In this document: one piece after another, positions 1 to 64,000 of the stretch
How the letters are laid out: each line of letters begins with the position of its first letter
How positions within the stretch are numbered: the stretch's first letter is position 1
DNA from: Flavisolibacter nicotianae
Lineage (GTDB): Bacteria > Bacteroidota > Bacteroidia > Chitinophagales > Chitinophagaceae
NCBI RefSeq assembly: GCF_003628535.1
Contig: NZ_RBCI01000005.1
Location: 124,001-188,000 of the forward strand
Length of the DNA stretch: 64,000 nt
Reading direction: 5' to 3'
Made by a program: the position numbers and the translations under genes
The notes under the pieces: generated by a model
Databases searched by the model: none
The model's input: only the letters and a program-made list of their open reading frames with translations
Told to the model about the DNA's origin: nothing

Positions 1-231
1 TTTTTTTTGTTGGGGATGGTTCCAGCGATAGCCCACGATCTTAACGCCCTGGAACACGAAATGTATCACTTCGGCTTTCTGAAAAACGGGCGGCAATTCT
101 TTGGAGACTCTTGTGGGAGGAGTGGTGAAGAGTTCCAGCGCTTTTTGGGCAGCCTTGCGTTTTGAAATTTTGCTCAACAGGGCCAACTGCGTTCGTACAT
201 AACCAATCGTGATTTGTTTGACCAATCCCAT
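1..231 (-). CDS. alpha/beta hydrolase, N-terminal fragment (cut by window edge)
   Basis: An open frame of 77 codons runs from an ATG at 229-231 leftwards off the window. The residues resemble the N-terminus of Bacteroidota alpha/beta hydrolases: a basic amphipathic start, then a stretch ending YRWNHP just before the edge, where the first hydrolase strand would follow. No catalytic residue lies inside the window, so the family call rests on the N-terminal pattern only. It is divergent from the DUF2520 gene at 381, leaving about 150 bp for promoters. An unrelated hypothetical protein cannot be excluded. Confidence 0.55.
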   Translation of the reverse strand, partial: MGLVKQITIGYVRTQLALLSKISKRKAAQKALELFTTPPTRVSKELPPVFQKAEVIHFVFQGVKIVGYRWNHPQQKK

Positions 232-380
232 TTGCGACTTGTTTGATTTCCGAAGTTCGCGGTTTTCGGCTAACCGGCCTACAGGCAGCAAGGCGAATGT
301 TGCCCCTCTTGCGCCGTGTGAAAGACGGTGCTTTGAATTACCTTCGATTCACAAACTGCAAAATCGAACAGCTTACGGTT

Positions 381-1139
381 ATGGATATTGTGATCATTGG
401 CACAGGCAATACGGCAACGGTATTGGGACGCAAACTCCGGGGCGCCGGGCATCGCATTGTCCAGGTCTTTGGGCGTGACAGCAAAGCAGCCAGTGAACTG
501 GCGTACGAACTGGATACGGAGTCGACCAACTACTGGAATGTGGTCAACCGCCATGCAGACCTTTATATCCTGGCTGTTTCGGACATTGCCGTCGAAGAGG
601 TTTTTCACGAATTGCAACTGGCCGGTAAAACGGTGGTGCATACGGCCGCTTCGGTTTCCCTGGATGTTTTGAAAGGGAAATCGGACCATTACGGTGTGCT
701 GTACCCGCTGCAAAGCCTGAAGAAAGAAGTGCGTCATCTTCCGGAAATTCCCATCATCATCGATGCAAGCGACCGGTACACGTTGGAACTGCTCGATGTG
801 CTGGCCCATACTGTTTCGGACAGGGTATTCGTTGCCGGCGACGAAATGCGCCTGAAGCTTCACCTAGCAGCCGTAATGGTGAATAATTTCACCAATCACT
901 TGTATACACTGGTAGAAAGATATTGTAAAGAGGAGGGACTGGATTTCTACCTTTTGCTCCCGCTGATCAAAGAAACAGCGGCGCGGCTGGATGAGATTTC
1001 GCCATCACAGACTCAAACGGGACCGGCTGTTCGAAACGACACCGTGACTATTGAAAAACACCTGGCGCTGCTGCAGAACTACCCGCAGCTACGGCGGCTG
1101 TACGAACAATTCACGGAAAGCATCCGGCAAAGCCGGTAG
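381..1139 (+). CDS. Rossmann-fold DUF2520 protein (NADP-oxidoreductase-like)
   Basis: A 252-residue protein. It opens with a nucleotide-binding strand and glycine motif (IIGTGNTATVLG, residues 4-15), followed by a Rossmann fold to about residue 115 and a helical C-terminal half typical of DUF2520. The frame is open upstream to 243, but the ATG at 381 puts the first beta strand at the N-terminus as in relatives, so it is chosen. The family resembles pyrroline-5-carboxylate or ketopantoate reductases; the substrate is unknown. It leads a same-strand series with the KdsC-like, UbiA-like and Maf genes. Confidence 0.82.
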   Translation: MDIVIIGTGNTATVLGRKLRGAGHRIVQVFGRDSKAASELAYELDTESTNYWNVVNRHADLYILAVSDIAVEEVFHELQLAGKTVVHTAASVSLDVLKGKSDHYGVLYPLQSLKKEVRHLPEIPIIIDASDRYTLELLDVLAHTVSDRVFVAGDEMRLKLHLAAVMVNNFTNHLYTLVERYCKEEGLDFYLLLPLIKETAARLDEISPSQTQTGPAVRNDTVTIEKHLALLQNYPQLRRLYEQFTESIRQSR

Positions 1140-1307
1140 GAAAGAAATTGGGATATTGGATATTGGGATATTTGTTGAAAGGGACCTGTAAACGATCAAG
1201 CAAGAATTTGTCCCTTGCAGCACGTGATTGAAACCTTTTTGGTGTTTGCGGATTGACTTTTGGCTTCCTCCGGTATTTTCGCCACCATTATTTGCACACT
1301 CAAGCTT

Positions 1308-1829
1308 ATGAATGTTCTTGAACTTTTTAAAGGGATCACCACTTTTGTTTTTGATGTTGACGGCGTGCTGACCGATGGCACGGTCTTGCTGCTGGAGAAC
1401 GGCCTGCAGGCTAGACAAATGCATGTCAAAGATGGCCTCGCCCTGCAGATGGCCCTTCGCAACGGCTACAGGGTCTTCATTATTTCAGGGGGGTCTTCCG
1501 AACCGGTCATCCGGCGATTGCAATACCTGGGAGTGGAAGAAATTCACCTGGGCCTGAAGGATAAACTGAAATTCTTCGAAACCATCCGGGAGCAGCTTGG
1601 TCTCAACTGGAACGAAATTCTTTATATGGGCGACGACCTGCCGGATATCCCGGTGTTGGAGAAAGCCGGACTGTCGTGCTGCCCGAAAGACGCAGTGGCG
1701 GAGGTGAAAATGGTTTCGAAATTCATCTCGTCGGTTAAAGGCGGCAAGGGCTGCGTGCGGGAAGTAATTGAAAAAGTGCTGAAGCTAAACGGGCATTGGC
1801 ACTACACAATCGAAGTTTCATCACGTTAA
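1308..1829 (+). CDS. KdsC-type HAD phosphatase (3-deoxy-D-manno-octulosonate 8-phosphate phosphatase-like)
   Basis: A 173-residue cap-less HAD phosphatase. Motif I is FDVDGVLTDG near residue 14, with the nucleophile Asp and acid Asp, and the late acidic motif is MGDDLPDIPVL. Length and motifs fit KdsC, which dephosphorylates KDO-8-phosphate in the cytoplasm to supply KDO for lipopolysaccharide. The ATG at 1308 is preferred over upstream in-frame starts because it places motif I at the usual distance. Its stop is 9 bp before the UbiA-like gene, suggesting co-transcription. A general sugar-phosphate phosphatase role remains possible. Confidence 0.83.
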   Translation: MNVLELFKGITTFVFDVDGVLTDGTVLLLENGLQARQMHVKDGLALQMALRNGYRVFIISGGSSEPVIRRLQYLGVEEIHLGLKDKLKFFETIREQLGLNWNEILYMGDDLPDIPVLEKAGLSCCPKDAVAEVKMVSKFISSVKGGKGCVREVIEKVLKLNGHWHYTIEVSSR

Positions 1830-1838
1830 GCTGTCTGC

Positions 1839-2756
1839 ATGAATCTAGTCAATGCTTTTTTGAGGCTGATCCGGTGGCCAAACCTTGTCTTCATTGTGCT
1901 GACACAGGCGCTGTTTTATTTTTGCATTTATTACCCGCTTTACCATGGGCACGATTTCCGGCGGCTTATCCTCCTTGTTTTGGCCTCGGTTTTCATTGCG
2001 GCTGCCGGTTATATTATCAACGACTATTTTGACTTGAACATCGACCAGGTAAACAAGCCTGACCGGAATGTCATTGGCCGGATTATCAACAGGCGATGGG
2101 CCATTTTCTGGCACTTGCTGCTCAGTTTCCTCGGACTTTTGCTTACAGCTTTTGCTGTAGGGCGGGCATATTGGTATATTATCCTGGCCAATCTTGTTTG
2201 CGTTTTGCTATTGTGGCTATATTCCACATCGTTCAAGCGTCAGTTGCTGATCGGGAACGTGGTGATCTCGCTGCTGACGGCCTGGACCATCCTCGTCCTG
2301 TTTTTTGCGTTTTCCTCGCCGAGCAATGCATTCAATACCGCCGACCCGGTTTCGGTGAAATTTTTCCGCCTTGCCTTTTTGTATGCCGGTTTTGCCTTCA
2401 TCATTTCCTTGATCCGGGAGGCGATCAAAGACATGGAAGACATCAAAGGCGATTCGCGGTATGGCTGCAAAACCCTTCCCATCGTTGCCGGCATTCGCAC
2501 AACAAAGGTTTACACTGCCATCTGGATCAGCGTATTGGTAGGAACGCTGGTTATCCTCCAGTTTTATGTGTTGCAGTTCGGCTGGTGGCCGTCGGTGGTT
2601 TACAGTCTTCTACTGGTGATCCTGCCGCTGCTTTACATCCTCCAGAAACTTCGGAAAGCTTACCGTAACCGCGACTTTGCTTTTTTGAGCAACGCCACCA
2701 AATGGGTCATGTTCACCGGAATTTTATCGATGATTTTTTTCCTTTTTTATTTTTAA
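1839..2756 (+). CDS. UbiA-superfamily prenyltransferase (geranylgeranylglycerol-phosphate geranylgeranyltransferase-like)
   Basis: A 305-residue, very hydrophobic protein with about eight to nine membrane segments. It has the two acidic prenyl-diphosphate/Mg motifs of the UbiA family: NDYFDLNIDQVNKPDR near residue 65 and the second REAIKDMEDIKGD near residue 195. Bacteroidota homologues next to a KdsC-like gene and Maf are usually named geranylgeranylglycerol-phosphate transferases, but other prenyl acceptors (quinone or heme precursors) cannot be excluded. It lies 9 bp after the phosphatase and 3 bp before Maf, so an operon is likely. Confidence 0.85.
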   Translation: MNLVNAFLRLIRWPNLVFIVLTQALFYFCIYYPLYHGHDFRRLILLVLASVFIAAAGYIINDYFDLNIDQVNKPDRNVIGRIINRRWAIFWHLLLSFLGLLLTAFAVGRAYWYIILANLVCVLLLWLYSTSFKRQLLIGNVVISLLTAWTILVLFFAFSSPSNAFNTADPVSVKFFRLAFLYAGFAFIISLIREAIKDMEDIKGDSRYGCKTLPIVAGIRTTKVYTAIWISVLVGTLVILQFYVLQFGWWPSVVYSLLLVILPLLYILQKLRKAYRNRDFAFLSNATKWVMFTGILSMIFFLFYF

Positions 2757-2759
2757 ACC

Positions 2760-3314
2760 ATGGCAACGATCATTTTAGCCTCGCAGTCGCCCCGCAGGAA
2801 ACAATTGCTGGAATGGGCCGAAGTGGATTTTGAAATTCTGGTCGTGCCCACGGAAGAAACCTACCCGGAAGGGCTCACGCCGAATGAAGTGGCGATTCAC
2901 ATTGCGCGGCAAAAGGCCGCAGCCGTGCGTAGCCAATCCGACAAGACCATCCTCGCTGCCGACACCATCGTTGTGCTGGGAGAGGAGATCATTGGCAAGC
3001 CGAAAGACCGCGAGGATGCTTTGGCGATCCTCCAAAAACTGAGCGGTCAGCACCACAAGGTCATCACAGGCGTTGTGATTACGAACGGTGAAAAAGAAAT
3101 TGATTTTGCCGACGTGACGGATGTTGAATTTCATGCTCTCTCATTCGAGCAACTGGCGTTTTACGTGGACAAATACAAGCCATACGACAAAGCCGGTGCC
3201 TATGCCATCCAGGAGTGGATCGGTGTCGTCGGCATCAAAACGATCAGCGGCGATTTTTACAATGTCATGGGATTGCCTGTAAGCAGGGTGGTCCAGGCAC
3301 TCGAAGACTTTTAA
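2760..3314 (+). CDS. maf: Maf family nucleotide pyrophosphatase
   Basis: A 184-residue Maf/YhdE-like protein. The phosphate-binding N-terminus ASQSPRRKQLLE (residues 7-18), the AADTIVVL strand with its catalytic Asp, and the late YDKAGAYAIQEW motif are all intact. Maf proteins hydrolyse non-canonical or pyrimidine nucleoside triphosphates (dTTP, UTP, modified forms) in the cytoplasm. The start ATG is 3 bp after the prenyltransferase stop. Length is normal for the family. The exact substrate class (YhdE versus YceF type) is not assigned. Confidence 0.92.
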   Translation: MATIILASQSPRRKQLLEWAEVDFEILVVPTEETYPEGLTPNEVAIHIARQKAAAVRSQSDKTILAADTIVVLGEEIIGKPKDREDALAILQKLSGQHHKVITGVVITNGEKEIDFADVTDVEFHALSFEQLAFYVDKYKPYDKAGAYAIQEWIGVVGIKTISGDFYNVMGLPVSRVVQALEDF

Positions 3315-3391
3315 ATAAAATCAGGGAACGAACAGGTCAATCTTCACCGGGGCTTTTACATATGTAATATTCTTTTTATTTTATCGTGGCA

Positions 3392-4747
3392 ATGAAAAAA
3401 GAAAAGACAAAGGCCGCCACGAGTCTTCCGCTTCCCTTCACAGACATGGGGGGCGAACGGTTGCTTCAATTCATCTGGCAGTTTGGTTATTTCAACGGCG
3501 CCAATCTTACCACCAGCGAAGGCGAAGCGATTTCCATTCTTTTCCCGGGTACACAGAACAAAAACAGCGGCCCCGATTTTACCGGTGCCAAAATCAGGAT
3601 CGGGGAAACGACGTTTTTCGGTAACGTGGAGGTGCACATGAAAACCTCCGACTGGGAAAAACATGGTCACCAGGCCGACAGGCAGTACACCAATGTCATT
3701 TTGCACGTTGTATTTCAGCACGATAAAACCCTGGATCATGCGATTCCGGTGCTGGAACTGGAGCCGAGGATATCGACACTTTTGCTTGAACGGTACAATG
3801 CCCTGCTGAACGCCGACAACTTTGTTCCCTGCGGAAATTCCATCGCTACCGTCAGCGACTTGGTTTGGGTCTCGTGGAAAGAACGCCTGCTGGCAGAGCG
3901 GCTGCAACGCAAGGCCGGCCATATTTTGCACCTGCTCGAGGAAAGCAATATGCATTGGGAAGAAACTTTTTGGTGGCTGCTGGCCCGTAACTTCGGAATG
4001 AAAGTCAACAGCGATGCCTTTGAAGCGGTTGCCCGGTCGCTTTCGTTAGGTGTGCTGGCCAAACACCGATCATCCATTCACCAGGTTGAAGCCCTGCTTT
4101 TTGGCCAGGCCGGCTTGCTGAACGAAGAATTCTCTGACAGCTATCCGCAACTGCTCCGGCGGGAGTACCAGTTTTTACAGAAAAAGCTTTCCCTCGTCCC
4201 GGTTCCGCTGGCCCTGCAATTTTTGCGGATGCGGCCCGGAGCGTTTCCAACCATCCGGCTTGCGCAGCTCGCAACCCTTGTTCACCAATCCACGCACCTT
4301 TTCTCCCGTGTTGTCGAAGCAGAAAACTTGTCTGCGATCCGGGAAATATTCCAGGTTACCGCCAACGATTTCTGGCATTACCACTATACTTTTCACCAGG
4401 CATCGTCCTTTAAAAAGAAGAGCCTTGGCGCCGAAACCGTCGACACGATTTTAATCAATGCCATGATTCCCATATTGTATGCTTTTGGGCTTTACCACAA
4501 AGAGGAGCGACACAAAGAAAAAGCGCTCCGGTGGCTGGAAGAACTGGCGCCGGAAAAGAACGCCATCACCGGAGGCTTTGCCGGCCTGCGGATAAAGGCG
4601 GCTTCTGCATTCGAATCGCAGGCTCTGATCGAGCTGAAAAACGAATACTGTTCCCACCGCAAATGCCTTTCCTGTGCCATCGGTATCAACCTATTAAAAC
4701 GGGAGACGGTCACCGGGGACGCTGTTTCCCCGGTCGCCGCGAGGTAA
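3392..4747 (+). CDS. DUF2851 family protein
   Basis: A 451-residue protein recognised as the Bacteroidota DUF2851 family by its N-terminal region: LLQFIWQFGYFNG, then a GPDF motif, then GNVEVHMKTSDWEKHGH with conserved His and acidic residues. The C-terminus carries a cysteine cluster (CSHRKCLSCAIG) that could bind metal. The function is unknown. The ATG at 3392 is chosen over an in-frame GTG two codons earlier. It stands 77 bp after Maf and 142 bp before pdhA, so it may have its own promoter. Confidence 0.85.
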   Translation: MKKEKTKAATSLPLPFTDMGGERLLQFIWQFGYFNGANLTTSEGEAISILFPGTQNKNSGPDFTGAKIRIGETTFFGNVEVHMKTSDWEKHGHQADRQYTNVILHVVFQHDKTLDHAIPVLELEPRISTLLLERYNALLNADNFVPCGNSIATVSDLVWVSWKERLLAERLQRKAGHILHLLEESNMHWEETFWWLLARNFGMKVNSDAFEAVARSLSLGVLAKHRSSIHQVEALLFGQAGLLNEEFSDSYPQLLRREYQFLQKKLSLVPVPLALQFLRMRPGAFPTIRLAQLATLVHQSTHLFSRVVEAENLSAIREIFQVTANDFWHYHYTFHQASSFKKKSLGAETVDTILINAMIPILYAFGLYHKEERHKEKALRWLEELAPEKNAITGGFAGLRIKAASAFESQALIELKNEYCSHRKCLSCAIGINLLKRETVTGDAVSPVAAR

Positions 4748-4889
4748 TGAATTACGGTCAAAATCCAGCCGCAAAACCCACACGACGCCGCAAGGGGCCA
4801 ATTCAAGGATTCATTTAACGCCAACGCCAAAACTCGGGCGATCCAACTATATATCGTTTCCCTTATTTTTGCCACTCAAATTTTTTAGC

Positions 4890-5885
4890 TTGGCTACAAA
4901 ATACACCAAAGAGACCTACCTGTACTGGTACGAGTTAATGCAACTCATCCGCCAGTTCGAACTGATGGCTGAAGAGAAATACAAAATGGAAGGCAAAATC
5001 CGCGGCTTTTTCCATGCTTATGTCGGGCAGGAAGCTATCGCTGCCGGATGTATGACCGCCACCAAACCCGACGATGCATTTATTACGGCTTACCGCGACC
5101 ACGGGTTGGCGATTGCCAAAGGTGTTTCGGTAAACTCCTGCATGGCCGAACTGTATGGCAAGGCCACGGGTTGCGCCAAAGGAAAGGGCGGAAGCATGCA
5201 CTTTTTTGGTAAGGATGTGAAATTTTTTGGTGGTCATGGGATCGTGGGAGCGCAAATCGGTACCGGTGCCGGTATCGCCTTCGCCGAGCAGTACAAGGGC
5301 ACAGACAATGTGTGCCTGACCTTTTTTGGTGATGGAGCTGCCCGCCAGGGGATACTGCACGAAACGTTTAACATGGCCATGACGTGGAAACTGCCGGTAA
5401 TCTTCATCTGCGAGAACAACCACTACGCAATGGGAACATCGGTACAGCGAACCTCAAATATCATCGACATTTATAAGCTGGCCGACGCCTACGAAATGCC
5501 GGCCGATACCATCGATGGCATGAGTGCCGAAGCCGTGCACGAAGGTGTGTCGAGAGCGGTAAAAAGAGCCCGTGAAGGCGATGGTCCAACCCTGTTGGAG
5601 ATCAAAACCTACCGTTACAAAGGCCACTCCATCTCTGACCCGCAGAAATACCGGACCAAAGAGGAAGTAGAAGAATACAAGCAAAAAGACCCGATCCAGG
5701 CCCTGCTGTCGACGATCTACGACAACAAGTTCGCAACCGAAGACGAAATCAGGGCAATTAACGAAAGAGTGGATGCTGCTGTAACAGAAAGTGTGAAATT
5801 TGCCGAGGAAAGTCCATGGCCAGACGACAGCGAGGTGCTGAAAGACATATATGTTGACCAGAACTATCCATTTATAACCGACTAA
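4890..5885 (+). CDS. pdhA: pyruvate dehydrogenase E1 component subunit alpha
   Basis: About 331 residues. The thiamine-diphosphate motif is intact (GDGAARQG near residue 150, closing with ICENNHYAMGT), and the GHSISDPQKYRTKEE phosphorylation-loop region is present. E1 alpha with E1 beta decarboxylates pyruvate and passes the acetyl group to E2 in the cytoplasm. No ATG precedes the conserved YLYWYELMQLIRQFE; the TTG at 4890 gives the family-like MATKYTKETY start and is preferred to the TTG at 4869. The beta and E2 genes are not adjacent here: the next gene, 24 bp on, is a TPR protein. Branched-chain E1 alpha is a less likely alternative. Confidence 0.9.
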   Translation: MATKYTKETYLYWYELMQLIRQFELMAEEKYKMEGKIRGFFHAYVGQEAIAAGCMTATKPDDAFITAYRDHGLAIAKGVSVNSCMAELYGKATGCAKGKGGSMHFFGKDVKFFGGHGIVGAQIGTGAGIAFAEQYKGTDNVCLTFFGDGAARQGILHETFNMAMTWKLPVIFICENNHYAMGTSVQRTSNIIDIYKLADAYEMPADTIDGMSAEAVHEGVSRAVKRAREGDGPTLLEIKTYRYKGHSISDPQKYRTKEEVEEYKQKDPIQALLSTIYDNKFATEDEIRAINERVDAAVTESVKFAEESPWPDDSEVLKDIYVDQNYPFITD

Positions 5886-5909
5886 AACAACCTAGTAAAA
5901 CACATCTCA

Positions 5910-6602
5910 ATGGCAGAAGTAAAAAGTGCACGTCCGCATACCACAGAAAGTGATGCAGTCATCGAACGTGCAAAAGATTTTTGGGGCCGCTTTGGCAAAA
6001 CCATTTCGATTGCGTTAGGCGCAATCATCCTGGTGGTTGGTGGTTTCCTCGCTTATAAGAATTTCATTGTTGGTCCCAAAGAGAAAAAAGCAGCCGACGC
6101 CATCTTTCGTGCTCAGGAATATTACGGCCAGGATTCGCTGGACAAAGCCCTGAACGGTGATGGCCAGTATGCCGGTTTTGAAAAAATCATCAGCCAGTAT
6201 GGCGGAACCAAAGCCGGTGAGCTGGCAAAGTTTTATGCCGGCGCGATTTACCTGAAAAAAGGAAGCTTTGACAAAGCCGTACGCTACCTGAAAGATTTCA
6301 GCACCGAGGCACCTCAGATCAAGGCCAGAGCGGCCAAACTTTTGGGCGATGCCTATGCCGAGCAGGGCAAAGGCAAAGACGCCATCGAACAGTACAAGAA
6401 TGCAGCAAAAACGTTTGAAGAAGACGATGTAGCGGCTTCTGAAGCACTTTTCCTGGCCGGCTACCTGGCCGACAAAGTGCTCAATGATAAAAATCAGGCA
6501 ATTGAGCTGTATAAAGAAGTGAAAACAAAATACGCTCAGACGCAGTGGGGTTTCGAAGCGGAAAAGTACTTGGCACAAAACGGCGTTTATAACGTAGAAT
6601 AA
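5910..6602 (+). CDS. TPR-containing single-pass membrane protein
   Basis: A 230-residue protein with a charged N-terminus (about 30 residues), one transmembrane helix around residues 33-51 (ISIALGAIILVVGGFLAYK), and then helical TPR-like repeats to the end, for example LGDAYAEQGKGKDAIEQYKNA. The topology resembles YfgM/Tol-Pal-type TPR proteins anchored in the inner membrane with the repeats outside. It follows pdhA by 24 bp, and ribH starts 92 bp downstream. TPR domains imply protein-protein contacts; no partner can be named from the sequence. Confidence 0.8.
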   Translation: MAEVKSARPHTTESDAVIERAKDFWGRFGKTISIALGAIILVVGGFLAYKNFIVGPKEKKAADAIFRAQEYYGQDSLDKALNGDGQYAGFEKIISQYGGTKAGELAKFYAGAIYLKKGSFDKAVRYLKDFSTEAPQIKARAAKLLGDAYAEQGKGKDAIEQYKNAAKTFEEDDVAASEALFLAGYLADKVLNDKNQAIELYKEVKTKYAQTQWGFEAEKYLAQNGVYNVE

Positions 6603-6694
6603 ATCAGTTAAGCAGTTCACTGTATTACGGGTTCACAAGTTGGCGGACAACTCCTCGTAAACCAGTGGATGTGCGAGCTGCAAACTTTATACGA

Positions 6695-7192
6695 ATGGCA
6701 GATGTTGCAAACAGCAAATTGCTAGAACAGATCGAGGGCATCCGGGAAATCAAGGATGCCCTTGTTGTTTTGGTGAAAACAGAGTGGAACAGTGAGATTG
6801 TTGATGAACTTGAAAATGGCTGCAAGCGGATTTTTGATCAATACCAAATCGACAACCGCACGATCGTGGTACCCGGGGCAGTCGAAATTCCGTTTGCCGT
6901 TCAACAGTGCTGGACCCACAACAATGCCCCAACCGCGTTTATTGCACTTGGCTGTGTGGTGCGTGGCGGCACACCGCATTTCGAGTACGTGTGCCAGGCC
7001 GTAACCAGCGGGGTGACCGAGTTGAACCTGAACATGCAGGTACCGGTCATTTTTGGCGTGCTGACGGTCGACAACATGGAGCAGGCCCGGGAACGGATTG
7101 GCGGCGTGCACGGCCACAAGGGCGAGGAAGCGGCAATCACTGCCCTGAAGATGATGGCGCTTAATCAACGTTTAAAAGAAGGCGGCTACTGA
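6695..7192 (+). CDS. ribH: 6,7-dimethyl-8-ribityllumazine synthase
   Basis: A 165-residue lumazine synthase, the penultimate enzyme of riboflavin synthesis. It condenses 5-amino-6-ribitylaminouracil with 3,4-dihydroxy-2-butanone 4-phosphate and assembles as pentamers or capsids. Visible family motifs are the VVPGAVEIPFAVQ segment, the LGCVVRGGTPHFEYV segment with its catalytic His, and FGVLTVDNMEQA followed by a KGEEAA helix. The ATG at 6695 is preferred over a GTG at 6665 that adds ten non-conserved residues. Its stop overlaps the next start (TGATG), so the LutA-like gene is probably translationally coupled. Confidence 0.95.
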   Translation: MADVANSKLLEQIEGIREIKDALVVLVKTEWNSEIVDELENGCKRIFDQYQIDNRTIVVPGAVEIPFAVQQCWTHNNAPTAFIALGCVVRGGTPHFEYVCQAVTSGVTELNLNMQVPVIFGVLTVDNMEQARERIGGVHGHKGEEAAITALKMMALNQRLKEGGY

Positions 7193-7908
7193 TGGAAATT
7201 CAGCTTTTTGTTCCCTGTTTTGTCGACCAGCTTTTTCCTCAGTCGGCATTTAACATGGTGCGCATCCTGGAAAAAGCCGGGTGCGAAGTACAGTACAATC
7301 CCAAACAAACCTGTTGCGGACAACCGGCTTTCAACGCCGGTTTTTGGGACGAAGCCAAAGCGGTTTGTACAAAATTTCTCAAAGATTTTAGTGGCGCTGA
7401 ATACATTGTTGCGCCCAGTGCCAGTTGCGTAGGATTTGTACGGAATTATTATCAAAAACTGTTTGAAGGTTCTTCGTACCAAAATGACGTCAATGCTGTT
7501 GCCGGCCATATTTTCGAATTTTCGGAATTCCTTGTCAACAAGCTCGGGCAAACGAAATTTGGCGCGGAGCTAAACGGTAAGGCAACTTACCATGATTCCT
7601 GCGCAGGATTGCGGGAGTGCCGGATCAAAAACGAGCCCCGCAAACTGTTGCAAAATGTAAAAGGTCTCGAGTTGGTCGAGATGGAAGATGTGGAAACCTG
7701 CTGTGGATTTGGCGGAACTTTCGCTGTAAAGTTTGAGCCGATCTCTGTGGCCATGGCCGAGCAAAAAGTGGAGCATGCATTGGCGACAGGAGCCAGTTAC
7801 CTGATTTCGACAGATCTCTCATGCCTGATGCATTTGCAGGGTTACATCGATGCCAAACAATATGACCTGCGGACCATGCACATTGCAGATGTACTTGTGT
7901 CATCCTGA
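7192..7908 (+). CDS. LutA-like (Fe-S)-binding CCG-domain protein
   Basis: A 238-residue protein with two cysteine-rich CCG repeats: QTCCGQP with an upstream Cys in VPCFVDQLFP, and later HDSCAGLRE, TCCGFGG and DLSCLMH. This is the architecture of LutA/YkgE, the cysteine-rich subunit of the LutABC lactate-oxidation system and of related CCG proteins in heterodisulfide or glycolate oxidases. No LutB or LutC gene is adjacent, so its partner must be elsewhere or it has another redox role. The start overlaps the ribH stop by one base; a bidirectional terminator follows. Confidence 0.88.
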   Translation: MEIQLFVPCFVDQLFPQSAFNMVRILEKAGCEVQYNPKQTCCGQPAFNAGFWDEAKAVCTKFLKDFSGAEYIVAPSASCVGFVRNYYQKLFEGSSYQNDVNAVAGHIFEFSEFLVNKLGQTKFGAELNGKATYHDSCAGLRECRIKNEPRKLLQNVKGLELVEMEDVETCCGFGGTFAVKFEPISVAMAEQKVEHALATGASYLISTDLSCLMHLQGYIDAKQYDLRTMHIADVLVSS

Positions 7909-7937
7909 TTCGTGACAGGATAGAGCGACTACCTGAT

Positions 7938-7975
7938 AAAAAAGCCTCCATCCTTTATACTGATGGAGGCTTTTT
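7938..7975. terminator. bidirectional rho-independent terminator
   Basis: The perfect 9-bp stem GCCTCCATC (7944-7952) / GATGGAGGC (7962-7970) is flanked by an A-run on the left and a T-run on the right, so it works on both strands. It lies exactly between the convergent LutA-like gene (+) and the YncE/phosphoesterase gene (-). Confidence 0.9.
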
Positions 7976-7992
7976 CGTTGGGAACCCTTCTG

Positions 7993-10422
7993 TTAATCAT
8001 CGTCATCCTTTTCTTCCTTCACTTTCAGAAAGGCGGCCCGCTTTGGAGCAGGAAACGGAACATGATCACCTTTGATTCCGTGCCAGAGCACCCGGTTGAA
8101 TTCCAGGTCCGGAACCGCGTCTTCCTTGGCCAGGTTAAACAGCTCGGAACGGCGCTGCCATTCATTCATAGCAATATTTTTATCACCAAGATCTACCCGG
8201 TTAGGCAGGGCCTTAAAAGGAGAGAGGTCGGCCTTGGTCGAGAACGAACGCCACATCGGCGTAGCCGCGGCGTCGTACTGCGACATAGGCGGCAAGCCAA
8301 GAATCAATTCGATGGTGCGTACCATGGATGTGGTTGAATACATCGTATGGTCTACGAATCCCCGCTTTACAAATCCACCGGCGACATAGGCAGTCGTGCG
8401 GTGCGCATCCACGTGGTCGGCGCCATTTTGCGCATCATCTTCAACAATGAAAATGGCTGTTTCTTTCCAAATGGGTGAACGACTCAGGTATTCCACGAAC
8501 ATGCCGACGGCCAGGTCGTTGTCGGCCACGTGGGCAAACGGCGTTGGCCTGTTTTTCGCCAGGCCCTCCGTGTGATCGTTGATGAAACGAAGCGTATTCA
8601 ATTGCGGTACTTTGTTGATCGCCAGCATGGAATCAAAATCCCTGCGCCACTGGTTAAAGCGGGTAGTATCCCGCACTTTTTGGTCCCAGCTTGTATAGAA
8701 TGGGCAAAAATGATCCTTCAGCACCGGGATGTTTGGCTGGTAGTCATCGGCAAACTCGCCATACGTACGGTAACTGACACCGGCACGCTTACAGAAATCC
8801 CACAAAAAACCGCCCTTGTTGTTGGCGATTTCCCGGTTGCCTTCCGCATCGTAATGCCCTCCGCGACCACCGTAGGAGGTGGGCCAGGTTTTCTCCAGGT
8901 AATCCGTGGCATAACCGCCCAGGCTCCAGTTGTGCCCGTCGGCACTCACTTCGGCATTGCAATAAAAATTGTCCAGCAAAACAAACTGCCTTGCCAGGGC
9001 ATGCTGGTTGGGAGTTATGTTCTCGCCGAAAAATGTCAAGGAGGGATCACCGTTACCTTCCTTCATGTCGCCCAGCACCTGGTCGTACGTACGGTTTTCC
9101 TTGATGATATAAAAGACGTATTTGATGGGGCTTTTTTCTCCTTTTGTCGAGGGGATGGGATTGCCTTTTTCCACCAGTGCTGTCGTTTCTGATTTCTTGT
9201 TATAGGGCGTATTCTGGTATACCTGGCGTGAATATGCAGCCAGTGTTTGGGCAGCCGGCATGGGTATAATGCTCAGACTTCCCCTGAATAATCCACCGAT
9301 ATACTGCACCTTGGCAGGCTTGGTGGTGTCGCCTCCCTGGTAAATCACTTTTTGGCTCGATGCAACCGGTGTTGGGCCATAGGGATTTGCCAGCGAGGAA
9401 AGGCCTTTCCCGTTGGTGACGTAAATCGTTTTGCCGATAACTTTCACATTTGTCGGATACCAACCTGTTGGGATAAAGCCCTTCGACTGGCTGGCGCCGG
9501 GTTTTGTTACATCAAAAACGGCCAGGCAGTTGTTGTCGGCGTTGGCAATGAAAAGCGTTTTCCCATCTTCGCTCAGGGCAAGGCCATTGGCTGTTGAACC
9601 GGGAGGCGCATCGGGGTAAAGAGCTGAATTCAACACTTCCACGACTGCAGTCTTTTTGGTGTCAATCACCGATACGCTATTGTCGTTGGCATTGGCCACG
9701 AAGAGCCAGGCGCCGTTGCGGGACAAAAGCAACTCATTTGGGTTGTCGCCCACTTTAATGGAGTCAATAAACGCTTGTTTCTGCGTATCGAAAATCTTGA
9801 CCTGGTCACAGCCCCAGCAACTGACATAGAGCTTTTTTTTGTCGGGTGAAAGCAGGCAGGTGTATCCTTCGCCACCAATGGGAAGCGATTTGATAAGCGC
9901 TTTTGATTTTGTGTCGAACACGTAGAGGCTATCACTTTCCTTGGTGACCGTGTAGAGCAGGTTCCGGCTGTCGTCCACGTCAATTCCCGCAGGGGAGATG
10001 AGCCGCGGAAGTTTGGGGCCAAGCAGGAAAGAATCCGTCAACTTCAGTTTCCCATTTGCAAACGCATACCGGTTGATCCGGTTGTCGTTACCGCCGGAGG
10101 CATAAAGGGCTTTGTCGTTGGCTGCAAATTTCAATCCGTACCAACTTTTGCTGATCGGCATGCTGTCGATGACTTTGCCTTTCGCTACATCGATGATCTG
10201 GATCGACTGGTCGCTGTAACCGTTGTTGGTTACTGCCAGGAAATTTTTGGATGCCGAAACAGCGATATTCAACGGCAGGTCACCCAGCGTAATACTCTTG
10301 CCGGCCGGCGACAACCGCCACCCGTTGGAAAGTAAAACCTGTCCCGACGTCTTGCCGGGAGTTTGCGCTTCGGTGGCTGCGTAAACAAAAAGAAATGCGA
10401 GACCGAGGAAACATTTTTTCAT
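7993..10422 (-). CDS. secreted YncE beta-propeller / phosphoesterase fusion protein
   Basis: An 809-residue protein with a Sec signal (residues 1-19, hydrophobic, ending TEA). A YVTN/YncE-type beta-propeller covers about residues 30-340, with repeats such as LFVANANDNSVSVIDT and LFIANADNNCLAVFD. From about residue 430 a phosphoesterase/alkaline-phosphatase-superfamily domain starts at IIKENRTYDQVLGDMKEG and continues through NAEVSADGHNWSLGG, FIVEDDAQNGADHVDAHR and TTSMVRTIELILGL. Such bifunctional proteins are known in Bacteroidota, but substrates are unclear. The C-terminus is an acidic EEKDDDD tail. It is transcribed after aspartate kinase on the same strand, separated by 169 bp. Confidence 0.88.
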   Translation of the reverse strand: MKKCFLGLAFLFVYAATEAQTPGKTSGQVLLSNGWRLSPAGKSITLGDLPLNIAVSASKNFLAVTNNGYSDQSIQIIDVAKGKVIDSMPISKSWYGLKFAANDKALYASGGNDNRINRYAFANGKLKLTDSFLLGPKLPRLISPAGIDVDDSRNLLYTVTKESDSLYVFDTKSKALIKSLPIGGEGYTCLLSPDKKKLYVSCWGCDQVKIFDTQKQAFIDSIKVGDNPNELLLSRNGAWLFVANANDNSVSVIDTKKTAVVEVLNSALYPDAPPGSTANGLALSEDGKTLFIANADNNCLAVFDVTKPGASQSKGFIPTGWYPTNVKVIGKTIYVTNGKGLSSLANPYGPTPVASSQKVIYQGGDTTKPAKVQYIGGLFRGSLSIIPMPAAQTLAAYSRQVYQNTPYNKKSETTALVEKGNPIPSTKGEKSPIKYVFYIIKENRTYDQVLGDMKEGNGDPSLTFFGENITPNQHALARQFVLLDNFYCNAEVSADGHNWSLGGYATDYLEKTWPTSYGGRGGHYDAEGNREIANNKGGFLWDFCKRAGVSYRTYGEFADDYQPNIPVLKDHFCPFYTSWDQKVRDTTRFNQWRRDFDSMLAINKVPQLNTLRFINDHTEGLAKNRPTPFAHVADNDLAVGMFVEYLSRSPIWKETAIFIVEDDAQNGADHVDAHRTTAYVAGGFVKRGFVDHTMYSTTSMVRTIELILGLPPMSQYDAAATPMWRSFSTKADLSPFKALPNRVDLGDKNIAMNEWQRRSELFNLAKEDAVPDLEFNRVLWHGIKGDHVPFPAPKRAAFLKVKEEKDDDD

Positions 10423-10591
10423 GACGAAAAGTTTCAGTGTGTGATGAAAGGGTAAGATATGGTATGTTGACTCTTTAATAAAGTTGCTGGTTTATGAATG
10501 GTGAATGATCAATGGTGAAAAAAGAGAATTTCTGATTGCTCTATTCATTACTGCCACGAACGTCCATCATTTGCCAGCTGGCGTTAAATCG

Positions 10592-11851
10592 TCAGGCTTT
10601 TGTGGCGAGCAGCATTTGTACGGTTTCCGGTGTTTGCTGCTGCAAGACGATCTCGAAGCCAGCGGTCAGCTTCTCCACCAGTTCTTTTGTATAATGGCGG
10701 ATGGTCAGAAGCGTCAGGTTTTTCATCACGCTAACCTCAAATTTTTCGCTTGCTTTCAGGGCAAACGCTTCCACTTTATCGCTGCGATCATCCAGCACAC
10801 ACAGAAGGCTGATGGCCGCATTCTGTGTCAGGTTGGGTTTCAGTTTCAGGTCGGTTAAGATACGGTAGGCCTCTGCCGTCAACCCTTCACTGACAAATGA
10901 AAAGTCTTTCGCCGTCAGTTGAGCCAGCACCTGGTCGGCTTTGTACACAATGATGGGCGGCAGGTTGGCAACTTGCCGGCTATGGATGCAGGTGCCTTCT
11001 TCATCGGGATGAAGGAATGATTTGACATAAAGCGGGATGCCTTTGTTTTGCAGTGGCTTAATGGTTTTGGGGTGAATCACCTGCGCCCCATAAAACGCCA
11101 TTTCAATCACTTCGCGGTAATTCAATTCACGGATCCATTGCGCTTCGCTGTAGATCTTGGGATCGGCATTCATAACGCCCTGAACATCCTTCCAGATCGT
11201 TTGGCTTTCGGCATTGAGCAGGTTGGCAAAAACAGCGGCCGAATAATCGCTTCCTTCTCGCCCCAGCGTGGTGCTTTCGTTTTCGTCGGTTGCACCGATA
11301 AAACCCTGCGTGAGGACAATGTTGAAACCGGAAAAAAGCGGTTCCACCTGTTCTTTTACTTTTTGCGCTGTAATAGTCCAGTCGATGCGTGCATCGCGGA
11401 AATTATCGTCGGTCCGGAAAATGTCGCGGACGTCGAGCCAGTCATTTTTGACGCCGGCAGTCGTGAGGTAGTGGCTGACGATGGAGGAGGAGAGAAGTTC
11501 GCCGACACAAACGATCTGGTCATAATAGTAATCGAAACTTTGCACCGGCCTGTCATGAAGCAGCCATTCGATTTCCGTGTAAAAATCCGTAAGCTGGGAG
11601 AGCGGCTGGCCAAGGAGCTGGGCAGAAACCTCATTGTGGCTTTCTTTTACGGCAGAAAACAAGTCCAAAGCCTCGTCTTTTTTCCCTTCGTAAAATGCAG
11701 TCACAACTTTTTCCAGGGCGTTGGTGGTTTTACCCATCGCCGACACCACCACCAGGATTTTTTCACCACGGTATTGCCGGAGAATCTTACCCACATTTCT
11801 GATCCGTTCTGCCGTGCTGACCGAAGCACCTCCAAACTTGAAAACTTTCAT
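10592..11851 (-). CDS. aspartate kinase
   Basis: A 419-residue monofunctional aspartokinase (aspartate to beta-aspartyl phosphate; lysine, threonine and methionine synthesis). The N-terminal KVFKFGGASV motif, a middle TTLGREGSDYSAAVFA motif and the YGAQVIHPKT segment are present, followed by a C-terminal ACT-type regulatory region from about residue 320. The start at 11851 gives the canonical MKVFKFGG N-terminus; the longer frame upstream is not conserved-looking. It is divergent from ssb, with 252 bp between. Which end product inhibits it cannot be read from the sequence. Confidence 0.93.
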   Translation of the reverse strand: MKVFKFGGASVSTAERIRNVGKILRQYRGEKILVVVSAMGKTTNALEKVVTAFYEGKKDEALDLFSAVKESHNEVSAQLLGQPLSQLTDFYTEIEWLLHDRPVQSFDYYYDQIVCVGELLSSSIVSHYLTTAGVKNDWLDVRDIFRTDDNFRDARIDWTITAQKVKEQVEPLFSGFNIVLTQGFIGATDENESTTLGREGSDYSAAVFANLLNAESQTIWKDVQGVMNADPKIYSEAQWIRELNYREVIEMAFYGAQVIHPKTIKPLQNKGIPLYVKSFLHPDEEGTCIHSRQVANLPPIIVYKADQVLAQLTAKDFSFVSEGLTAEAYRILTDLKLKPNLTQNAAISLLCVLDDRSDKVEAFALKASEKFEVSVMKNLTLLTIRHYTKELVEKLTAGFEIVLQQQTPETVQMLLATKA

Positions 11852-12037
11852 GCCGGCGAAGATAGAAGAAGTTTGGAGTTTAGGGATTGCGGTTCGTGGT
11901 TTTGATAGCGTCTTTTGTGCATCGGCATTCGCCTTTTCCAACGGTATGGGACCCAAGCCTGGGTGCTTAAAAGACTCACAAAAAAAAGGAAAATGAAAGG
12001 CGTTTTTTGTGCTAAAAATTTTAGAAAAGGGTGGCCA

Positions 12038-12074
12038 TTTTTGAGCAAACTATGCTATAATAGCTGTATCTTGG
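12038..12074 (+). promoter_or_regulatory. candidate Bacteroidota-type promoter for ssb
   Basis: A TTTTTG element at 12038-12043 (-33-like) precedes TATCTTGG at 12067-12074, close to the TAnnTTTG -7 consensus, with a spacer near 23 bp. An embedded TATAAT-like string is also present. The location, 30 bp before the ssb start in an otherwise empty divergent gap, supports the assignment; the match is imperfect. Confidence 0.35.
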
Positions 12075-12103
12075 GCGCATTATTAGACTAAATTTCGAGC
12101 ACT

Positions 12104-12529
12104 ATGATTAAAATGCAAATTATCGGCAATCTGGGTAAAGATTGCGTCGTTAACACTGTTAACGGTAAAAATGTGATCAACTTCACAGTGGCCCACACTG
12201 AAAAGTACAGGGACAGCCAGGGCAACAACCAGGAAAAAACAACCTGGGTTGATTGTGCTTACTGGACCGACCGCACTGCCATTGCACCCTATCTGCAAAA
12301 AGGTACGCAGGTGTTTGTGGAAGGCGCTCCCGAGGTACGTTCATTTACCCGTAACGACGGCACTGCCGGCGCCTCGCTTTCACTGCGGGTACGGGATATC
12401 CAACTGTTAGGCCGCCGTGGGGAAGGTAGCGGACTCGGAGGCAACGAATCTGCAGGCCGTCCACAGGAGGCGCAGCAGTCTTCTCCGGCCGGAATTGGAT
12501 CTGATGTAGCGGACGATCTGCCGTTCTAA
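12104..12529 (+). CDS. ssb: single-stranded DNA-binding protein
   Basis: A 141-residue SSB. The OB-fold occupies about residues 1-105 (MQIIGNLGKD, VINFTVAHTEKY, TTWVDCAYW, KGTQVFVEGAPEVRSF). A flexible Gly/Ser/Gln linker follows, and the protein ends with the acidic DDLPF tip that recruits replication and repair proteins. The length is short for a bacterial SSB but normal for Bacteroidota, and could be a secondary paralogue. It has its own upstream gap and a strong terminator, so it is probably monocistronic. Confidence 0.95.
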   Translation: MIKMQIIGNLGKDCVVNTVNGKNVINFTVAHTEKYRDSQGNNQEKTTWVDCAYWTDRTAIAPYLQKGTQVFVEGAPEVRSFTRNDGTAGASLSLRVRDIQLLGRRGEGSGLGGNESAGRPQEAQQSSPAGIGSDVADDLPF

Positions 12530-12552
12530 TAACGAAAAGAAGTTACAGAAGA

Positions 12553-12582
12553 ATGCCCCGAAGCCGGGGCATTTTTGTTTTT
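12553..12582 (+). terminator. rho-independent terminator after ssb
   Basis: The 8-bp perfect stem ATGCCCCG / CGGGGCAT has a 4-base loop and is followed by a T-rich run (tttttgttttt). It starts 24 bp after the ssb stop. Confidence 0.9.
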
Positions 12583-13510
12583 GCTCCACTTTTAAATACG
12601 TAGATCTACGATTGTGATTTACGGTTGTTTACGACAGTTAGGCGTAATAACCATGGGGCTGAAATAGGGAAAATCTGCCCTTGTTACGGGTGACGGGTGT
12701 TTGTACATTTGTTTTAGAAGTTGATTGATCGTTGTATCAATGCCATCCAATCCTGTTGAAAACCGATTTATCCAAAAGAAAACCGTCTAATAAGTTTTTG
12801 AAATTGTCCAATTCCTGAAAAGCCAAACTGTAAAATTCAGTATCAGTCAACTTCTTCTTTTTCGTTCCAGGCCTCGTTGTAAAATCACCTCGTTCAATGT
12901 AAAACCAACCCAATTTGAAATCGGCACCAGGCCGGTACTAGTTCTTTCGCTACCCTTCCCATTGAAAGCCGTTTCACTGATCTTGTGAAAACTAATTCGC
13001 ACAGGTCAGTTGCCTGACTATGTGAGAAAGCCAGTGTGTTAATGCCTTGTATCCTGTTGAGCAATCAGCAAATGCGGTGATCCTTCTCGTTAAGTCGAAG
13101 TAATGGACCTGTTCTGGCCCGGTAAGGTTAAGCTCGCTTTTAGATTTCGGATCTCGGTTTGATACGGATTATTTGGCTCTTGGACCTTTTGGTGTCTATT
13201 ATTATTGTCCGCCGGGAATCGATGTTGTTCACAGGCAACCACCATCATCCTTTCTCTCTTTTTCATCTTCTCTTTTGACCCCCTTTCCGCTTTGCCGGCT
13301 GAAGCAGTCATAATCTTTTGCGCCTCGTCGTGTCTTGAATGCGTGAAAAAGTTAATGTAACTCAGCGTTATCATTTTTCAAATTTTTAGCATCATTTCAT
13401 TGGAAAAGGTGTGAAATGGCACGAAAATTATCCTTCCGATAAAGGAAATTAGGCAACGATAAAAGGTTTAAGGATAGAAGATATTCCACTCATTCCGATA
13501 AACACACTTC
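12583..13510. other. long gene-poor stretch with a possible gene remnant
   Basis: About 930 bp without a convincing complete gene. On the minus strand, 12737-12937 is an open frame with protein-like composition (see the separate entry). A 94-codon minus-strand frame at 13090-13374 has a low-complexity, charged sequence and no recognisable family, so it is not called. No tRNA or repeat array was seen. Confidence 0.5.
12737..12937 (-). pseudogene. possible remnant of an unidentified protein gene
   Basis: A 66-codon open stretch between an in-frame TAG and a TGA, with no plausible start codon. The translation has protein-like character (GWFYIERGDFTTRPGTK, then a KKKK run, then a helical EFYSLAFQELDNFKNLLDG segment). 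It is too short and lacks a start, so it may be a decayed gene fragment or chance. No family is recognised. Confidence 0.3.
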
Positions 13511-13798
13511 ATGAACCAGAAAATCACCACCGTAGAGATCCTTGTCCCCTATAAACAGTCTGGTGGCGTTATTCGTCAGCATAACGTTGCTTTCGATGTT
13601 TGTAAAGAAGATGATCATTATAGTCTGAAGCCCTGCCTGTCTGAAAGTGAGCGGCAGGTGGCGAATATCCCTCACGAGTTGAAGTTTACCCTGCAAAATG
13701 GCCAGCCTGTTTCCCTTCGGGGTAAAATGGATGGAAATTTTCACATCATCCGTGATGTGGTCGCTTTGCTGAAAGAGCAGGAGATTTCTCTTGACTGA
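13511..13798 (+). CDS. small hypothetical protein
   Basis: A 95-residue cytoplasmic-looking protein with no signal or membrane segment and no recognised family. Alternating hydrophobic and polar residues (TTVEILVPY, LKFTLQNGQPVSL) suggest a beta-rich fold, with a charged helix at the end. It stands alone after the gene-poor stretch, and a small lipoprotein gene follows 93 bp later. Balanced composition and a clean ATG start support a real gene; a chance frame is possible. Confidence 0.55.
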   Translation: MNQKITTVEILVPYKQSGGVIRQHNVAFDVCKEDDHYSLKPCLSESERQVANIPHELKFTLQNGQPVSLRGKMDGNFHIIRDVVALLKEQEISLD

Positions 13799-13891
13799 AG
13801 GAAAGCTGCCTGAAAAATTCTTCGCAAAATGGGTTACGTTTCGAATTTGCAGGTATTAATAGTATTATTTAAAACCTCAAAAACGAAAACC

Positions 13892-14140
13892 ATGAAGAAG
13901 TTATTTCTGGTATTGGCTACCGCTGCTACGTTTGCAGCTTGCAGCAACAGCGCAAACACACCGGCAGACAGGAAAGATTCAATGGACTCTGTAGCCAGCG
14001 AGCAGAAAGATAAAATCGACTCTGCTGCTGATGTACGGAAAGACAAGATTGACTCTTCAGCTGATGCCATGAAAAATACGGTCGAGAAAAAAGATTCAGC
14101 TGTTAAGGCGAACATTGATTCGGCCAAGAAACACAAATAG
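13892..14140 (+). CDS. small lipoprotein with hendecad-like repeats
   Basis: An 82-residue protein with a lipoprotein signal (MKKLFLVLATAATFAAC, Cys at residue 17). The rest is highly charged and helical, with an 11-residue tandem repeat (KDKIDSAADVR / KDKIDSSADAM) and Lys/Asp/Ser-rich flanks, resembling small coiled-coil envelope lipoproteins. The ATG at 13892 is preferred to a frame start at 13829 because it opens the signal peptide. A strong terminator follows 22 bp after the stop. No specific function is known. Confidence 0.75.
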   Translation: MKKLFLVLATAATFAACSNSANTPADRKDSMDSVASEQKDKIDSAADVRKDKIDSSADAMKNTVEKKDSAVKANIDSAKKHK

Positions 14141-14162
14141 AAAGGATTTTTGCTTTCGTCAG

Positions 14163-14190
14163 GGCTTTACACACTGTAAAGCCTTTTTTT
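14163..14190 (+). terminator. rho-independent terminator
   Basis: The perfect 8-bp stem GGCTTTAC / GTAAAGCC has a 5-base loop and is followed by seven T. It sits just after the small lipoprotein gene. Confidence 0.9.
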
Positions 14191-14505
14191 ATTCCGGGAA
14201 TCGGCAGATCGATTGAATGTAAATCGGGAAAGTTTGTTGGCGCCATATTCTTTCCGGCTTACGAGCTGTCCCATCCTGCCATGTCCTGTTTTTCTGGTCT
14301 ATCTCAAATCCTGTTGAAACCTTCGGTGTATATCTATTCCTTCCGCTTTTACTCAACGTGCCAGTCCGAAACGTTGTATAGCAGCTTTGCTTACTTGTCA
14401 TGCTGATCGTTAAAAAAAACGCATTATCTTCCTGCATCAAGGGTAAAGGCCTACGTCGGTCCGTACTGGTTCATTTTACCTGCTTGCTTATTGAAAATTA
14501 AATCC
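14191..14505. other. intergenic stretch, nothing recognised
   Basis: About 315 bp between a terminator and the oxidoreductase start. A minus-strand frame of 83 codons is present but has no family character and is not called. The stretch presumably holds the promoter of the following gene. Confidence 0.4.
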
Positions 14506-15912
14506 ATGCAACAAGACAAACAACCATCCCGCCGGAAATTCCTAAAGAATTTGGGCGGTTCCACACTCGCATTAGCCGCAACACCTCTGGCCGGTCTGGC
14601 TGCCGAAGAAAAAATTGAAGAACGCATCATTGCCAGCGAAAAGAAAATTACCGCCAACGACAGGATTCGCCTTGGTGCCATCGGTATGGGCATCATGGGC
14701 TATAATGATGTGAACACCGCCCTGAAGGTACCGGGGGTGGAATTGATCGCTGCTTGTGATCTTTACCAGGGGCGGCTTACACATGCAAAAGAGCTTTATG
14801 GTCAAAACATTTTTACCACACAGGACTACCGGGCACTCCTTGACCGGAAAGACATCGATGCCGTGATTGTAGCAACCAGCGATAACTGGCATGCACGCAT
14901 TGCGGAGGAAGCCTTGAGAAAGGGCAAAGCCGTTTACTGCGAAAAGCCCATGGTTCACAGGATCAGGGAAGGTGCAGGCCTGGTAGCCGCACAAAAAAGC
15001 ACGGGAAAGCCGTTGCAGGTTGGCAGCCAGCGGGTGAGCAGCGTCGTGTATGCAAAAGCCCGGGAATTGTACCAGGCCGGCGAAATTGGGAAGCTAAATA
15101 TGATTGAGGCTTCGTTTGACCGGCAAAGTGCGCTGGGTGCCTGGCAATACACCATGCCAACGGATGGCTCTCCTGCCACGGTGGACTGGGATCGCTACAT
15201 TGCCGGCACGCAAAAAACTCCCTACGATCCGAAAAAGTTTTTCTGGTGGCGGAATTACCGCGATTTCGGTACCGGTGTGGCAGGCGACCTGTTTGTGCAC
15301 CTTCTTTCCGGCGTTCATGTCATCACCGGTTCCAAAGGCCCTAAAAAAATATTTTCATCCGGGCAATTTTCGTACTGGAAAGATGGACGCGATGTGCCCG
15401 ACGTCATGACGGCTATTATGGAATACCCGGAAACGGCCGACCATCCGCCGTTCCAACTGGTGTTGCGTGTCAATTTTATCAGTGGCGACGGCGACCGTGG
15501 CTCGGTAAAGCTGGTAGGAGAAGAAGGCGTGATGGAGATCGGCGGCAATGATCTTACAGTGCGCCACAGCCTCATGCCCAAAGCGCCGGGAATCGGTGGC
15601 TGGGATGCGCTGGGAACCTATCCCGCGGCCATGCAGGAAACCTTAAAAAAACAATACAACGAACGGTGGAGTGAAGCGGATCAGAAAGCGCTCAAAAAGG
15701 AAGATGTTGTCTACAAGGCGCCGCGTGGCTACAACGAGCACCTGGACCACTTTACGAACTTTTTTGAAAGTGTACGAACCGGCAAGCCGGTGGTTGAAGA
15801 TGCGGTTTTTGGCTTTCGGGCAGCTGCACCCTGCCTGGCCTGCAACGACAGTTATTTCGAGAAGAAAATCATTCATTGGGACCCGGTGGAAATGAAAATT
15901 CTATCCGTTTAA
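14506..15912 (+). CDS. Tat-exported Gfo/Idh/MocA family oxidoreductase
   Basis: A 468-residue protein. The N-terminus has a twin-arginine signal (PSRRKFLKNLGGSTLALAA). The mature part has a Rossmann domain starting LGAIGMGIMGY, the DAVIVATSDNWH strand, the KAVYCEKPM motif characteristic of the family, and a C-terminal alpha/beta domain. Family members oxidise or reduce sugars and related compounds with tightly bound NAD(P); the periplasmic location points to extracellular carbohydrate processing. The ATG at 14506 is preferred over a TTG at 14491. The substrate is unknown. It is followed by a 182-bp gap and then the ethanolamine-type operon, so a functional link is not implied. Confidence 0.88.
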   Translation: MQQDKQPSRRKFLKNLGGSTLALAATPLAGLAAEEKIEERIIASEKKITANDRIRLGAIGMGIMGYNDVNTALKVPGVELIAACDLYQGRLTHAKELYGQNIFTTQDYRALLDRKDIDAVIVATSDNWHARIAEEALRKGKAVYCEKPMVHRIREGAGLVAAQKSTGKPLQVGSQRVSSVVYAKARELYQAGEIGKLNMIEASFDRQSALGAWQYTMPTDGSPATVDWDRYIAGTQKTPYDPKKFFWWRNYRDFGTGVAGDLFVHLLSGVHVITGSKGPKKIFSSGQFSYWKDGRDVPDVMTAIMEYPETADHPPFQLVLRVNFISGDGDRGSVKLVGEEGVMEIGGNDLTVRHSLMPKAPGIGGWDALGTYPAAMQETLKKQYNERWSEADQKALKKEDVVYKAPRGYNEHLDHFTNFFESVRTGKPVVEDAVFGFRAAAPCLACNDSYFEKKIIHWDPVEMKILSV

Positions 15913-15965
15913 ACGATCGGTAGAAACAACAAAAAGGCAGGGTTCTGGAAGTCGTCGTTGGTTAC

Positions 15966-15978
15966 TTGTCAAAGACAA
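15966..15978. promoter_or_regulatory. palindrome upstream of the amino-alcohol operon
   Basis: A perfect inverted repeat TTGTC-AAA-GACAA lies 117 bp before the permease start in the only sizeable gap upstream of the operon. It could be an operator, but arms this short occur by chance. Confidence 0.25.
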
Positions 15979-16094
15979 TAAACGTACAATGCAGGTCAAC
16001 GTTTTATCGTTCAATGAATATCCGGATAAAAGTGGTGAAAGCGTTTTTACTTACAGACCAGAAGTGCTTAACTTGGGTAGCATAACTTTTTCAT

Positions 16095-17405
16095 TTGCAA
16101 CCACAGCATCCAGCGGGATTAAAACGGACACTCACGCCAACAATGCTATGGGGTCTTGGCGTAGGCTACGTGATTTCGGGTATGTATTTCGGTTGGAACC
16201 TTGGTTTGGAGAAAGGCGGAACCGGCGGCATGGCAGTCGCCACACTTTGCATTATCCTCCTCTATGTTTGTTTTACCTTCAGTTTTACAGAGCTGGCTTG
16301 TGCCATTCCCAAGGCGGGTGGTGCGTTTGATTACGCAAAAAAAGCGTTTGGCGATGACCTTGGTTTTTTAACAGGCATGGCGCAAAACATTGAATTTATT
16401 TTTGCGCCGCCTGCCATTGCCTTTGCAATCGGTGCTTATTTCAACCTGTTTTTTCCGCAATTTCCCGTGCTGGCCATTGCCATTTTTGCCTACGTGGGTT
16501 TTACAATCCTGAACGTAATTGGTATAAAAGCCGCCGCCACCTTCGAACTGGTCATCACGATCCTGGCTGTTGGCGAATTGCTCCTGTTTGCCGGCATCAC
16601 GATGCCTTCTGTGCGGTTTGCAAATTTGCAGCGGGAAGCTTTTTTAAATGGCTGGCAGGGCGTGATGGCTGCGCTGCCTTTCGCAATCTGGTTTTTCCTC
16701 GGGATCGAAGGCGTGGCCAATGTAGCCGAAGAAACGGTTCACCCGCAGCGAACAATCATCAAAGGGTTTGGTTCGGCCATCCTAACCTTGGTTGTTTTGT
16801 GCCTGCTGACCTTCATCAGCGCCGTTGGTGTTGCCGGGTGGCGACAGGTTGTGTACAAAGACGACGGCACCGTTTCCGACTCGCCGCTGCCGCTTGCCCT
16901 GGGACAGGTTGTCGGATCGGGGCATCTTTTTTACCACCTTCTTGTTATGGTTGGATTGTTTGGCTTGATTGCGTCCTTTCACGGCATCATCCTGGCCGCG
17001 GGACGCTCGAGCTTTGAATTTGGCCGGGTGCGCTTTGCACCGGCCTTTCTTGGGAAAATTCATCCAACATTTCGCACACCTTCCAACGCTCTCGTGGCAA
17101 ACATGTTGATTGGCATTGTGGCATTGCTGACCGGGAAAACCGCCGAGATCATTACCCTTTCCGTTTTTGGCGCATTGACCCTGTATATCCTGTCAATGCT
17201 TTCGCTCCTGCGGTTGCGGAAGAGGGAACCCAATTTGCCAAGGCCGTTCAGCGTCCCATTTTACCCGGTATTGCCGGTCGTGGCATTGGTCATTTCTCTT
17301 GTTTCGTTTGTGGCAATGGCCGTTTTTAACTGGCTGCTGGCGGTGATCTATTTCCTGCTGATCGGCGTTTGCTATGCTTTTTTCAAACTTTTTCATCGTG
17401 AATAA
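16095..17405 (+). CDS. ethanolamine-type amino acid/polyamine permease
   Basis: A 436-residue APC-superfamily transporter with about 12 membrane segments. The N-terminal block LWGLGVGYVISGMYFGWNLG, followed by a glycine-rich GGTGGMAVAT and PKAGGAFDYAKKAFG, closely resembles the ethanolamine permease subfamily; IEFIFAPPAIAFAIGAYF also fits. It would import ethanolamine or a similar amino alcohol across the inner membrane. The TTG at 16095 is chosen because the conserved LKRTLTPTMLW segment precedes the first ATG (16143), and an in-frame stop lies just upstream. It opens a four-gene operon whose enzymes suit gamma-glutamylation of an amino alcohol. Confidence 0.85.
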   Translation: MQPQHPAGLKRTLTPTMLWGLGVGYVISGMYFGWNLGLEKGGTGGMAVATLCIILLYVCFTFSFTELACAIPKAGGAFDYAKKAFGDDLGFLTGMAQNIEFIFAPPAIAFAIGAYFNLFFPQFPVLAIAIFAYVGFTILNVIGIKAAATFELVITILAVGELLLFAGITMPSVRFANLQREAFLNGWQGVMAALPFAIWFFLGIEGVANVAEETVHPQRTIIKGFGSAILTLVVLCLLTFISAVGVAGWRQVVYKDDGTVSDSPLPLALGQVVGSGHLFYHLLVMVGLFGLIASFHGIILAAGRSSFEFGRVRFAPAFLGKIHPTFRTPSNALVANMLIGIVALLTGKTAEIITLSVFGALTLYILSMLSLLRLRKREPNLPRPFSVPFYPVLPVVALVISLVSFVAMAVFNWLLAVIYFLLIGVCYAFFKLFHRE

Positions 17406-17443
17406 AAAAGGATAATGTGTAAATTATCCTCACTAATCAGGAT

Positions 17444-18796
17444 ATGGAGACAAATAAAATCATCCAGTATGTCAGGGAGCATCCGGCGGGAAAAGTGAAG
17501 ATTGCGTTTACCGACATCGACGGCGTATTGCGGGGAAAATATATCTCGACGGAAAAGTTCCTTTCGGTTTGCGAGGGGAGCACGGGATTTTGCGATGTGA
17601 TCTTCGGTTGGGATGCTGCCGACGTAGCGTATGACAATGGTCGCTTTACAGGTTGGCATACCGGCTATCCCGATACACCCGCTCGAATTGATCTGGACAC
17701 CTTTCGCAAAATCCCCTGGGAGGAAGACATTCCATTTTTTCTTGGCGATTTCATAGATAAGCAGGGAAAACCATCCTCCGTTTGTCCGCGGCAATTGGTA
17801 AAAAAACTGGTACGCGATGCGGAAGAATTAGGCTTTACCGCTTGTTTCTCGCAGGAATTTGAGTGGTTCAATTTTTCAGAAACGCCACAGTCGGCGACGG
17901 AGAAAAATTTTAAAAACCTTTCGCCGCTGACGCCGGGAATGTTTGGTTATTCCATCTTGCGCAGTTCGTTGAACAACCCGTTTTTCACCGACCTGTTCCA
18001 ACTCCTGAAAAACTTTGATGTTCCGCTCGAGGGACTGCACACCGAAACCGGGCCGGGTGTACTGGAAGCGGCAATTTTATATTCCGGCATCCTGGAGGCG
18101 GCCGACCGTGCCGTGTTGTTTAAAACGGCAGTGAAAGAGATCGCTTATCGTCACGGCATACTGGCCACGTTCATGGCCAAGATCAGCGAAACTCTTCCCG
18201 GTTGTGGCGGACACATTCACCAGAGCCTGTGGCACAAAGACAGGAATGCTTTTTATGACGAAAAAGATGCGAACGGCATCAGCACCGCGATGCGACAATA
18301 CATTGCAGGCCAGTTGTTCTGCCTGCCGCATATCCTGCCCCTGTTTGCACCCACCATCAACAGTTACAAACGCCTGGTGGAAGGTGCATGGGCCCCGACA
18401 ACGCTAACCTGGGGTTTCGATAACCGCACGGTTGCCTTGCGTGTATTGCCGGGAAATAAAAAAGCCTGCAGGCTGGAAACAAGAGTCGTTGGTGCCGATG
18501 TAAATCCTTACCTGGCCATGGCCGGTTGCCTGGGGGCAGGATTGTACGGCATCAAAAATGGCCTGGACTTAAAACAACCGGCCACCAGCGGCAACGGCTA
18601 TCTTGATTTTTCGAACGGGACACTACCAGCGACCTTGGAAGAAGCAACGGCGAAAATGAAAGCATCGACGATTGCAAAAGAGATATTCGGGGAGGGATTT
18701 GCAGCGCATTTTGTGCAAACACGGGAATGGGAGTGGCGGCAACACCTGAAGGCGGTGACAGACTGGGAATACAAGCGCTATTTTGAGATCATTTAA
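17444..18796 (+). CDS. glutamine-synthetase-like gamma-glutamyl ligase (PuuA/GlnA4 type)
   Basis: A 450-residue GS-fold enzyme. The N-terminal beta-grasp part includes FTDIDGVLRGKY. The catalytic part shows metal and ATP ligands in SQEFEWFNF, HTETGPGVLEAAI and GCGGHIHQSLW, an RLVEGAWAPTTLTWG segment, and RLETRVVGADVNPYLAMA near the end. The classical adenylylation-site motif of nitrogen-assimilating GS is not visible. By family and context it would join glutamate to an amine with ATP, giving a gamma-glutamylamide, most simply gamma-glutamylethanolamide. The gaps are 38 bp before and 11 bp after, consistent with one transcript. Ligases for other amines (polyamines, isopropylamine) are alternatives. 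Confidence 0.87.
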   Translation: METNKIIQYVREHPAGKVKIAFTDIDGVLRGKYISTEKFLSVCEGSTGFCDVIFGWDAADVAYDNGRFTGWHTGYPDTPARIDLDTFRKIPWEEDIPFFLGDFIDKQGKPSSVCPRQLVKKLVRDAEELGFTACFSQEFEWFNFSETPQSATEKNFKNLSPLTPGMFGYSILRSSLNNPFFTDLFQLLKNFDVPLEGLHTETGPGVLEAAILYSGILEAADRAVLFKTAVKEIAYRHGILATFMAKISETLPGCGGHIHQSLWHKDRNAFYDEKDANGISTAMRQYIAGQLFCLPHILPLFAPTINSYKRLVEGAWAPTTLTWGFDNRTVALRVLPGNKKACRLETRVVGADVNPYLAMAGCLGAGLYGIKNGLDLKQPATSGNGYLDFSNGTLPATLEEATAKMKASTIAKEIFGEGFAAHFVQTREWEWRQHLKAVTDWEYKRYFEII

Positions 18797-18807
18797 ACAA
18801 ACGCTTC

Positions 18808-19956
18808 ATGACATTTGATACCGTTTACCAGTATAATTTTCCGACGACCATCCGTTTCGGTGCCGGTGCCAGCAATGAACTGGGCGATTACCTGCAAAAA
18901 AATAATTTACAACGTCCCCTGATCGTTACCGACCCGGTGGTCGTGCAACTTCCGTTTTTTAAAAAGATTGTTTCTGACCTGCAACGGAAGGCCATTTCGG
19001 TGGAGGTGTTTTCGGACCTGCATAAAAACCCGGTGAAATCGGATGTGTACAAAGGCACCAGTGCGTACGATGCAGCAAACCGTGATTCGATGATCGGTAT
19101 CGGGGGTGGTGTGGCACTGGACGTGGCCCGTGCCATTTGCCTTCGGATCAATCATCGCGAAGACCTTTTTATCTACGATGACCTGGTGGGTGGCGACGTG
19201 TATGTGACAAACGATGTTCCGCATTTTATTACCATTCCAACCACAGCCGGCACCGGTAGCGAAGTGGGGCGAAGTGCCATCATTGCCGACGATGAAACGC
19301 ATCAAAAGAAAATTCTTTTTTCGCCAAAATTGTTGGCGAAAATCGTATTTGCCGACCCGCAGCTGACAATGGATTTGCCGCCATCCGTTACTGCCGCAAC
19401 CGGGATGGATGCGCTGACACACAACATGGAGGCTTTCCTGGCGAAAATGCCCCATCCGATGTGTGAAGGCATAGCGCTGGAGGGAATGCATTTAATTGGC
19501 AATTCCTTGACGAAGGCGGTCAACGCGCCGGACCTGGAGGCACGAAGCAAAATGTTGATGGCTTCACTGATGGGGGCTGTGGCGTTTCAAAAAGGACTTG
19601 GCGTGGTTCATTCGCTGGCACACCCGCTTTCGGCATTGCTGGACACACACCATGGCCTGGCCAATGCGGTCAATATCCCTTACGGAATGACGTTCAACAT
19701 CGAAGGATTTGAAGACAGGTTTCGCCGTATGGCAAGAGCGCTTGACCTGAAAGACGAAAGTGGCGAGGCCGTTGTCCGTTATTTGTTCGACCTGAATGCG
19801 GAGATCGGCATTCCGCACAAACTTCGCGATATTGGCGTAAAGCCGGAACATGTTGAAACGCTGTCTGACTTAGCTTACGCCGATTTTGCCCATCCCAATA
19901 ATCCCAAGCCCGTTACAAGAGAAAACTTCAGGCAACTGTATACCGAAGCCCTGTAA
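18808..19956 (+). CDS. iron-containing alcohol dehydrogenase
   Basis: A 382-residue group III (Fe-type) alcohol dehydrogenase. The nucleotide-binding glycine motif is IGIGGGVALDVARAI, the TIPTTAGTGSEVG motif follows, and metal ligands lie in GMDALTHNMEAF, GVVHSLAHPL and THHGLANAV. In this operon the expected reaction is oxidation of the alcohol group of a gamma-glutamylated amino alcohol to the aldehyde. Spacing is 11 bp after the ligase and 19 bp before the amidase-dehydrogenase. The sequence is full length with no missing ligands. Other primary alcohols are possible substrates. Confidence 0.9.
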   Translation: MTFDTVYQYNFPTTIRFGAGASNELGDYLQKNNLQRPLIVTDPVVVQLPFFKKIVSDLQRKAISVEVFSDLHKNPVKSDVYKGTSAYDAANRDSMIGIGGGVALDVARAICLRINHREDLFIYDDLVGGDVYVTNDVPHFITIPTTAGTGSEVGRSAIIADDETHQKKILFSPKLLAKIVFADPQLTMDLPPSVTAATGMDALTHNMEAFLAKMPHPMCEGIALEGMHLIGNSLTKAVNAPDLEARSKMLMASLMGAVAFQKGLGVVHSLAHPLSALLDTHHGLANAVNIPYGMTFNIEGFEDRFRRMARALDLKDESGEAVVRYLFDLNAEIGIPHKLRDIGVKPEHVETLSDLAYADFAHPNNPKPVTRENFRQLYTEAL

Positions 19957-19975
19957 CCAGTCAACAGCATGATCC

Positions 19976-22066
19976 ATGAAACAGCCGAAGAAAAAGATTG
20001 GCATCAGCTTTTCCCGCACCAGTTTCCGGTACTACTGGGATTGGTTTACAACGGACGATTTGGGGGACGATCTGGAACTCGTGGAGTTATCGTTCGAAAA
20101 AAACAATACCGAAGACATCGCGGCCTGCGACGGCTTTGTCTTGACCGGCGGCATTGACATCCATCCCTCTTTTTATGGCGGGCAACTGGCCTATCCGCAC
20201 TCACCGGGAGCATTTGAAATCCAACGTGACCTTTTCGAGAAAAAAATTTATGACTTCTCCCAACTGCACCTTCTTCCACTGTTGGGCATCTGCCGCGGAT
20301 TGCAACTGGTGAATGTGTTGAACGGCGGCAAACTCATCCAGGATTTTGGGAAAAACAATTTTATCCACAAAAAAGATTCGGAGGTTGACAAGGTTCACGC
20401 CGTGCGGATTGTCTCCGGCAGTTTGCTGGAAACGATTGCCGGTGAATCCCTGCACGAGACCAACAGTGCACATCACCAGGCGGCCGATCCAGACGCCGTC
20501 GGCCAGGGCTTGCAGGTCAATTGCTATTCCGAAAGCGACGGCCTGATTGAAGGCCTGGAATGGTCCGATAAAACAAACAAGGCATTTCTTCTTTGCGTAC
20601 AATGGCATCCCGAACGAATGGACAATAAAGAAGCGCATCCCTTGTCGCAGCGAATCAAAGAGCGGTTTATCCAGGAAGTAAAAAAGACAAACATGAAAAA
20701 ACTGGCCGTCATTAACCCTGCAACCGAAGAATTGATTACGGAACTGATCGAAGACACGAAGGAAACAGTTGCCGCTAAATTTCATCTCCTGCAAAATGGA
20801 CAGCAAGTGTGGCGGCAGACAAACGTACCAGACCGGGTTGCCATCCTGCGAACATTCGCTAAACTGCTGCAGCAGAAAAGCGAAGAACTGTCTCTTATAT
20901 TGACTTCGGAAATGGGCAAGCCGCTGCAGCAGGCACGCAATGAAATCAACGGTGCCTGTACCCGCATCAACTGGCTCGCCGGCAATGCAGAAAAATATTT
21001 GGCAGATGAATTGATGACCGACGAAAACGGCCTGCAGGAAAAAATTGTTTATGAGCCTCTCGGTGTGATCTGTAATATTTCCGCCTGGAATTATCCATAC
21101 CTCGTCGGGGTGAATGTTTTTGTTCCCGCTCTTCTTGCAGGGAATGCGGTTTTGTACAAGCCTTCCGAATACGCCACTCTAACGGGTTTGCAGATTGAAA
21201 AGCTGCTAATGGAAGCCGGCGTTCCGGCGGATGTTTTCCAGGTGGCTATCGGCAGGGGGGATGTTGGCGGTTTTCTGCTCGATCTTCCGTTTGATGGCTA
21301 CTTCTTTACGGGGTCGCACAAAACCGGCCAATACATTTACGAACGGGTGGCACCGAAAATGGTGCCCTGCCAGTGCGAATTGGGTGGGAAAGATCCGCTG
21401 TACGTTGCAGACGATGTTGACGATCTTAACGCTGTTGCTGCAGCCACTGCCGACGGTGCATTTTACAACAATGGCCAAAGCTGTTGTGCGGTGGAGCGAT
21501 TGTACGTTCACGAAAAAATTTACGATGCGTTTGTTGATGCCTTTGTGCGGGAAGTAAAAGCGTATAAAAAAGGTTTGCCCACCGACGATGGCGTGTATAT
21601 CGGTCCACTGAGCAGGGGAGAGCAGGTTGCTTTTCTCCGTGAGCAAATCAATGATGCGGTTTCCAGGGGTGCACTGATTCTGACGGGTGGTAAGCCGGCG
21701 GAAGGCAAAGGCTATTATTTTGAGCCGACCGTGCTGGCGAATGTCAACCACGGGATGCAGGTGATGAAAGACGAATCATTTGGACCGCTTATTGGAATCA
21801 TGAAGGTTGCCAGCGATGAAGACGCGGTTCGGTTGATGAATGACACCGACTACGGTTTGACGGCATCTGTGTACAGCAGCAGCCAGCAACGGGCTGAAAA
21901 GATCCTGGCGCAACTCAACACAGGAACTGCTTATTGGAACTGCTGCGACCGGGTAAGCGCCGCCCTGCCCTGGAGCGGCAGAAAACAGTCCGGATTTGGT
22001 AGTACCTTATCGCATGCCGGGCTGCGTGCTTTTGTACGTCCCAAAGCTTATCATTTGCGAAAATGA
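19976..22066 (+). CDS. fusion of gamma-glutamyl amidase (PuuD-like) and aldehyde dehydrogenase
   Basis: A 696-residue two-domain protein. Residues 1-239 are a class I amidotransferase-type gamma-glutamyl hydrolase: GGIDIHPSFYGG, nucleophile Cys in GICRGLQLVN, and catalytic His/Glu in QWHPE. Residue 240 is a Met at 20693 that would be the normal start of an aldehyde dehydrogenase; residues 240-696 are a complete one, with the AWNYPY cofactor region, catalytic Glu in CELGGKDP and catalytic Cys in NNGQSCC. There is no linker. The two activities would oxidise the gamma-glutamyl aldehyde and then release glutamate and the acid (glycine if the substrate is ethanolamine). Internal initiation at 20693 could also give a free dehydrogenase. 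Confidence 0.9.
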   Translation: MKQPKKKIGISFSRTSFRYYWDWFTTDDLGDDLELVELSFEKNNTEDIAACDGFVLTGGIDIHPSFYGGQLAYPHSPGAFEIQRDLFEKKIYDFSQLHLLPLLGICRGLQLVNVLNGGKLIQDFGKNNFIHKKDSEVDKVHAVRIVSGSLLETIAGESLHETNSAHHQAADPDAVGQGLQVNCYSESDGLIEGLEWSDKTNKAFLLCVQWHPERMDNKEAHPLSQRIKERFIQEVKKTNMKKLAVINPATEELITELIEDTKETVAAKFHLLQNGQQVWRQTNVPDRVAILRTFAKLLQQKSEELSLILTSEMGKPLQQARNEINGACTRINWLAGNAEKYLADELMTDENGLQEKIVYEPLGVICNISAWNYPYLVGVNVFVPALLAGNAVLYKPSEYATLTGLQIEKLLMEAGVPADVFQVAIGRGDVGGFLLDLPFDGYFFTGSHKTGQYIYERVAPKMVPCQCELGGKDPLYVADDVDDLNAVAAATADGAFYNNGQSCCAVERLYVHEKIYDAFVDAFVREVKAYKKGLPTDDGVYIGPLSRGEQVAFLREQINDAVSRGALILTGGKPAEGKGYYFEPTVLANVNHGMQVMKDESFGPLIGIMKVASDEDAVRLMNDTDYGLTASVYSSSQQRAEKILAQLNTGTAYWNCCDRVSAALPWSGRKQSGFGSTLSHAGLRAFVRPKAYHLRK

Positions 22067-22068
22067 GT

Positions 22069-22857
22069 TTACCACTCCTTGTTCAACCCTTCTTGCAGGG
22101 CTTTGAAATATTTCTTTTTGTTGAAGGAATAGAGATAAGGCGCCCGGTGCGAACCACCGCTGAACTGTTTTTCTTTCCGGTCGAGAATGCCATAACTTAA
22201 GATCTTCCGCTGGAAGTTGGAGCGATCGAGTTTTTTCCCAAGGATGGTCTCGTAAATCAACTGCAGGTCTTTCAACGGGAACTCTTTGGGCAGCAGGTTT
22301 AACCCGATCGGTTGAAAGTTCAGGTGAAGGCGTAGGGATTCGAGTCCTTTTTCGATGATCTGCTTATGATCGAGGATCAGGTTGCGCAACTCCAGCACAT
22401 TGTGCCAGTCGCATTCGCTGGAATACTCGTCGGGTACAGGGTTTACTTTTTCGAATTCGACAAGCGCATAATAGCCGATTGTCACAAAGCGCTGCATGAT
22501 CCAGTGCGAGTCGGGATCTTCCACCCCGGCCTCTTCCAGCCATCGCCGTGCATGTTTTTGCTCGGTGCGTTTTACATCGCCAAAAAGGTGAAACTGCCGG
22601 AGAAAAATGCCTGTCAATTGCGTCCGCTCCTGCAGCACCCGGCTTGCCGCCTCTTCCACGTTTTCATCCTGGTAAATAAAACCACCCGGCAAGGCCCATT
22701 TCGGATCGTGTTTGCCTTTTAACAAAAGCACTTTCAGTTCCCCTGCATGAAAGCCGAAAATGACACAATCAACTGACACCGAGGGAAGAAACAATTCCGC
22801 TCCACCGAAAAGCATATCGCCCAAAACATTTTTTTTCTGTACATCCATCGGTTGCAA
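22069..22857 (-). CDS. NUDIX-domain transcriptional regulator with winged helix (NrtR/AraR-like)
   Basis: A 262-residue protein. Residues about 20-160 form a NUDIX-like fold with a degraded NUDIX box (ALPGGFIYQDENVEEAASRVLQERTQL), suggesting ligand binding rather than hydrolysis. The C-terminal part (LIYETILGKKLDRSNFQRKIL) matches the winged helix of NrtR/AraR-like repressors. Such regulators in Bacteroidota commonly control sugar or pentose genes next door. It is divergent from the GH3 gene with a palindrome between, and convergent with the amidase-dehydrogenase gene, with stops only 2 bp apart and no room for a terminator. The start could also be the Met at 22848. Confidence 0.83.
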   Translation of the reverse strand: MQPMDVQKKNVLGDMLFGGAELFLPSVSVDCVIFGFHAGELKVLLLKGKHDPKWALPGGFIYQDENVEEAASRVLQERTQLTGIFLRQFHLFGDVKRTEQKHARRWLEEAGVEDPDSHWIMQRFVTIGYYALVEFEKVNPVPDEYSSECDWHNVLELRNLILDHKQIIEKGLESLRLHLNFQPIGLNLLPKEFPLKDLQLIYETILGKKLDRSNFQRKILSYGILDRKEKQFSGGSHRAPYLYSFNKKKYFKALQEGLNKEW

Positions 22858-22897
22858 CTAAAAAAGAAATAGTGAGAATAAAAAATGTGATTTATAT

Positions 22898-22915
22898 TGT
22901 GTCATATTGACAAAA
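22898..22915. promoter_or_regulatory. candidate operator between NUDIX regulator and GH3 gene
   Basis: An inverted repeat centred on TGTCA-TAT-TGACA (22900-22912) extends outward with one mismatch to 8-bp arms. It lies in the short divergent gap, 24 bp before the GH3 start, where a repressor would block transcription. Binding by the neighbouring NUDIX regulator is an inference. Confidence 0.5.
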
Positions 22916-22935
22916 TAACAAAAAGAATGCTTGCA

Positions 22936-25317
22936 ATGAAAAAAAGTTGTTTGCTTGCTACAACCGCCGCTTCAGTTTTCTTCTTCACAACGAACGTATT
23001 TGCACAGGAAACAAACGCACCGAAACTGGGTGTTGCACCGATCAAGGATGTGATCAGGGCCATGACCCTTGAAGAAAAAGCCAAGCTGGTTGTAGGCCGT
23101 GGATTTAGCCTGCCCGGCGCCAATGCCGGTGGACCAACCGTGGGGCAAACACAGGATAAAGTGGCCGGGGCAGCCGGCACCACCTATGCCATTCCGCGGC
23201 TGGGTATACCGTCAATCGTCGTCTCGGACGGACCGGCAGGAGTGCGGATCGACAGTGTTCGCAAAGACCACCCGGGAAAAACGTATTACGCGACGGCCTG
23301 GCCGGTCGGAACATTGCTGGCTTCCACCTGGGATACGGCCCTGGTAAAAAAAGTCGGAACGGCCTTCGGTCATGAAGTAAAGGAGTATGGAATCGATATC
23401 TTGTTGGCGCCGGCGCTGAACATCCACCGGAACCCGCTGGGCGGACGCAATTTTGAATACTTTTCCGAAGACCCGCTTGTTGCTGGGTCGATGACGGCAG
23501 CAGTTGTGAACGGGGTGGAGTCAAACGGTGTGGGTACTTCCATCAAGCATTTTGCGGGGAACGAGCAGGAAACCAACCGCAATACCGTCAACACCATCAT
23601 GAGCGAAAGGGCGATGCGGGAAATCTACCTCAAGGGGTTCGAGATTGCCGTCAAGCGTTCGCAGCCCTGGACGGTCATGAGTTCCTACAACTACATCAAC
23701 GGAAAATACACCTCCGAAAATCCGGACTTGCTCAAAACCATCCTTCGCGACGAATGGGGCTTTAAAGGTTTTGTCATGACCGACTGGTTTGGCGGCAAAG
23801 ATCCCGTCGGGCAAATGAAAGCCGGCAATGACCTGCTGATGCCCGGTACCGCAGCGCAGTCAAAAGCGATCATGGATGCCGTAAATGCCGGGCAGTTACA
23901 GGAAAGTGTTTTGGATCAAAACATTGAAAAAATCCTGAACATTATTTTGCTGTCTCCGTCTTTCAAAGGCTACCATTATTCTGACCAGCCCGACCTCAAA
24001 CGCGACGCACAAATATCCCGCGAGGCGGCTGCCGAAGGTATGGTGCTGCTGAAAAATGAAAAGCAGGCACTGCCCATTGATAAGAATAAAAAAACGGTGG
24101 CTCTTTTTGGAATCAATGGTTATGAACTGATTGCCGGCGGCACAGGAAGCGGTGATGTGAACAAGGCTTATAAAATTGCGTTGGCCGCTGGCCTGGCCGC
24201 AGCGGGTTACTCCATAGACGGCGACCTGAAAACAGTATACACGGGCTATATCGCCGGTGAGATTGCCAAACGTCCGAAAAAGAGTTTTTTCCAGGAATTT
24301 ATGAATCCTACACCGCCGTTAGCCGAGTTTCCAATTGCACAGGACCTGGTGGCTGCCAAAGCCGCAGCGGCAGATGTGGCGATTATTTCGATTGGCCGGA
24401 ATGCCGGCGAAGGACGGGATCGCAAGGTGGCCAATGATTACGAACTGACCGATGTCGAGAAGGCAATGATCCAAACCGTCGCCGATGCGTTTCATGCGAA
24501 AGGGAAAAAAGTGGTGGTGGTATTAAACATAGGAGGCGTGATCGACGTAGCACAGTGGCGCGACAATGCTGACGCGATTTTGCTGGCCTGGCAGCCAGGC
24601 CTGGAAGGCGGCAATGCAATGGCAGACGTGTTGAGCGGGAAGGTCACACCATCGGGCAAACTGGCGACAACCTTCGCTGCAACGTACAATGATGTGCCGT
24701 CGGCAAAAACCTTTCCGGGCAAAGAATTCCCTGAAAAAGCCACAACAGGTATGATGGGCATGAAAGCGGTTCCCGCAGAAGTGACCTATGAAGAAGGCGT
24801 GTATGTCGGGTATCGTTATTTCAACACCTTTGGCGTAAAACCAGCCTATGAATTTGGTTATGGATTGTCGTATACAACATTTCGTTATAGCGGCCTACAG
24901 CTTAGCACACCGACCTTCAACGGAAAGCTGACCGCAACGGTTACGGTCACCAACAGCGGTAAGGTTGCCGGAAAAGAAGTGGTGCAGCTCTACATCAGTG
25001 CGCCTGCAAACAAAATGGACAAGCCTTCGGAAGAACTGAAGGGATTTGCCAAAACCGCGTTGCTGCAACCGGGACAGTCGCAGAAAATCAGCTTTACGAT
25101 CAGTGCGGCGGATTTAGCTTCATTTGATACGAACACCTCTTCGTGGGTGGCGGAAGCCGGTAAATATGCGGTCAAAATCGGTGCGTCCTCACTGGATATC
25201 CGGCAGACGACAACCTTCAGCCTGCCAAAAGAGATCAACGTTGAAAAAGTGCATAAAGTGCTGGTGCCGGAAGTGTCGATCCCTGAATTGAAAGCCGCAG
25301 CACGGCCAGCCTTTTAA
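22936..25317 (+). CDS. glycoside hydrolase family 3 beta-glucosidase-like
   Basis: A 793-residue secreted GH3 enzyme. The signal peptide covers residues 1-24 (ending VFAQ). The N-terminal GH3 barrel includes ASTWDTALV, APALNIHRNPLGGRNFEYF and SIKHFAGNEQETNR, with the nucleophile Asp near residue 282 in GFVMTDWFGG. The second GH3 domain contains GMVLLKNEKQALPI, and a fibronectin-III-like domain closes the protein (FGYGLSYTTFRYSGLQ onward). It would cleave beta-linked glucosides or xylosides in the periplasm. ATG 22936 is chosen for the signal; 22927 is possible. The NUDIX gene upstream and the isomerase-like gene downstream suggest a regulated sugar locus. Confidence 0.92.
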   Translation: MKKSCLLATTAASVFFFTTNVFAQETNAPKLGVAPIKDVIRAMTLEEKAKLVVGRGFSLPGANAGGPTVGQTQDKVAGAAGTTYAIPRLGIPSIVVSDGPAGVRIDSVRKDHPGKTYYATAWPVGTLLASTWDTALVKKVGTAFGHEVKEYGIDILLAPALNIHRNPLGGRNFEYFSEDPLVAGSMTAAVVNGVESNGVGTSIKHFAGNEQETNRNTVNTIMSERAMREIYLKGFEIAVKRSQPWTVMSSYNYINGKYTSENPDLLKTILRDEWGFKGFVMTDWFGGKDPVGQMKAGNDLLMPGTAAQSKAIMDAVNAGQLQESVLDQNIEKILNIILLSPSFKGYHYSDQPDLKRDAQISREAAAEGMVLLKNEKQALPIDKNKKTVALFGINGYELIAGGTGSGDVNKAYKIALAAGLAAAGYSIDGDLKTVYTGYIAGEIAKRPKKSFFQEFMNPTPPLAEFPIAQDLVAAKAAAADVAIISIGRNAGEGRDRKVANDYELTDVEKAMIQTVADAFHAKGKKVVVVLNIGGVIDVAQWRDNADAILLAWQPGLEGGNAMADVLSGKVTPSGKLATTFAATYNDVPSAKTFPGKEFPEKATTGMMGMKAVPAEVTYEEGVYVGYRYFNTFGVKPAYEFGYGLSYTTFRYSGLQLSTPTFNGKLTATVTVTNSGKVAGKEVVQLYISAPANKMDKPSEELKGFAKTALLQPGQSQKISFTISAADLASFDTNTSSWVAEAGKYAVKIGASSLDIRQTTTFSLPKEINVEKVHKVLVPEVSIPELKAAARPAF

Positions 25318-25407
25318 GCGAACCAATTTTCTTCATTTGAAATCTTGCAGGAAGGGAATCCAAATGCCTGTATTTCTGTGGACCAATAAACCATAAATTT
25401 TTCATCG

Positions 25408-26328
25408 ATGCTTAACAGACGAAGATTCATCCAGCAAACCGGCATGGCCTCCCTGGGAGGACTGATGCTGTCGAAACTGCCTTCATCGTTTTTGCCCGCG
25501 GCCCTGCCCGAACCGGGTGTGCAGTTGTACACGTTTTTTAACGTGATCGACAACGATGTAAAAGGTACTTTGGAGCAAATTGCAGCCACAGGCTATAAAA
25601 ACATTGAATCTGCGTTCAGCCGCAAGGGCGGATATTATGGCTTTAAACCAAAAGAGTTTTCTTCCCTTCTGAAAGACATGGGCATGACCTGGAAGTCGCA
25701 CCATGTGCTCGGCGCACCGTTCAAATTGCCGGCAAATGCAAAGCTTCCTGTTGGTCCGGATGGCAAGCCAATCACCATTCCGCCGATGAAAAACCTGCGG
25801 GACAATTACCAGGAGGTGATCGACGAAGTGGCTGAAGGAGGTGTTACCTATCTTGTTTGCGCCAGCACGCCAATGGAAACACTGGCCGAAATCAAGGCCT
25901 CGATCGCTGTGCTAAACAAGGCGGCGGAAGCCGCTAAAAAAGCCGGGATACAATTTGCGTATCACAACCACGACCGCGAATTCAATACGGTGGAAGGCGT
26001 GGTTCCGTATGAACTCTTTCTTTCCGAAACCGACAAAGACCTGGTAAAGATGGAGTTGGATGTAGCCTGGTCCATCAAGGGTGGAGCAAACCCGGTAGCC
26101 TTGTTTGCGAAACACTCGGGCCGTTTCCCGCTATGGCACGTGAAAGACCTGGATGCCGATCGGAAAATAGTATTACCAGTTGGGAAGGGTACTATCGATT
26201 ACAAGCCTATCTTTATGGCTGCCGCTGTTGCGGGCCTGAAAAATTATTTTGTCGAACACGATATGCCAGCCGATCCGTTTGCCAGTATCAAAGAAAGCAT
26301 GGCTTACCTTAAAACGGTCACGGGATAA
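25408..26328 (+). CDS. Tat-exported sugar phosphate isomerase/epimerase-like TIM barrel
   Basis: A 306-residue protein with a twin-arginine signal (NRRRFIQQTGMASLGGLML). The mature part is a xylose-isomerase-like TIM barrel: GVQLYTFF, then NIESAFSRKGGYYGF, a YHNHDREF motif, MELDVAWSIKGG and PLWHVKDLD supply the usual His, Glu and Asp metal ligands. A periplasmic location argues against a phosphorylated substrate despite the family name. It lies 90 bp after the GH3 gene on the same strand and may act on the released sugar, possibly with Gfo/Idh/MocA oxidoreductases of the region. Confidence 0.87.
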   Translation: MLNRRRFIQQTGMASLGGLMLSKLPSSFLPAALPEPGVQLYTFFNVIDNDVKGTLEQIAATGYKNIESAFSRKGGYYGFKPKEFSSLLKDMGMTWKSHHVLGAPFKLPANAKLPVGPDGKPITIPPMKNLRDNYQEVIDEVAEGGVTYLVCASTPMETLAEIKASIAVLNKAAEAAKKAGIQFAYHNHDREFNTVEGVVPYELFLSETDKDLVKMELDVAWSIKGGANPVALFAKHSGRFPLWHVKDLDADRKIVLPVGKGTIDYKPIFMAAAVAGLKNYFVEHDMPADPFASIKESMAYLKTVTG

Positions 26329-26369
26329 TCGCACCGATTTTTCTTTAAACTCCCTCCAATCAATGAACA

Positions 26370-26402
26370 AAGCCCTTGCAGTCACTGCAGGGGCTTGTTT
26401 TT
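26370..26402 (+). terminator. rho-independent terminator
   Basis: A 12-bp stem AAGCCCTTGCAG / CTGCAGGGGCTT (one mismatch) with a 3-base loop is followed by GTTTTT. It closes the GH3-isomerase unit. Confidence 0.85.
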
Positions 26403-26505
26403 GAAAAATATAGTGTCATTGCCATGCGAGTGGTTTGGTAGACACAAAGCCGTTTTTTGTCGCATACACAATTGCCGCGAAAACTTTTTTCGGAGATTTG
26501 GTGAC

Positions 26506-27546
26506 ATGAGCAGCCGATGGTCAACAAGGAAAGTCGTAACCGTAAGCATCCACGTGCTTGTTTGGATCCTGTTTTTTTCCTATCCCCACCTGTTGCGACC
26601 GATATTCAACAACAATGCGCCGGCCAGCCAGCAAAAGCTAAGCGGGATTTATTACCTTTTTTTCCTGAACAACCTGCTGCGGATGATTCTTTTTTATTTC
26701 AATGCCTATTTTCTTGTTCCGAAGCTGGCTTACCAGAAAAAAATCCTGGCTTATCTTCTTTCACTGGTGGTGGCACTGGCAATTTTATTTGCCGGCGACC
26801 GGCTCTTTTTTTCCTTGTTTATCACAAACGGCGCATACCATGTCTGGAATTTTTTCGTGTTTAACCTTCCCTTCTTTTTCTTTATCGTCATAGTCAGCAC
26901 AGCCTACCGGGTGCTTTGGGATCGTATGGAAGAAAACCGGTTGCGAAAGGAGAGGGAGACGGAAAATCTGAAAACGGAATTGTCCTTTCTACGGTCGCAG
27001 GTCAGCCCGCACTTTATGTTCAATGTGCTGAATAACATGGTGGCGCTGGCCCGCAAAAAATCAGACGACCTGGAACCGTCACTGATCAAGCTTTCGCAAC
27101 TGCTTCGCTACATGCTTTACGAAACCGGGGAGGACAAGGTGCTGTTGGAAAAAGAGGTGGAATACCTGCAAAGTTATATCGACCTGCAGAAGCAGCGGTT
27201 CGGAAAAAATGTCGCCATTCATACCTGTTTCAGCATCTTGGAAAAGGGACACACCATCGAACCGATGCTATTGATTCCTTTCGTGGAAAATGCGTTTAAG
27301 CACGGCACCGGCCTGCTGACCGATGCCACGATTGAGGTAAAGTTGGCGGTAAAAGACGGCGTTCTTTTTTTTGAGGTTCGAAACCGGTACAACGGGGAAC
27401 TTGCTGAAACAAAAGATAAAACCTCCGGCATTGGTCTCAACAATGTGCGGCGGCGATTGGAATTAATGTACAACCAAAATCATACGCTATCCTTTGCAAA
27501 GGAAAATGGATGGTTTTTAGTATCGCTTCACTTAAATCTTCACTAA
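26506..27546 (+). CDS. LytS-type sensor histidine kinase
   Basis: A 346-residue membrane kinase. About four hydrophobic segments lie within residues 10-140, followed by a short coiled coil (RMEENRLRKERETEN). The His_kinase domain carries the phosphoacceptor His in SQVSPHFMFNVLNN, the YMLYETGED region, and an N-box LLIPFVENAFKHG; the G-box is SGIGLNNVRRRL. The ATG at 26506 is chosen over frame starts upstream because it directly precedes the basic N-terminus and first membrane helix. The stop overlaps the next start (TAATG), so kinase and LytTR regulator are made together. No extracellular sensor domain is visible. Confidence 0.9.
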   Translation: MSSRWSTRKVVTVSIHVLVWILFFSYPHLLRPIFNNNAPASQQKLSGIYYLFFLNNLLRMILFYFNAYFLVPKLAYQKKILAYLLSLVVALAILFAGDRLFFSLFITNGAYHVWNFFVFNLPFFFFIVIVSTAYRVLWDRMEENRLRKERETENLKTELSFLRSQVSPHFMFNVLNNMVALARKKSDDLEPSLIKLSQLLRYMLYETGEDKVLLEKEVEYLQSYIDLQKQRFGKNVAIHTCFSILEKGHTIEPMLLIPFVENAFKHGTGLLTDATIEVKLAVKDGVLFFEVRNRYNGELAETKDKTSGIGLNNVRRRLELMYNQNHTLSFAKENGWFLVSLHLNLH

Positions 27547-28262
27547 TGCTACGCTGTATCGCGATCGACGATGAAGAACTGGCGTTGGAACTGCTGGAGG
27601 ACAATATTCGAAAAGTGCCCTACCTGCAACTTGTGGCCAGCTGCAGCAACCCGTTAGAAGCCATCCGGGTCATGCAGGACCAGCCGGTAGACCTGGTGTT
27701 TCTCGACATCCAAATGCCGGGTCTGACCGGCCTTCAGTTCATTCAAAGCAGCCCCTTGCAAAATTGCATGTTTATCCTTGTTACCGCCTACGAAAAATAT
27801 GCGCTGGAAGGCTACAATCTTGCCGTCGTCGACTACCTGGTGAAGCCGGTGGAACTCGATCGCTTTATCAAGGCCTGCAACAAGGCACTGGACTTACACC
27901 AACTGCGAACAAAAAGCAAAACAACAGGAGAGGCGTCCGTGCAGGACTATTTTTTTGTGAACGTGGAATACAGCCTGGTCAAAATCCAAAAATCCGACAT
28001 CATCTGGATTGAAGGATTGAAAGACTACCTGAAAATACATCTTAAAAATTCCGCGAAACCTGTCATTACACGCATGAGCATAAAAGCCATTGAAGAGCAA
28101 TTGCCACCGACGCAGTTTGTGCGCATTCACAAATCATACATGGCTGCTGTTGCTGCCATTACGTCCATTCGCAAAGGCAGCGTTTTTTTGGGCGAACAGG
28201 AATTGCCCTTGAGCGATAATTATCGCGACGCACTCTTTAAGGTGATCGGGAGAGCGGGGTAA
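27546..28262 (+). CDS. LytTR-family response regulator
   Basis: A 238-residue two-domain regulator. The receiver domain covers residues 1-118: IDDEELALELL acidic pocket, phosphoacceptor Asp in LVFLDIQMPGLTG, and VDYLVKPVELDRF with the conserved Lys. The C-terminal LytTR DNA-binding domain runs from about residue 135 (FFVNVEYSLVKIQKSDIIWIEGLKDYLKIH, quoted here only in outline as a typical LytTR entry, ending in RIHKSYMA). It overlaps the kinase gene by one base, forming a cognate two-component pair. Its target genes are not evident; the GH3 and secreted-protein genes nearby are candidates. Confidence 0.92.
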   Translation: MLRCIAIDDEELALELLEDNIRKVPYLQLVASCSNPLEAIRVMQDQPVDLVFLDIQMPGLTGLQFIQSSPLQNCMFILVTAYEKYALEGYNLAVVDYLVKPVELDRFIKACNKALDLHQLRTKSKTTGEASVQDYFFVNVEYSLVKIQKSDIIWIEGLKDYLKIHLKNSAKPVITRMSIKAIEEQLPPTQFVRIHKSYMAAVAAITSIRKGSVFLGEQELPLSDNYRDALFKVIGRAG

Positions 28263-28483
28263 TACCTATTTGCAATCGCCAACCGGCAACCGGGAAAGCC
28301 CATGTCTGCAAGGTCTTGCCGCAAACTCTAATCCAGGGTGATCAGTAGGGAAACCGTACAAGTCATTGCGTACAACACTTCCGGCGCCATTTCCGGCCAT
28401 GCAGCGATCGTTTAACATCCCGGGCCGCCTTCCGTCAAACTTCATTTTTTTCCTTTCCGGATTTGCTGTAGCTTTTAGAACAA

Positions 28484-29719
28484 ATGAGGTGGGCAAACGC
28501 TATACGGTTTGTTTTGCTGGCCTGCATCGCAGGCACATTCGGCAATAACCTACATGCCCAGACAGGTCAATGCACATTTAAAAAGCCTTTTTTCCTCATG
28601 CATTTTGGAAGCGGCAATGTTCGTGATGTGAACGCCACCACGCTTGCTCTGTACGATCGTGTTTCTTCTTCCTGTCCCTCCGATGGTCATTACACATTTA
28701 CAGCGTACACCAGTGATTGTTTCAACGGCGACTGGCATACGCTTACCGAAGACCATACACCCGGCGATGTGGATGGAAACATGCTGTTGGTCAATTCGGC
28801 CTACAACGATGGATTGTTTTTCATTACCCAGGTAGCTGGGTTTAAGGGAGCAACAATCTACCAGTTTGGCGCCTGGCTGATGAATGTTTGTAAACCAAGC
28901 GACAAATGCCCTTACCCGTTGCTGCCCAATTTAACCATCCGGCTGCAAACACGGTCGGGTAAGACCGTTGCCCAGTTTGTCACCGGCGACCTGCCCAGAA
29001 CGGACGAACCGCGTTGGATACAGCACCGTGCCACGTTTACCATGCCGGCAAACGAAACAGAGTTGATCCTTTCGATGGTCAATACGGCTCCGGGTGGTTG
29101 CGGCAACGATTTTGCCCTGGATGATATCACCTTCCAGGAATGCGTAAAAACGCCACCGCCCAAACCGGTCGTCGTCGCGAAAGTCCCGCCAGTTGCTAAA
29201 AAGGAACCGCCGGTTGTCAAGAAAAAAGTTGACAAGCCGGCTCCGATTCAAACACCTGTCAGAAAAGAAAGCAAGATTGTAACCGTTGCTAAAAATGTCA
29301 CGGTCGTACCAGAAAGCGAAAAACCTGTCGTCCGGCCGCAACCTGCTTCATTCGTCCCGGCACCACTGGTGTTGAAACAACGGACAAATACATTGGTCCG
29401 CCAGATTGAAACGGCTGCAGGCGAACTCCTGATCGACCTCTACGACAACGGTGAAATTGATGGCGATACCGTGAGCATTTATCATAACAATGTGTTGGTT
29501 TTGGCAGAGCAGCGGCTGTCGCAAAAGCCCATCCGCCTGCGCATCCAGGTCGACAAGGATCAGCCTCACCACGAACTCGTGATGGTGGCAAACAACCTCG
29601 GCTCCATTCCTCCCAATACCTCTCTGATGATCGTTACGACCAAGGAAAAGCGCTACCAGGTTTATATTTCTTCTACAGAACAACAAAATGCCAAGGTTGT
29701 CATCGACCTGAAAGAATAA
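28484..29719 (+). CDS. secreted multidomain hypothetical protein
   Basis: A 411-residue exported protein with a signal peptide (cleavage near NLHAQ, residue 25). Residues about 30-217 form a cysteine-containing beta-rich region resembling a carbohydrate-binding jelly roll (for example GNDFALDDITFQEC at its end). A Pro/Lys/Val-rich linker spans about 218-300. A C-terminal beta domain begins IDLYDNGEIDGDTVSIYHNN, a pattern seen in many secreted Bacteroidota proteins. No catalytic signature is visible. It stands 221 bp after the LytTR gene and 152 bp before the outer-membrane receptor. Confidence 0.75.
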   Translation: MRWANAIRFVLLACIAGTFGNNLHAQTGQCTFKKPFFLMHFGSGNVRDVNATTLALYDRVSSSCPSDGHYTFTAYTSDCFNGDWHTLTEDHTPGDVDGNMLLVNSAYNDGLFFITQVAGFKGATIYQFGAWLMNVCKPSDKCPYPLLPNLTIRLQTRSGKTVAQFVTGDLPRTDEPRWIQHRATFTMPANETELILSMVNTAPGGCGNDFALDDITFQECVKTPPPKPVVVAKVPPVAKKEPPVVKKKVDKPAPIQTPVRKESKIVTVAKNVTVVPESEKPVVRPQPASFVPAPLVLKQRTNTLVRQIETAAGELLIDLYDNGEIDGDTVSIYHNNVLVLAEQRLSQKPIRLRIQVDKDQPHHELVMVANNLGSIPPNTSLMIVTTKEKRYQVYISSTEQQNAKVVIDLKE

Positions 29720-29871
29720 GCGTCACCATTCTCCAAAGCATAGTCTTTCGGTTTGGATAAAATGTCCCTGCGGCTGTTTTTCGTCGCGGCATTTGCGGTA
29801 CTCGTCTCTTTTCCACCGGTTGCGGCAGGTAGTAGAATTATTTTTACAATGACAAATCCCAAAATCGGTTT

Positions 29872-32520
29872 ATGAAAAAGTTAGTTACGTTGCTCGTTGT
29901 GTTTTCTCTGACCCTTGGCCTGGCAGCACAGACTCCTGCCGGCGGTGGCCGCCAGGCGCCGCCTAGTATTGGCCGCATTTACGGTAAACTGGTGGACAGT
30001 ACCGGTAAGGGAATTGCCGACGCATCTGTAGTTGTGCTGCAAAGCAAGATGGACACGGCAACCAAGAAAATGAAGGATGTGCTGTTGAAAGGTGTCAGCA
30101 CGCAAGGCAATGGCGACTTCAACCTGGAAGGTCTTCCCATCTTCGGCCCGCTGAAACTAAGCATCAGCGGCGTGGGCTTTTTGCCCCTGACCCAGAAGGT
30201 ACAATTTGAAATGAAAATGCCGGCAGGCGGCGGTGCGGCTCCCCGTTCGCAGCAAGGTGGCATGCCCGACCTGAGTGCGATGGCAGGCGCCTTCGAAAAA
30301 GACCTGGGAAAAATCACGCTTCAGACAGATTCGAAAAGTCTGCAGGGAGTGGTTATTACGGCAACCAGCTCGCGGCTTAAAATGGACATTGATAAAAAAG
30401 TTTTTAACGTTGGACAGAATATCGTAAGTGCCGGCGGTACCGCGGTAGATGTAATGAAAAATGTACCCTCGGTGAATGTGGATATTGATGGCAACGTCAC
30501 GCTTCGGAATGCGGCACCGCAGATCTACATCGACGGACGGCCAACGACGCTGACACTTGACCAGATCCCGGCCGATGCCATTGAAAGTGTGGAAGTGATC
30601 ACAAATCCTTCTGCAAAATACGATGCTTCGGGTGGGAATGCAGGTATTTTGAATATCGTACTGAAGAAAAATAAACGCAGTGGTTACAACGGCACCATAA
30701 ACGCCGGAGTTGATAAAAGAGGCGGTGTGAACGGCGGGGCAAGCCTGAGCGTTCGTTCCAACAAGGTCAACTTTTCACTAGCCGGTTTTGGCAACCAGAT
30801 GCGCAACCGCAGCACCAGCACGACCGATATCCGCAGCCTGCTTTCTTCGCCTAATTTGCTGGTGAACCAGGACGGCCGCACCAACATGAAAGGTGGCTTC
30901 CTGTTTGGCCGCGCCGGCCTCGACTATTTTGTAACGAACCGCACCACGCTGTCGGCTGGCTTCATTCGTGTACACGGCGAATTCAATCCCGGCGATGTGT
31001 TGCGCACCGATAGCTCGCTGGCGAACGGTCAGTACCTGAGCTACAGTGAGCGGACTACAACCAACCATCGCGAATTCAATGCGCACGGATTTACCGGGGG
31101 CTTCAAATACAACTTTCCCAAGAAAGGCGAGGAGTGGACCGGTGATGTCAATATTTTCTCTGGTAAGAACGGAAGCAGTTCCTACTATAACACCAATGTT
31201 TATACAGCGCAGGGTGGAGCACAAAAAGGCAACATTCAACAGCAGATCCTGGGTAGCGGTACCAACAAGTTTACTACGTTGCAAACGGATTATGTCAACC
31301 CAATTGGTACTTCGGGCAAGATCGAAGCCGGCGCACGGGTACAGCTGCGCGACCTGACCAATAAACAGGGCAACTATTATCTCAACCAAGGAACCGGCGA
31401 ATTCGTGCTCGTGCCGTCGTCGACCACGAACTATAAAAACAAGGATAATGTGTACGCGGCCTATATTTCCTTTACGAACGCAATTAAAAACTTTGGCTAC
31501 CAGCTTGGGCTGCGCGGCGAAAGTTCGGATTACCAGGGTGAGTTGACCGACTCCAAGCAAACATTCACTAACAAATACCCGTTGAGTCTCTTTCCTTCAA
31601 TTTTCTTAAGCCAGAAGCTGAAAGACAAGCAGGAACTGCAATTGAGCTATACACGCCGGATTAACCGGCCGTTCTTTATGCAGATCATTCCCTTTATCGA
31701 TTCAACCGACCAGTTGAACTGGAGCCGGGGTAATGCAGGGTTGAAACCGGAGTTTACCAATTCCCTGGAAGCGTCTTATACAAAAACGTATAAAAACAAC
31801 AATACCTTCCTGGCATCGGTTTATTACAAGTACTCCACTGACCTGATCACCCGTTTTCTCGATACCATTTCGGTGAACGGGAACGAAAAGCGTCCCATCA
31901 GCACTTACATCAACGCCAATTCAAGCCGCTCTGTTGGCTTTGAGTTGACGACCCAGAACACGCTGACCAAATGGTGGGATATGAATGCAAACCTGAACGT
32001 TTACAATTCGAAGATCAACACGGAAAATATCAGCAGCGGTTCGTCGCAGGATCCGCTGTGGAGCTATTTTGCCAAGATGAATTCCAACTTCAAGCTGCCG
32101 AAAAAGTTCAAGGTGCAGATTTCGGGAACCTACCAGTCCAAAACCAATTTGCCGGTGAACCAGGGCGGTGGATTTGGTCCCGGCGGCGGCGGTCCTTTCG
32201 GTGGCGGCGCTCAAAGCGCAGCCCAGGGCTACATCAAGTCGAATTATGGTGTGGACATCGCCCTGCAAAAAAGTTTCCTGAAGAACGATGCGGCCTCCCT
32301 GACGTTTAATGTGAGCGATGTTTTCCGCACCCGTCGTTTCGACCGTTACGCCGAGAGCACCTTCTTTATCCAGAACAGCCATCGCCTTAACGATGTGCCG
32401 ATGTTCCGCCTGAACTTCTCGTACCGTTTCGGGCAAATGGATCTATCGCTGTTCAAACGCAAAAACATGAAAGGCGAGCAGGAAGGATCGCAAGGTGCCA
32501 TGCAGGGAATGGGACAGTAA
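29872..32520 (+). CDS. TonB-dependent receptor-like outer membrane beta-barrel protein
   Basis: An 882-residue outer membrane protein. After a signal peptide (residues 1-19, ending GLAAQ) comes a carboxypeptidase-regulatory-like beta domain (GRIYGKLVDSTGKGIADASV, about 34-130). A plug domain follows (VMKNVPSVNVDIDGNVTLRN, SAKYDASGGNAGILNIVLKK), then a barrel to the end, with a Gly-rich loop near residue 764 (GGGFGPGGGG). The architecture fits the OMP_b-brl_2 group of TonB-linked receptors in Bacteroidota, not classical SusC. No SusD partner is adjacent. The ligand is unknown. A terminator follows. Confidence 0.88.
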   Translation: MKKLVTLLVVFSLTLGLAAQTPAGGGRQAPPSIGRIYGKLVDSTGKGIADASVVVLQSKMDTATKKMKDVLLKGVSTQGNGDFNLEGLPIFGPLKLSISGVGFLPLTQKVQFEMKMPAGGGAAPRSQQGGMPDLSAMAGAFEKDLGKITLQTDSKSLQGVVITATSSRLKMDIDKKVFNVGQNIVSAGGTAVDVMKNVPSVNVDIDGNVTLRNAAPQIYIDGRPTTLTLDQIPADAIESVEVITNPSAKYDASGGNAGILNIVLKKNKRSGYNGTINAGVDKRGGVNGGASLSVRSNKVNFSLAGFGNQMRNRSTSTTDIRSLLSSPNLLVNQDGRTNMKGGFLFGRAGLDYFVTNRTTLSAGFIRVHGEFNPGDVLRTDSSLANGQYLSYSERTTTNHREFNAHGFTGGFKYNFPKKGEEWTGDVNIFSGKNGSSSYYNTNVYTAQGGAQKGNIQQQILGSGTNKFTTLQTDYVNPIGTSGKIEAGARVQLRDLTNKQGNYYLNQGTGEFVLVPSSTTNYKNKDNVYAAYISFTNAIKNFGYQLGLRGESSDYQGELTDSKQTFTNKYPLSLFPSIFLSQKLKDKQELQLSYTRRINRPFFMQIIPFIDSTDQLNWSRGNAGLKPEFTNSLEASYTKTYKNNNTFLASVYYKYSTDLITRFLDTISVNGNEKRPISTYINANSSRSVGFELTTQNTLTKWWDMNANLNVYNSKINTENISSGSSQDPLWSYFAKMNSNFKLPKKFKVQISGTYQSKTNLPVNQGGGFGPGGGGPFGGGAQSAAQGYIKSNYGVDIALQKSFLKNDAASLTFNVSDVFRTRRFDRYAESTFFIQNSHRLNDVPMFRLNFSYRFGQMDLSLFKRKNMKGEQEGSQGAMQGMGQ

Positions 32521-32549
32521 GTGATTATGATTTGTAACCTATAGCATCC

Positions 32550-32589
32550 GGGCGGCTTTACCTTTCACAGGTTTTGCTGCCCTTTTTTT
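32550..32589 (+). terminator. rho-independent terminator
   Basis: GGGCGGC (32550-32556) pairs with GCTGCCC (32576-32582) with one G-T pair, with an inner ACCT/AGGT stem, followed by seven T. Confidence 0.75.
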
Positions 32590-32658
32590 AACTGTCATTT
32601 GGAAAGCCGGAAGTCGTTAACTTGATATAGTTTATTTACCACCATTAAAAACAGAAAT

Positions 32659-33378
32659 ATGAAATTCATTCAGCATTGTTTGCTTTTGTTCGCAGTAATT
32701 TCTTCTTCCCTCGCAGTACATGCACAGACGGCAGACGAGGTGATCGCCAAACACCTTGAAGCCATAGGTGGAAAGGAAAAGCTGGGCGCCATTACATCGG
32801 TAAAAATGACCAATACCAACACGGTCATGGGAAATGAGGCGCCGGCGACCGTACTCATTTTGAATGGCAAAGGATTCCGCAGCGAGGCCGAGGTGATGGG
32901 GTCAAAAATGATCCAGGTCTTTACCGACAAAGGTGGCTGGATGGTCAATCCCATGATGGGGAGCAGCGACCCGCAGGAATTGCCGGCCGAACAGGCCAAA
33001 GCTGGACAGGCACAGATCTTTGCCGTACCGCTTCTGAATTATGCGGCCAACGGCGCAAAGGCCGAATACGTTGGCCAGGAAAAGCTGGGTGCAATCAATG
33101 CCTACAAGCTTAAACTGATCGACAAGAATGGCGAGGAAGTCACCTTCTTTTTCGATCCTGCCACGTATTATTTAATTCAAACGGTGCGTTCGGCAGAAAT
33201 GATGGGACAAAAAGTGGAAGTCACCACAACCTTCTCCGATTTTAAAAAGACCGATTTCGGCTGGGTAGTTCCGCAAACCACGGAGATCAACATGGGGCAA
33301 TTTGCCATTACGTCGAAGCTGAAAAATATAGAAGTGAATGTGCCGGTTGATGCGGCAGTCTTCGAAATCAAGAAATAA
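32659..33378 (+). CDS. LolA-like outer membrane lipoprotein-sorting family protein
   Basis: A 239-residue periplasmic protein with a signal peptide (to about AVHAQ, residue 22). The start of the mature part (TADEVIAKHLEAIGGKEKL) is typical of the LolA/LppX-fold group, with a beta-sheet region after it (KGFRSEAEVMGSKMIQVF, ATYYLIQTVRSAEMMGQ). Members are often annotated as outer membrane lipoprotein-sorting proteins, but in Bacteroidota their actual cargo is rarely known. It follows the receptor's terminator and has its own gap; the second GH3 gene begins 141 bp after it. Confidence 0.8.
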   Translation: MKFIQHCLLLFAVISSSLAVHAQTADEVIAKHLEAIGGKEKLGAITSVKMTNTNTVMGNEAPATVLILNGKGFRSEAEVMGSKMIQVFTDKGGWMVNPMMGSSDPQELPAEQAKAGQAQIFAVPLLNYAANGAKAEYVGQEKLGAINAYKLKLIDKNGEEVTFFFDPATYYLIQTVRSAEMMGQKVEVTTTFSDFKKTDFGWVVPQTTEINMGQFAITSKLKNIEVNVPVDAAVFEIKK

Positions 33379-33519
33379 ACTTTCCTGTTGCTTCGGGAGC
33401 CTCTGTGGTGCCTGTTAAATATAGGAGGCCACTTCCCGAACAACAAAAGCACAGCAATCAATTCGCAGGAAAAATGGCTTCCTGAATCGGAAGTGCTCAA
33501 ACCAATCAAAAGCCTGTTT

Positions 33520-35901
33520 ATGAACCAGCCTTTTTTATCGTTCGTTCAACGCAGTTTTTTCCCGGTTGTACTTGGGTGTATTTTATCGCCGGTGCTGGCA
33601 CAGAATACGCCACGTTGGAAACAATCGTCCTATGGAGCGATCAACATTGTATCGAATCCAGGTGGCGCCACCCTCGGGTATTCGCCAGCGTCCGGTGTTA
33701 AAATCCTGACCATTGGGGGCCTTGCTTTTAAAGACCTCAACAAAAATGGAAAATTGGATGCGTATGAAGACTGGCGTCTGCCGGTTGAAGCAAGGGCCAA
33801 AGACCTTGCAGGTAAATTGTCGGTAGAGCAAATTGCGGGGCTGATGCTATACAGTGCCCACCAGGCTATTCCGGCAGCACCGCGTGGCTTTGGTGCGGCA
33901 ACCTACGGCGGCAAGCCCTTCCCGGAAAGCGGTGCCCTGGCTTCGGACCTGACCGATCAGCAGAAGAAGTTTTTGGCCGAAGACAATCTTCGCCATGTGC
34001 TGGTTACCCGTGTGCAAAGCCCGGAAGTGGCAGCGCAATGGAACAATAACCTGCAGGCCTTTGTGGAAGGACTTGGGTTGGGTATTCCCGCCAACAATAG
34101 TTCGGACCCACGGCACAGTGCTGTTGCCAGTACGGAATACAATGCAGGCGCTGGCGGAGCCATTTCGATGTGGCCGGAATCATTGGGAATGGCCGCGACA
34201 TTCGATCCTTCGCTTGTGCGGCAATTTGGCCGGATTGCCGCCCGTGAATACCGTGCACTGGGCATCGCCACGGCGCTTTCGCCACAGGTCGATCTTGCAA
34301 CGGAGCCTCGTTGGAGCCGTTTCAACGGAACTTTTGGAGAAGATCCGCAATTGGCAACCGAAATGGCAAAAGCCTATATCGACGGTTTTCAAACGTCAAC
34401 TGCGAAAGACGAAATTTCGAATGGCTGGGGCTATACCAGCGTAAACGCCATGGTAAAGCACTGGCCTGGCGGCGGCCCGGAAGAGGGCGGGAGAGATGCC
34501 CACTTTGCCTACGGCAAATTTGCCGTTTATCCCGGCAATAATTTTCAAACCCAGTTGACTCCATTTGTGGACGGCGCTTTTAAACTGGAAGGAAAAACCA
34601 AACGGGCGGCGGCTGTCATGCCGTATTATACGATCTCCTTCAACCAGGATAAGGTAAATGACGAAAATGTCGGCAACGGCTACAGCAAATACATTGTGAC
34701 AGATCTGTTGCGAAACAAATATGGTTATGATGGCGTCGTCTGTACGGATTGGCTGGTGACGGCCGATGAGGGAAAGACACCTGACGTGTTTGCGGGCAAG
34801 TCCTGGGGGGTAGAGAAACTGTCGGTTGCCGAACGGCACTACAAGGTTCTCATGGCCGGTGTGGACCAGTTTGGCGGCAATAATGCAGCGGGTCCCGTAT
34901 TGGAAGCCTATTCCATGGGTGTAAAAGAACACGGCGAACAATGGATGCGCCGGCGGTTTGAGCAATCTGCTGTCCGACTGTTGCGCAATATCTTCCAGGT
35001 AGGATTGTTTGAAAATCCTTACCTCGATCCCGAAGAATCAAAGAAAACCGTTGGTCAGCCGGAATTCATGAAGGCCGGCTATGAAGCGCAATTGCGTTCG
35101 ATCGTGCTGCTGAAAAACAAAGGCGGTATACTGCCACTGAAGAAAGGGACGACGGTTTATATCCCGAAACGAGTGACGCCGGCTGGCCGCGACTGGTTTG
35201 GTAATGTCACACCTGAAAAAATAGATTACCCGGTATCGATAGAACTGGTAAAAAAATATTTTTCCGTAACGGACGATCCCACAAAAGCCGACGTGGCCAT
35301 TGTTTTTGTAAAAGGTCCGGCCGGCGGCGTTGGCTACAGCAAGGAAGACAAGGAGAAAGGCGGTAGCGGCTATGTACCGATCAGTTTACAATATGGTCCC
35401 TACACGGCCGAAACAGCCCGGCAGCAAAGTCTCGCCGCAGGCGATCCTGTTGTGGACCCAACCAACACCAACCGGTCGTACAAAGGCAAGACCATCACTG
35501 CCGCCAACTACACGGACCTGAAAACGATTCTCGACACGAAAACGGCAATGGCCGGTAAGCCGGTAATCGTGTCACTGGCGCTTTCCAACCCGGCTGTTAT
35601 GGCTGAATTTGAAAAAGAAGTCCAGGGAATCCTAGCCTCCTTCGGCGTACAGGACCAGGCGTTGCTCGACCTTGTTTCCGGTGCAGTTGTTCCATCAGGC
35701 TTGTTGCCCTTGCAGATGCCTGCCAATATGCAGACCGTAGAAGCGCAACAGGAAGATGTTCCCCTTGACATGCAACCTCACATAGACAGCGAAGGTCACA
35801 GCTATGATTTTGCCTATGGACTGAACTGGAAGGGAGTGATCAACGACAGCCTCACGGCGAAATACAAAAGGCCGGCAAAGGCAAAAAAGTCTGCGATCTA
35901 G
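33520..35901 (+). CDS. glycoside hydrolase family 3, second and divergent copy
   Basis: A 793-residue secreted GH3 with a signal peptide (residues 1-27, ending PVLAQ). The barrel has GLMLYSAHQAIPAAPRGFG, ALSPQVDLATEPRWSRFNG and MVKHWPGGGPEEGGRDAH; the nucleophile Asp is near residue 409 in VVCTDWLV. The second GH3 domain follows (SIVLLKNKGGILPLKKG, written as RSIVLLKNKGG in place). It lacks the clear fibronectin-III end of the first GH3 here and carries a DLNKNGKLDAYEDWRL calcium-type loop near residue 70. ATG 33520 is chosen because it opens the signal. The substrate may differ from the first enzyme. Confidence 0.9.
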   Translation: MNQPFLSFVQRSFFPVVLGCILSPVLAQNTPRWKQSSYGAINIVSNPGGATLGYSPASGVKILTIGGLAFKDLNKNGKLDAYEDWRLPVEARAKDLAGKLSVEQIAGLMLYSAHQAIPAAPRGFGAATYGGKPFPESGALASDLTDQQKKFLAEDNLRHVLVTRVQSPEVAAQWNNNLQAFVEGLGLGIPANNSSDPRHSAVASTEYNAGAGGAISMWPESLGMAATFDPSLVRQFGRIAAREYRALGIATALSPQVDLATEPRWSRFNGTFGEDPQLATEMAKAYIDGFQTSTAKDEISNGWGYTSVNAMVKHWPGGGPEEGGRDAHFAYGKFAVYPGNNFQTQLTPFVDGAFKLEGKTKRAAAVMPYYTISFNQDKVNDENVGNGYSKYIVTDLLRNKYGYDGVVCTDWLVTADEGKTPDVFAGKSWGVEKLSVAERHYKVLMAGVDQFGGNNAAGPVLEAYSMGVKEHGEQWMRRRFEQSAVRLLRNIFQVGLFENPYLDPEESKKTVGQPEFMKAGYEAQLRSIVLLKNKGGILPLKKGTTVYIPKRVTPAGRDWFGNVTPEKIDYPVSIELVKKYFSVTDDPTKADVAIVFVKGPAGGVGYSKEDKEKGGSGYVPISLQYGPYTAETARQQSLAAGDPVVDPTNTNRSYKGKTITAANYTDLKTILDTKTAMAGKPVIVSLALSNPAVMAEFEKEVQGILASFGVQDQALLDLVSGAVVPSGLLPLQMPANMQTVEAQQEDVPLDMQPHIDSEGHSYDFAYGLNWKGVINDSLTAKYKRPAKAKKSAI

Positions 35902-35920
35902 AGAGGAGTGAAACGGTTTC

Positions 35921-35950
35921 AAAAGCGCAGTCAAAGACGGCGCTTTTTTA
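35921..35950 (+). terminator. rho-independent terminator after GH3
   Basis: AAAAGCGC (35921-35928) pairs with GCGCTTTT (35940-35947), with inner GTC/GAC pairing and a small mismatch. A T-run follows. Confidence 0.85.
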
Positions 35951-36913
35951 TTTTCAATGATGCGATCAATGACAACCGGTACTACAGAGGTATATTTTGT
36001 TTTGATACAAAAGCTTTTTTCAGATAGGTCAGACAAATAACAATCACCAATAGCGAAAACCGTTCCCTCGGTACAATTTGTGGAGTTGCTATCCCACACA
36101 TAAAACTTTGTGGAAAAGGTGGTTGTGCTCAAAACTGGTGATAAGAGTCGTAAAATAAGTTTCTCCAAAGACAACAGGTTTCAGAAAAGGTGGAATTGCT
36201 ATTCTTCTACATGGCCCTACACCGGCGCGGCATGATTTATTTATGCCATATAACGTTATTAAGAAAGGTTGTGTTGGAAGGTTCAAAGGAAAATTCTTCA
36301 ATTTGACCGTATCACTATGATATGCAAAATTCAATCTAAGATCATCTGAACAGGCAGCAGCTCAAATCCGGATGCAATGCGTCGGGAAAGGGAGAGAAGT
36401 GTATAGTTGGGGAGCAGAAAGGATCATCCTAACTGTTCATCGGGATCCGACAGATCCGGTATTCGAATGCTGATTGAAAATGCGTTTCCGGTGACGGCAG
36501 TCGAATAGTTGAACAATGTACCTGTGCTCATTTGTTGTTCAATGAGCTGATCGGCAAAGTCTTTCAGAAGGCAGAAGATGAACGGGCAGGAGTTGATTTT
36601 TGGTAACGGGACTGGTTTTGGTTGCAATAAGTAAAATTCCTTAGAAAGAATTTGGAATTGTTCGGCCAAGCCTTACATTTGTTCAGGTAAAACTAACTGT
36701 ACCTCAACGTCCATTAGAGAGATTCCAATATCTTCTTTTTAAAACAAAGGTGAAAGATCAACGCTATCGTTGTTTGTAACGGAGCAGCTTACTTTAATCC
36801 GCCCACTAAAACTTACCAGACACCACTATCTTCAGAAATACCCTGTCGAATATCCTGCGACGTCAACCGGATTGTTTCCTGTTTTTAATTTTTTATTGTT
36901 TAAATCCGTAAGT
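35951..36913. other. long AT-richer stretch with possible decayed minus-strand frames
   Basis: About 960 bp without a convincing gene and visibly richer in A/T than its flanks. Minus-strand frames at 36089-36334 and 36424-36669 (about 81 codons each) have mixed, partly protein-like composition, and another frame overlaps the end of the GH3 gene. No known family or start context is convincing, so these may be remnants of lost genes. The right end must hold the promoter and leader of the haloperoxidase-like gene. Confidence 0.4.
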
Positions 36914-38287
36914 ATGCTGAAGAAATCTGCTGGCCTTTATGCCATCACACTAGCTGCAATGGCCCTTGTTTTTTCGGGCTGTCAAAAGCAAGACCTTGGA
37001 AGTCCACAAGTACCTGCATCCGTCAATGGCGACATTTCTACCGCCAAAGGAATCAAGAAGAATTTTTCGAGTGAAGTCGCCGCCAAATGGTTTGACAATG
37101 AGCTGTTGCTCATTAAGTCAACGGCTGGGTTTACGCCCCCTGTTGCATCGCGGGCATTGGGCTACACGGGTGTTGCTTTGTACGAAAGCATCGTGGAGAG
37201 CATGCCGGAATACGCCAGCCTGAAGTCAAAACTGGGCTATACCTATACGCTGCCATCTTACAGTCCAAGTGTAAAGGTTTTCTGGCCGGCTGTGGCCAAT
37301 GCAGCGCTTTACGAAATCGAAAAAAGCCTGTTCTCCAAAACATCCGCTGCTAATTTTTCCGCAATGGAAAAGCTGTACAGTGATTTTCATTCACAATTTG
37401 CGACCGAAGTCTATAAAGAAGACCTGGATGCTTCCGAAGCGTACGGAAAGGCCGTTGCCAAGGTAATCTTCAATTGGAGCAATACCGACGGCATTCAGCG
37501 TTCGTTAATCAATTATACCCCCGACCAGTATACACCGCCAACAAATGAAGGTGCATGGGTTCCAACCGCGCCGGCATTCGCCCAGCCTTTGTTGCCTTTC
37601 TGGGGTGATAACAGGCCCTTCCTTGCCAAAAACGTTGATGATGCCTGCATCCCGTCACCATTGACGTTTGCGTATTCCACAGCTCCTTCGTCTGTGTTCT
37701 ATCAAATGGCCAATGAAGTTTACCAGACGGTCACACATCTAACGCCGGCACAAAGGGAAATTGCGCTGTACTGGAATGATGGCGCAGGCAGCATTACACC
37801 TCCTGGCCATAACATCAATATTGTGACGCAGCTCATCCGAAGCAACAACCTGACCCTTGAAGATGCTGCTATTGTTTATGCCAAAGCCGGGATGACGGTT
37901 GCCGACGCATTTATTTCCTGCTGGAAAGGAAAATACAGATACAGCATTTTGCGGCCGATCACCTTTATCCGGCAAAATATTGACGATAGTTGGACTTCAC
38001 TAATTCCCACGCCGCCGTTCCCGACCTACGCATCGGGCCATGCAACAGTATCGGGTGCAACTGCGGCTTTGTTAACCGCAATCTTTGGCGACAAGTACAC
38101 ATTTACGGATCATACCAACGACGGACAGTTTTCGCCACGACAATTCAGCAGCTTTGATGCAGTAGCAGATGAAGCCGCAATGTCCCGTTTGTATGGCGGA
38201 ATTCACTATCGTTTGGACAATGAAATCGGTTTACAAAAAGGCAAAATGGTTGGTAAGAATTTTGCAGATTTGAAACTAAAGAAATAA
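36914..38287 (+). CDS. vanadium-dependent haloperoxidase-like lipoprotein (PAP2 superfamily)
   Basis: A 457-residue lipoprotein (lipobox LVFSGC, Cys near residue 20). The C-terminal half carries the vanadate/phosphate-binding signatures of the PAP2/VHPO superfamily: YRYSILRPITFIR with Lys/Arg upstream, TYASGHATVSGATAAL with the catalytic-type His, and GIHYRLDNEIGLQKG with Arg and His. Relatives in Bacteroidota are annotated as vanadium haloperoxidases or acid phosphatases; which activity applies cannot be read here. ATG 36914 opens the lipoprotein signal. The location is periplasmic or outer membrane. It stands alone between two long gaps. Confidence 0.87.
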   Translation: MLKKSAGLYAITLAAMALVFSGCQKQDLGSPQVPASVNGDISTAKGIKKNFSSEVAAKWFDNELLLIKSTAGFTPPVASRALGYTGVALYESIVESMPEYASLKSKLGYTYTLPSYSPSVKVFWPAVANAALYEIEKSLFSKTSAANFSAMEKLYSDFHSQFATEVYKEDLDASEAYGKAVAKVIFNWSNTDGIQRSLINYTPDQYTPPTNEGAWVPTAPAFAQPLLPFWGDNRPFLAKNVDDACIPSPLTFAYSTAPSSVFYQMANEVYQTVTHLTPAQREIALYWNDGAGSITPPGHNINIVTQLIRSNNLTLEDAAIVYAKAGMTVADAFISCWKGKYRYSILRPITFIRQNIDDSWTSLIPTPPFPTYASGHATVSGATAALLTAIFGDKYTFTDHTNDGQFSPRQFSSFDAVADEAAMSRLYGGIHYRLDNEIGLQKGKMVGKNFADLKLKK

Positions 38288-38737
38288 CCACGGCAATGCC
38301 GATACGTTGAGTGCAGCAGCTATGCCGCGATGATCGGTAAAATCCCCTTCAAAGCGGGGCCGTATGAAAAAAATAAAATCAGTTTTTTCCGAAGAAAAAG
38401 TTTGACCTTTTGTGTTTTTAAAATATAAGTTCTAAATTTAATGTACATTCAATCCAAATCCCTCGAACAATCCCTCCAAGATCGAATAACCAGGACAGAC
38501 CGTAATTCCCAATCATCCTAGAATTTCCCATTCCTGAGCTTGAACGTTGATAAATAGATTTCGGCAACGCGCAAAATGTCGTGCTGATTTATGAAAATCA
38601 AAATCTACCTACCTGTTTATAGCATTCGATATTCGACCCTGCATTCGCTTTGCAGCGGCCCGTCTCCACCGGATTAATTATCTCCCGGATTTACCTCATA
38701 TCATACAAACGTTTTTAAAGTTTTAAATTTAAATGAA
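38288..38737. other. 450-bp AT-rich leader region
   Basis: No gene is seen. A weak hairpin (CCCC...GGGG around 38350-38365) follows the haloperoxidase-like gene. Long A/T runs between 38370 and 38450, and the sequence just before 38738, are likely promoter and 5'-leader of the T9SS cargo gene. No riboswitch fold was recognised. Confidence 0.35.
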
Positions 38738-40270
38738 ATGACCTCTACAAACGCCTCACCCATGCATGCATCTTATTTGAATGCATCACTGCTATTAAAA
38801 AAAGGAAGAAAAATTTTCCTTCTACTTCTTTCTGTTTTAAGTATTTCCTCACTCACTTACGCACAACAATGTACGTTCGTCTCAAAGATTATCGCTTCTT
38901 CTGTCATGGTTCCCATGGCCGGTCACACGGATGGAACATTGGCAATTGAGGTTGTCGATGGTGTTGGACCGTTTACGTACACTGTTCACGACATGCAGAT
39001 GAACGTAATCCAGCCGCCGACAGTTGTTGCAACCGCACCTTTCGTTGTCAAAAACCTGGCACCGGGTTATTATTGGATCGACATTGTTGATTCAAGAGGA
39101 TGTAAAAGCTTCGTCGATGGCGATCTGCAAACAATGCCCTGCACATTTGTATCCAAATATTCAAATGTGGTAGTGCCAAAACCGGGATTTAGCAATGGTT
39201 CTTTTACGGTGACAGTAGTGGATGGCACCGCACCATTCCATGTTACTGTATATGATGGCGCCATGAATTTGATTCCAGGCTACGAAAATCTAACATTTAA
39301 TTCTTCACCTTTTACGATTTCGGGCCTTCCGAACAAGTATTATTGGGTTGGAATTGTCGATTCAAAAGGTTGCTATTCGTTTGTTGACGTTGACCTGCAG
39401 TGCTACACCAACTGTACACCGACCAAGATCTGTACATACACACAGGGTTATTATGGCAATCCCGGCGGCCAAAATTCACACACAAAATTGATTGATGCAA
39501 TTTTGACGGCGAATGGTGGTTCTGTTATGGTCGGCCGTCCTGGGCATTCTGTGAAAGCAATAACTTCACAACAAATCCTGGACTTCCTGCCTGGTGGTGG
39601 GCCGAGTAAAGTTTTAGCTGCTATCAATGGGACTTTGGGAACTGCTCCTTATACCGGAACATCAACCAACACTTTATTGTCACAAACTCTGACACTGACT
39701 TTGAACCTGGGCATTTCAGGCACACAATTGGGCGGTATTTCACTGTCCGGCCTTGTTAGCCCGGCTGTCATTAGTGCTGTCGTTGCTGCCGGTTATCCCA
39801 ATACGGCCGCCGGTTTACTGTCCTTTGCAAATGATGCACTGGCAGGTGGCAACCTTCATGGCGTCACACTGAGTGCGATCAGCGATGCTGCAACTGCCAT
39901 TAACGAATACTTCGACGAATGCCGTTTGTATGCAGGACCTCAGGCAATAGTTGCAGTTTCTCCAAAGAGCGATGGAGAAAAGGATCAAAATGCTGAAGCC
40001 AAAATCGGCATCACTGTTTCGGCCAGCCCGAACCCCTTCCAAAGCACACTCCATTTTGTAATTGAATCCAAAGTTTCCGGTAGTGCGGAACTGGGCCTTT
40101 ACAACTTGTCGGGTGCAAAAGTGGCAGTGCCTTTCAGTGGGTACATCTCTGCCGGCAGAAGCCAAACAGTTGACTACACTGTGCCTTCTACGTTGCGTGG
40201 TGGTTTGATGTACATGATGCGGGTCGGTGATAAAATGACCAGCGGCAAACTGGTTTCCGCTTCTCACTAA
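38738..40270 (+). CDS. T9SS-secreted protein with tandem SprB-like repeats
   Basis: A 510-residue protein with an unusually long N-terminus before the signal hydrophobic stretch (residues 25-43, ending TYAQQ). Two tandem ~88-residue beta-rich repeats start CTFVSK at about residues 45 and 134, each ending with a GYYW/KYYW, DS(R/K)GC(K/Y)SFVD pattern like SprB adhesin repeats. A Gly/Thr/Leu-rich region follows from about 230 to 400. The C-terminus is a type A sorting domain (SASPNPFQST near residue 427, ending SGKLVSASH). It would be exported by the type IX system and attached or released at the surface, possibly in adhesion. A shorter start at Met9 is possible. Confidence 0.85.
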   Translation: MTSTNASPMHASYLNASLLLKKGRKIFLLLLSVLSISSLTYAQQCTFVSKIIASSVMVPMAGHTDGTLAIEVVDGVGPFTYTVHDMQMNVIQPPTVVATAPFVVKNLAPGYYWIDIVDSRGCKSFVDGDLQTMPCTFVSKYSNVVVPKPGFSNGSFTVTVVDGTAPFHVTVYDGAMNLIPGYENLTFNSSPFTISGLPNKYYWVGIVDSKGCYSFVDVDLQCYTNCTPTKICTYTQGYYGNPGGQNSHTKLIDAILTANGGSVMVGRPGHSVKAITSQQILDFLPGGGPSKVLAAINGTLGTAPYTGTSTNTLLSQTLTLTLNLGISGTQLGGISLSGLVSPAVISAVVAAGYPNTAAGLLSFANDALAGGNLHGVTLSAISDAATAINEYFDECRLYAGPQAIVAVSPKSDGEKDQNAEAKIGITVSASPNPFQSTLHFVIESKVSGSAELGLYNLSGAKVAVPFSGYISAGRSQTVDYTVPSTLRGGLMYMMRVGDKMTSGKLVSASH

Positions 40271-40293
40271 TCCATCTGGAAATCAATCAAATT

Positions 40294-40322
40294 AAAAGAA
40301 CCCCATTTGGGGTTCTTTTTTT
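40294..40322. terminator. bidirectional rho-independent terminator
   Basis: A perfect 11-bp stem AAAAGAACCCC / GGGGTTCTTTT with a 4-base ATTT loop is followed by more T. It separates the convergent T9SS cargo gene (+) and oxidoreductase gene (-). Confidence 0.92.
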
Positions 40323-40468
40323 ATCTACCTTTTATAAAATGGTTTGTTCGCCAATAAACTAAAGCTTTGCTGCAAAAAATCCCCGCCAATGTTTAATTGC
40401 TGATGGTAATAAACAGTTTTGCAAGTCCAAACCAGCCCTTAAAAGTGATGGGATGATACCGACTGTGA

Positions 40469-41638
40469 CTATTGCACATTTGCTAGGACATACGGCGTCC
40501 ATTTCTCGCTGCTTTGGTTGCTATTTACCACGCTATCGATAAAGGCCATGCCCCGGATACCTTCGGTGATCGACGGAAATTCAATCACGCTGCCGTCAAC
40601 TGACGTGTTATTTAGTTTGGCAGAAAGTGTCAGGATGAAATTGCGGTAAATATTTCCAAACGCTTCCAGGTAGCCTTCCGGGTGCCCGCCAGGTGTACGG
40701 CTGTTGTGTTTGGCAATGTCAGTCAGAAAACCCGTGCCGGCACGGTAAACTTCTGTCGGCTTGTCCAGCCATTTCAGCAGGAGCGTGTTGGGTTCCTGCT
40801 GGTGCCATTCCAGGCCACCGTTTTCGCCATACACTTTAATGGTAAGATTATTCTCCTCACCGGCAGCAACCTGCGTTGCGGCCAGTACGCCTCTTGCCCC
40901 GTTATTGAACTGCAAAAGAACACTGCCATCATCGTCGAGCTGGCGTCCTTCCACCATTGTATTCAGATCGGCGCAAACCTGCGTTACCTGCAGACCGCTG
41001 ATGTATTCGGCCAAGTTAAATGCATGGGTTCCGATATCACCCATTACGGCACTTTTACCACCTTTCTTTGGGTCCGTTCTCCAGGCAGCGCCCTGGTTGC
41101 CTTCACGCTCCAGAAGCTTGCTTAGCCATCCCTGGCGGTATTCTACGAACACTTTTTTGATCTTGCCCAGTGAACCGTTTTTGATCATCTCGCGGGCCTG
41201 CTTAACCATTGGGTAGCCCGTATACGTATGCGTCAGGCAAAGCAGACGGCCTGTTTCGGCCAGTTTTTCTTTCAACTGAAGTGCTTCTTCCAGTGTAAGG
41301 GTGATGGGTTTTTCTACCACCACGTGAAACCCTTTGTCCAATGCCATCATCGCCGGGGCAAAGTGGGCAAAATTGGGTGTGACAATGGTTACAAAATCCA
41401 TGCGTTCTCCCTCCGGAAGCTGGCTTTCTTTTTCCAGCATTTCCTCGTAGTTTGTGTAAATCCGTTCTTCCGGCAGGAACAGGGAGCGGCCGCTATCAAT
41501 CGCTATGTCTTTGTTGATACTTAACGATCCGCAAACCAGTTCAACCAATCCATCCATATTGGCGGCAATGCGGTGGATAGCCCCAATAAAGGCATCTTTG
41601 CCCCCGCCGATCATACCCATTCGTAATTTTCTATTCAT
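40469..41638 (-). CDS. Gfo/Idh/MocA family oxidoreductase (cytoplasmic)
   Basis: A 389-residue NAD(P)-dependent oxidoreductase without a signal peptide. The N-terminal Rossmann motif is LRMGMIGGGKDAFIGAIHR; the family strand FVTIVTPNFAH and the EKPI motif (GFHVVVEKPITL) are present, followed by AVMGDIGTHAFNLAEYISG with catalytic-type Asp and His. The ATG at 41638 is preferred over one three codons upstream. It is likely to act on a sugar or inositol-type substrate. It is separated from the KGG gene upstream by about 300 bp containing a terminator, so it is probably transcribed alone. Confidence 0.9.
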   Translation of the reverse strand: MNRKLRMGMIGGGKDAFIGAIHRIAANMDGLVELVCGSLSINKDIAIDSGRSLFLPEERIYTNYEEMLEKESQLPEGERMDFVTIVTPNFAHFAPAMMALDKGFHVVVEKPITLTLEEALQLKEKLAETGRLLCLTHTYTGYPMVKQAREMIKNGSLGKIKKVFVEYRQGWLSKLLEREGNQGAAWRTDPKKGGKSAVMGDIGTHAFNLAEYISGLQVTQVCADLNTMVEGRQLDDDGSVLLQFNNGARGVLAATQVAAGEENNLTIKVYGENGGLEWHQQEPNTLLLKWLDKPTEVYRAGTGFLTDIAKHNSRTPGGHPEGYLEAFGNIYRNFILTLSAKLNNTSVDGSVIEFPSITEGIRGMAFIDSVVNSNQSSEKWTPYVLANVQ

Positions 41639-41890
41639 AAAAAACAATATTTTGCTAAATATAAAAGATTCTGCTTTTTATAAACCCGTCAATAACGGCC
41701 TAGTTTGACGAAGTGGAAAATCTTTTTTGATTATTGTGCCGAATCGCAGCCGCTGTTAATCGGAAGTATCTGGGAATTTTTTGCTTTGGCTGCGGAAAGA
41801 AATCTGGTTATATCTGAAGGAAGGAAATAAATGTTTTTTAGAAATGGCATCGGTAAGTGCTCTCGAAAACTTTCGCCTTTCACGAACATT
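41639..41890. other. intergenic gap between KGG terminator and oxidoreductase
   Basis: No gene is recognised. Overlapping plus-strand frames (from about 41781 and 41831) are antisense to the KGG gene and carry no family signal. The gap presumably contains the promoter of the minus-strand oxidoreductase. Confidence 0.4.
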
Positions 41891-41916
41891 AAAAAGGCTC
41901 CTTGTAAAAGGAGCCT
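41891..41916 (-). terminator. rho-independent terminator for the KGG gene
   Basis: On the minus strand AGGCTCCTT / AAGGAGCCT forms a perfect 9-bp stem with a 4-base loop, followed by a T-run. It begins 25 bp after the stop of the small KGG gene, which supports that gene being real. Confidence 0.88.
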
Positions 41917-41940
41917 CGGTCTGCATCAGTTTGCAATACC

Positions 41941-42162
41941 TTACAAAATATCGTCACGCCCATCGTTTTCCGTCCTGTTCAGGCGTCTGTGCCCGGAAGC
42001 AGTGCCGCTTTTGCGACCCGTTTCCCTTGCTTCATCCTTGCTTCGCTCATGCGCCACACCCTTTTGTGACCCTGTGTTTCCCCCTTGTGAGGAAAGCTGG
42101 CGCTCCGGCTTCATGATCGCAAACCCACGTCTGGATTTTTCACTTGTTTGCTGTTTTTCCAT
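41941..42162 (-). CDS. KGG-repeat general stress protein
   Basis: A 73-residue, very hydrophilic basic protein. It has the pattern of KGG-repeat stress proteins (con-10 / GsiB type): RGFAIMKPERQLSSQGGN, then GSQKGVAHERSKDEARETG followed by RKSG. These small proteins are induced by stress or sporulation in diverse bacteria and fungi; their molecular role is unclear. The lysine of the first KGG is replaced by Gln (SQGG). A dedicated terminator follows it. The gene precedes the stress-related right half of the window. Confidence 0.78.
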   Translation of the reverse strand: MEKQQTSEKSRRGFAIMKPERQLSSQGGNTGSQKGVAHERSKDEARETGRKSGTASGHRRLNRTENDGRDDIL

Positions 42163-42621
42163 CCTGCTACTTGTTTATAAGGTGATACGTATTACAAATT
42201 GTGTATTGGCTTCACAATCATGCAATTGTTATACCTCATAGCAGATTTGGTAGTTTGTTTTCGAAAGGAAGAAAAATGGGGAGAATTTGGTCCTGTCTGT
42301 CAATATGCCTGATGGCTGCCTAAAGTACTTAGCGTTCTACTACCCGATTATTCTAAAGATAGGAAAACCGTCTTAAAAATTTCTGAAAATTAATAAGCAA
42401 ATTCAACACTGGCTTGCGTTTTCGCAACTGGAAGAAGTCATATTGGTCAGAACCTCTTCTGTTCCAAAACGAGAAAGAAAATTATGTTCTATCTTTTTGT
42501 TATAAAACTTCCACATTCGCTGGCCAGAGGAAAGCGGTCATAAAATCGAAACTGATTCCTGTCGTTCTTGCATTTTGAACCTATTGAACACAATTCCTGC
42601 CCCCGCGGCTTAAAACGACGT
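42163..42621. other. 458-bp gap with no recognised gene
   Basis: The gap lies between the efflux operon's last gene and the KGG gene, both on the minus strand. It presumably contains the KGG promoter at its left end. No repeat, hairpin terminator or RNA gene was recognised. Confidence 0.4.
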
Positions 42622-43302
42622 TTATTGTTTCTTGATGCGACCGTCTTCCATTTCGATTGTCCTTTTTGTGTGGGAAGCAAATTCCGGGTCATGGGTTACA
42701 ATCAAAAGCGTTTGCCCGAATTTTCCGGAAAGCGTATTGAAAATGTCAAACACAATCTGGCTGTTTTTTTTGTCAAGGTTACCCGTCGGTTCATCGCCCA
42801 TGATAATGTGCGGGTCGTTGATCAGGGCACGGGCAATTGCAACGCGTTGCTTTTCTCCGCCGGATAGCTTGTTGGGAAGTTTGTTTTCCAAATGAACGAT
42901 ATCCAATGCCGTGAGCCATTTACGGGCATTCTGTTCCACCTGCATTTCAGTCAAACGGTTTAGCTTCAGGCCGGGCAGCATTACGTTTCGCAAAACGGTA
43001 AACTCGTTCAGGAGATAGTGAAACTGGAAAACAAACCCGATCTTTTCGTTCCGGATTTCTGCCAGCCTGGCCGCCTTTTTCCCGGTAACCAGTTCATTGT
43101 CGATCAGCAGCTCTCCTTCGTAATCGGTATCCATCGTGGAGAGAATATAAAGCAGGGTCGATTTCCCGCATCCCGATTTCCCAACGACGGATACAAATTC
43201 TCCTTTGTTTACAGTAAAACTAATATCCGTCAGCACTTGCGTGTTGAGTTGTTCGTGAAACGATTTGCTGATGTGCCTTGCTTCCAGTATCGGTGTCTCC
43301 AT
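42622..43302 (-). CDS. MacB/LolD-type ABC transporter ATP-binding protein
   Basis: A 226-residue ABC ATPase. Walker A is GKSGCGKSTL, the signature is LSGGEKQRVAIARAL, Walker B is IIMGDEPTGNLD, and the H-loop is VTHDPEFA. GNLDKKNSQIVFDIF is typical of the MacB/LolD/FtsE subclass that drives mechanotransmission rather than substrate translocation. The Met at 43302 is preferred over an ATG 11 codons upstream because the latter would overlap the permease gene; this leaves a 1-bp gap to it. It is the third gene of the adaptor-permease-ATPase operon. Confidence 0.93.
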   Translation of the reverse strand: METPILEARHISKSFHEQLNTQVLTDISFTVNKGEFVSVVGKSGCGKSTLLYILSTMDTDYEGELLIDNELVTGKKAARLAEIRNEKIGFVFQFHYLLNEFTVLRNVMLPGLKLNRLTEMQVEQNARKWLTALDIVHLENKLPNKLSGGEKQRVAIARALINDPHIIMGDEPTGNLDKKNSQIVFDIFNTLSGKFGQTLLIVTHDPEFASHTKRTIEMEDGRIKKQ

Positions 43303-43303
43303 A

Positions 43304-44563
43304 CTATTTGCCTCTGATAATGACAACCGGGTCAATCCGTCCGGCCTTTGCAGCCGGGAAATAACCCGCCAGGTAAGTGGTTAGCAACGAAAAAAGAATC
43401 CCGATCATGTAATAAACCGGGTTGTAATTCACCGGGTAGGTTTTGATCGTCGGAAGGGCAGCCGTATTGAAAGGAATATTGTCGATGATGACCGACAGGC
43501 CATAGCCAAATAGCAAACCGGCCAGGCCGCCGAAAAATCCTATACTCAACGCAATCAGCATAAAGATTTGTTTGACGTCGCGGCCCGAAAATCCCGTTGC
43601 TTTCAGGATGGCGATCGTATCCATTTTTTCATAGATCATCATGTTGAGAATATTGTAAATACCAAATCCCGCCACGATCAATAACGTAATTCCTACCACG
43701 TAGGAGATAAGAGTGCGGATCGAGGTGCCGGTTTCAAATTGCGCATTTGCAGTCTGGATGTCTTCGGCCTGGATCCCAAAAAGATGGCGGTATTCTTTCG
43801 CCACGGCGGGGGCTATCGCAATATCGTTCAGGCGCACCTGAACTTCGGTTAAATAATTGGCCGGTTTGCCCAGCAGCTTTTGCGCCGTCGCGATGGAGGT
43901 AAAAGCAATCACTTTGTCAAGGTCATTGATGCCGGACTGGTAAAAGGCTACAACTTTTAACGGAAAGGTTTCACCTGTCGGCATGGTCACATAAACCATG
44001 TCGCCGATATCAACGGCAAGTTTATCTGCCAGTGCTTTACCGGGTACAATGCTGTTAGGGATAATGCCCAGGTTTTCCGCGACGCCTTTTGTAATGTAAT
44101 CGAAAAAATGAAACAGGCTGTTTTCGGATTGCACATCAATCCCGTTAATCGTCGCTGCAATGCGGGTATTGCCTTCGTTGAAGAAAGCCGGGGTATTGAT
44201 CTTTTGTGAAATGCCTTGTACCCTTGAATCGGCCCGTAAGGTGCGCAGGATGGCGCTGCTGTTATACAGCTCCTCGCGGCTGTTGGCAGTCTTGATGGAA
44301 GAAATAAAATGATGCGCTCCTTTGTATTGCGGGACCAGCGTGATGGGTTGATTGGGATTTTGCTGGATCTCGTTGAACAATCGTACATGTGGCGTACGGT
44401 TGATGATCAAATTATCCAAAAGCTTGTTTAAGCCGGTCATAAAGCTTAACAGTGTAATGAACATCGTGATGCTGAAAGTCACGCCAATGGCTGCTACCAG
44501 TGTCTGCTTCAGGCGGGCCAGCAGCAATGCTTTGGCGATGTCGAAGCTTAGTTTTTTTTTCAT
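43304..44563 (-). CDS. MacB-like FtsX-family ABC permease
   Basis: A 419-residue permease. One membrane segment sits at about residues 15-45, then a large periplasmic domain (about 50-275) of MacB_PCD type, and three C-terminal membrane segments with the FtsX signature (MIYEKMDTIAILKATGFSGR, ARRIDPVVIIRG-like end, here GRIDPVVIIRGK). Together with the adaptor and ATPase it forms a tripartite system moving substrates from the periplasm outward or extracting lipoproteins. The start overlaps the adaptor stop by 4 bp. An outer-membrane TolC partner is not in the window. Confidence 0.9.
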   Translation of the reverse strand: MKKKLSFDIAKALLLARLKQTLVAAIGVTFSITMFITLLSFMTGLNKLLDNLIINRTPHVRLFNEIQQNPNQPITLVPQYKGAHHFISSIKTANSREELYNSSAILRTLRADSRVQGISQKINTPAFFNEGNTRIAATINGIDVQSENSLFHFFDYITKGVAENLGIIPNSIVPGKALADKLAVDIGDMVYVTMPTGETFPLKVVAFYQSGINDLDKVIAFTSIATAQKLLGKPANYLTEVQVRLNDIAIAPAVAKEYRHLFGIQAEDIQTANAQFETGTSIRTLISYVVGITLLIVAGFGIYNILNMMIYEKMDTIAILKATGFSGRDVKQIFMLIALSIGFFGGLAGLLFGYGLSVIIDNIPFNTAALPTIKTYPVNYNPVYYMIGILFSLLTTYLAGYFPAAKAGRIDPVVIIRGK

Positions 44564-45639
44564 TGCTCCGGTTTTTGAATGATGTCATCTTTGCCGATTC
44601 CCTGGAGCACCTCCGCTTTTTGATAGTCTTTTAGTCCCACTGCCACTTTACGTTTTTCGCCGCCCTTCAACAACACATAGCTGTCGTCAATTAAATAATC
44701 TCTTGGAATGGTGATCGCATTTTCTCGGCTGTTGATCAGGATATTGGCTTCTGCAGTCAGGTTGGGATAAAGGGAAGGAGGGGATTTCGTAAAAGCCGCT
44801 TCAATCGTCACGGATCGCGAACGTTCGTTCATGATCGGCTCAATCTTCGTAACGATACCATCGAAAGCTTGTCCTTTGTAACTGTCCATGCTCACCAGCA
44901 CTTTTTGGCCGGGTTTTATTTTCGCGATATCGTATTCATCCACCTGCAGTTCCAGTATAAAATCTTCGCTATTTCCAATTACGGCGATCGGCACTTGCGG
45001 ACTCACCACTTCACCCACTTCTTTGTCAAAGCTGTAAACCGTTCCGTCCTGTTTTGCCCGAACGATGTAATCACCGGCAACGGTTGAACTGATTTGCAAA
45101 TTCTTTCTAGACTGTTTTTCGTTCAGGGTCAACTGCTGCTTCAACTGGCGGTAGCGCAGGCGGGCCGTTTGGTAGGCCGTCGCCGAATTCTTTACAGCAA
45201 GCTGGCGTTGCTCCAGATCGTTGCGGGTGCCAATGCCGCTATTCCAAAGTTTTGCCTGGCGGTCGAGTAGCAGGGAATCGTTTTGCAACTTTGTTTTCGC
45301 CAAATCAATGTTAGCCTCCGCTTCCTGCAGTTTGTCCAGGTTGGCCTGAACCGTGGAATATTGTGCCGAAATGCCTGCGGCCTCCCGGCTGAGTTGCGAC
45401 GTTTCATTCACCAGCGACACCAGCGGGTCACCTTTATGAACCATTGTACCTTCGGTGACATGCACCTGCCGTATGATGCCGGGCACGGGAGAAAAGGCTT
45501 CATACTGGTTTTTACTTTTTACTTTCCCCGAAGCGTAAACAGATTCAGTGATCGTTTGCACAACCGGCCTGGTAGTTTCGTGTTTTTGCCTGCAGGAAAA
45601 GAAGAAAAGCAGGCAGAAAGACCAACGGAACAATTTCAT
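44560..45639 (-). CDS. MacA/HlyD-type periplasmic adaptor lipoprotein
   Basis: A 359-residue membrane-fusion protein. The N-terminus has a lipobox (LLFFFSC, Cys near residue 16). The lipoyl half-motifs (VHVTEGTMVHKGDPLVSL and the later VRAKQDGTVYSFDKEVGEVV) flank a long alpha-hairpin with heptads (about residues 75-175). A beta-barrel domain follows (DEYDIAKIKPGQKVLVSMDSY). It links the FtsX-like permease to an outer-membrane channel. It is the first gene of the operon, and its 4-bp overlap with the permease implies coupling. The substrate is unknown (macrolide, peptide or lipid). Confidence 0.9.
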   Translation of the reverse strand: MKLFRWSFCLLFFFSCRQKHETTRPVVQTITESVYASGKVKSKNQYEAFSPVPGIIRQVHVTEGTMVHKGDPLVSLVNETSQLSREAAGISAQYSTVQANLDKLQEAEANIDLAKTKLQNDSLLLDRQAKLWNSGIGTRNDLEQRQLAVKNSATAYQTARLRYRQLKQQLTLNEKQSRKNLQISSTVAGDYIVRAKQDGTVYSFDKEVGEVVSPQVPIAVIGNSEDFILELQVDEYDIAKIKPGQKVLVSMDSYKGQAFDGIVTKIEPIMNERSRSVTIEAAFTKSPPSLYPNLTAEANILINSRENAITIPRDYLIDDSYVLLKGGEKRKVAVGLKDYQKAEVLQGIGKDDIIQKPEQ

Positions 45640-45846
45640 TCTTCAAATATAGAAAGTGGGCCAGTCAAACGGAACTGACAAAGCTCATTGCCGGAGATGA
45701 AACCTGTTGGCCCAATTCACGAACCAGGCTTCGTTTGTCCATGCAAGATTGTTTGGTTTACGGTCCCATTCAGGTTGGAAATTCGGCCTATCCCGTCCGG
45801 CATTTGACATTTCGCTAAATTTCAGATCAGAAACACGAAAAAAGCG

Positions 45847-48417
45847 ATGAACTGGTATTCACTCGACAGGGAAGAAGTTTTCCGGAAAACCGGTTCCTCC
45901 ACCGAAGGGCTTTCCGACCGTGAAGCTGCACAGAAACTGGCGGAATTCGGACCCAACCAGCTTATTGAAAAAAAGAAAACGCCAGCCTGGCTTCTTTTTG
46001 TCAACCAGTTCAAAGACCTGATGATCGTGATCCTGGTCGTAGCGGCCGTGATTTCGGGTATTGTGGGCGACAGTGCCGATACGGTAATCATTCTCGTCAT
46101 CGTTTTTCTCAACGCGATAGTTGGTTTTGTGCAGGAATACAGGGCGGAAAAAGCAATGGACGCCCTGAAAAAAATGGCGGCCCAGCACAGTCTTGTATTA
46201 CGCAATGGCCAGGTTCACACCCTGGATGCCGCCGTACTGGTCCCGGGTGATGTGGTGTTGCTCGAAGCCGGAAACACGGTGCCGGCCGACCTGCGCCTGA
46301 CCGAGGGGCAAAGCCTGAAAATTATGGAAGCTTCACTGACGGGGGAATCGCTTTCGATAGATAAAACCGTGGAGGCCATCCCTGCCGGAGACTTGCCCCT
46401 GGGCGACCAGGTAAACATGGCGTTTAAAAACACGCAGGTCACCAATGGCCGTGGCAAGGGAGTGGTCATTGCCATAGGAATGGAAACGGAGATCGGTCGG
46501 ATTGCTTCGATGCTACAGGAAAAAGTAAGCCCGACGCCTTTGCAGCAGCGGCTGAACGATTTCGGCAAAAAACTTTCTTACCTCATTCTTCTGATCTGTG
46601 TCGTGTTATTTGTTGTGGGGCTGCTTCGCGGCGAGGAGCCGGTACGCATGCTGCTGGTGTCCATTTCGCTTGCGGTAGCGGCTATACCCGAAGCCCTTCC
46701 TGCACTCATCACGATTGCACTTTCGCGAGGAGCTGCAAGGCTGGTGAAAAAGAACGTGCTGATACGCAAACTCACGGCTGTTGAAACCTTGGGTTCCGTC
46801 ACTTACATCTGTACGGACAAGACGGGCACACTGACCGAAAATCGCATGACGGTTGTGCAGGTCAACCCGGCCGAAACGGAAATGCCTCCGCCAGCCACTG
46901 ATTCTATGCTCGAGCTGAGCATGGCACTCAACCACACCGTCATTTGGCAGGAGGATGACTGGCTGGGCGACCCGACAGAAATTGCCATGGTGCTGGCTAT
47001 TCAAAAAAAATATTCCCCTGCGCTTTACGAATCGGTGCAGCAAAATTTTGAACGGGTTGGTGAGCTGCCTTTCGACTCTATCCGCAAGTGCATGACCACG
47101 ATTCACCGGTACGGAGACCGGTACCTGGTGATCACAAAAGGTGCAGCGGAATCCATCGTCAGCCGGTTACAGGAAGAAAACGAAACGCCTCTTGAGGAAG
47201 CAGGCCGGTTGGCTTCGCAAGGCCTGCGGGTGCTGGCGTTTGGCTACCGGCTATTGCCGACGTTGCCGGAGGAACTAACAGAAGAGTCCATCGAAAAAGA
47301 TCTCGCTTTTGCAGGTCTTGTTGGAATGATCGATCCGCCGCGGGAAGAAATCAGGACGGCCATTGCCGAATGCAAAACCGCAGGCATTCAGCCCGTGATG
47401 ATTACCGGCGACCACCGGGAAACGGCGGCGGCAATTGCCCGAGAGATTGGACTGTTGACCAAAGGCGGGTTGGTGGTTACCGGCGCTGAACTGGCCGCGA
47501 TGGACGAAGAAGAACTGGCATCGAACGTGGAAAAAATCCGGGTTTATGCACGGGTGTCGCCGGAGCAAAAATTGTCGATCGTGAAAGCCTTGCAGCAAAA
47601 AGGCCATTTCGTTGCGATGACCGGGGATGGTGTGAACGATGCGCCGTCGCTGAAGCGGGCCAACATCGGCATCGCCATGGGAATCACGGGAACTGACGTA
47701 ACAAAAGAAGTAGCCGACATGATTCTCCTGGACGACAATTTTGCGACCATCGTTCGGGCCGTTCGCGAAGGGCGACGCATTTACGACAACATCCGGCGGT
47801 TTGTTAAATACATCATGACCTGCAACAGCGCCGAGATCTGGACCATTTTCCTGGCGCCGTTCCTGGGCCTGCCCATCCCGCTTTTACCCATTCATATTCT
47901 TTGGATCAATTTGGTGACTGATGGCTTGCCGGGGCTTGCGCTTTCGGCCGAAAAGGCGGAAGAAAAAATCATGGAAAGGCAACCCAGGAAACCCGATGAA
48001 AGCCTGTTTGCCGAAGGCATCGGTTACCATATTGCGTGGATGGGATTATTGATGGCTTTTTTGACGCTGGGCACACAGGCCTGGGCCATTCACGCCGGCG
48101 ATGCCCACTGGCAAACGATGGTCTTTACGGTGCTCACCTTTGTGCAACTGGCGCAGGTTTTTTCCATTCGCAGCGACGACAATTTCATCTACAAAAAAGG
48201 CTTTTTCAGTAATCCCTTTTTGACTGGCGCCATCCTGCTGACCGTTGTCCTGCAACTGGCAGTGATTTATCTTCCGGTTGCCAACCGCCTGTTCCGCACA
48301 GAGCCACTCAGTCTGAGCGAACTGTCCGTTTGTACAGGCGTTGCCGTCGTTGTGTTTCATGTGGCGGAGTTATCGAAATGGTTCAGGAAAAAATGGAAAA
48401 ACCGTCAAAAAAAATAG
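45847..48417 (+). CDS. calcium-type P-type ATPase (P2A-like)
   Basis: An 856-residue P-type cation pump. An N-terminal cation ATPase domain precedes the actuator motif LTGES. The M4 motif is PEALP, as in Ca pumps; the phosphorylation motif is DKTGTLTEN near residue 325; the hinge is MTGDGVNDAPSLK. The M6 segment has the NLVTDG pattern with the Asn and Asp used for Ca binding in SERCA-like pumps. The probable role is export of Ca2+ or Mn2+. About ten membrane helices are expected. It opens the + strand stress island, divergent from the efflux operon; the universal stress gene follows 193 bp later. Confidence 0.9.
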   Translation: MNWYSLDREEVFRKTGSSTEGLSDREAAQKLAEFGPNQLIEKKKTPAWLLFVNQFKDLMIVILVVAAVISGIVGDSADTVIILVIVFLNAIVGFVQEYRAEKAMDALKKMAAQHSLVLRNGQVHTLDAAVLVPGDVVLLEAGNTVPADLRLTEGQSLKIMEASLTGESLSIDKTVEAIPAGDLPLGDQVNMAFKNTQVTNGRGKGVVIAIGMETEIGRIASMLQEKVSPTPLQQRLNDFGKKLSYLILLICVVLFVVGLLRGEEPVRMLLVSISLAVAAIPEALPALITIALSRGAARLVKKNVLIRKLTAVETLGSVTYICTDKTGTLTENRMTVVQVNPAETEMPPPATDSMLELSMALNHTVIWQEDDWLGDPTEIAMVLAIQKKYSPALYESVQQNFERVGELPFDSIRKCMTTIHRYGDRYLVITKGAAESIVSRLQEENETPLEEAGRLASQGLRVLAFGYRLLPTLPEELTEESIEKDLAFAGLVGMIDPPREEIRTAIAECKTAGIQPVMITGDHRETAAAIAREIGLLTKGGLVVTGAELAAMDEEELASNVEKIRVYARVSPEQKLSIVKALQQKGHFVAMTGDGVNDAPSLKRANIGIAMGITGTDVTKEVADMILLDDNFATIVRAVREGRRIYDNIRRFVKYIMTCNSAEIWTIFLAPFLGLPIPLLPIHILWINLVTDGLPGLALSAEKAEEKIMERQPRKPDESLFAEGIGYHIAWMGLLMAFLTLGTQAWAIHAGDAHWQTMVFTVLTFVQLAQVFSIRSDDNFIYKKGFFSNPFLTGAILLTVVLQLAVIYLPVANRLFRTEPLSLSELSVCTGVAVVVFHVAELSKWFRKKWKNRQKK

Positions 48418-48609
48418 TACGTTCATTTATTGCTTTCAACGTTTTGCGACCCGCCAGTTTTGATAAATACCTACCGCTGATTTTCGTTTTTGCTATCGCT
48501 CTTCGACCTGCCCAGCCCTTGACTTGCTGCAGTGATGAAAGTCAGCAGGCCGCGTAACCACCATCATAGGCATGGCTATAGGGTGGCGGTAGGTTTACAA
48601 AAACGTTTT

Positions 48610-49434
48610 ATGGAAAAGATCATTGTCGTGATCAATTCACATAAACCTAATGTTGCTTCCATTGAATTTGCCTGCCGCATGGCCCAATTAACAGGGTCGA
48701 AGCTCACCGGACTTTTTATTGAAAACATTTATTTTGAATACAGGCCTGCCGGCGGCAATGCCGGTTTGGGAATTGACGCGCCGGTGCAAAAAAAAGAAAC
48801 CGTTCTTGCTGCCGGCACCGGTGCTGCCATCCAGCAGTTCACGGATATCTGTCACAGGAACAGCCTCCAGCCGGATGTATACGTGGACAAAGGCGAGCCG
48901 ATCCAGGAAATCATTTTCGAAAGTCGCTATTCCGACCTCCTCATCGTCGATCCTGCAATTAATTTTTACAACCTGCAGGAGAATTTGCCCACCCATCTTG
49001 TGAAAGAAGTGCTATCTGGTGCGGAATGTCCCGTGCTTCTGTCGCCGGAGGTTTTTCACCGGATCGATGAAGTCGTTTTTTGTTTCGATGGAAGTGCGTC
49101 GGCTGTATTCGCGCTGAAACAGTTTACATACCTGATGCCCCAGTTGCATGACAGGAAAGCCGTTTTACTGGAGATCAACTCCGGCAAGCAATACGAGGAC
49201 GAAAATTACCACAAAGTGCTGCACTGGCTTCGCGGACATTATGCCTTTGCGACCAACCTGCGGCGACCCGGCCAGTCGCAGGACGGGTTGTTTGACTACC
49301 TATTCAGGAAGCAAAACTGCATTGTCGTGCTGGGCGCCTATGGCCGTGGTCTTTTGTCGCGTTTCTTTCGAAAAAGCACGGCCGATAGGCTGATCCGCAC
49401 AATTGATCTGCCCCTGTTTATCACACATCATTAA
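48610..49434 (+). CDS. tandem-domain universal stress protein (first of three)
   Basis: A 274-residue protein with two UspA-like domains. The first (1-150) starts KIIVVINSHKPNVASIEFA; the second ends with VLGAYGRGLLSRFFRKSTAD, which carries the G-x-GRG-type nucleotide loop, then RTIDLPLFITHH. Only the second domain looks able to bind ATP. The ATG at 48610 is chosen because it directly precedes the first beta strand. Tandem Usp proteins are usually induced by starvation, hypoxia or dormancy. It is 9 bp before a second Usp gene. Confidence 0.9.
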   Translation: MEKIIVVINSHKPNVASIEFACRMAQLTGSKLTGLFIENIYFEYRPAGGNAGLGIDAPVQKKETVLAAGTGAAIQQFTDICHRNSLQPDVYVDKGEPIQEIIFESRYSDLLIVDPAINFYNLQENLPTHLVKEVLSGAECPVLLSPEVFHRIDEVVFCFDGSASAVFALKQFTYLMPQLHDRKAVLLEINSGKQYEDENYHKVLHWLRGHYAFATNLRRPGQSQDGLFDYLFRKQNCIVVLGAYGRGLLSRFFRKSTADRLIRTIDLPLFITHH

Positions 49435-49443
49435 AAGCATACC

Positions 49444-50289
49444 ATGAAAAAGTTTATCGCTGTTTTCGACGGACTGAGTTTTAAGGAATCAACGCTGCAG
49501 TACGCTGTTTCGCTGGCCAAAGGTGGCAACGTACACCTGGTTGGCGTTTTCCTCGAAGATTTTACACGCCATAGTTATAGCTTCCGCCAACTGGCTACCT
49601 ACGAAGGAGAAGACAAGGAAGCTTACCTGCATAGACTCAATGAAAAAGATGAAGAGCAACGGGAAGAAAGCATTCAAAAATTTCAACAGGCCTGCGAGAC
49701 GGCCGAACTGAATTTTTCCGTTCATCGCGACAGGAACATCGCTTTGCAGGAACTGCTTGAAGAATCCATTTACGCTGACCTGCTCATTATCAATTCCGGT
49801 GAAACCATAAGCCGCTTTCACGAGGGACCTCCGTCACGCTTTATTCGCGATCTGCTCGTTGACGTGCAATGCCCTGTGTTGCTGGTACCGGAGTCCTATC
49901 ATTATTTCAACCGCATTGTGCTGCTTTACGATGGCGAACCGTCGTCGGTGTACGCAGCCAAAGCGTTCAGCTACGTTTTTGACAGCTATAACTATTATGA
50001 AACCGTGGTGCTGACAGTAAAAACAGAAGACAACCCGATCCAGGTACCCAATAATCGGCTGGTTAAGGAATTTGCCCGCCGGCATTATCCAAAGGCAGAG
50101 TACGTGGTGATCAAAGGTGAGCCTGAGGAAGAGATTGTTTTTTACCTGCAACGCGAAAAGAAAAGCCCGCTGATTGTGCTTGGCGCCTACCAACGCGGCC
50201 GTCTTTCACGGCTATTCCGGGCCAGTATGGCAGACCGTTTGCTGAAACATGTGAAAGCACCGCTTTTTATTGCACACAACAAATCCTGA
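49444..50289 (+). CDS. tandem-domain universal stress protein (second of three)
   Basis: A 281-residue two-domain UspA-like protein (first domain KKFIAVFDGLSFKESTLQYA; second domain ending VLGAYQRGRLSRLFRASMAD, then HVKAPLFIAHN). The layout mirrors the gene just upstream, pointing to an old duplication. The nucleotide loop is in the second domain only. The first domain has a long charged insert (about residues 55-80). It lies 9 bp after the first Usp gene and 4 bp before the small-family gene, so all three should be one transcript. Confidence 0.9.
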   Translation: MKKFIAVFDGLSFKESTLQYAVSLAKGGNVHLVGVFLEDFTRHSYSFRQLATYEGEDKEAYLHRLNEKDEEQREESIQKFQQACETAELNFSVHRDRNIALQELLEESIYADLLIINSGETISRFHEGPPSRFIRDLLVDVQCPVLLVPESYHYFNRIVLLYDGEPSSVYAAKAFSYVFDSYNYYETVVLTVKTEDNPIQVPNNRLVKEFARRHYPKAEYVVIKGEPEEEIVFYLQREKKSPLIVLGAYQRGRLSRLFRASMADRLLKHVKAPLFIAHNKS

Positions 50290-50293
50290 AGCC

Positions 50294-50671
50294 ATGTTCC
50301 TTCATATCCATGATCAATTAATCTTAAGCGAAGTACAGGAGCGGTTCACCGAATGTTTTCCTTCGCTGAAACTGGAATTTTATTCGGAACAACACAAGCG
50401 ATTTGAACCGACAGAAAAGGCGTTTCAACTAAACAACCGGCTGCGTGTTGGCGATGTGCGCAGCAATCACCAGAACGGCGCCCTGGAAATCAAATCCTGG
50501 TACACGGTTGCCCGTGTGGAAAAAGAACTCAGCGAAAGTTATGGTTTGAATGCCCAGGTTTTCCGTTGCAATAAAGACGGTCGTTGGGTGCAAACCTCGC
50601 TGAGCGACTCGCTGACCCTGGCGGAGCAAAGCGAGTTTAGCTACAATGAAAAACTGAACGAAGGCCGATAG
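50294..50671 (+). CDS. unnamed small-protein family, copy 1 of 3 in this island
   Basis: A 125-residue soluble protein of no recognised family. Key segments are EVQERFTECFPSLKLEFY near the N-terminus and YGLNAQVFRCNKDGRWVQTS near residue 90, then TLAEQSE. Closely similar blocks occur in the genes at 52158 and 63498, which shows they are paralogues. The ATG at 50294 follows the Usp stop by 4 bp; a frame start at 50270 overlaps that gene and is not used. The position inside a Usp-CHAD operon suggests a stress role. The sequence suggests a small alpha/beta fold. Confidence 0.75.
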   Translation: MFLHIHDQLILSEVQERFTECFPSLKLEFYSEQHKRFEPTEKAFQLNNRLRVGDVRSNHQNGALEIKSWYTVARVEKELSESYGLNAQVFRCNKDGRWVQTSLSDSLTLAEQSEFSYNEKLNEGR

Positions 50672-50687
50672 CTAGCCGTTTCCTTCA

Positions 50688-51614
50688 GTGCAGAATTTTA
50701 ATGTTACAATCGGTGCGGATAGCATTAGAAACGTGAAACAACACAACGTCATACATACCCTGCAAAAGCGGTATCACAACCTGAACCGGTACCGCCCCGA
50801 TGTACTGGAAGAATTCGACGTGGAAGCGATCCACCGGTTCCGGCTCGAAATTAAAAAACTGCGTGCCTTCTTGCGCCTGTTGAATGGGAGCGGCGAGCAA
50901 CAGAAAGGTCTCCGGATAGGGAGAAAACTTCGTGACTTTTACCATGCTGCAGGGAATGTTCGTTGCCTGCAATTGCAAAAAGAAATGGTGTTGCAGTGGT
51001 GCCGGCAGTTCCATTACGCGGAACCTTTGGCCTACCTGGCCATTCTTCACCAAAAGGAAGAAGAAGCAAAAATTCTTGTCCGTGAAGAGGGGCAGCTTCT
51101 TTCCCTAGAAAAAGAAGAGAGCCGCGTGCTGAAAGCTGCCCACCACGGGTTTGATGACCGGTTGGAGCAAGCCTTCGTGGCCCTGAAAAAAGCAGCGCTG
51201 GTGCAGTTTCTTTCAGCGTTTGAGCTGAACGATGAAACACTCCACTCCATTCGGAAAGTGCTGAAAGACCTTCTTTACGTATGGAACTGGATTGGGCCTT
51301 TTATCGAAGAGGCCTTCGATCCAAAACATTTTAACCGGGATGCCTGCATCAAATTGACAGACCGCCTGGGCGATTTCCAGGATCTTTGCATTGCGATGAC
51401 ATTTTTGACAACGGACTATCTTGATGCGGTTCCGAACCGGCAAGAAAAGACGGTCTTGCAGCGATTGCATACATATTGCGTCGGGCGCAAAGCGGACGTA
51501 AAAAAAGAAAGTATTTTTCTGCTGCAACCGTTGCGTAGTAGCCTGCTCTGTTCTGACCGGCTGCCGGCCGTTGTTTCAACTTCTTCTTTTCAACTCTTAA
51601 ACAATTCGTTATGA
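50688..51614 (+). CDS. CHAD domain protein
   Basis: A 308-residue helical protein. The conserved histidine/arginine-rich CHAD core begins VEAIHRFRLEIKKLRAFLR (near residue 45) and a second repeat starts LHSIRKVLKDLLY (near 185), as in two-repeat CHAD proteins that bind polyphosphate. The GTG at 50688 is used because no ATG precedes the core; a GTG at 50733 is an alternative. It follows copy 1 of the small family by 16 bp and overlaps a tiny membrane-protein gene by 4 bp. A link to polyphosphate granules in stressed cells is inferred. Confidence 0.82.
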   Translation: MQNFNVTIGADSIRNVKQHNVIHTLQKRYHNLNRYRPDVLEEFDVEAIHRFRLEIKKLRAFLRLLNGSGEQQKGLRIGRKLRDFYHAAGNVRCLQLQKEMVLQWCRQFHYAEPLAYLAILHQKEEEAKILVREEGQLLSLEKEESRVLKAAHHGFDDRLEQAFVALKKAALVQFLSAFELNDETLHSIRKVLKDLLYVWNWIGPFIEEAFDPKHFNRDACIKLTDRLGDFQDLCIAMTFLTTDYLDAVPNRQEKTVLQRLHTYCVGRKADVKKESIFLLQPLRSSLLCSDRLPAVVSTSSFQLLNNSL

Positions 51615-51748
51615 AAGACATTCGCCGTAGGGAAGGAATGCCGGCATGGATGCCAAAGAGGAAGAGCCATTTTTGGTTGCTGACCCTGGTGATGCTTGCC
51701 GTTTTGTTTGTCGTTTTTTACTTCTTCCTGCGCAACAAAGCGCATTGA
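51611..51748 (+). CDS. tiny single-pass membrane protein coupled to CHAD
   Basis: A 45-residue frame. A basic, Met/Arg/Lys-rich N-terminus (MKDIRRREGMPAWMPKRK) precedes one strongly hydrophobic helix (HFWLLTLVMLAVLFVVFYFF) and a short RNKAH tail, giving an N-in, single-pass topology. The ATG overlaps the CHAD stop (ATGA), so translation is likely coupled. Not homologous to any family I recognise. The overlap and composition make a chance frame unlikely. Confidence 0.6.
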   Translation: MKDIRRREGMPAWMPKRKSHFWLLTLVMLAVLFVVFYFFLRNKAH

Positions 51749-51883
51749 CTTCTTCCTGCTCAATCATTCGCTACACTACTGACAATTTTCATAGAGGTAG
51801 ATGACTGCTGTCACCCCGGAGGCAGGCTGCCAGGGATAGTTTTGTGAGGTGTATTGGCTTTTCTTCCCACAAAAACCCAGAGA

Positions 51884-52114
51884 ATGAAACAGAACATGAA
51901 TGTCATTGAGCGAATTGTGCGGTTGTTCATTGCCGCCCTGTTTGGGTTTTTCCTGCTGGTGACTCATCTCGCGGTGGGGTGGGCGGTAGGGTGCCTGGCG
52001 ATTGTATTCTTTTTATCCGCAACGGCAATCCTGGGCATGTGCCCTTTCTACCGGTTTACCGGCATGGACAACGTTTCGCAAAAAAAGTCAAGCCCCTCTG
52101 CCGGAACGTCTTAA
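51884..52114 (+). CDS. DUF2892 small membrane protein (YgaP-tail-like)
   Basis: A 76-residue protein with two hydrophobic helices around residues 12-50. The end of the second helix and following turn, ATAILGMCPFYRFTGM, is the signature of DUF2892 proteins, which resemble the membrane tail of rhodanese YgaP. The conserved Cys is present. The ATG at 51884 is chosen over an upstream frame start. It lies between the tiny CHAD-coupled gene and the second small-family copy, on the same strand. A role in sulfur or redox stress is possible but unproven. Confidence 0.8.
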   Translation: MKQNMNVIERIVRLFIAALFGFFLLVTHLAVGWAVGCLAIVFFLSATAILGMCPFYRFTGMDNVSQKKSSPSAGTS

Positions 52115-52157
52115 CAAAGTACCCTTTGAGATATTCTTAACGATCAAAAATGCAGCT

Positions 52158-52553
52158 ATGAAGTTGAACATCACAAAGGACACCTCAACCAGGGAGATCA
52201 AAAAGCAGTTTGAAGAGGTTTTCCCGAACCTGAAACTTCAATTCATGTGCGAAGAGCCATCACTCGCCGAACTTGCCGTTGCGGGCAGGAATTTACGTCC
52301 TTCCCATCAGCGGGACCAGCCGTGCTGCCAGGTAAGGGAAGGCGTGTTTACCTTTACACCTGCACTAACAGTGGCGGAATTCAGGAAACGCATGAAAAAA
52401 GAATTTGGCCTTGGTATTCGTTTGTTCCGGAGCGAGGGTAACCTGCGGATTGAAATCGATGGAAACAGCCAGCTTAGCCTTGTCAGGCAAAATGCCATTG
52501 CCAGGGCAGCCAGCAAGCCTCCACGGTTTAACATCAACAGCCTTTTCCTGTAA
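52158..52553 (+). CDS. unnamed small-protein family, copy 2 of 3
   Basis: A 131-residue soluble protein, the most diverged of the three paralogues. The N-terminus (STREIKKQFEEVFPNLKLQF) matches copies 1 and 3, the middle has a Cys-Cys pair (DQPCCQVREG) not seen in the others, and the C-terminal block FGLGIRLFRSEGNLRIEIDG aligns with the FGLHAQIFRKEG block of copy 3. The ATG at 52158 restores the shared N-terminus; the frame is open further upstream but that part overlaps the DUF2892 gene. No domain name is known to me. It precedes the second P-type ATPase by 48 bp. Confidence 0.72.
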   Translation: MKLNITKDTSTREIKKQFEEVFPNLKLQFMCEEPSLAELAVAGRNLRPSHQRDQPCCQVREGVFTFTPALTVAEFRKRMKKEFGLGIRLFRSEGNLRIEIDGNSQLSLVRQNAIARAASKPPRFNINSLFL

Positions 52554-52601
52554 AGTACATTCCCGGTTCAGCCGCCGCTTTTCGACTCTCTCAGGTGTAA
52601 A

Positions 52602-55127
52602 TTGAATGCCGTGTCAGGAAAACCTTTTACCACATCGATCAGTGGTCTTTCGGAATCTGCGGCGCAACAGCGGCTGCTTCAATTCGGAAAAAATGTTCTA
52701 CGCCTGAACGAGACCAAGCGACTGCTCTGGATACTGCGCGACGTGGTAATGGAACCCATGTTCCTGTTGCTGGCTGTAGCCTGCCTGTTTTATTTCCTGT
52801 TGGGTGAAATGTCCGAAGGCTTTATGATGGTTGCAGCCCTAATTTTCGTATCGGCTATTTCGGTTTACCAGGAAGTAAAAAGCGCCAATGCGCTGGCTGC
52901 GCTCAAAGAATTAACCGAGCCCAATGCGACGGTCATCAGGGACGGCGAAAAAAAAGAAATCCCCTTACAGGACGTCGTACCCGGCGATTGTATTGTTGTG
53001 GAGGAAGGGGACAAGGTGCCGGCCGATGCAAAGGTTATCCAATTGAACGACCTGAGTGTAAACGAAGCCATTCTTACGGGTGAGCCGTTTCCGGTTGAAA
53101 AAGACACGGTGGATAACAACCTGCTTTACCAGGGTACCGTCGTCAATTCGGGACGCTGCCTTGCTGAAGTAGTGGCGACGGGCAGCAATACAGAATTGGG
53201 CAAGCTTGGAAAGTCCATTTCTACTTATGCCGAAACCAAAACAGCCCTGCAGCGGCAGGTCGACCTTTTTGTGCGGCGGCTGGCCGGTTTTGGAATCATT
53301 GCTTTTTTCCTGATATTTTCCATCAACTACTGGCATGGCAACAGTTTTATCGCCAGTTTCCTCTATGGGCTTACACTGGCCATGTCGGCGATTCCTGAAG
53401 AAGTTCCAGTTGCGTTTTCGTCATTTATGGCCCTTGGGGCGCATGCCATTTCCAAACTTGGTGTCATTACACGCCAACCACAGGTGGTCGAAAACCTGGG
53501 TGCGGTCAATGTGATCTGCCTCGACAAAACAGGTACCATTACCGTCAACAAAATGACCGTAGACACGGTTTTTCATTTTCCATCAGCAAGCCTGTCGAAC
53601 CGCGATCACCTCACAGCAGAGGCAGCCGACGTTCTACTGTATGCCGGCCTTGCCAGCGAGCGATCGCCGTTTGATTCGATGGAGAAAGCCATTGTGGAAG
53701 CATATGCAGCCACAGGACAGGCATTGCCGCAATGGCCGATGGTAAAAGAATATCCTTTGCAGGGACACCCGCCGATGATGACACATGTGTATCAAACCGG
53801 ATCGGGCGTTTTGGCTACTGCAAAGGGTGGCATGGAAAGATTGGTGGCGGTGTGCAAACTGGCGGCCGCTCAAAAAGAAAGTGTGATGCAGGAAGCACAA
53901 CACATGGCGGCCAAAGGTCACCGCGTATTAGGCGTTGCGATGGCGAGAATCAACAGCAATACCTTTCCGGTACACCAGGATGATTTCCCCTGGACCTTTA
54001 TCGGGTTGCTTTCGTTGAACGATCCGCCCAAGGTTTACGTTCGCGACGTGTTGCAGGAATTATATGGTGCAGGGATCACAATTAAATTGCTGACAGGCGA
54101 TCATTTGCAAACGGCTGTTTCCGTGGCGGATACAATTGGCATGGACAAGGGCAAAACGGTTTTTACAGGCGACCAGGTGCTGGATGCAGGCGAAGAATCG
54201 CTGGAGACCATGGTTGTCGAATCCAATCTTTTCACCCGTATGTTTCCCGAAGCCAAATTGCGGGTCATCAAAGCGCTACAAAAAAAAGGCGACATTGTTG
54301 CCATGACCGGCGACGGTGTGAATGACGGTCCCGCATTAAAAGCCTCGGACATAGGAATAGCCCTGGGCAAGGAAGGAACCGAAGTGGCGCGGCAGTCGGC
54401 CGACTTGATCCTCACCGACGATGACCTGCGAAAAATAACCACGGCGATCCGGCAGGGACGAAAAATTTTCAGCAACTTTAAAAAGGCGGTGCGATACATC
54501 GTGTCGATCCACATCCCCATTATCCTTGTTGCCGCGCTTCCGGTATTGTTCGGTTGGAAATATCCCAACATTTTTACCCCCATTCACGTGATCTTCCTGG
54601 AACTGATTATGGGTCCGACCTGTTCGATCTTTTTTGAAAGGGAGCCAGCGGAAGCTAATATAATGCATGTGCCGCCGCGAAAAAGAGATGCCTGGTTGTT
54701 CGAAAAATCTGAATTGCTTATCAGCATTATCCAGGGGCTGGCAATCGCGTTTGGCGTTCTCCTGTTGTTTTATTCATATGCCGGGGAAGGGAATCAACTC
54801 ACGGAAGTGCGGACGGTTGTTTTTACCACGCTTATTCTAAGCAATATTATTCTGACATATGTTAACCGGTCGTTTGAGCAAACGTTGGCAACAACCGTTA
54901 AGTATAAAAATAGCCTCGCATTACCCGTGTTCCTGCTGTCGCTGCTTTTCCTTTTTTTGCTACACTTTGTTCCACCGGTACAGCAGTTGTTTGGTTTGTC
55001 TCCCATCACGGTCACAACATTTTTCGTTTGTTTATTCACCGCACTTGTTTGCACAGGTTGGCTTGAATTGTACAAAGCTGGCCGGTACCGGTTGCGCAGC
55101 CGCCCTGACCACAAACATGCCTTCTGA
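52602..55127 (+). CDS. P-type ATPase of unusual specificity motif
   Basis: An 841-residue P-type ATPase. The actuator motif is ILTGEPFPV, with Pro in place of Ser of the usual TGES; the phosphorylation motif is DKTGTITVNKM near residue 310, and the hinge is MTGDGVNDGPALK. The M4 motif reads PEEVP rather than PEGLP/PEALP, and M6 reads FLELIMGPTCSIFFE, lacking the Ca-pump NLVTDG. The transported ion therefore probably differs from the first pump; the family is often annotated only as cation-translocating. The TTG at 52602 is used here; a GTG at 52611 is equally plausible. Hsp20 follows. Confidence 0.85.
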   Translation: MNAVSGKPFTTSISGLSESAAQQRLLQFGKNVLRLNETKRLLWILRDVVMEPMFLLLAVACLFYFLLGEMSEGFMMVAALIFVSAISVYQEVKSANALAALKELTEPNATVIRDGEKKEIPLQDVVPGDCIVVEEGDKVPADAKVIQLNDLSVNEAILTGEPFPVEKDTVDNNLLYQGTVVNSGRCLAEVVATGSNTELGKLGKSISTYAETKTALQRQVDLFVRRLAGFGIIAFFLIFSINYWHGNSFIASFLYGLTLAMSAIPEEVPVAFSSFMALGAHAISKLGVITRQPQVVENLGAVNVICLDKTGTITVNKMTVDTVFHFPSASLSNRDHLTAEAADVLLYAGLASERSPFDSMEKAIVEAYAATGQALPQWPMVKEYPLQGHPPMMTHVYQTGSGVLATAKGGMERLVAVCKLAAAQKESVMQEAQHMAAKGHRVLGVAMARINSNTFPVHQDDFPWTFIGLLSLNDPPKVYVRDVLQELYGAGITIKLLTGDHLQTAVSVADTIGMDKGKTVFTGDQVLDAGEESLETMVVESNLFTRMFPEAKLRVIKALQKKGDIVAMTGDGVNDGPALKASDIGIALGKEGTEVARQSADLILTDDDLRKITTAIRQGRKIFSNFKKAVRYIVSIHIPIILVAALPVLFGWKYPNIFTPIHVIFLELIMGPTCSIFFEREPAEANIMHVPPRKRDAWLFEKSELLISIIQGLAIAFGVLLLFYSYAGEGNQLTEVRTVVFTTLILSNIILTYVNRSFEQTLATTVKYKNSLALPVFLLSLLFLFLLHFVPPVQQLFGLSPITVTTFFVCLFTALVCTGWLELYKAGRYRLRSRPDHKHAF

Positions 55128-55134
55128 TGATAAC

Positions 55135-55157
55135 GGTTCTCGGAACCGGCATGCCGG
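55135..55157. promoter_or_regulatory. double palindrome upstream of hsp20
   Basis: GGTTC-TCG-GAACC (55135-55147) partly overlaps the perfect palindrome CCGGCATGCCGG (55146-55157) in the short gap between the P-type ATPase and Hsp20 genes. No T-run follows, so it is not a standard terminator. It could be a regulator site or RNA hairpin. Confidence 0.3.
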
Positions 55158-55210
55158 AAAAAATAGCTTTGCCCTGTTAACATTATTCAATCACCTGAAA
55201 AAAGATTTGT

Positions 55211-55654
55211 ATGGCTACCAGATCACTGACAAGACCCGCGCTGATGCCCAACGTATTTGAAGATTTCTTCAGGCCGATGAGCCAATGGTTCGACGACAGC
55301 CGGAACATGAACAGGATTGCAAATGTTCCTGCCGTCAACATTAAAGAAGACAACGACAAATACATGGTCAGCCTTGCGGCGCCGGGACTCAAAAAAGAGG
55401 ATTTTAAAATCAACGTTGAAGAAAACGTATTGACAATTTCTTCCGAAAAAGAAGAAAGCAAGGAACAGAAAGAAGACAACTACAGCCGTCGCGAGTATAG
55501 TTATTCCTCTTTCACCCGCAGCTTCTCGCTGCCGGATGATGTAAAGCAGGAAGCAATCGATGCCCGCTACGAAAACGGTGAATTAAGGCTAACGCTGCCC
55601 CGTAAAGAGGAGGCCAAAAAAGCCATGCTTTCCAAAAAAATCGATGTGAAATAA
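55211..55654 (+). CDS. Hsp20/alpha-crystallin small heat shock protein
   Basis: A 147-residue small heat shock protein. A short N-terminal arm (FEDFFRPMSQWFDD) leads into the alpha-crystallin domain (VPAVNIKEDNDKYMVSLAAPG, FKINVEENVLTISSEKEE) and the ELRLTLPRKEE end strand. These ATP-independent chaperones hold unfolding proteins. The start at 55211 gives the usual family length. It has a terminator 26 bp after the stop and stands 83 bp after the ATPase, behind the double palindrome. Intact and typical. Confidence 0.95.
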   Translation: MATRSLTRPALMPNVFEDFFRPMSQWFDDSRNMNRIANVPAVNIKEDNDKYMVSLAAPGLKKEDFKINVEENVLTISSEKEESKEQKEDNYSRREYSYSSFTRSFSLPDDVKQEAIDARYENGELRLTLPRKEEAKKAMLSKKIDVK

Positions 55655-55680
55655 ACGTCCTGGCTTCTCTTTCTGTTTGC

Positions 55681-55712
55681 AACCCTGCTGCTTCGTCAGC
55701 AGGGTTCTTTGC
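55681..55712 (+). terminator. hairpin terminator after hsp20
   Basis: A perfect 10-bp stem AACCCTGCTG / CAGCAGGGTT with a 6-base loop is followed by a short T-containing run (ctttg), so it is weaker than the others. Confidence 0.7.
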
Positions 55713-55816
55713 GGTTTCGCTTCTTTGGTCCTGCAATAAAGTTCGGAATGACAACTCGACGTTGCATCCGGGTTTTGTTCTTATCCATTGGTTTCAGGTT
55801 GCTAACGAAGGACGCT

Positions 55817-56209
55817 ATGAATAAGTATTTTTCCCCGGACCAGTTCCCGCATCCATTTTTTCGCGAGGCCGAAAGCTGGCAGCAGACGCTGACTTTCCAA
55901 AGGGACGAACTCCTGTATTTTCAAAACAGGCTGGGCGAGGTAATTAATGCCAGCTCCAATCCAAATTCGTTGCTCGTGGCGGAGCAATTCCAGGAAGAAT
56001 TTTTGGAACAGGAGAGGATCATTGACTTTATGACGAGCGAACTAAATAACCAGCTTCAGTTGCTGCAAAAATCAGTTGATAGGGGAAGTGGCATTTCTGC
56101 CGCGGCTGAAGAAGGTCAGCTGAACCTGCGGCGTGAATTTGCGAAGGCAGAAGAATTGTTTACGCATTCGAAAGCCAATTTTATGGTTTACATCCAAAGC
56201 ATATTTTAA
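55817..56209 (+). CDS. hypothetical coiled-coil protein
   Basis: A 130-residue soluble protein of mainly helical, Glu/Gln/Leu-rich sequence, for example TLTFQRDELLYFQNRLGEVI and EEFLEQERIIDFMTSELNN. The heptad pattern suggests two coiled-coil helices. No family is recognised and no signal peptide is present. The ATG at 55817 is chosen over an earlier frame start because upstream residues look random. It is the last + strand gene before the histidine kinase and may belong to the stress set. Confidence 0.6.
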   Translation: MNKYFSPDQFPHPFFREAESWQQTLTFQRDELLYFQNRLGEVINASSNPNSLLVAEQFQEEFLEQERIIDFMTSELNNQLQLLQKSVDRGSGISAAAEEGQLNLRREFAKAEELFTHSKANFMVYIQSIF

Positions 56210-56666
56210 CGGGTGGGCGGTTTATCTTTAATGGGCCCGATGACGACAAACAGGCATTTAGCTGAAATTGATCATGCAAAGATGTTGTCCGTTAACCGTA
56301 ACTTCGGTTTGTCTAATTCTAAGAAGGCAACGCAGAAAAAGACCAGGCTGCTTTACGGAATCAGTCCCTGCTTTTTCGCCAACGCAAACAACCAAATGCA
56401 CATCAATGCCAACGGTCCGGATTAGATAAGGATAGAAAACAAAGGTGACTTTGAAAACTATCCGTTACAGTATGGCAGGTTTGGAAAACAACCTGCCATA
56501 TTCTTTTTCCGGAGAACTGTTCCTTTAAAAAGATTGGTTTGATACCCGTATCGGCGGCAAAAACGAGTGTTGTGGCAATAAGGAGTAGGATATTATTTGT
56601 AATTATTTCCAATTGTCCCGCTGGATGGCTATCCGGCTACCAGGTCCTTGTGGGACAAGGAAAGGT
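56210..56666. other. 457-bp gap with a bidirectional terminator
   Basis: Between the coiled-coil gene (+) and the histidine kinase (-). It contains the terminator described separately. Short frames on both strands (for example 56213-56425) lack protein character and are not called. Confidence 0.4.
56471..56508. terminator. bidirectional rho-independent terminator
   Basis: A perfect 11-bp stem TATGGCAGGTT (56471-56481) / AACCTGCCATA (56490-56500) with an 8-base loop. A T-rich run follows on the + strand. It separates the convergent coiled-coil and histidine kinase genes. Confidence 0.85.
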
Positions 56667-58235
56667 TTATTTGGCGGATGGGAACGAGATGCTTACGGTG
56701 GTTCCTTTGTCCAGTTCACTTTCAATTTGAACGGATCCCTTTAACAGGGTCAGGTACTGTTTTACGATGTTTAATCCGAGACCGGTTCCCTGGATATTCT
56801 GCGCATTTCTGCCCCTGAAAAAGGTTTGAAAAAGATGATCCTGGTCGGCTTTGCTGATACCGATGCCCTGGTCCTGCACGACAATGCGTACACTGTTATT
56901 CTTGTGGCTTGCTTTCACGACGATCTGCTTGTTTTCGCCCGAAAATTTAAGTGCGTTGTTCAACAGGTTGAGGAGGATGTTGCGTACAATTTGTTTGTCG
57001 GATGTGATTAGGTTAGGGCCGGTAAAGGAAACGAGAATTTGCTGGCCACTCTTTTTGATCAATTCCAGCTCTTCCACGACGCCGGAAAGGAGGACGTGAA
57101 GATCAAAGGATTTCAGGTTAACGCCGGTCTTGCCTTCTTCCAGTTTACCAAGGGTCAGGAAATCTTCCAGCAGGTCGTTGAGGTGCTGTATCGCTTCTTT
57201 GATCTTGCCGGTGTGTTTCAGCCGGTAGGCGTGCTGTTCCGTCGTTGTGTATCGTTCCAACAAGTAAATGGACGAAAGGATAGTGCTCAACGGTGTGCGG
57301 AATTCGTGTGAAGCCATCGAGACAAAGCGGCTTTTCATGTCATTGAGATGATGTTCCTTTTCCAACGCGTCTTTCAGGATGGTTTCCGATGTTTTCAGCT
57401 TCACGAGACTGTCCGACAGGTTTCTGCGCAGTTGGCTTTCTTCCGAAATATCTATCGCCCATCCCCCCACATAAACAACGTTGTTTGTTTCAATTGGAAA
57501 TTTGATCACCTGGTAAATACGTTCCGCACCGTCTGGCGTGATGGCATTTTCAATGGTTTTATACGGCTGTTTTAATTTGTAAACAATGGTCGCGTTTTCC
57601 CTGATGGAAGCTGCCATCGGTTGCGGAAATACCTCGCCCAATGGTTGCTCAATGGCCGCTTGTGTCAGATGAAAGGTTCGGCTGCAGGCCGGGTTCAGGT
57701 ATTTGATCAATCCATTTTTATCCATGATCCACGAGAGGATGGGGCTGTTTTCCATAAAGGTTTCAAACAGGCCCTGCTTCCTGTAGGGTAGTCCAGCGGC
57801 GGGGTCCACGGCTTTCTGTTTGTCTTGTTTGTTTGCCCTGTTGAAAAGAAAGATATAGCCGGGTTTATCACCTGCCGTGTTTCGGATGGCCGAGGCCGAC
57901 ACCTGTAGCGGAAGGAACCCGGAATCTTTTGTTTTAAACTGTATGGTTGCTTTCCACTGGTCGCCGTGGAGAAAGGTTTTTCGGAGGCTTGTTCTTGCTT
58001 CGGCTGGCCAAAGAAATTTGAGCAGAGAACGTGGTTTTTTACCGAGGATCATTGCCGCAGGATACCCCAGCGTTCGTTCGGCTGCATCGTTCCAATAACG
58101 AACAACATACGCTGCATCTGTTGCGATCACCGGCTGGTCCAGGGTATCGAACAGCGAATGAAGATAAACGGTTTCGTTTCCGAATGTAGTTGTCGCGTCG
58201 ACCATGGGTGCAAAGACGGTTTTTTTTGCCCACAA
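56667..58235 (-). CDS. PAS-domain sensor histidine kinase
   Basis: A 522-residue soluble kinase with no evident membrane segment. PAS 1 covers about residues 22-135 (DTLDQPVIATDAAYVVRYWN), PAS 2 about 155-270 (ILSWIMDKNGLIKYLNPA). A coiled-coil linker leads to HisKA with the phosphoacceptor in SMASHEFRTPLST (near residue 320), and HATPase motifs follow (N-box LLNLLNNALKFS, G1 DQGIGI, G2 GTGLGLNIVKQYL). It is divergent from the REC-CRP gene, 280 bp away, and is its likely partner. Cytoplasmic sensing of redox, ligand or energy state is inferred from the PAS domains; no heme or flavin ligand is evident. The start could be the Met at 58205. Confidence 0.9.
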   Translation of the reverse strand: MWAKKTVFAPMVDATTTFGNETVYLHSLFDTLDQPVIATDAAYVVRYWNDAAERTLGYPAAMILGKKPRSLLKFLWPAEARTSLRKTFLHGDQWKATIQFKTKDSGFLPLQVSASAIRNTAGDKPGYIFLFNRANKQDKQKAVDPAAGLPYRKQGLFETFMENSPILSWIMDKNGLIKYLNPACSRTFHLTQAAIEQPLGEVFPQPMAASIRENATIVYKLKQPYKTIENAITPDGAERIYQVIKFPIETNNVVYVGGWAIDISEESQLRRNLSDSLVKLKTSETILKDALEKEHHLNDMKSRFVSMASHEFRTPLSTILSSIYLLERYTTTEQHAYRLKHTGKIKEAIQHLNDLLEDFLTLGKLEEGKTGVNLKSFDLHVLLSGVVEELELIKKSGQQILVSFTGPNLITSDKQIVRNILLNLLNNALKFSGENKQIVVKASHKNNSVRIVVQDQGIGISKADQDHLFQTFFRGRNAQNIQGTGLGLNIVKQYLTLLKGSVQIESELDKGTTVSISFPSAK

Positions 58236-58515
58236 TACAACTGAGTTTCGTGCCCGGTTTATTTGACTTTGATCACCTCTGTCTTTCGTTCAAGGATGTT
58301 TTGCAAAGAGGGGTGCGAAAAGCGATTTTGGATTCAATTTCTCGCTGCCGCTGTAAATATGTCCTTCTGATTTTCATCATCTCCATTTTTGATCATTGTC
58401 ATCTTTCACGGGTGGCAAATCGGTAGTTTTGGTATGCTCTGTTTTATCCAGAAAGTACCCGTCAAACAAGCAATTGCCGTCCTTTTCGGAGATTCTTATT
58501 CAGACAACCATGCAT

Positions 58516-59571
58516 ATGAAAAAAATTCTTGTCATTGAGGATAATAAAGACATTCTGGAAAACACGACCGAAATCCTGGAACTTTCCCACTACCATGTTT
58601 TCGCCGCCGCCAACGGAAAAGAAGGAATTGAAAAAGCGCTTGCCAGCAAACCCGATCTTATTCTGTGCGATATTATGATGCCCGAACTGGATGGCTACGG
58701 TGTATTGCACATGGTGCAGCACAATCCCGAACTGCAAAATACACCCTTTATTTTTCTAACGGCTAAAACAGAGAGGGAAGAAATCAGGCGGGGCATGTCA
58801 CTTGGCGCCGACGACTATATAACTAAGCCTTTCGATCCTACGGACTTGCTGAATGCCATTGAGGGAAGGCTGAAAAAGGCGGAGACAATCCGCCAACAGT
58901 TCCAAAGCGTCGGGGAAGACGTCGGTGCTAAAGCCTCGAAAGCGCCAGGCGAAAAAGTGTTGCAGGGCCTTCTGGAAGGGAGGGATGTTGACCTGTTCAA
59001 AAAAAAGCAGCGCATCTACAATGAAGGCAATCATCCGATCCGGCTTTATTACCTGAAAAAAGGAAAGGTGAAAATTTACAAGACGAACGAGGACGGCAAA
59101 GAATTCATCCTGCACATTGTGAACAGCGGTGAGTTTTTCGGCTATATCGCTTTGCTCGAAAATACCGTGTACCGGGAAAACGCCGAGGTGCTGGAAGAGT
59201 CGGAGGTGATCGCCATACTGAAAAGCGAGTTTGAAGAGTTGATCCATTCGAATAATGAGGTTTCCCGTCGGTTTATCAAAATACTGGCAAGTGATGTAGC
59301 CGAACGGGAAGAACAGTTGATTCGCATTGCGTACAATTCGTTGCGGAAAAAAGTGGCGGATGCCCTCGTATCTGTTTGCCGTAAATCGCTGGATCCGCAC
59401 AACAATTGCCTGATCTCGCTCAGCCGCGAAAATCTTGCTGCCGTTGCCGGAACAGCAACAGAGTCTCTCATTCGGACGCTGGCGGATTTTAAAGCGGAAA
59501 AATTAATCGATGTGATAGAGGGAAAAATAAAGGTCCTGTACATGGAAAAATTGGAACACCTGGCCAATTAG
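58516..59571 (+). CDS. response regulator with CRP/FNR output domain
   Basis: A 351-residue regulator. The receiver domain (residues 1-120) has the acidic pair in VIEDNKDIL, phosphoacceptor Asp52 in LILCDIMMPELDG, and the Lys in DDYITKPFD. A linker leads to a cyclic-nucleotide-binding-like fold (about 145-260, ending near NSGEFFGYIALLENT) and a CRP-type helix-turn-helix (SRENLAAVAGTATESLIRTL). No FNR-type cysteine cluster is visible. Phosphorylation by the divergent PAS kinase would gate DNA binding. An ATG two codons upstream (58510) is equally possible. It is the best candidate regulator of the surrounding stress genes. Confidence 0.9.
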   Translation: MKKILVIEDNKDILENTTEILELSHYHVFAAANGKEGIEKALASKPDLILCDIMMPELDGYGVLHMVQHNPELQNTPFIFLTAKTEREEIRRGMSLGADDYITKPFDPTDLLNAIEGRLKKAETIRQQFQSVGEDVGAKASKAPGEKVLQGLLEGRDVDLFKKKQRIYNEGNHPIRLYYLKKGKVKIYKTNEDGKEFILHIVNSGEFFGYIALLENTVYRENAEVLEESEVIAILKSEFEELIHSNNEVSRRFIKILASDVAEREEQLIRIAYNSLRKKVADALVSVCRKSLDPHNNCLISLSRENLAAVAGTATESLIRTLADFKAEKLIDVIEGKIKVLYMEKLEHLAN

Positions 59572-59689
59572 GGCTGACGCAAACCGTTTACCAGCTTTGC
59601 TATTCTGCTGATGAAGATCAATCTCTTTCCTAGCGATTGTCATTGCTCTCCGCTTCGGGATCGAGTAGCTTGAAAGCAAATTCTGGGAT

Positions 59690-60517
59690 ATGAAAAAAGT
59701 ACTCTTTGTTGTTGACGGAAACAACTTTTCCAACAGCGCTTTTGAATTTGTTCGCAGGCTAAATGAGATTCAGCCAGTCCTTGCAACCGGAGTCTTTGTT
59801 CCCCAGCTGGATTACGCAAATTTGTGGAGCTATGCTGCCGCAGCCGGTTCCGGCGCCGTTTATGTACCATTGCTGGAGGAGGAGGAAAATGAAGAAGTGG
59901 CAAAAAATATTCAGCTCTTCGAGGAACGTTGCCGCCACAACAATATCCGTTACCGCGTACACAAGGATTTTTATGAATTTGCCCTCCCCGAATTAAAAAA
60001 AGAGTCACGCTTTGCCGATGTGATGGTGCTCAGCGGCGAATTGTTTTACAAGCAGATCGTCGGCGCTAACCAATACGATTATATGCAAACGGCCTTGCAC
60101 GAGTCGGAATGCCCGGCGTTGATCGTGCCGGAAAAAATGGAGTTTCCCAACAACAATATCCTTGCCTACGACGGTAGCTGCGAATCGGTTTATGCCATCA
60201 AGCAGTTTGCTTATCTCTTCCCTGAACTCGCTGCCAACAAGACACTCCTCGTTTACGTGGAAGGGAACGAGGGCGCTGATTTTCCTTCACGGGAATCGAT
60301 CGTCGAACTGGCCACACAGCATTTTCCCGACCTGACGTTTTACAAAATGGATGCGAACCCGAAAAAATACTTTACCTCCTGGATTTCCGATCAGAAAAAT
60401 TCAATGCTGGTCAGCGGGTCCTTTGGTCGCTCAACCTTATCGCAGGCATTCAGGAAAAGCTTTGTGGCTGACATAATCAAGAATCACCAGGTACCGGTAT
60501 TCATTGCCCACCGTTAG
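59690..60517 (+). CDS. tandem-domain universal stress protein (third of three)
   Basis: A 275-residue two-domain UspA-like protein. The first domain starts KKVLFVVDGNNFSNSAFEFV and has an acidic Glu-rich insert near residue 65. The second starts NNILAYDGSCESVYAIKQF and ends with the nucleotide loop VSGSFGRSTLSQAFRKSF, then HQVPVFIAHR. It is separated from the two Usp genes at 48610-50289 by about 9.4 kb but shares their layout. It lies 118 bp after the REC-CRP gene and 19 bp before the L,D-transpeptidase gene. Confidence 0.9.
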   Translation: MKKVLFVVDGNNFSNSAFEFVRRLNEIQPVLATGVFVPQLDYANLWSYAAAAGSGAVYVPLLEEEENEEVAKNIQLFEERCRHNNIRYRVHKDFYEFALPELKKESRFADVMVLSGELFYKQIVGANQYDYMQTALHESECPALIVPEKMEFPNNNILAYDGSCESVYAIKQFAYLFPELAANKTLLVYVEGNEGADFPSRESIVELATQHFPDLTFYKMDANPKKYFTSWISDQKNSMLVSGSFGRSTLSQAFRKSFVADIIKNHQVPVFIAHR

Positions 60518-60536
60518 GATTTACAGAACGTTTTTG

Positions 60537-62135
60537 ATGGATAGGAAATTATTTCGCAGCAGTTGTCAGTGCCGCATCGGAGGTTTGCTTTTTTCTCTCC
60601 TTCTTTTTCTATCGTGCTTCGGACAGCAGGTAAGTACACAGGAGCTGGAAAAATACAGATCCTGGCCACGCTATGCTTTGCTGGTGCGCTTTTATACCGC
60701 TAGCAACCGGCAATTGGCTTGGCTTGGAAAACCTGCGTTGCAAAACAGTTTGCGCCAAATACTGCAAACTGCTTCCGCACTGGGACTGGATGAAACGGAT
60801 TATCAGCCAGCCTTTTTTCAAACAGGCACTGATCACAGGCCGCTGAAAACCCGCACCGACTCTGTTGAAACAGACCTGCGGTTTACAGATGCGGCGCTTC
60901 ATTTTTTTTCAGATGTAAAAAATGGTAACCGTCCACCTGCTTTTCGGTACGACGGATTGCGCTATGCGCCTGGAACGGAAAAGCTGGCGGAAGAACTTGG
61001 ATTAGCCGTTGCAAACGCCAGCCTGTCAAACTTCATGGCATCCATCCAGCCAGTGCAACCTGCTTACACCAACGCACTCATGCAACTGGCAACGTTTCAG
61101 CAGGCGGCTGCAGCAGATGGCTTCAACGATGCCAAAGTGATTTCTACAAAAGTCGACAGCACCAATCGCTCCTTGTTACGGCGATTGGTACAACTCGGCA
61201 TCACGGAAAATGGTATGTCGTCGGCAACGAAAATGGAAGTAAGTCAGAACTTAAAGCTTGCCCAGCGCCAGTTCGATCTCCAGGAAGACGGCAAGATCGG
61301 GAGTGCTACGCTTGCTGCCTTGAATGTGCCGCTTAGGCAGCGGATACAAGCGCTCCGGATTTTTATCAACACCTTGCGGTGGCTGGATCAACTGGAAAAA
61401 AGCGGGCCTGTGTTGGTGCTCAACCTGGCTGCAACGCGTTTTTTCCTGTATGAAAACGGAAAAATCCTGTTTGAATCAAAGGTCATTGCAGGAAAGAAGT
61501 CTACGCCGTCGCCGACGCTGACAAGCACAATCACAGAAGTGATCCTTTATCCGTATTGGATGGTGCCGTCGAAAATTGCAACAAAAGAAATGCTGCCGCG
61601 GATAAGGCGGAATATCGGTTACCTTGAAGAAGGCAACTACCAGGTTTTAAACAGGAGCGGACATGCGGTGAATCCCTATTCCATCAACTGGTGGGCATTG
61701 AGCCGCGGTTATTTTCCATACGTCATTCGCCAATCGACGGGTTGTGATAATGCGTTGGGCATTGTAAAATTCAACTTCTCCAACCCGTTTACGGTCTACC
61801 TGCATGATACCCCAACGAAAACACTTTTTTCTTCCGACAGGCGGTATTACAGCCACGGTTGTATGCGGATAGAAAAACCCATTGAACTGGCCCGCTACCT
61901 CCTGGGCTTTAACCGCATCGCGATTGATACCTTAACGGCAAAAGGTTGCCTGGAGCACCAGTCGCCTCTGCCCGTGCCTGTGCAGAAACGACTGCCGCTC
62001 GTGGTTCTTTACAGCACGGTATGGTATACGGCCAATGGTGATCTCCGTTTTTACGAAGATGTGTATGGTAAGTTAAACGACCGGTTAACGGCGGAAGCAT
62101 TGGTGGGAAACAACCAGTTCGCCGTCGGTTGGTAA
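60537..62135 (+). CDS. L,D-transpeptidase (YcbB-like)
   Basis: A 532-residue envelope enzyme. The N-terminus is a signal or lipoprotein-like segment (GGLLFSLLLFLSC). A scaffold region follows, then a peptidoglycan-binding repeat (about 238-265, LKLAQRQFDLQEDGKIGSAT) and a YkuD catalytic domain with the nucleophile Cys near residue 441 in SHGCMRIEKP. It forms 3-3 cross-links in peptidoglycan, a change linked to stationary phase and antibiotic tolerance. ATG 60537 is chosen for the signal. It is 19 bp after the third Usp, so envelope remodelling may be part of the stress response. Confidence 0.9.
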   Translation: MDRKLFRSSCQCRIGGLLFSLLLFLSCFGQQVSTQELEKYRSWPRYALLVRFYTASNRQLAWLGKPALQNSLRQILQTASALGLDETDYQPAFFQTGTDHRPLKTRTDSVETDLRFTDAALHFFSDVKNGNRPPAFRYDGLRYAPGTEKLAEELGLAVANASLSNFMASIQPVQPAYTNALMQLATFQQAAAADGFNDAKVISTKVDSTNRSLLRRLVQLGITENGMSSATKMEVSQNLKLAQRQFDLQEDGKIGSATLAALNVPLRQRIQALRIFINTLRWLDQLEKSGPVLVLNLAATRFFLYENGKILFESKVIAGKKSTPSPTLTSTITEVILYPYWMVPSKIATKEMLPRIRRNIGYLEEGNYQVLNRSGHAVNPYSINWWALSRGYFPYVIRQSTGCDNALGIVKFNFSNPFTVYLHDTPTKTLFSSDRRYYSHGCMRIEKPIELARYLLGFNRIAIDTLTAKGCLEHQSPLPVPVQKRLPLVVLYSTVWYTANGDLRFYEDVYGKLNDRLTAEALVGNNQFAVGW

Positions 62136-62179
62136 ATGGTCAGCGTTAAACATGATTTTACACCTTTTAAAAATTAGCC

Positions 62180-62548
62180 ATGGCAAACGAAAATCTGGTC
62201 GAACGTCTTTCATCTGATTTGGGACAGGCCGCAACGGTCCGAAACGTATTTGGCGAGCCCATTCAAGCCGGCGACAAAACCATTATTCCAGTTGCGAAAA
62301 TCGCCTACGGTTTCGGCGGCGGTCACGGGCATGGCCCGGGGAAAAGGCGTGGTGTCGAACTGCAGGATACAGGCGACCAACCAGAAGGTGCTGGCGGTGG
62401 TGGTGGCCTGCACGCTTGTGCAAAAGGTGTTTTTGAAATTACGCCAGCGGGTACCCGTTTTATTCCTGCAGGTTCGTTTAGAAGTTTGTTAGCAGGAATG
62501 ATCATTGGTATGCTGGTCCGTCATTTCGTTTTTCCGCGAATGCGCTGA
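62180..62548 (+). CDS. GerW (YtfJ)-family protein
   Basis: A 122-residue protein. The N-terminal half has the family pattern NVFGEPIQAGDKTIIPVAKI, followed by a Gly/His-rich stretch (FGGGHGHGPG) and a second Gly run, then FEITPAGTRFIP and a hydrophobic end that may be membrane associated. GerW was first described for spore germination in Bacillus, but relatives occur in non-spore-formers, where the role is unknown. It is 44 bp after the L,D-transpeptidase gene on the same strand. Confidence 0.75.
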   Translation: MANENLVERLSSDLGQAATVRNVFGEPIQAGDKTIIPVAKIAYGFGGGHGHGPGKRRGVELQDTGDQPEGAGGGGGLHACAKGVFEITPAGTRFIPAGSFRSLLAGMIIGMLVRHFVFPRMR

Positions 62549-62557
62549 TTACTTCTT

Positions 62558-63028
62558 TTATCCCGGGAAGGTCGGGGCATAAACAAAAGATTCGAAACGG
62601 CCTGATTTTTCCAGCACATCGATTCGGAAAACAACGCCGTCAATCTCGTTTTCATCACCGGGATGAAAAGGCCAGTTTGCTCCCAGGTGTGATTTAACAC
62701 TGGAGACGAAGGGAAGGTACCGGTTCGAGAGCAGTTGCAAAGCGTTGTGTCGTTCCACAATCTCTGTTACCTCCACATACACGCCTTGTACAATCACACT
62801 TCGCCAGTTGCCGTTCCCCATGTCATCTGTTTGAAAACACACACGTGGATTTTTACGCATCATGGCCGTTTTCTTTCCCTGGAGTGTGTAGCTGTAAAGG
62901 CCTTTGTCATCGTACACAAAGTTGATGGGAATAACATAGGTTTCACCATCTGCGTGGCAGCCAAGACGGCCAATGATGTTTTTTCGTAAAACGTCCTCGA
63001 TCTGGTCGGCAGGTAGAATTTTTAACAT
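62558..63028 (-). CDS. pyridoxamine 5'-phosphate oxidase-like flavin-binding protein
   Basis: A 156-residue split-barrel protein. The first strands (IIGRLGCHADGETYVIPINFVYDDKG, here in part) and the motif LYSYTLQGKKTAMMRKNPRVCF fit the PPOX/nitroreductase-like FMN-binding family annotated in stress islands and antibiotic-resistance contexts. NWRSVIVQGVYVEV follows. Such proteins bind FMN or F420-type cofactors; the exact reaction is unknown. It is convergent with the GerW gene, with stops 9 bp apart, and its start overlaps a doubtful upstream frame by 7 bp. Confidence 0.87.
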   Translation of the reverse strand: MLKILPADQIEDVLRKNIIGRLGCHADGETYVIPINFVYDDKGLYSYTLQGKKTAMMRKNPRVCFQTDDMGNGNWRSVIVQGVYVEVTEIVERHNALQLLSNRYLPFVSSVKSHLGANWPFHPGDENEIDGVVFRIDVLEKSGRFESFVYAPTFPG

Positions 63029-63291
63029 GACGCGGTTATTGAGTTGAAAATAGTCTCTTCAACCAGCTTGTGGCTATGACTGGCGATAGTTTCCTCTATG
63101 ATAACCGTCACGTTCCTGTTTGCCTGATAAACGTTAAACGCGAAATCAGATCGCGTCAAGAAATTGTGTTTCCAGATTGGCCTACCCGGCATTTGCAACC
63201 CTCCAAACGAAACGCACCTTTTTGACCGGAAACTGCTCTTCTGAAAGTGATTAAAAACAAGTTCTTTTCTAACGGCAGTCATGGTCCGCAC
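63022..63291 (-). CDS. doubtful small hypothetical protein
   Basis: An 89-codon frame that overlaps the PPOX-like gene start by 7 bp. Composition is mixed and no family is recognised (MRTMTAVRKELVFNHFQKSS onward). It also contains an inverted repeat GTTGAA/TTCAAC at 63043-63063 in the region expected to hold the PPOX promoter. It may be noncoding. Confidence 0.25.
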   Translation of the reverse strand: MRTMTAVRKELVFNHFQKSSFRSKRCVSFGGLQMPGRPIWKHNFLTRSDFAFNVYQANRNVTVIIEETIASHSHKLVEETIFNSITASC

Positions 63292-63336
63292 CTGGAAAAG
63301 AGAGTAGTTTTAAGGTAGCAGTAAAAAAAGACAACC

Positions 63337-63501
63337 ATGCTACAGTCTATTCTTTCGGCGAATTCCCTGCTTTGCCGGTATGCTGCCTGGCTTACGGTAC
63401 TGGTGCTTGTTGTTCTTGCTGCAACAGCATTCAGGAATCTTCTTGTTGCCATCTTACTGAAGGTTTATGAAATTCTCGTTCAAAAAAATGCAATGCCATG
63501 A
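63337..63501 (+). CDS. tiny single-pass membrane protein coupled to family copy 3
   Basis: A 54-residue frame with one long hydrophobic helix (WLTVLVLVVLAATAF near residues 18-32) and a second moderately hydrophobic stretch (NLLVAILLKVYEILV). Its stop overlaps the start of the third family copy (ATGA), implying coupled translation. No family is recognised. The arrangement mirrors the tiny membrane gene coupled to CHAD. Confidence 0.55.
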   Translation: MLQSILSANSLLCRYAAWLTVLVLVVLAATAFRNLLVAILLKVYEILVQKNAMP

Positions 63502-63902
63502 AAATCGTGATTTATGAAACAACGACTGTAAACGATATTCAGCAACGCTTCAGCACGGCTTACCCATTCCTTTCAATCCGGTTTTGCAATACGCCACACG
63601 GTATCGGCGAAGAATCACGAAAAACAAATTGGTACAAAGGCGAAATGCGCCTGCGGGATTTAACAACGAAATCGTTGGACAATGCCGTGTCGATCGAGCC
63701 TTCCGTTACGACAGGTGCCGTGGAGCAGGCCTTTGAAACGGCTTTCGGCCTGCATGCCCAAATTTTCCGGAAAGAAGGAGAGCGGTGGGTTCAGACAGCA
63801 GGCACCGATGCCCTGACTCTCGACGAACAAAATGAAATCGGCCGGGTAGCGGCAGAGGAACAACAAGGTGCAGGCTGGGGCGACAGGGCCAAGCGGTTGT
63901 GA
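63498..63902 (+). CDS. unnamed small-protein family, copy 3 of 3
   Basis: A 134-residue soluble protein, the closest relative of copy 1. Shared blocks are DIQQRFSTAYPFLSIRF near the N-terminus, then MRLRDLTTKSLDNAVSIEP, and FGLHAQIFRKEGERWVQTA with TLDEQNE near the C-terminus. The tail (EEQQGAGWGDRAKRL) is extra. The start overlaps the tiny membrane gene by 4 bp. No function is known; the repeated placement among Usp, CHAD and chaperone genes points to a stress-linked role. Confidence 0.75.
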   Translation: MKIVIYETTTVNDIQQRFSTAYPFLSIRFCNTPHGIGEESRKTNWYKGEMRLRDLTTKSLDNAVSIEPSVTTGAVEQAFETAFGLHAQIFRKEGERWVQTAGTDALTLDEQNEIGRVAAEEQQGAGWGDRAKRL

Positions 63903-63964
63903 CCACGAATGATGAATCGCCGCCCGGTTCCTGCCTGCGAAACAGATTGACAAATCATGCGGTC

Positions 63965-64000
63965 ATGAATACCAGCGAGAATACAAAAGCTTTTTTTACC
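63965..64000 (+). CDS. possible start of a further gene, cut by window edge
   Basis: An ATG at 63965 opens 12 codons (MNTSENTKAFFT) to the edge, 62 bp after copy 3 on the same strand. Too short to identify. Confidence 0.25.
   Translation, partial: MNTSENTKAFFT

Follow-up and report, generated by a model that had tools for sequence, protein, structure and literature searches.

We describe a four-gene cluster in the genome of Flavisolibacter nicotianae (Bacteroidota, Chitinophagaceae) that, in our interpretation, encodes a complete route of ethanolamine breakdown by gamma-glutamylation. The substrate, the direction, the cofactors and every individual reaction are inferred from sequence, and we estimate the probability of this reading at roughly 0.8. 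The interpretation draws on the gene families, their intact motifs, the conserved gene order, co-occurrence across genomes and the genomic context of the permease. Ethanolamine from phosphatidylethanolamine is a common source of nitrogen and carbon; if the interpretation holds, its use in many Bacteroidota involves neither the B12-dependent lyase nor a microcompartment, and follows a route that runs through a ligase passing no specific NCBIfam cut-off.

The literature already describes the route itself, in part as a prediction, for Chromohalobacter, Agrobacterium and Phaeobacter, and its first step for Streptomyces. New here are a ligase of another clade, a non-homologous amidase, the fusion of this amidase to the aldehyde dehydrogenase, and a wide presence in Bacteroidota. 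No description of a gamma-glutamylation route in Bacteroidota was found in the open-licence literature, as judged by titles and the starts of abstracts.

Organization of the operon and the proposed pathway

The window, that is, the whole stretch of 64,000 nucleotides that was analysed, contains the following features, with families assigned by Pfam and NCBIfam profile matches to the four open reading frames (ADH, alcohol dehydrogenase; ALDH, aldehyde dehydrogenase; GS, glutamine synthetase).

16095-17405, plus strand: permease gene, 436 aa, TTG start; AA_permease_2, TIGR00908; APC-type permease of the Eat family, putative ethanolamine permease
17444-18796, plus strand: ligase gene, 450 aa; Gln-synt_C; GS-like gamma-glutamyl amine ligase, probably gamma-glutamylethanolamide synthetase
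18808-19956, plus strand: ADH gene, 382 aa; Fe-ADH; probably gamma-glutamylethanolamide dehydrogenase
19976-22066, plus strand: fusion gene (amidase and ALDH), 696 aa; Peptidase_C26 followed by Aldedh in a single open reading frame
19976-20692, plus strand: N-terminal amidase domain of the fusion; PuuD-type gamma-glutamyl amidase, Peptidase_C26 (PF07722)
20693-22066, plus strand: C-terminal ALDH domain of the fusion; PF00171, 434 bits

The positions and families agree with the first-pass annotation of this DNA, which had described four same-strand genes with gaps of 38, 11 and 19 bp, and had named a GS-like ligase (here Gln-synt_C), an iron alcohol dehydrogenase (Fe-ADH) and an amidase joined to an aldehyde dehydrogenase (Peptidase_C26 and Aldedh). 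A promoter scan returned 6 promoter-like sites compared with a mean of 6.7 in shuffled sequences, and 15 terminator-like sites compared with a mean of 10.9; no promoter or terminator is claimed. An NrtR-like NUDIX protein encoded at 22069-22857 (minus strand) was considered as a dedicated regulator and rejected: 33%-identical matches occur in just 2 of 60 stretches from relatives. The gene was left out of the operon because it is rarely kept beside it in relatives and lies divergent to a GH3 gene.

The proposed pathway would consist of 1) import of ethanolamine by the permease, 2) ATP-dependent joining of its amino group to the gamma-carboxyl of glutamate by the GS-like ligase, 3) oxidation of gamma-glutamylethanolamide to the aldehyde by the Fe-ADH, 4) oxidation of the aldehyde to gamma-glutamylglycine by the ALDH half of the fusion, and 5) hydrolysis of gamma-glutamylglycine to glycine and glutamate by the amidase half. 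Since the last step would release glutamate, the latter would be recycled, and no free aminoacetaldehyde would arise. This order, from uptake and ligation through alcohol, aldehyde and acid to hydrolysis, is the one suggested at first pass; it fits all the families present and matches published clusters.

The permease as a probable link between the operon and ethanolamine

The permease scores 430.7 bits against TIGR00908 (ethanolamine permease), above the cut-off of 381.75, which bears out its earlier designation as an ethanolamine-type permease. We surveyed 395 Bacteroidota genomes, including the genome of origin, at E ≤ 1e-90, and found the permease in 19 of them, 11 at 59-100% identity and 8 at 45-48%. 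EutB, a subunit of the lyase, is present in 12 of the 395 genomes, four of which lack the permease at E ≤ 1e-90. All eight genomes with the 45-48% class contain EutB, and seven of these eight loci have EutB and EutC downstream of the permease in the same orientation; the remaining genome carries EutB on a different contig. EutB occurs in none of the 11 genomes of this sample with the 59-100% class, and in 10 of those 11 a gamma-glutamyl ligase cluster adjoins the permease. Eight of the 11, the window's own included, contain the window-type operon; two (loci L117 and L129) have the order ligase, short-chain dehydrogenase (SDR), ALDH, glutamine amidotransferase (GATase), permease; and one has the permease alone, with a distant ligase elsewhere in the genome. 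These counts rest on related genomes that are not independent, and hence no p-value is given.

The first-pass annotation saw no EutBC lyase, and this holds beyond the window, as a search for EutB gave no match in the whole genome and was positive in an E. coli control. One permease family thus serves the lyase route as well as two different gamma-glutamyl enzyme sets, for which a common substrate, ethanolamine, is the best explanation. Ethanolamine was already favoured as substrate at first pass, and the permease supports this choice: in other Bacteroidota its homologues lie ahead of EutB and EutC, and permeases of the window type are found with gamma-glutamyl ligases. The either/or pairing of the permease with EutBC or with gamma-glutamyl ligases also means that substrates can be predicted, in directly testable form, for a large ligase family that is so far uncharacterised.

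The ligase and the question of its substrate

The genome encodes one such ligase, which falls below the cut-off of all four NCBIfam models that it matches, among them TIGR00653 (glutamine synthetase I; 226.6 bits, cut-off 429.15) and NF045547 (the PuuA equivalog, gamma-glutamylputrescine synthetase; 213.2 bits, cut-off 650). Alignment to E. coli GlnA indicates that the ATP, metal and glutamate residues are retained. The adenylylation motif, described earlier as not visible, is indeed absent by eye, with the nuance that Tyr397, the residue adenylylated in E. coli GS, has an aligned Tyr in the window ligase.

In the numbering of the E. coli and Salmonella GS, position 327, which we take to be the Glu-flap residue, is Trp in the window ligase, Phe in 5dm3 (presumably the Chromohalobacter enzyme) and in the Ruegeria-type ligases, and Tyr in PuuA; position 357 is still Glu in the window ligase. 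The criteria given for glutamyl organic amide synthetases (GoaS) in the accessible part of PMC11335346, where the flap residue is printed as 357, are loss of the Glu-flap glutamate and loss of the catalytic Asp50'. The window ligase has lost the flap glutamate (Trp at 327), and at the position of Asp50' an Asp aligns, within a loop that exceeds that of GlnA by about 13 residues. At three aligned pocket columns the window ligase, with F at 179, H at 210 and W at 327, differs from most ligases of the Ruegeria, Paracoccus, Sinorhizobium and 5dm3 type, which have mostly E at 179, K at 210 and F at 327. Deducing the substrate from these residues was considered and rejected, since they are not the same in the two ligase clades found with this permease type.

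A tree of 68 ligase rows, with one short Rhizobium row and Streptomyces GlnA4 not among them, places the window ligase among 25 rows that form a supported set (99/97), of which 14 are operon-linked, 6 permease-linked and 5 other; none of the kinase-linked ligases in the tree falls within this set. The wider split, which separates 33 operon-linked, permease-linked and other rows from 12 mostly kinase-linked ones, has weak support values of 84/67 and 88/59, and a further kinase-linked row is placed elsewhere. The ligases of 5dm3, Ruegeria, Paracoccus and Sinorhizobium form a 100/99 group with the window ligase outside it. IpuC, an isopropylamine ligase, is sister to the larger clade of the window ligase (98/84, on a long branch flagged by the program) and is the nearest characterised relative in the tree. 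The identities are 38% to IpuC, 33-34% to the Ruegeria, Paracoccus and Sinorhizobium ligases and 29% to PuuA. Homologues of 54-63% identity sit in an unrelated context with a kinase-like gene and a HAD phosphatase, and with the weak split in the tree this means that the substrate cannot be read from the ligase by itself. The kinase-like partner of these sister ligases gives weak matches only (Pfam E 0.15, PHROGs 0.12, PDB 0.65) and no NCBIfam match. As IpuC is nearest in the tree and the pocket is unlike that of Chromohalobacter-type ligases, the substrate is something that we infer; the window ligase lies outside the Chromohalobacter-type clade and yet very likely has the same function.

The same ligase evidence lends itself to a different substrate. 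The IpuC pathway runs via gamma-glutamylalaninol, and the amidase adjacent to ipuC is the closest of those compared, so that, with the dissimilar pocket, the same reactions might act on another small amino alcohol (L-alaninol, isopropanolamine, 3-amino-1-propanol or serinol) or on a mixture, and yield alanine, beta-alanine or a similar product. We regard this as unlikely, because both the EutB/EutC neighbours of the permease family and the TIGR00908 score above the cut-off point to ethanolamine, and because this permease type is common to two different ligase sets in the phylum. Puu-type catabolism of polyamines, or of amines in general, is considerably less probable: the PuuA-like fold and PuuD-like amidase would suit it, as would the ligases of 44-45% identity that adjoin polyamine-type (ABC) transporters in Pseudorhizobium and Rhodobacteraceae M382, but the four genes of the operon include no PuuB-type amine oxidase, oxidation of a diamine has no place for an alcohol dehydrogenase, and the NF045547 score is far below its cut-off.

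Conservation in relatives and co-occurrence without linkage

Within the family, 60 of 244 genomes have the ligase at E ≤ 1e-60, and within the phylum sample 52 of 395, the genome of origin included; 11 of the latter 52 have only a distant one (33-37% identical). The synteny search in Bacteroidota suggested at first pass was carried out on two sets of loci: 1) 60 stretches fetched from 59 further genomes of the family, and 2) the best 80 of at least 572 confirmed relatives, a set biased to close relatives. The two sets overlap, in that at least 10 of the 80 loci are probably from the same genomes as the fetched stretches. Parts were counted as together when all five (permease, ligase, ADH, amidase and ALDH) were on the same strand and no more than 6 kb from the ligase.

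All five parts are together in 29 of the 60 stretches. The remainder comprises ligase, ADH, amidase and ALDH (5), ligase, ADH and ALDH (1), permease, ligase, ADH and ALDH (1), a permease with fewer partners (5), a ligase without any partner (18) and one stretch in which no ligase was scored. Among the best 80 of at least 572 relatives, all five parts are together in 49, and the rest are permease and ligase only (17), ligase alone (4) and other subsets (10); the loci with a named taxon in this set belong to Bacteroidota with one exception (L162). The genera with all five parts include Pedobacter, Chitinophaga, Niabella, Aquirufa, Emticicia and Flavisolibacter.

Where the genes are not linked, they still tend to occur in the same genome. 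The 80-locus set contains 21 loci without an ADH near the ligase, of which 16 were followed up, the five on the shortest contigs being left out. The ADH is encoded elsewhere in 15 of these 16 genomes (E ≤ 1e-90), 14 of the 15 at 76-82% identity, and in one genome (G626) as two pieces on two contigs. The ALDH is found elsewhere in all 16 (E ≤ 1e-90), in one of them (G635) only as a frame of 311 aa. Four of the 16 loci (L180, L185, L198 and L207) may be assembly breaks, as their contigs stop no more than 1.5 kb past the ligase; when they are dropped, the ADH count is 11 of 12. At the laxer threshold of E ≤ 1e-60 the ADH was found in none of 40 control genomes, 20 with a kinase-linked ligase and 20 without the ligase; the control used the ADH query only, and the search of the 16 genomes served as its positive control. 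That the genes are chance neighbours from different pathways is accordingly most improbable, even though ligase homologues are found in the kinase-HAD context and the genes are scattered in some genomes, given the order conserved in 29 of 60 stretches and in 49 of the best 80 of at least 572 relatives, and the unlinked ADH that still co-occurs in 15 of 16 genomes against 0 of 40 controls.

The dehydrogenases, the amidase and the amidase-ALDH fusion

The ADH contains the stretches DALTH, VVHSLAHP and DTHHG, which presumably hold the metal ligands of Fe-ADHs, and is 35-44% identical to the Fe-ADHs of six other gamma-glutamyl clusters and 32% to EutG. The motifs GICRG and QWHPE of the amidase and ELGGK and GQSCC of the ALDH, which we take to be the catalytic motifs of the two enzymes, are intact. 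Over the matched stretch the amidase is 33% identical to PuuD and 39% to the amidotransferase of the ipuC cluster.

Among loci holding both domains, amidase and ALDH are fused in one frame in 10 of 34 loci of the relatives and 8 of 53 of the 80-locus set; in the other 24 and 45, respectively, the ALDH is a gene of its own. The joint keeps the Met at which the separate ALDHs start (Arg in one locus, L092). A sequencing artefact was considered and rejected, as 18 fused frames, some from the same genomes, have the same joint. Two plasmid matches of the length of the fusion were looked at; the Shinella one consists of separate genes, and the Arthrobacter one is unannotated.

Beyond the ethanolamine operon itself, we tentatively put forward a joint proposal whose chances we consider somewhat below even: that the ligase may have gained its specificity separately from the Chromohalobacter type and may replace EutBC behind a shared permease family, that the fused ALDH-amidase may pass gamma-glutamylglycine between its halves, and that the sister ligases tied to a kinase-like protein and a HAD phosphatase may serve a second, undescribed gamma-glutamyl pathway.

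Comparison with known systems

A close parallel in gene content is the Phaeobacter-type cluster, for which the available text of PMC10132767 reports proteomic induction and binding of ethanolamine by EtoX, and labels the pathway as predicted. The pathway of Chromohalobacter and Agrobacterium is called demonstrated in the same text, and that of Chromohalobacter is called predicted in silico in the accessible part of PMC6529630. The Ruegeria and Paracoccus clusters that we compared consist of RpiR, N-formylglutamate amidohydrolase, TRAP, ligase, ALDH and Fe-ADH genes, the content reported for Phaeobacter in that part of PMC10132767. The combination characteristic of the Chromohalobacter/Phaeobacter type, namely ligase, ADH, ALDH and gamma-glutamyl amidase, is found together in the window operon, and the order proposed in the text available for Phaeobacter leads likewise to glycine and glutamate. 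The window ADH and ALDH are 35-40% and 38-39% identical, respectively, to those of the Ruegeria, Paracoccus and Sinorhizobium clusters, and thus nearer to these than to EutG (32%) and PuuC (32%). The differences are that the window ligase belongs to another clade (33-34% identity), that its amidase is of the Peptidase_C26 family and fused to the ALDH whereas theirs is an N-formylglutamate amidohydrolase of another Pfam family (no BLAST similarity to the amidases of these clusters at E 1e-3), and that an APC permease takes the place of the TRAP system EtoVWX described for Phaeobacter. The Sinorhizobium cluster also has an amino-acid permease, just distantly similar to that of the window.

In Streptomyces coelicolor, GlnA4 (SCO1613) carries out gamma-glutamylation of ethanolamine as the first step and the later steps are predictions, according to the accessible part of PMC6529630. 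The cluster described there resembles the window in its ALDH, its amidotransferase and an ethanolamine permease that is present in some species, and has a short-chain dehydrogenase where the window has the Fe-ADH; the gene set so described is matched by the Bacteroidota loci L117 and L129, not by the window. The ipuC cluster of Paenarthrobacter aurescens TC1 (CP000476), with isopropylamine as substrate by the gene name in the record, resembles the window in its ligase (38% identical, sister to the larger clade of the window ligase among the rows tested) and its amidotransferase (39% over the matched stretch), and differs by SDR and P450 genes, with no Fe-ADH annotated in the stretch seen. E. 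coli PuuABCD shares with the window a GS-like ligase (29% identical), an ALDH and a PuuD-type gamma-glutamyl hydrolase, and has the oxidase PuuB where the window has an alcohol dehydrogenase.

A second context for the ligase

Ligase homologues of 54-63% identity with neither permease nor dehydrogenases nearby were found at 33 loci of relatives, all outside the window. Such a ligase is followed by a kinase-like protein of ~347 amino acids in 30 of the 33 loci, and a HAD-IIA phosphatase follows in 28 of the 33. The ~347-aa protein carries, by eye, a DxxxxN...DYD pattern resembling that of APH kinases, and searches of Pfam, NCBIfam, PHROG and PDB families returned no convincing match for it. This neighbourhood represents a predicted second gamma-glutamyl ligase context, distinct from that of the operon.

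Loci with ligase and kinase-like protein (none in the window)
L071, L078-L082, L084-L088, L090, L091, L093, L094, L098-L103, L105-L113

Genes flanking the operon

14491-15912, +, Gfo/Idh/MocA oxidoreductase (Pfam family)
22069-22857, -, NrtR/AraR-like NUDIX regulator (family searches)

The oxidoreductase gene lies directly upstream of the operon, and no counterpart is among the matches listed in the 60 relatives' stretches. The NUDIX gene, convergent with the operon and divergent from a GH3 gene, probably encodes a sugar regulator and stands outside the operon.

Variants of the operon among relatives

The Bacteroidota operon is present, with a ligase of 73% identity, in a record labelled Beijerinckiaceae (L162, CAJCIQ010000077.1), a label that is probably wrong, since the contig is as long as that of G145, a genome from the window's family. 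In another locus (L045) two overlapping ORFs together make up the permease, a split due to a frameshift or sequencing error. The C26 amidase was not found near the ligase, ADH and ALDH operons of L043 (probably the same genome as L144), L050 and L171, where a different hydrolase may take its place. Two genomes from the window's order combine a permease 65% identical to that of the window with another enzyme set:

L117, 7973-13491, ligase-SDR-ALDH-GATase-permease cluster
L129, 7300-12901, ligase-SDR-ALDH-GATase-permease cluster
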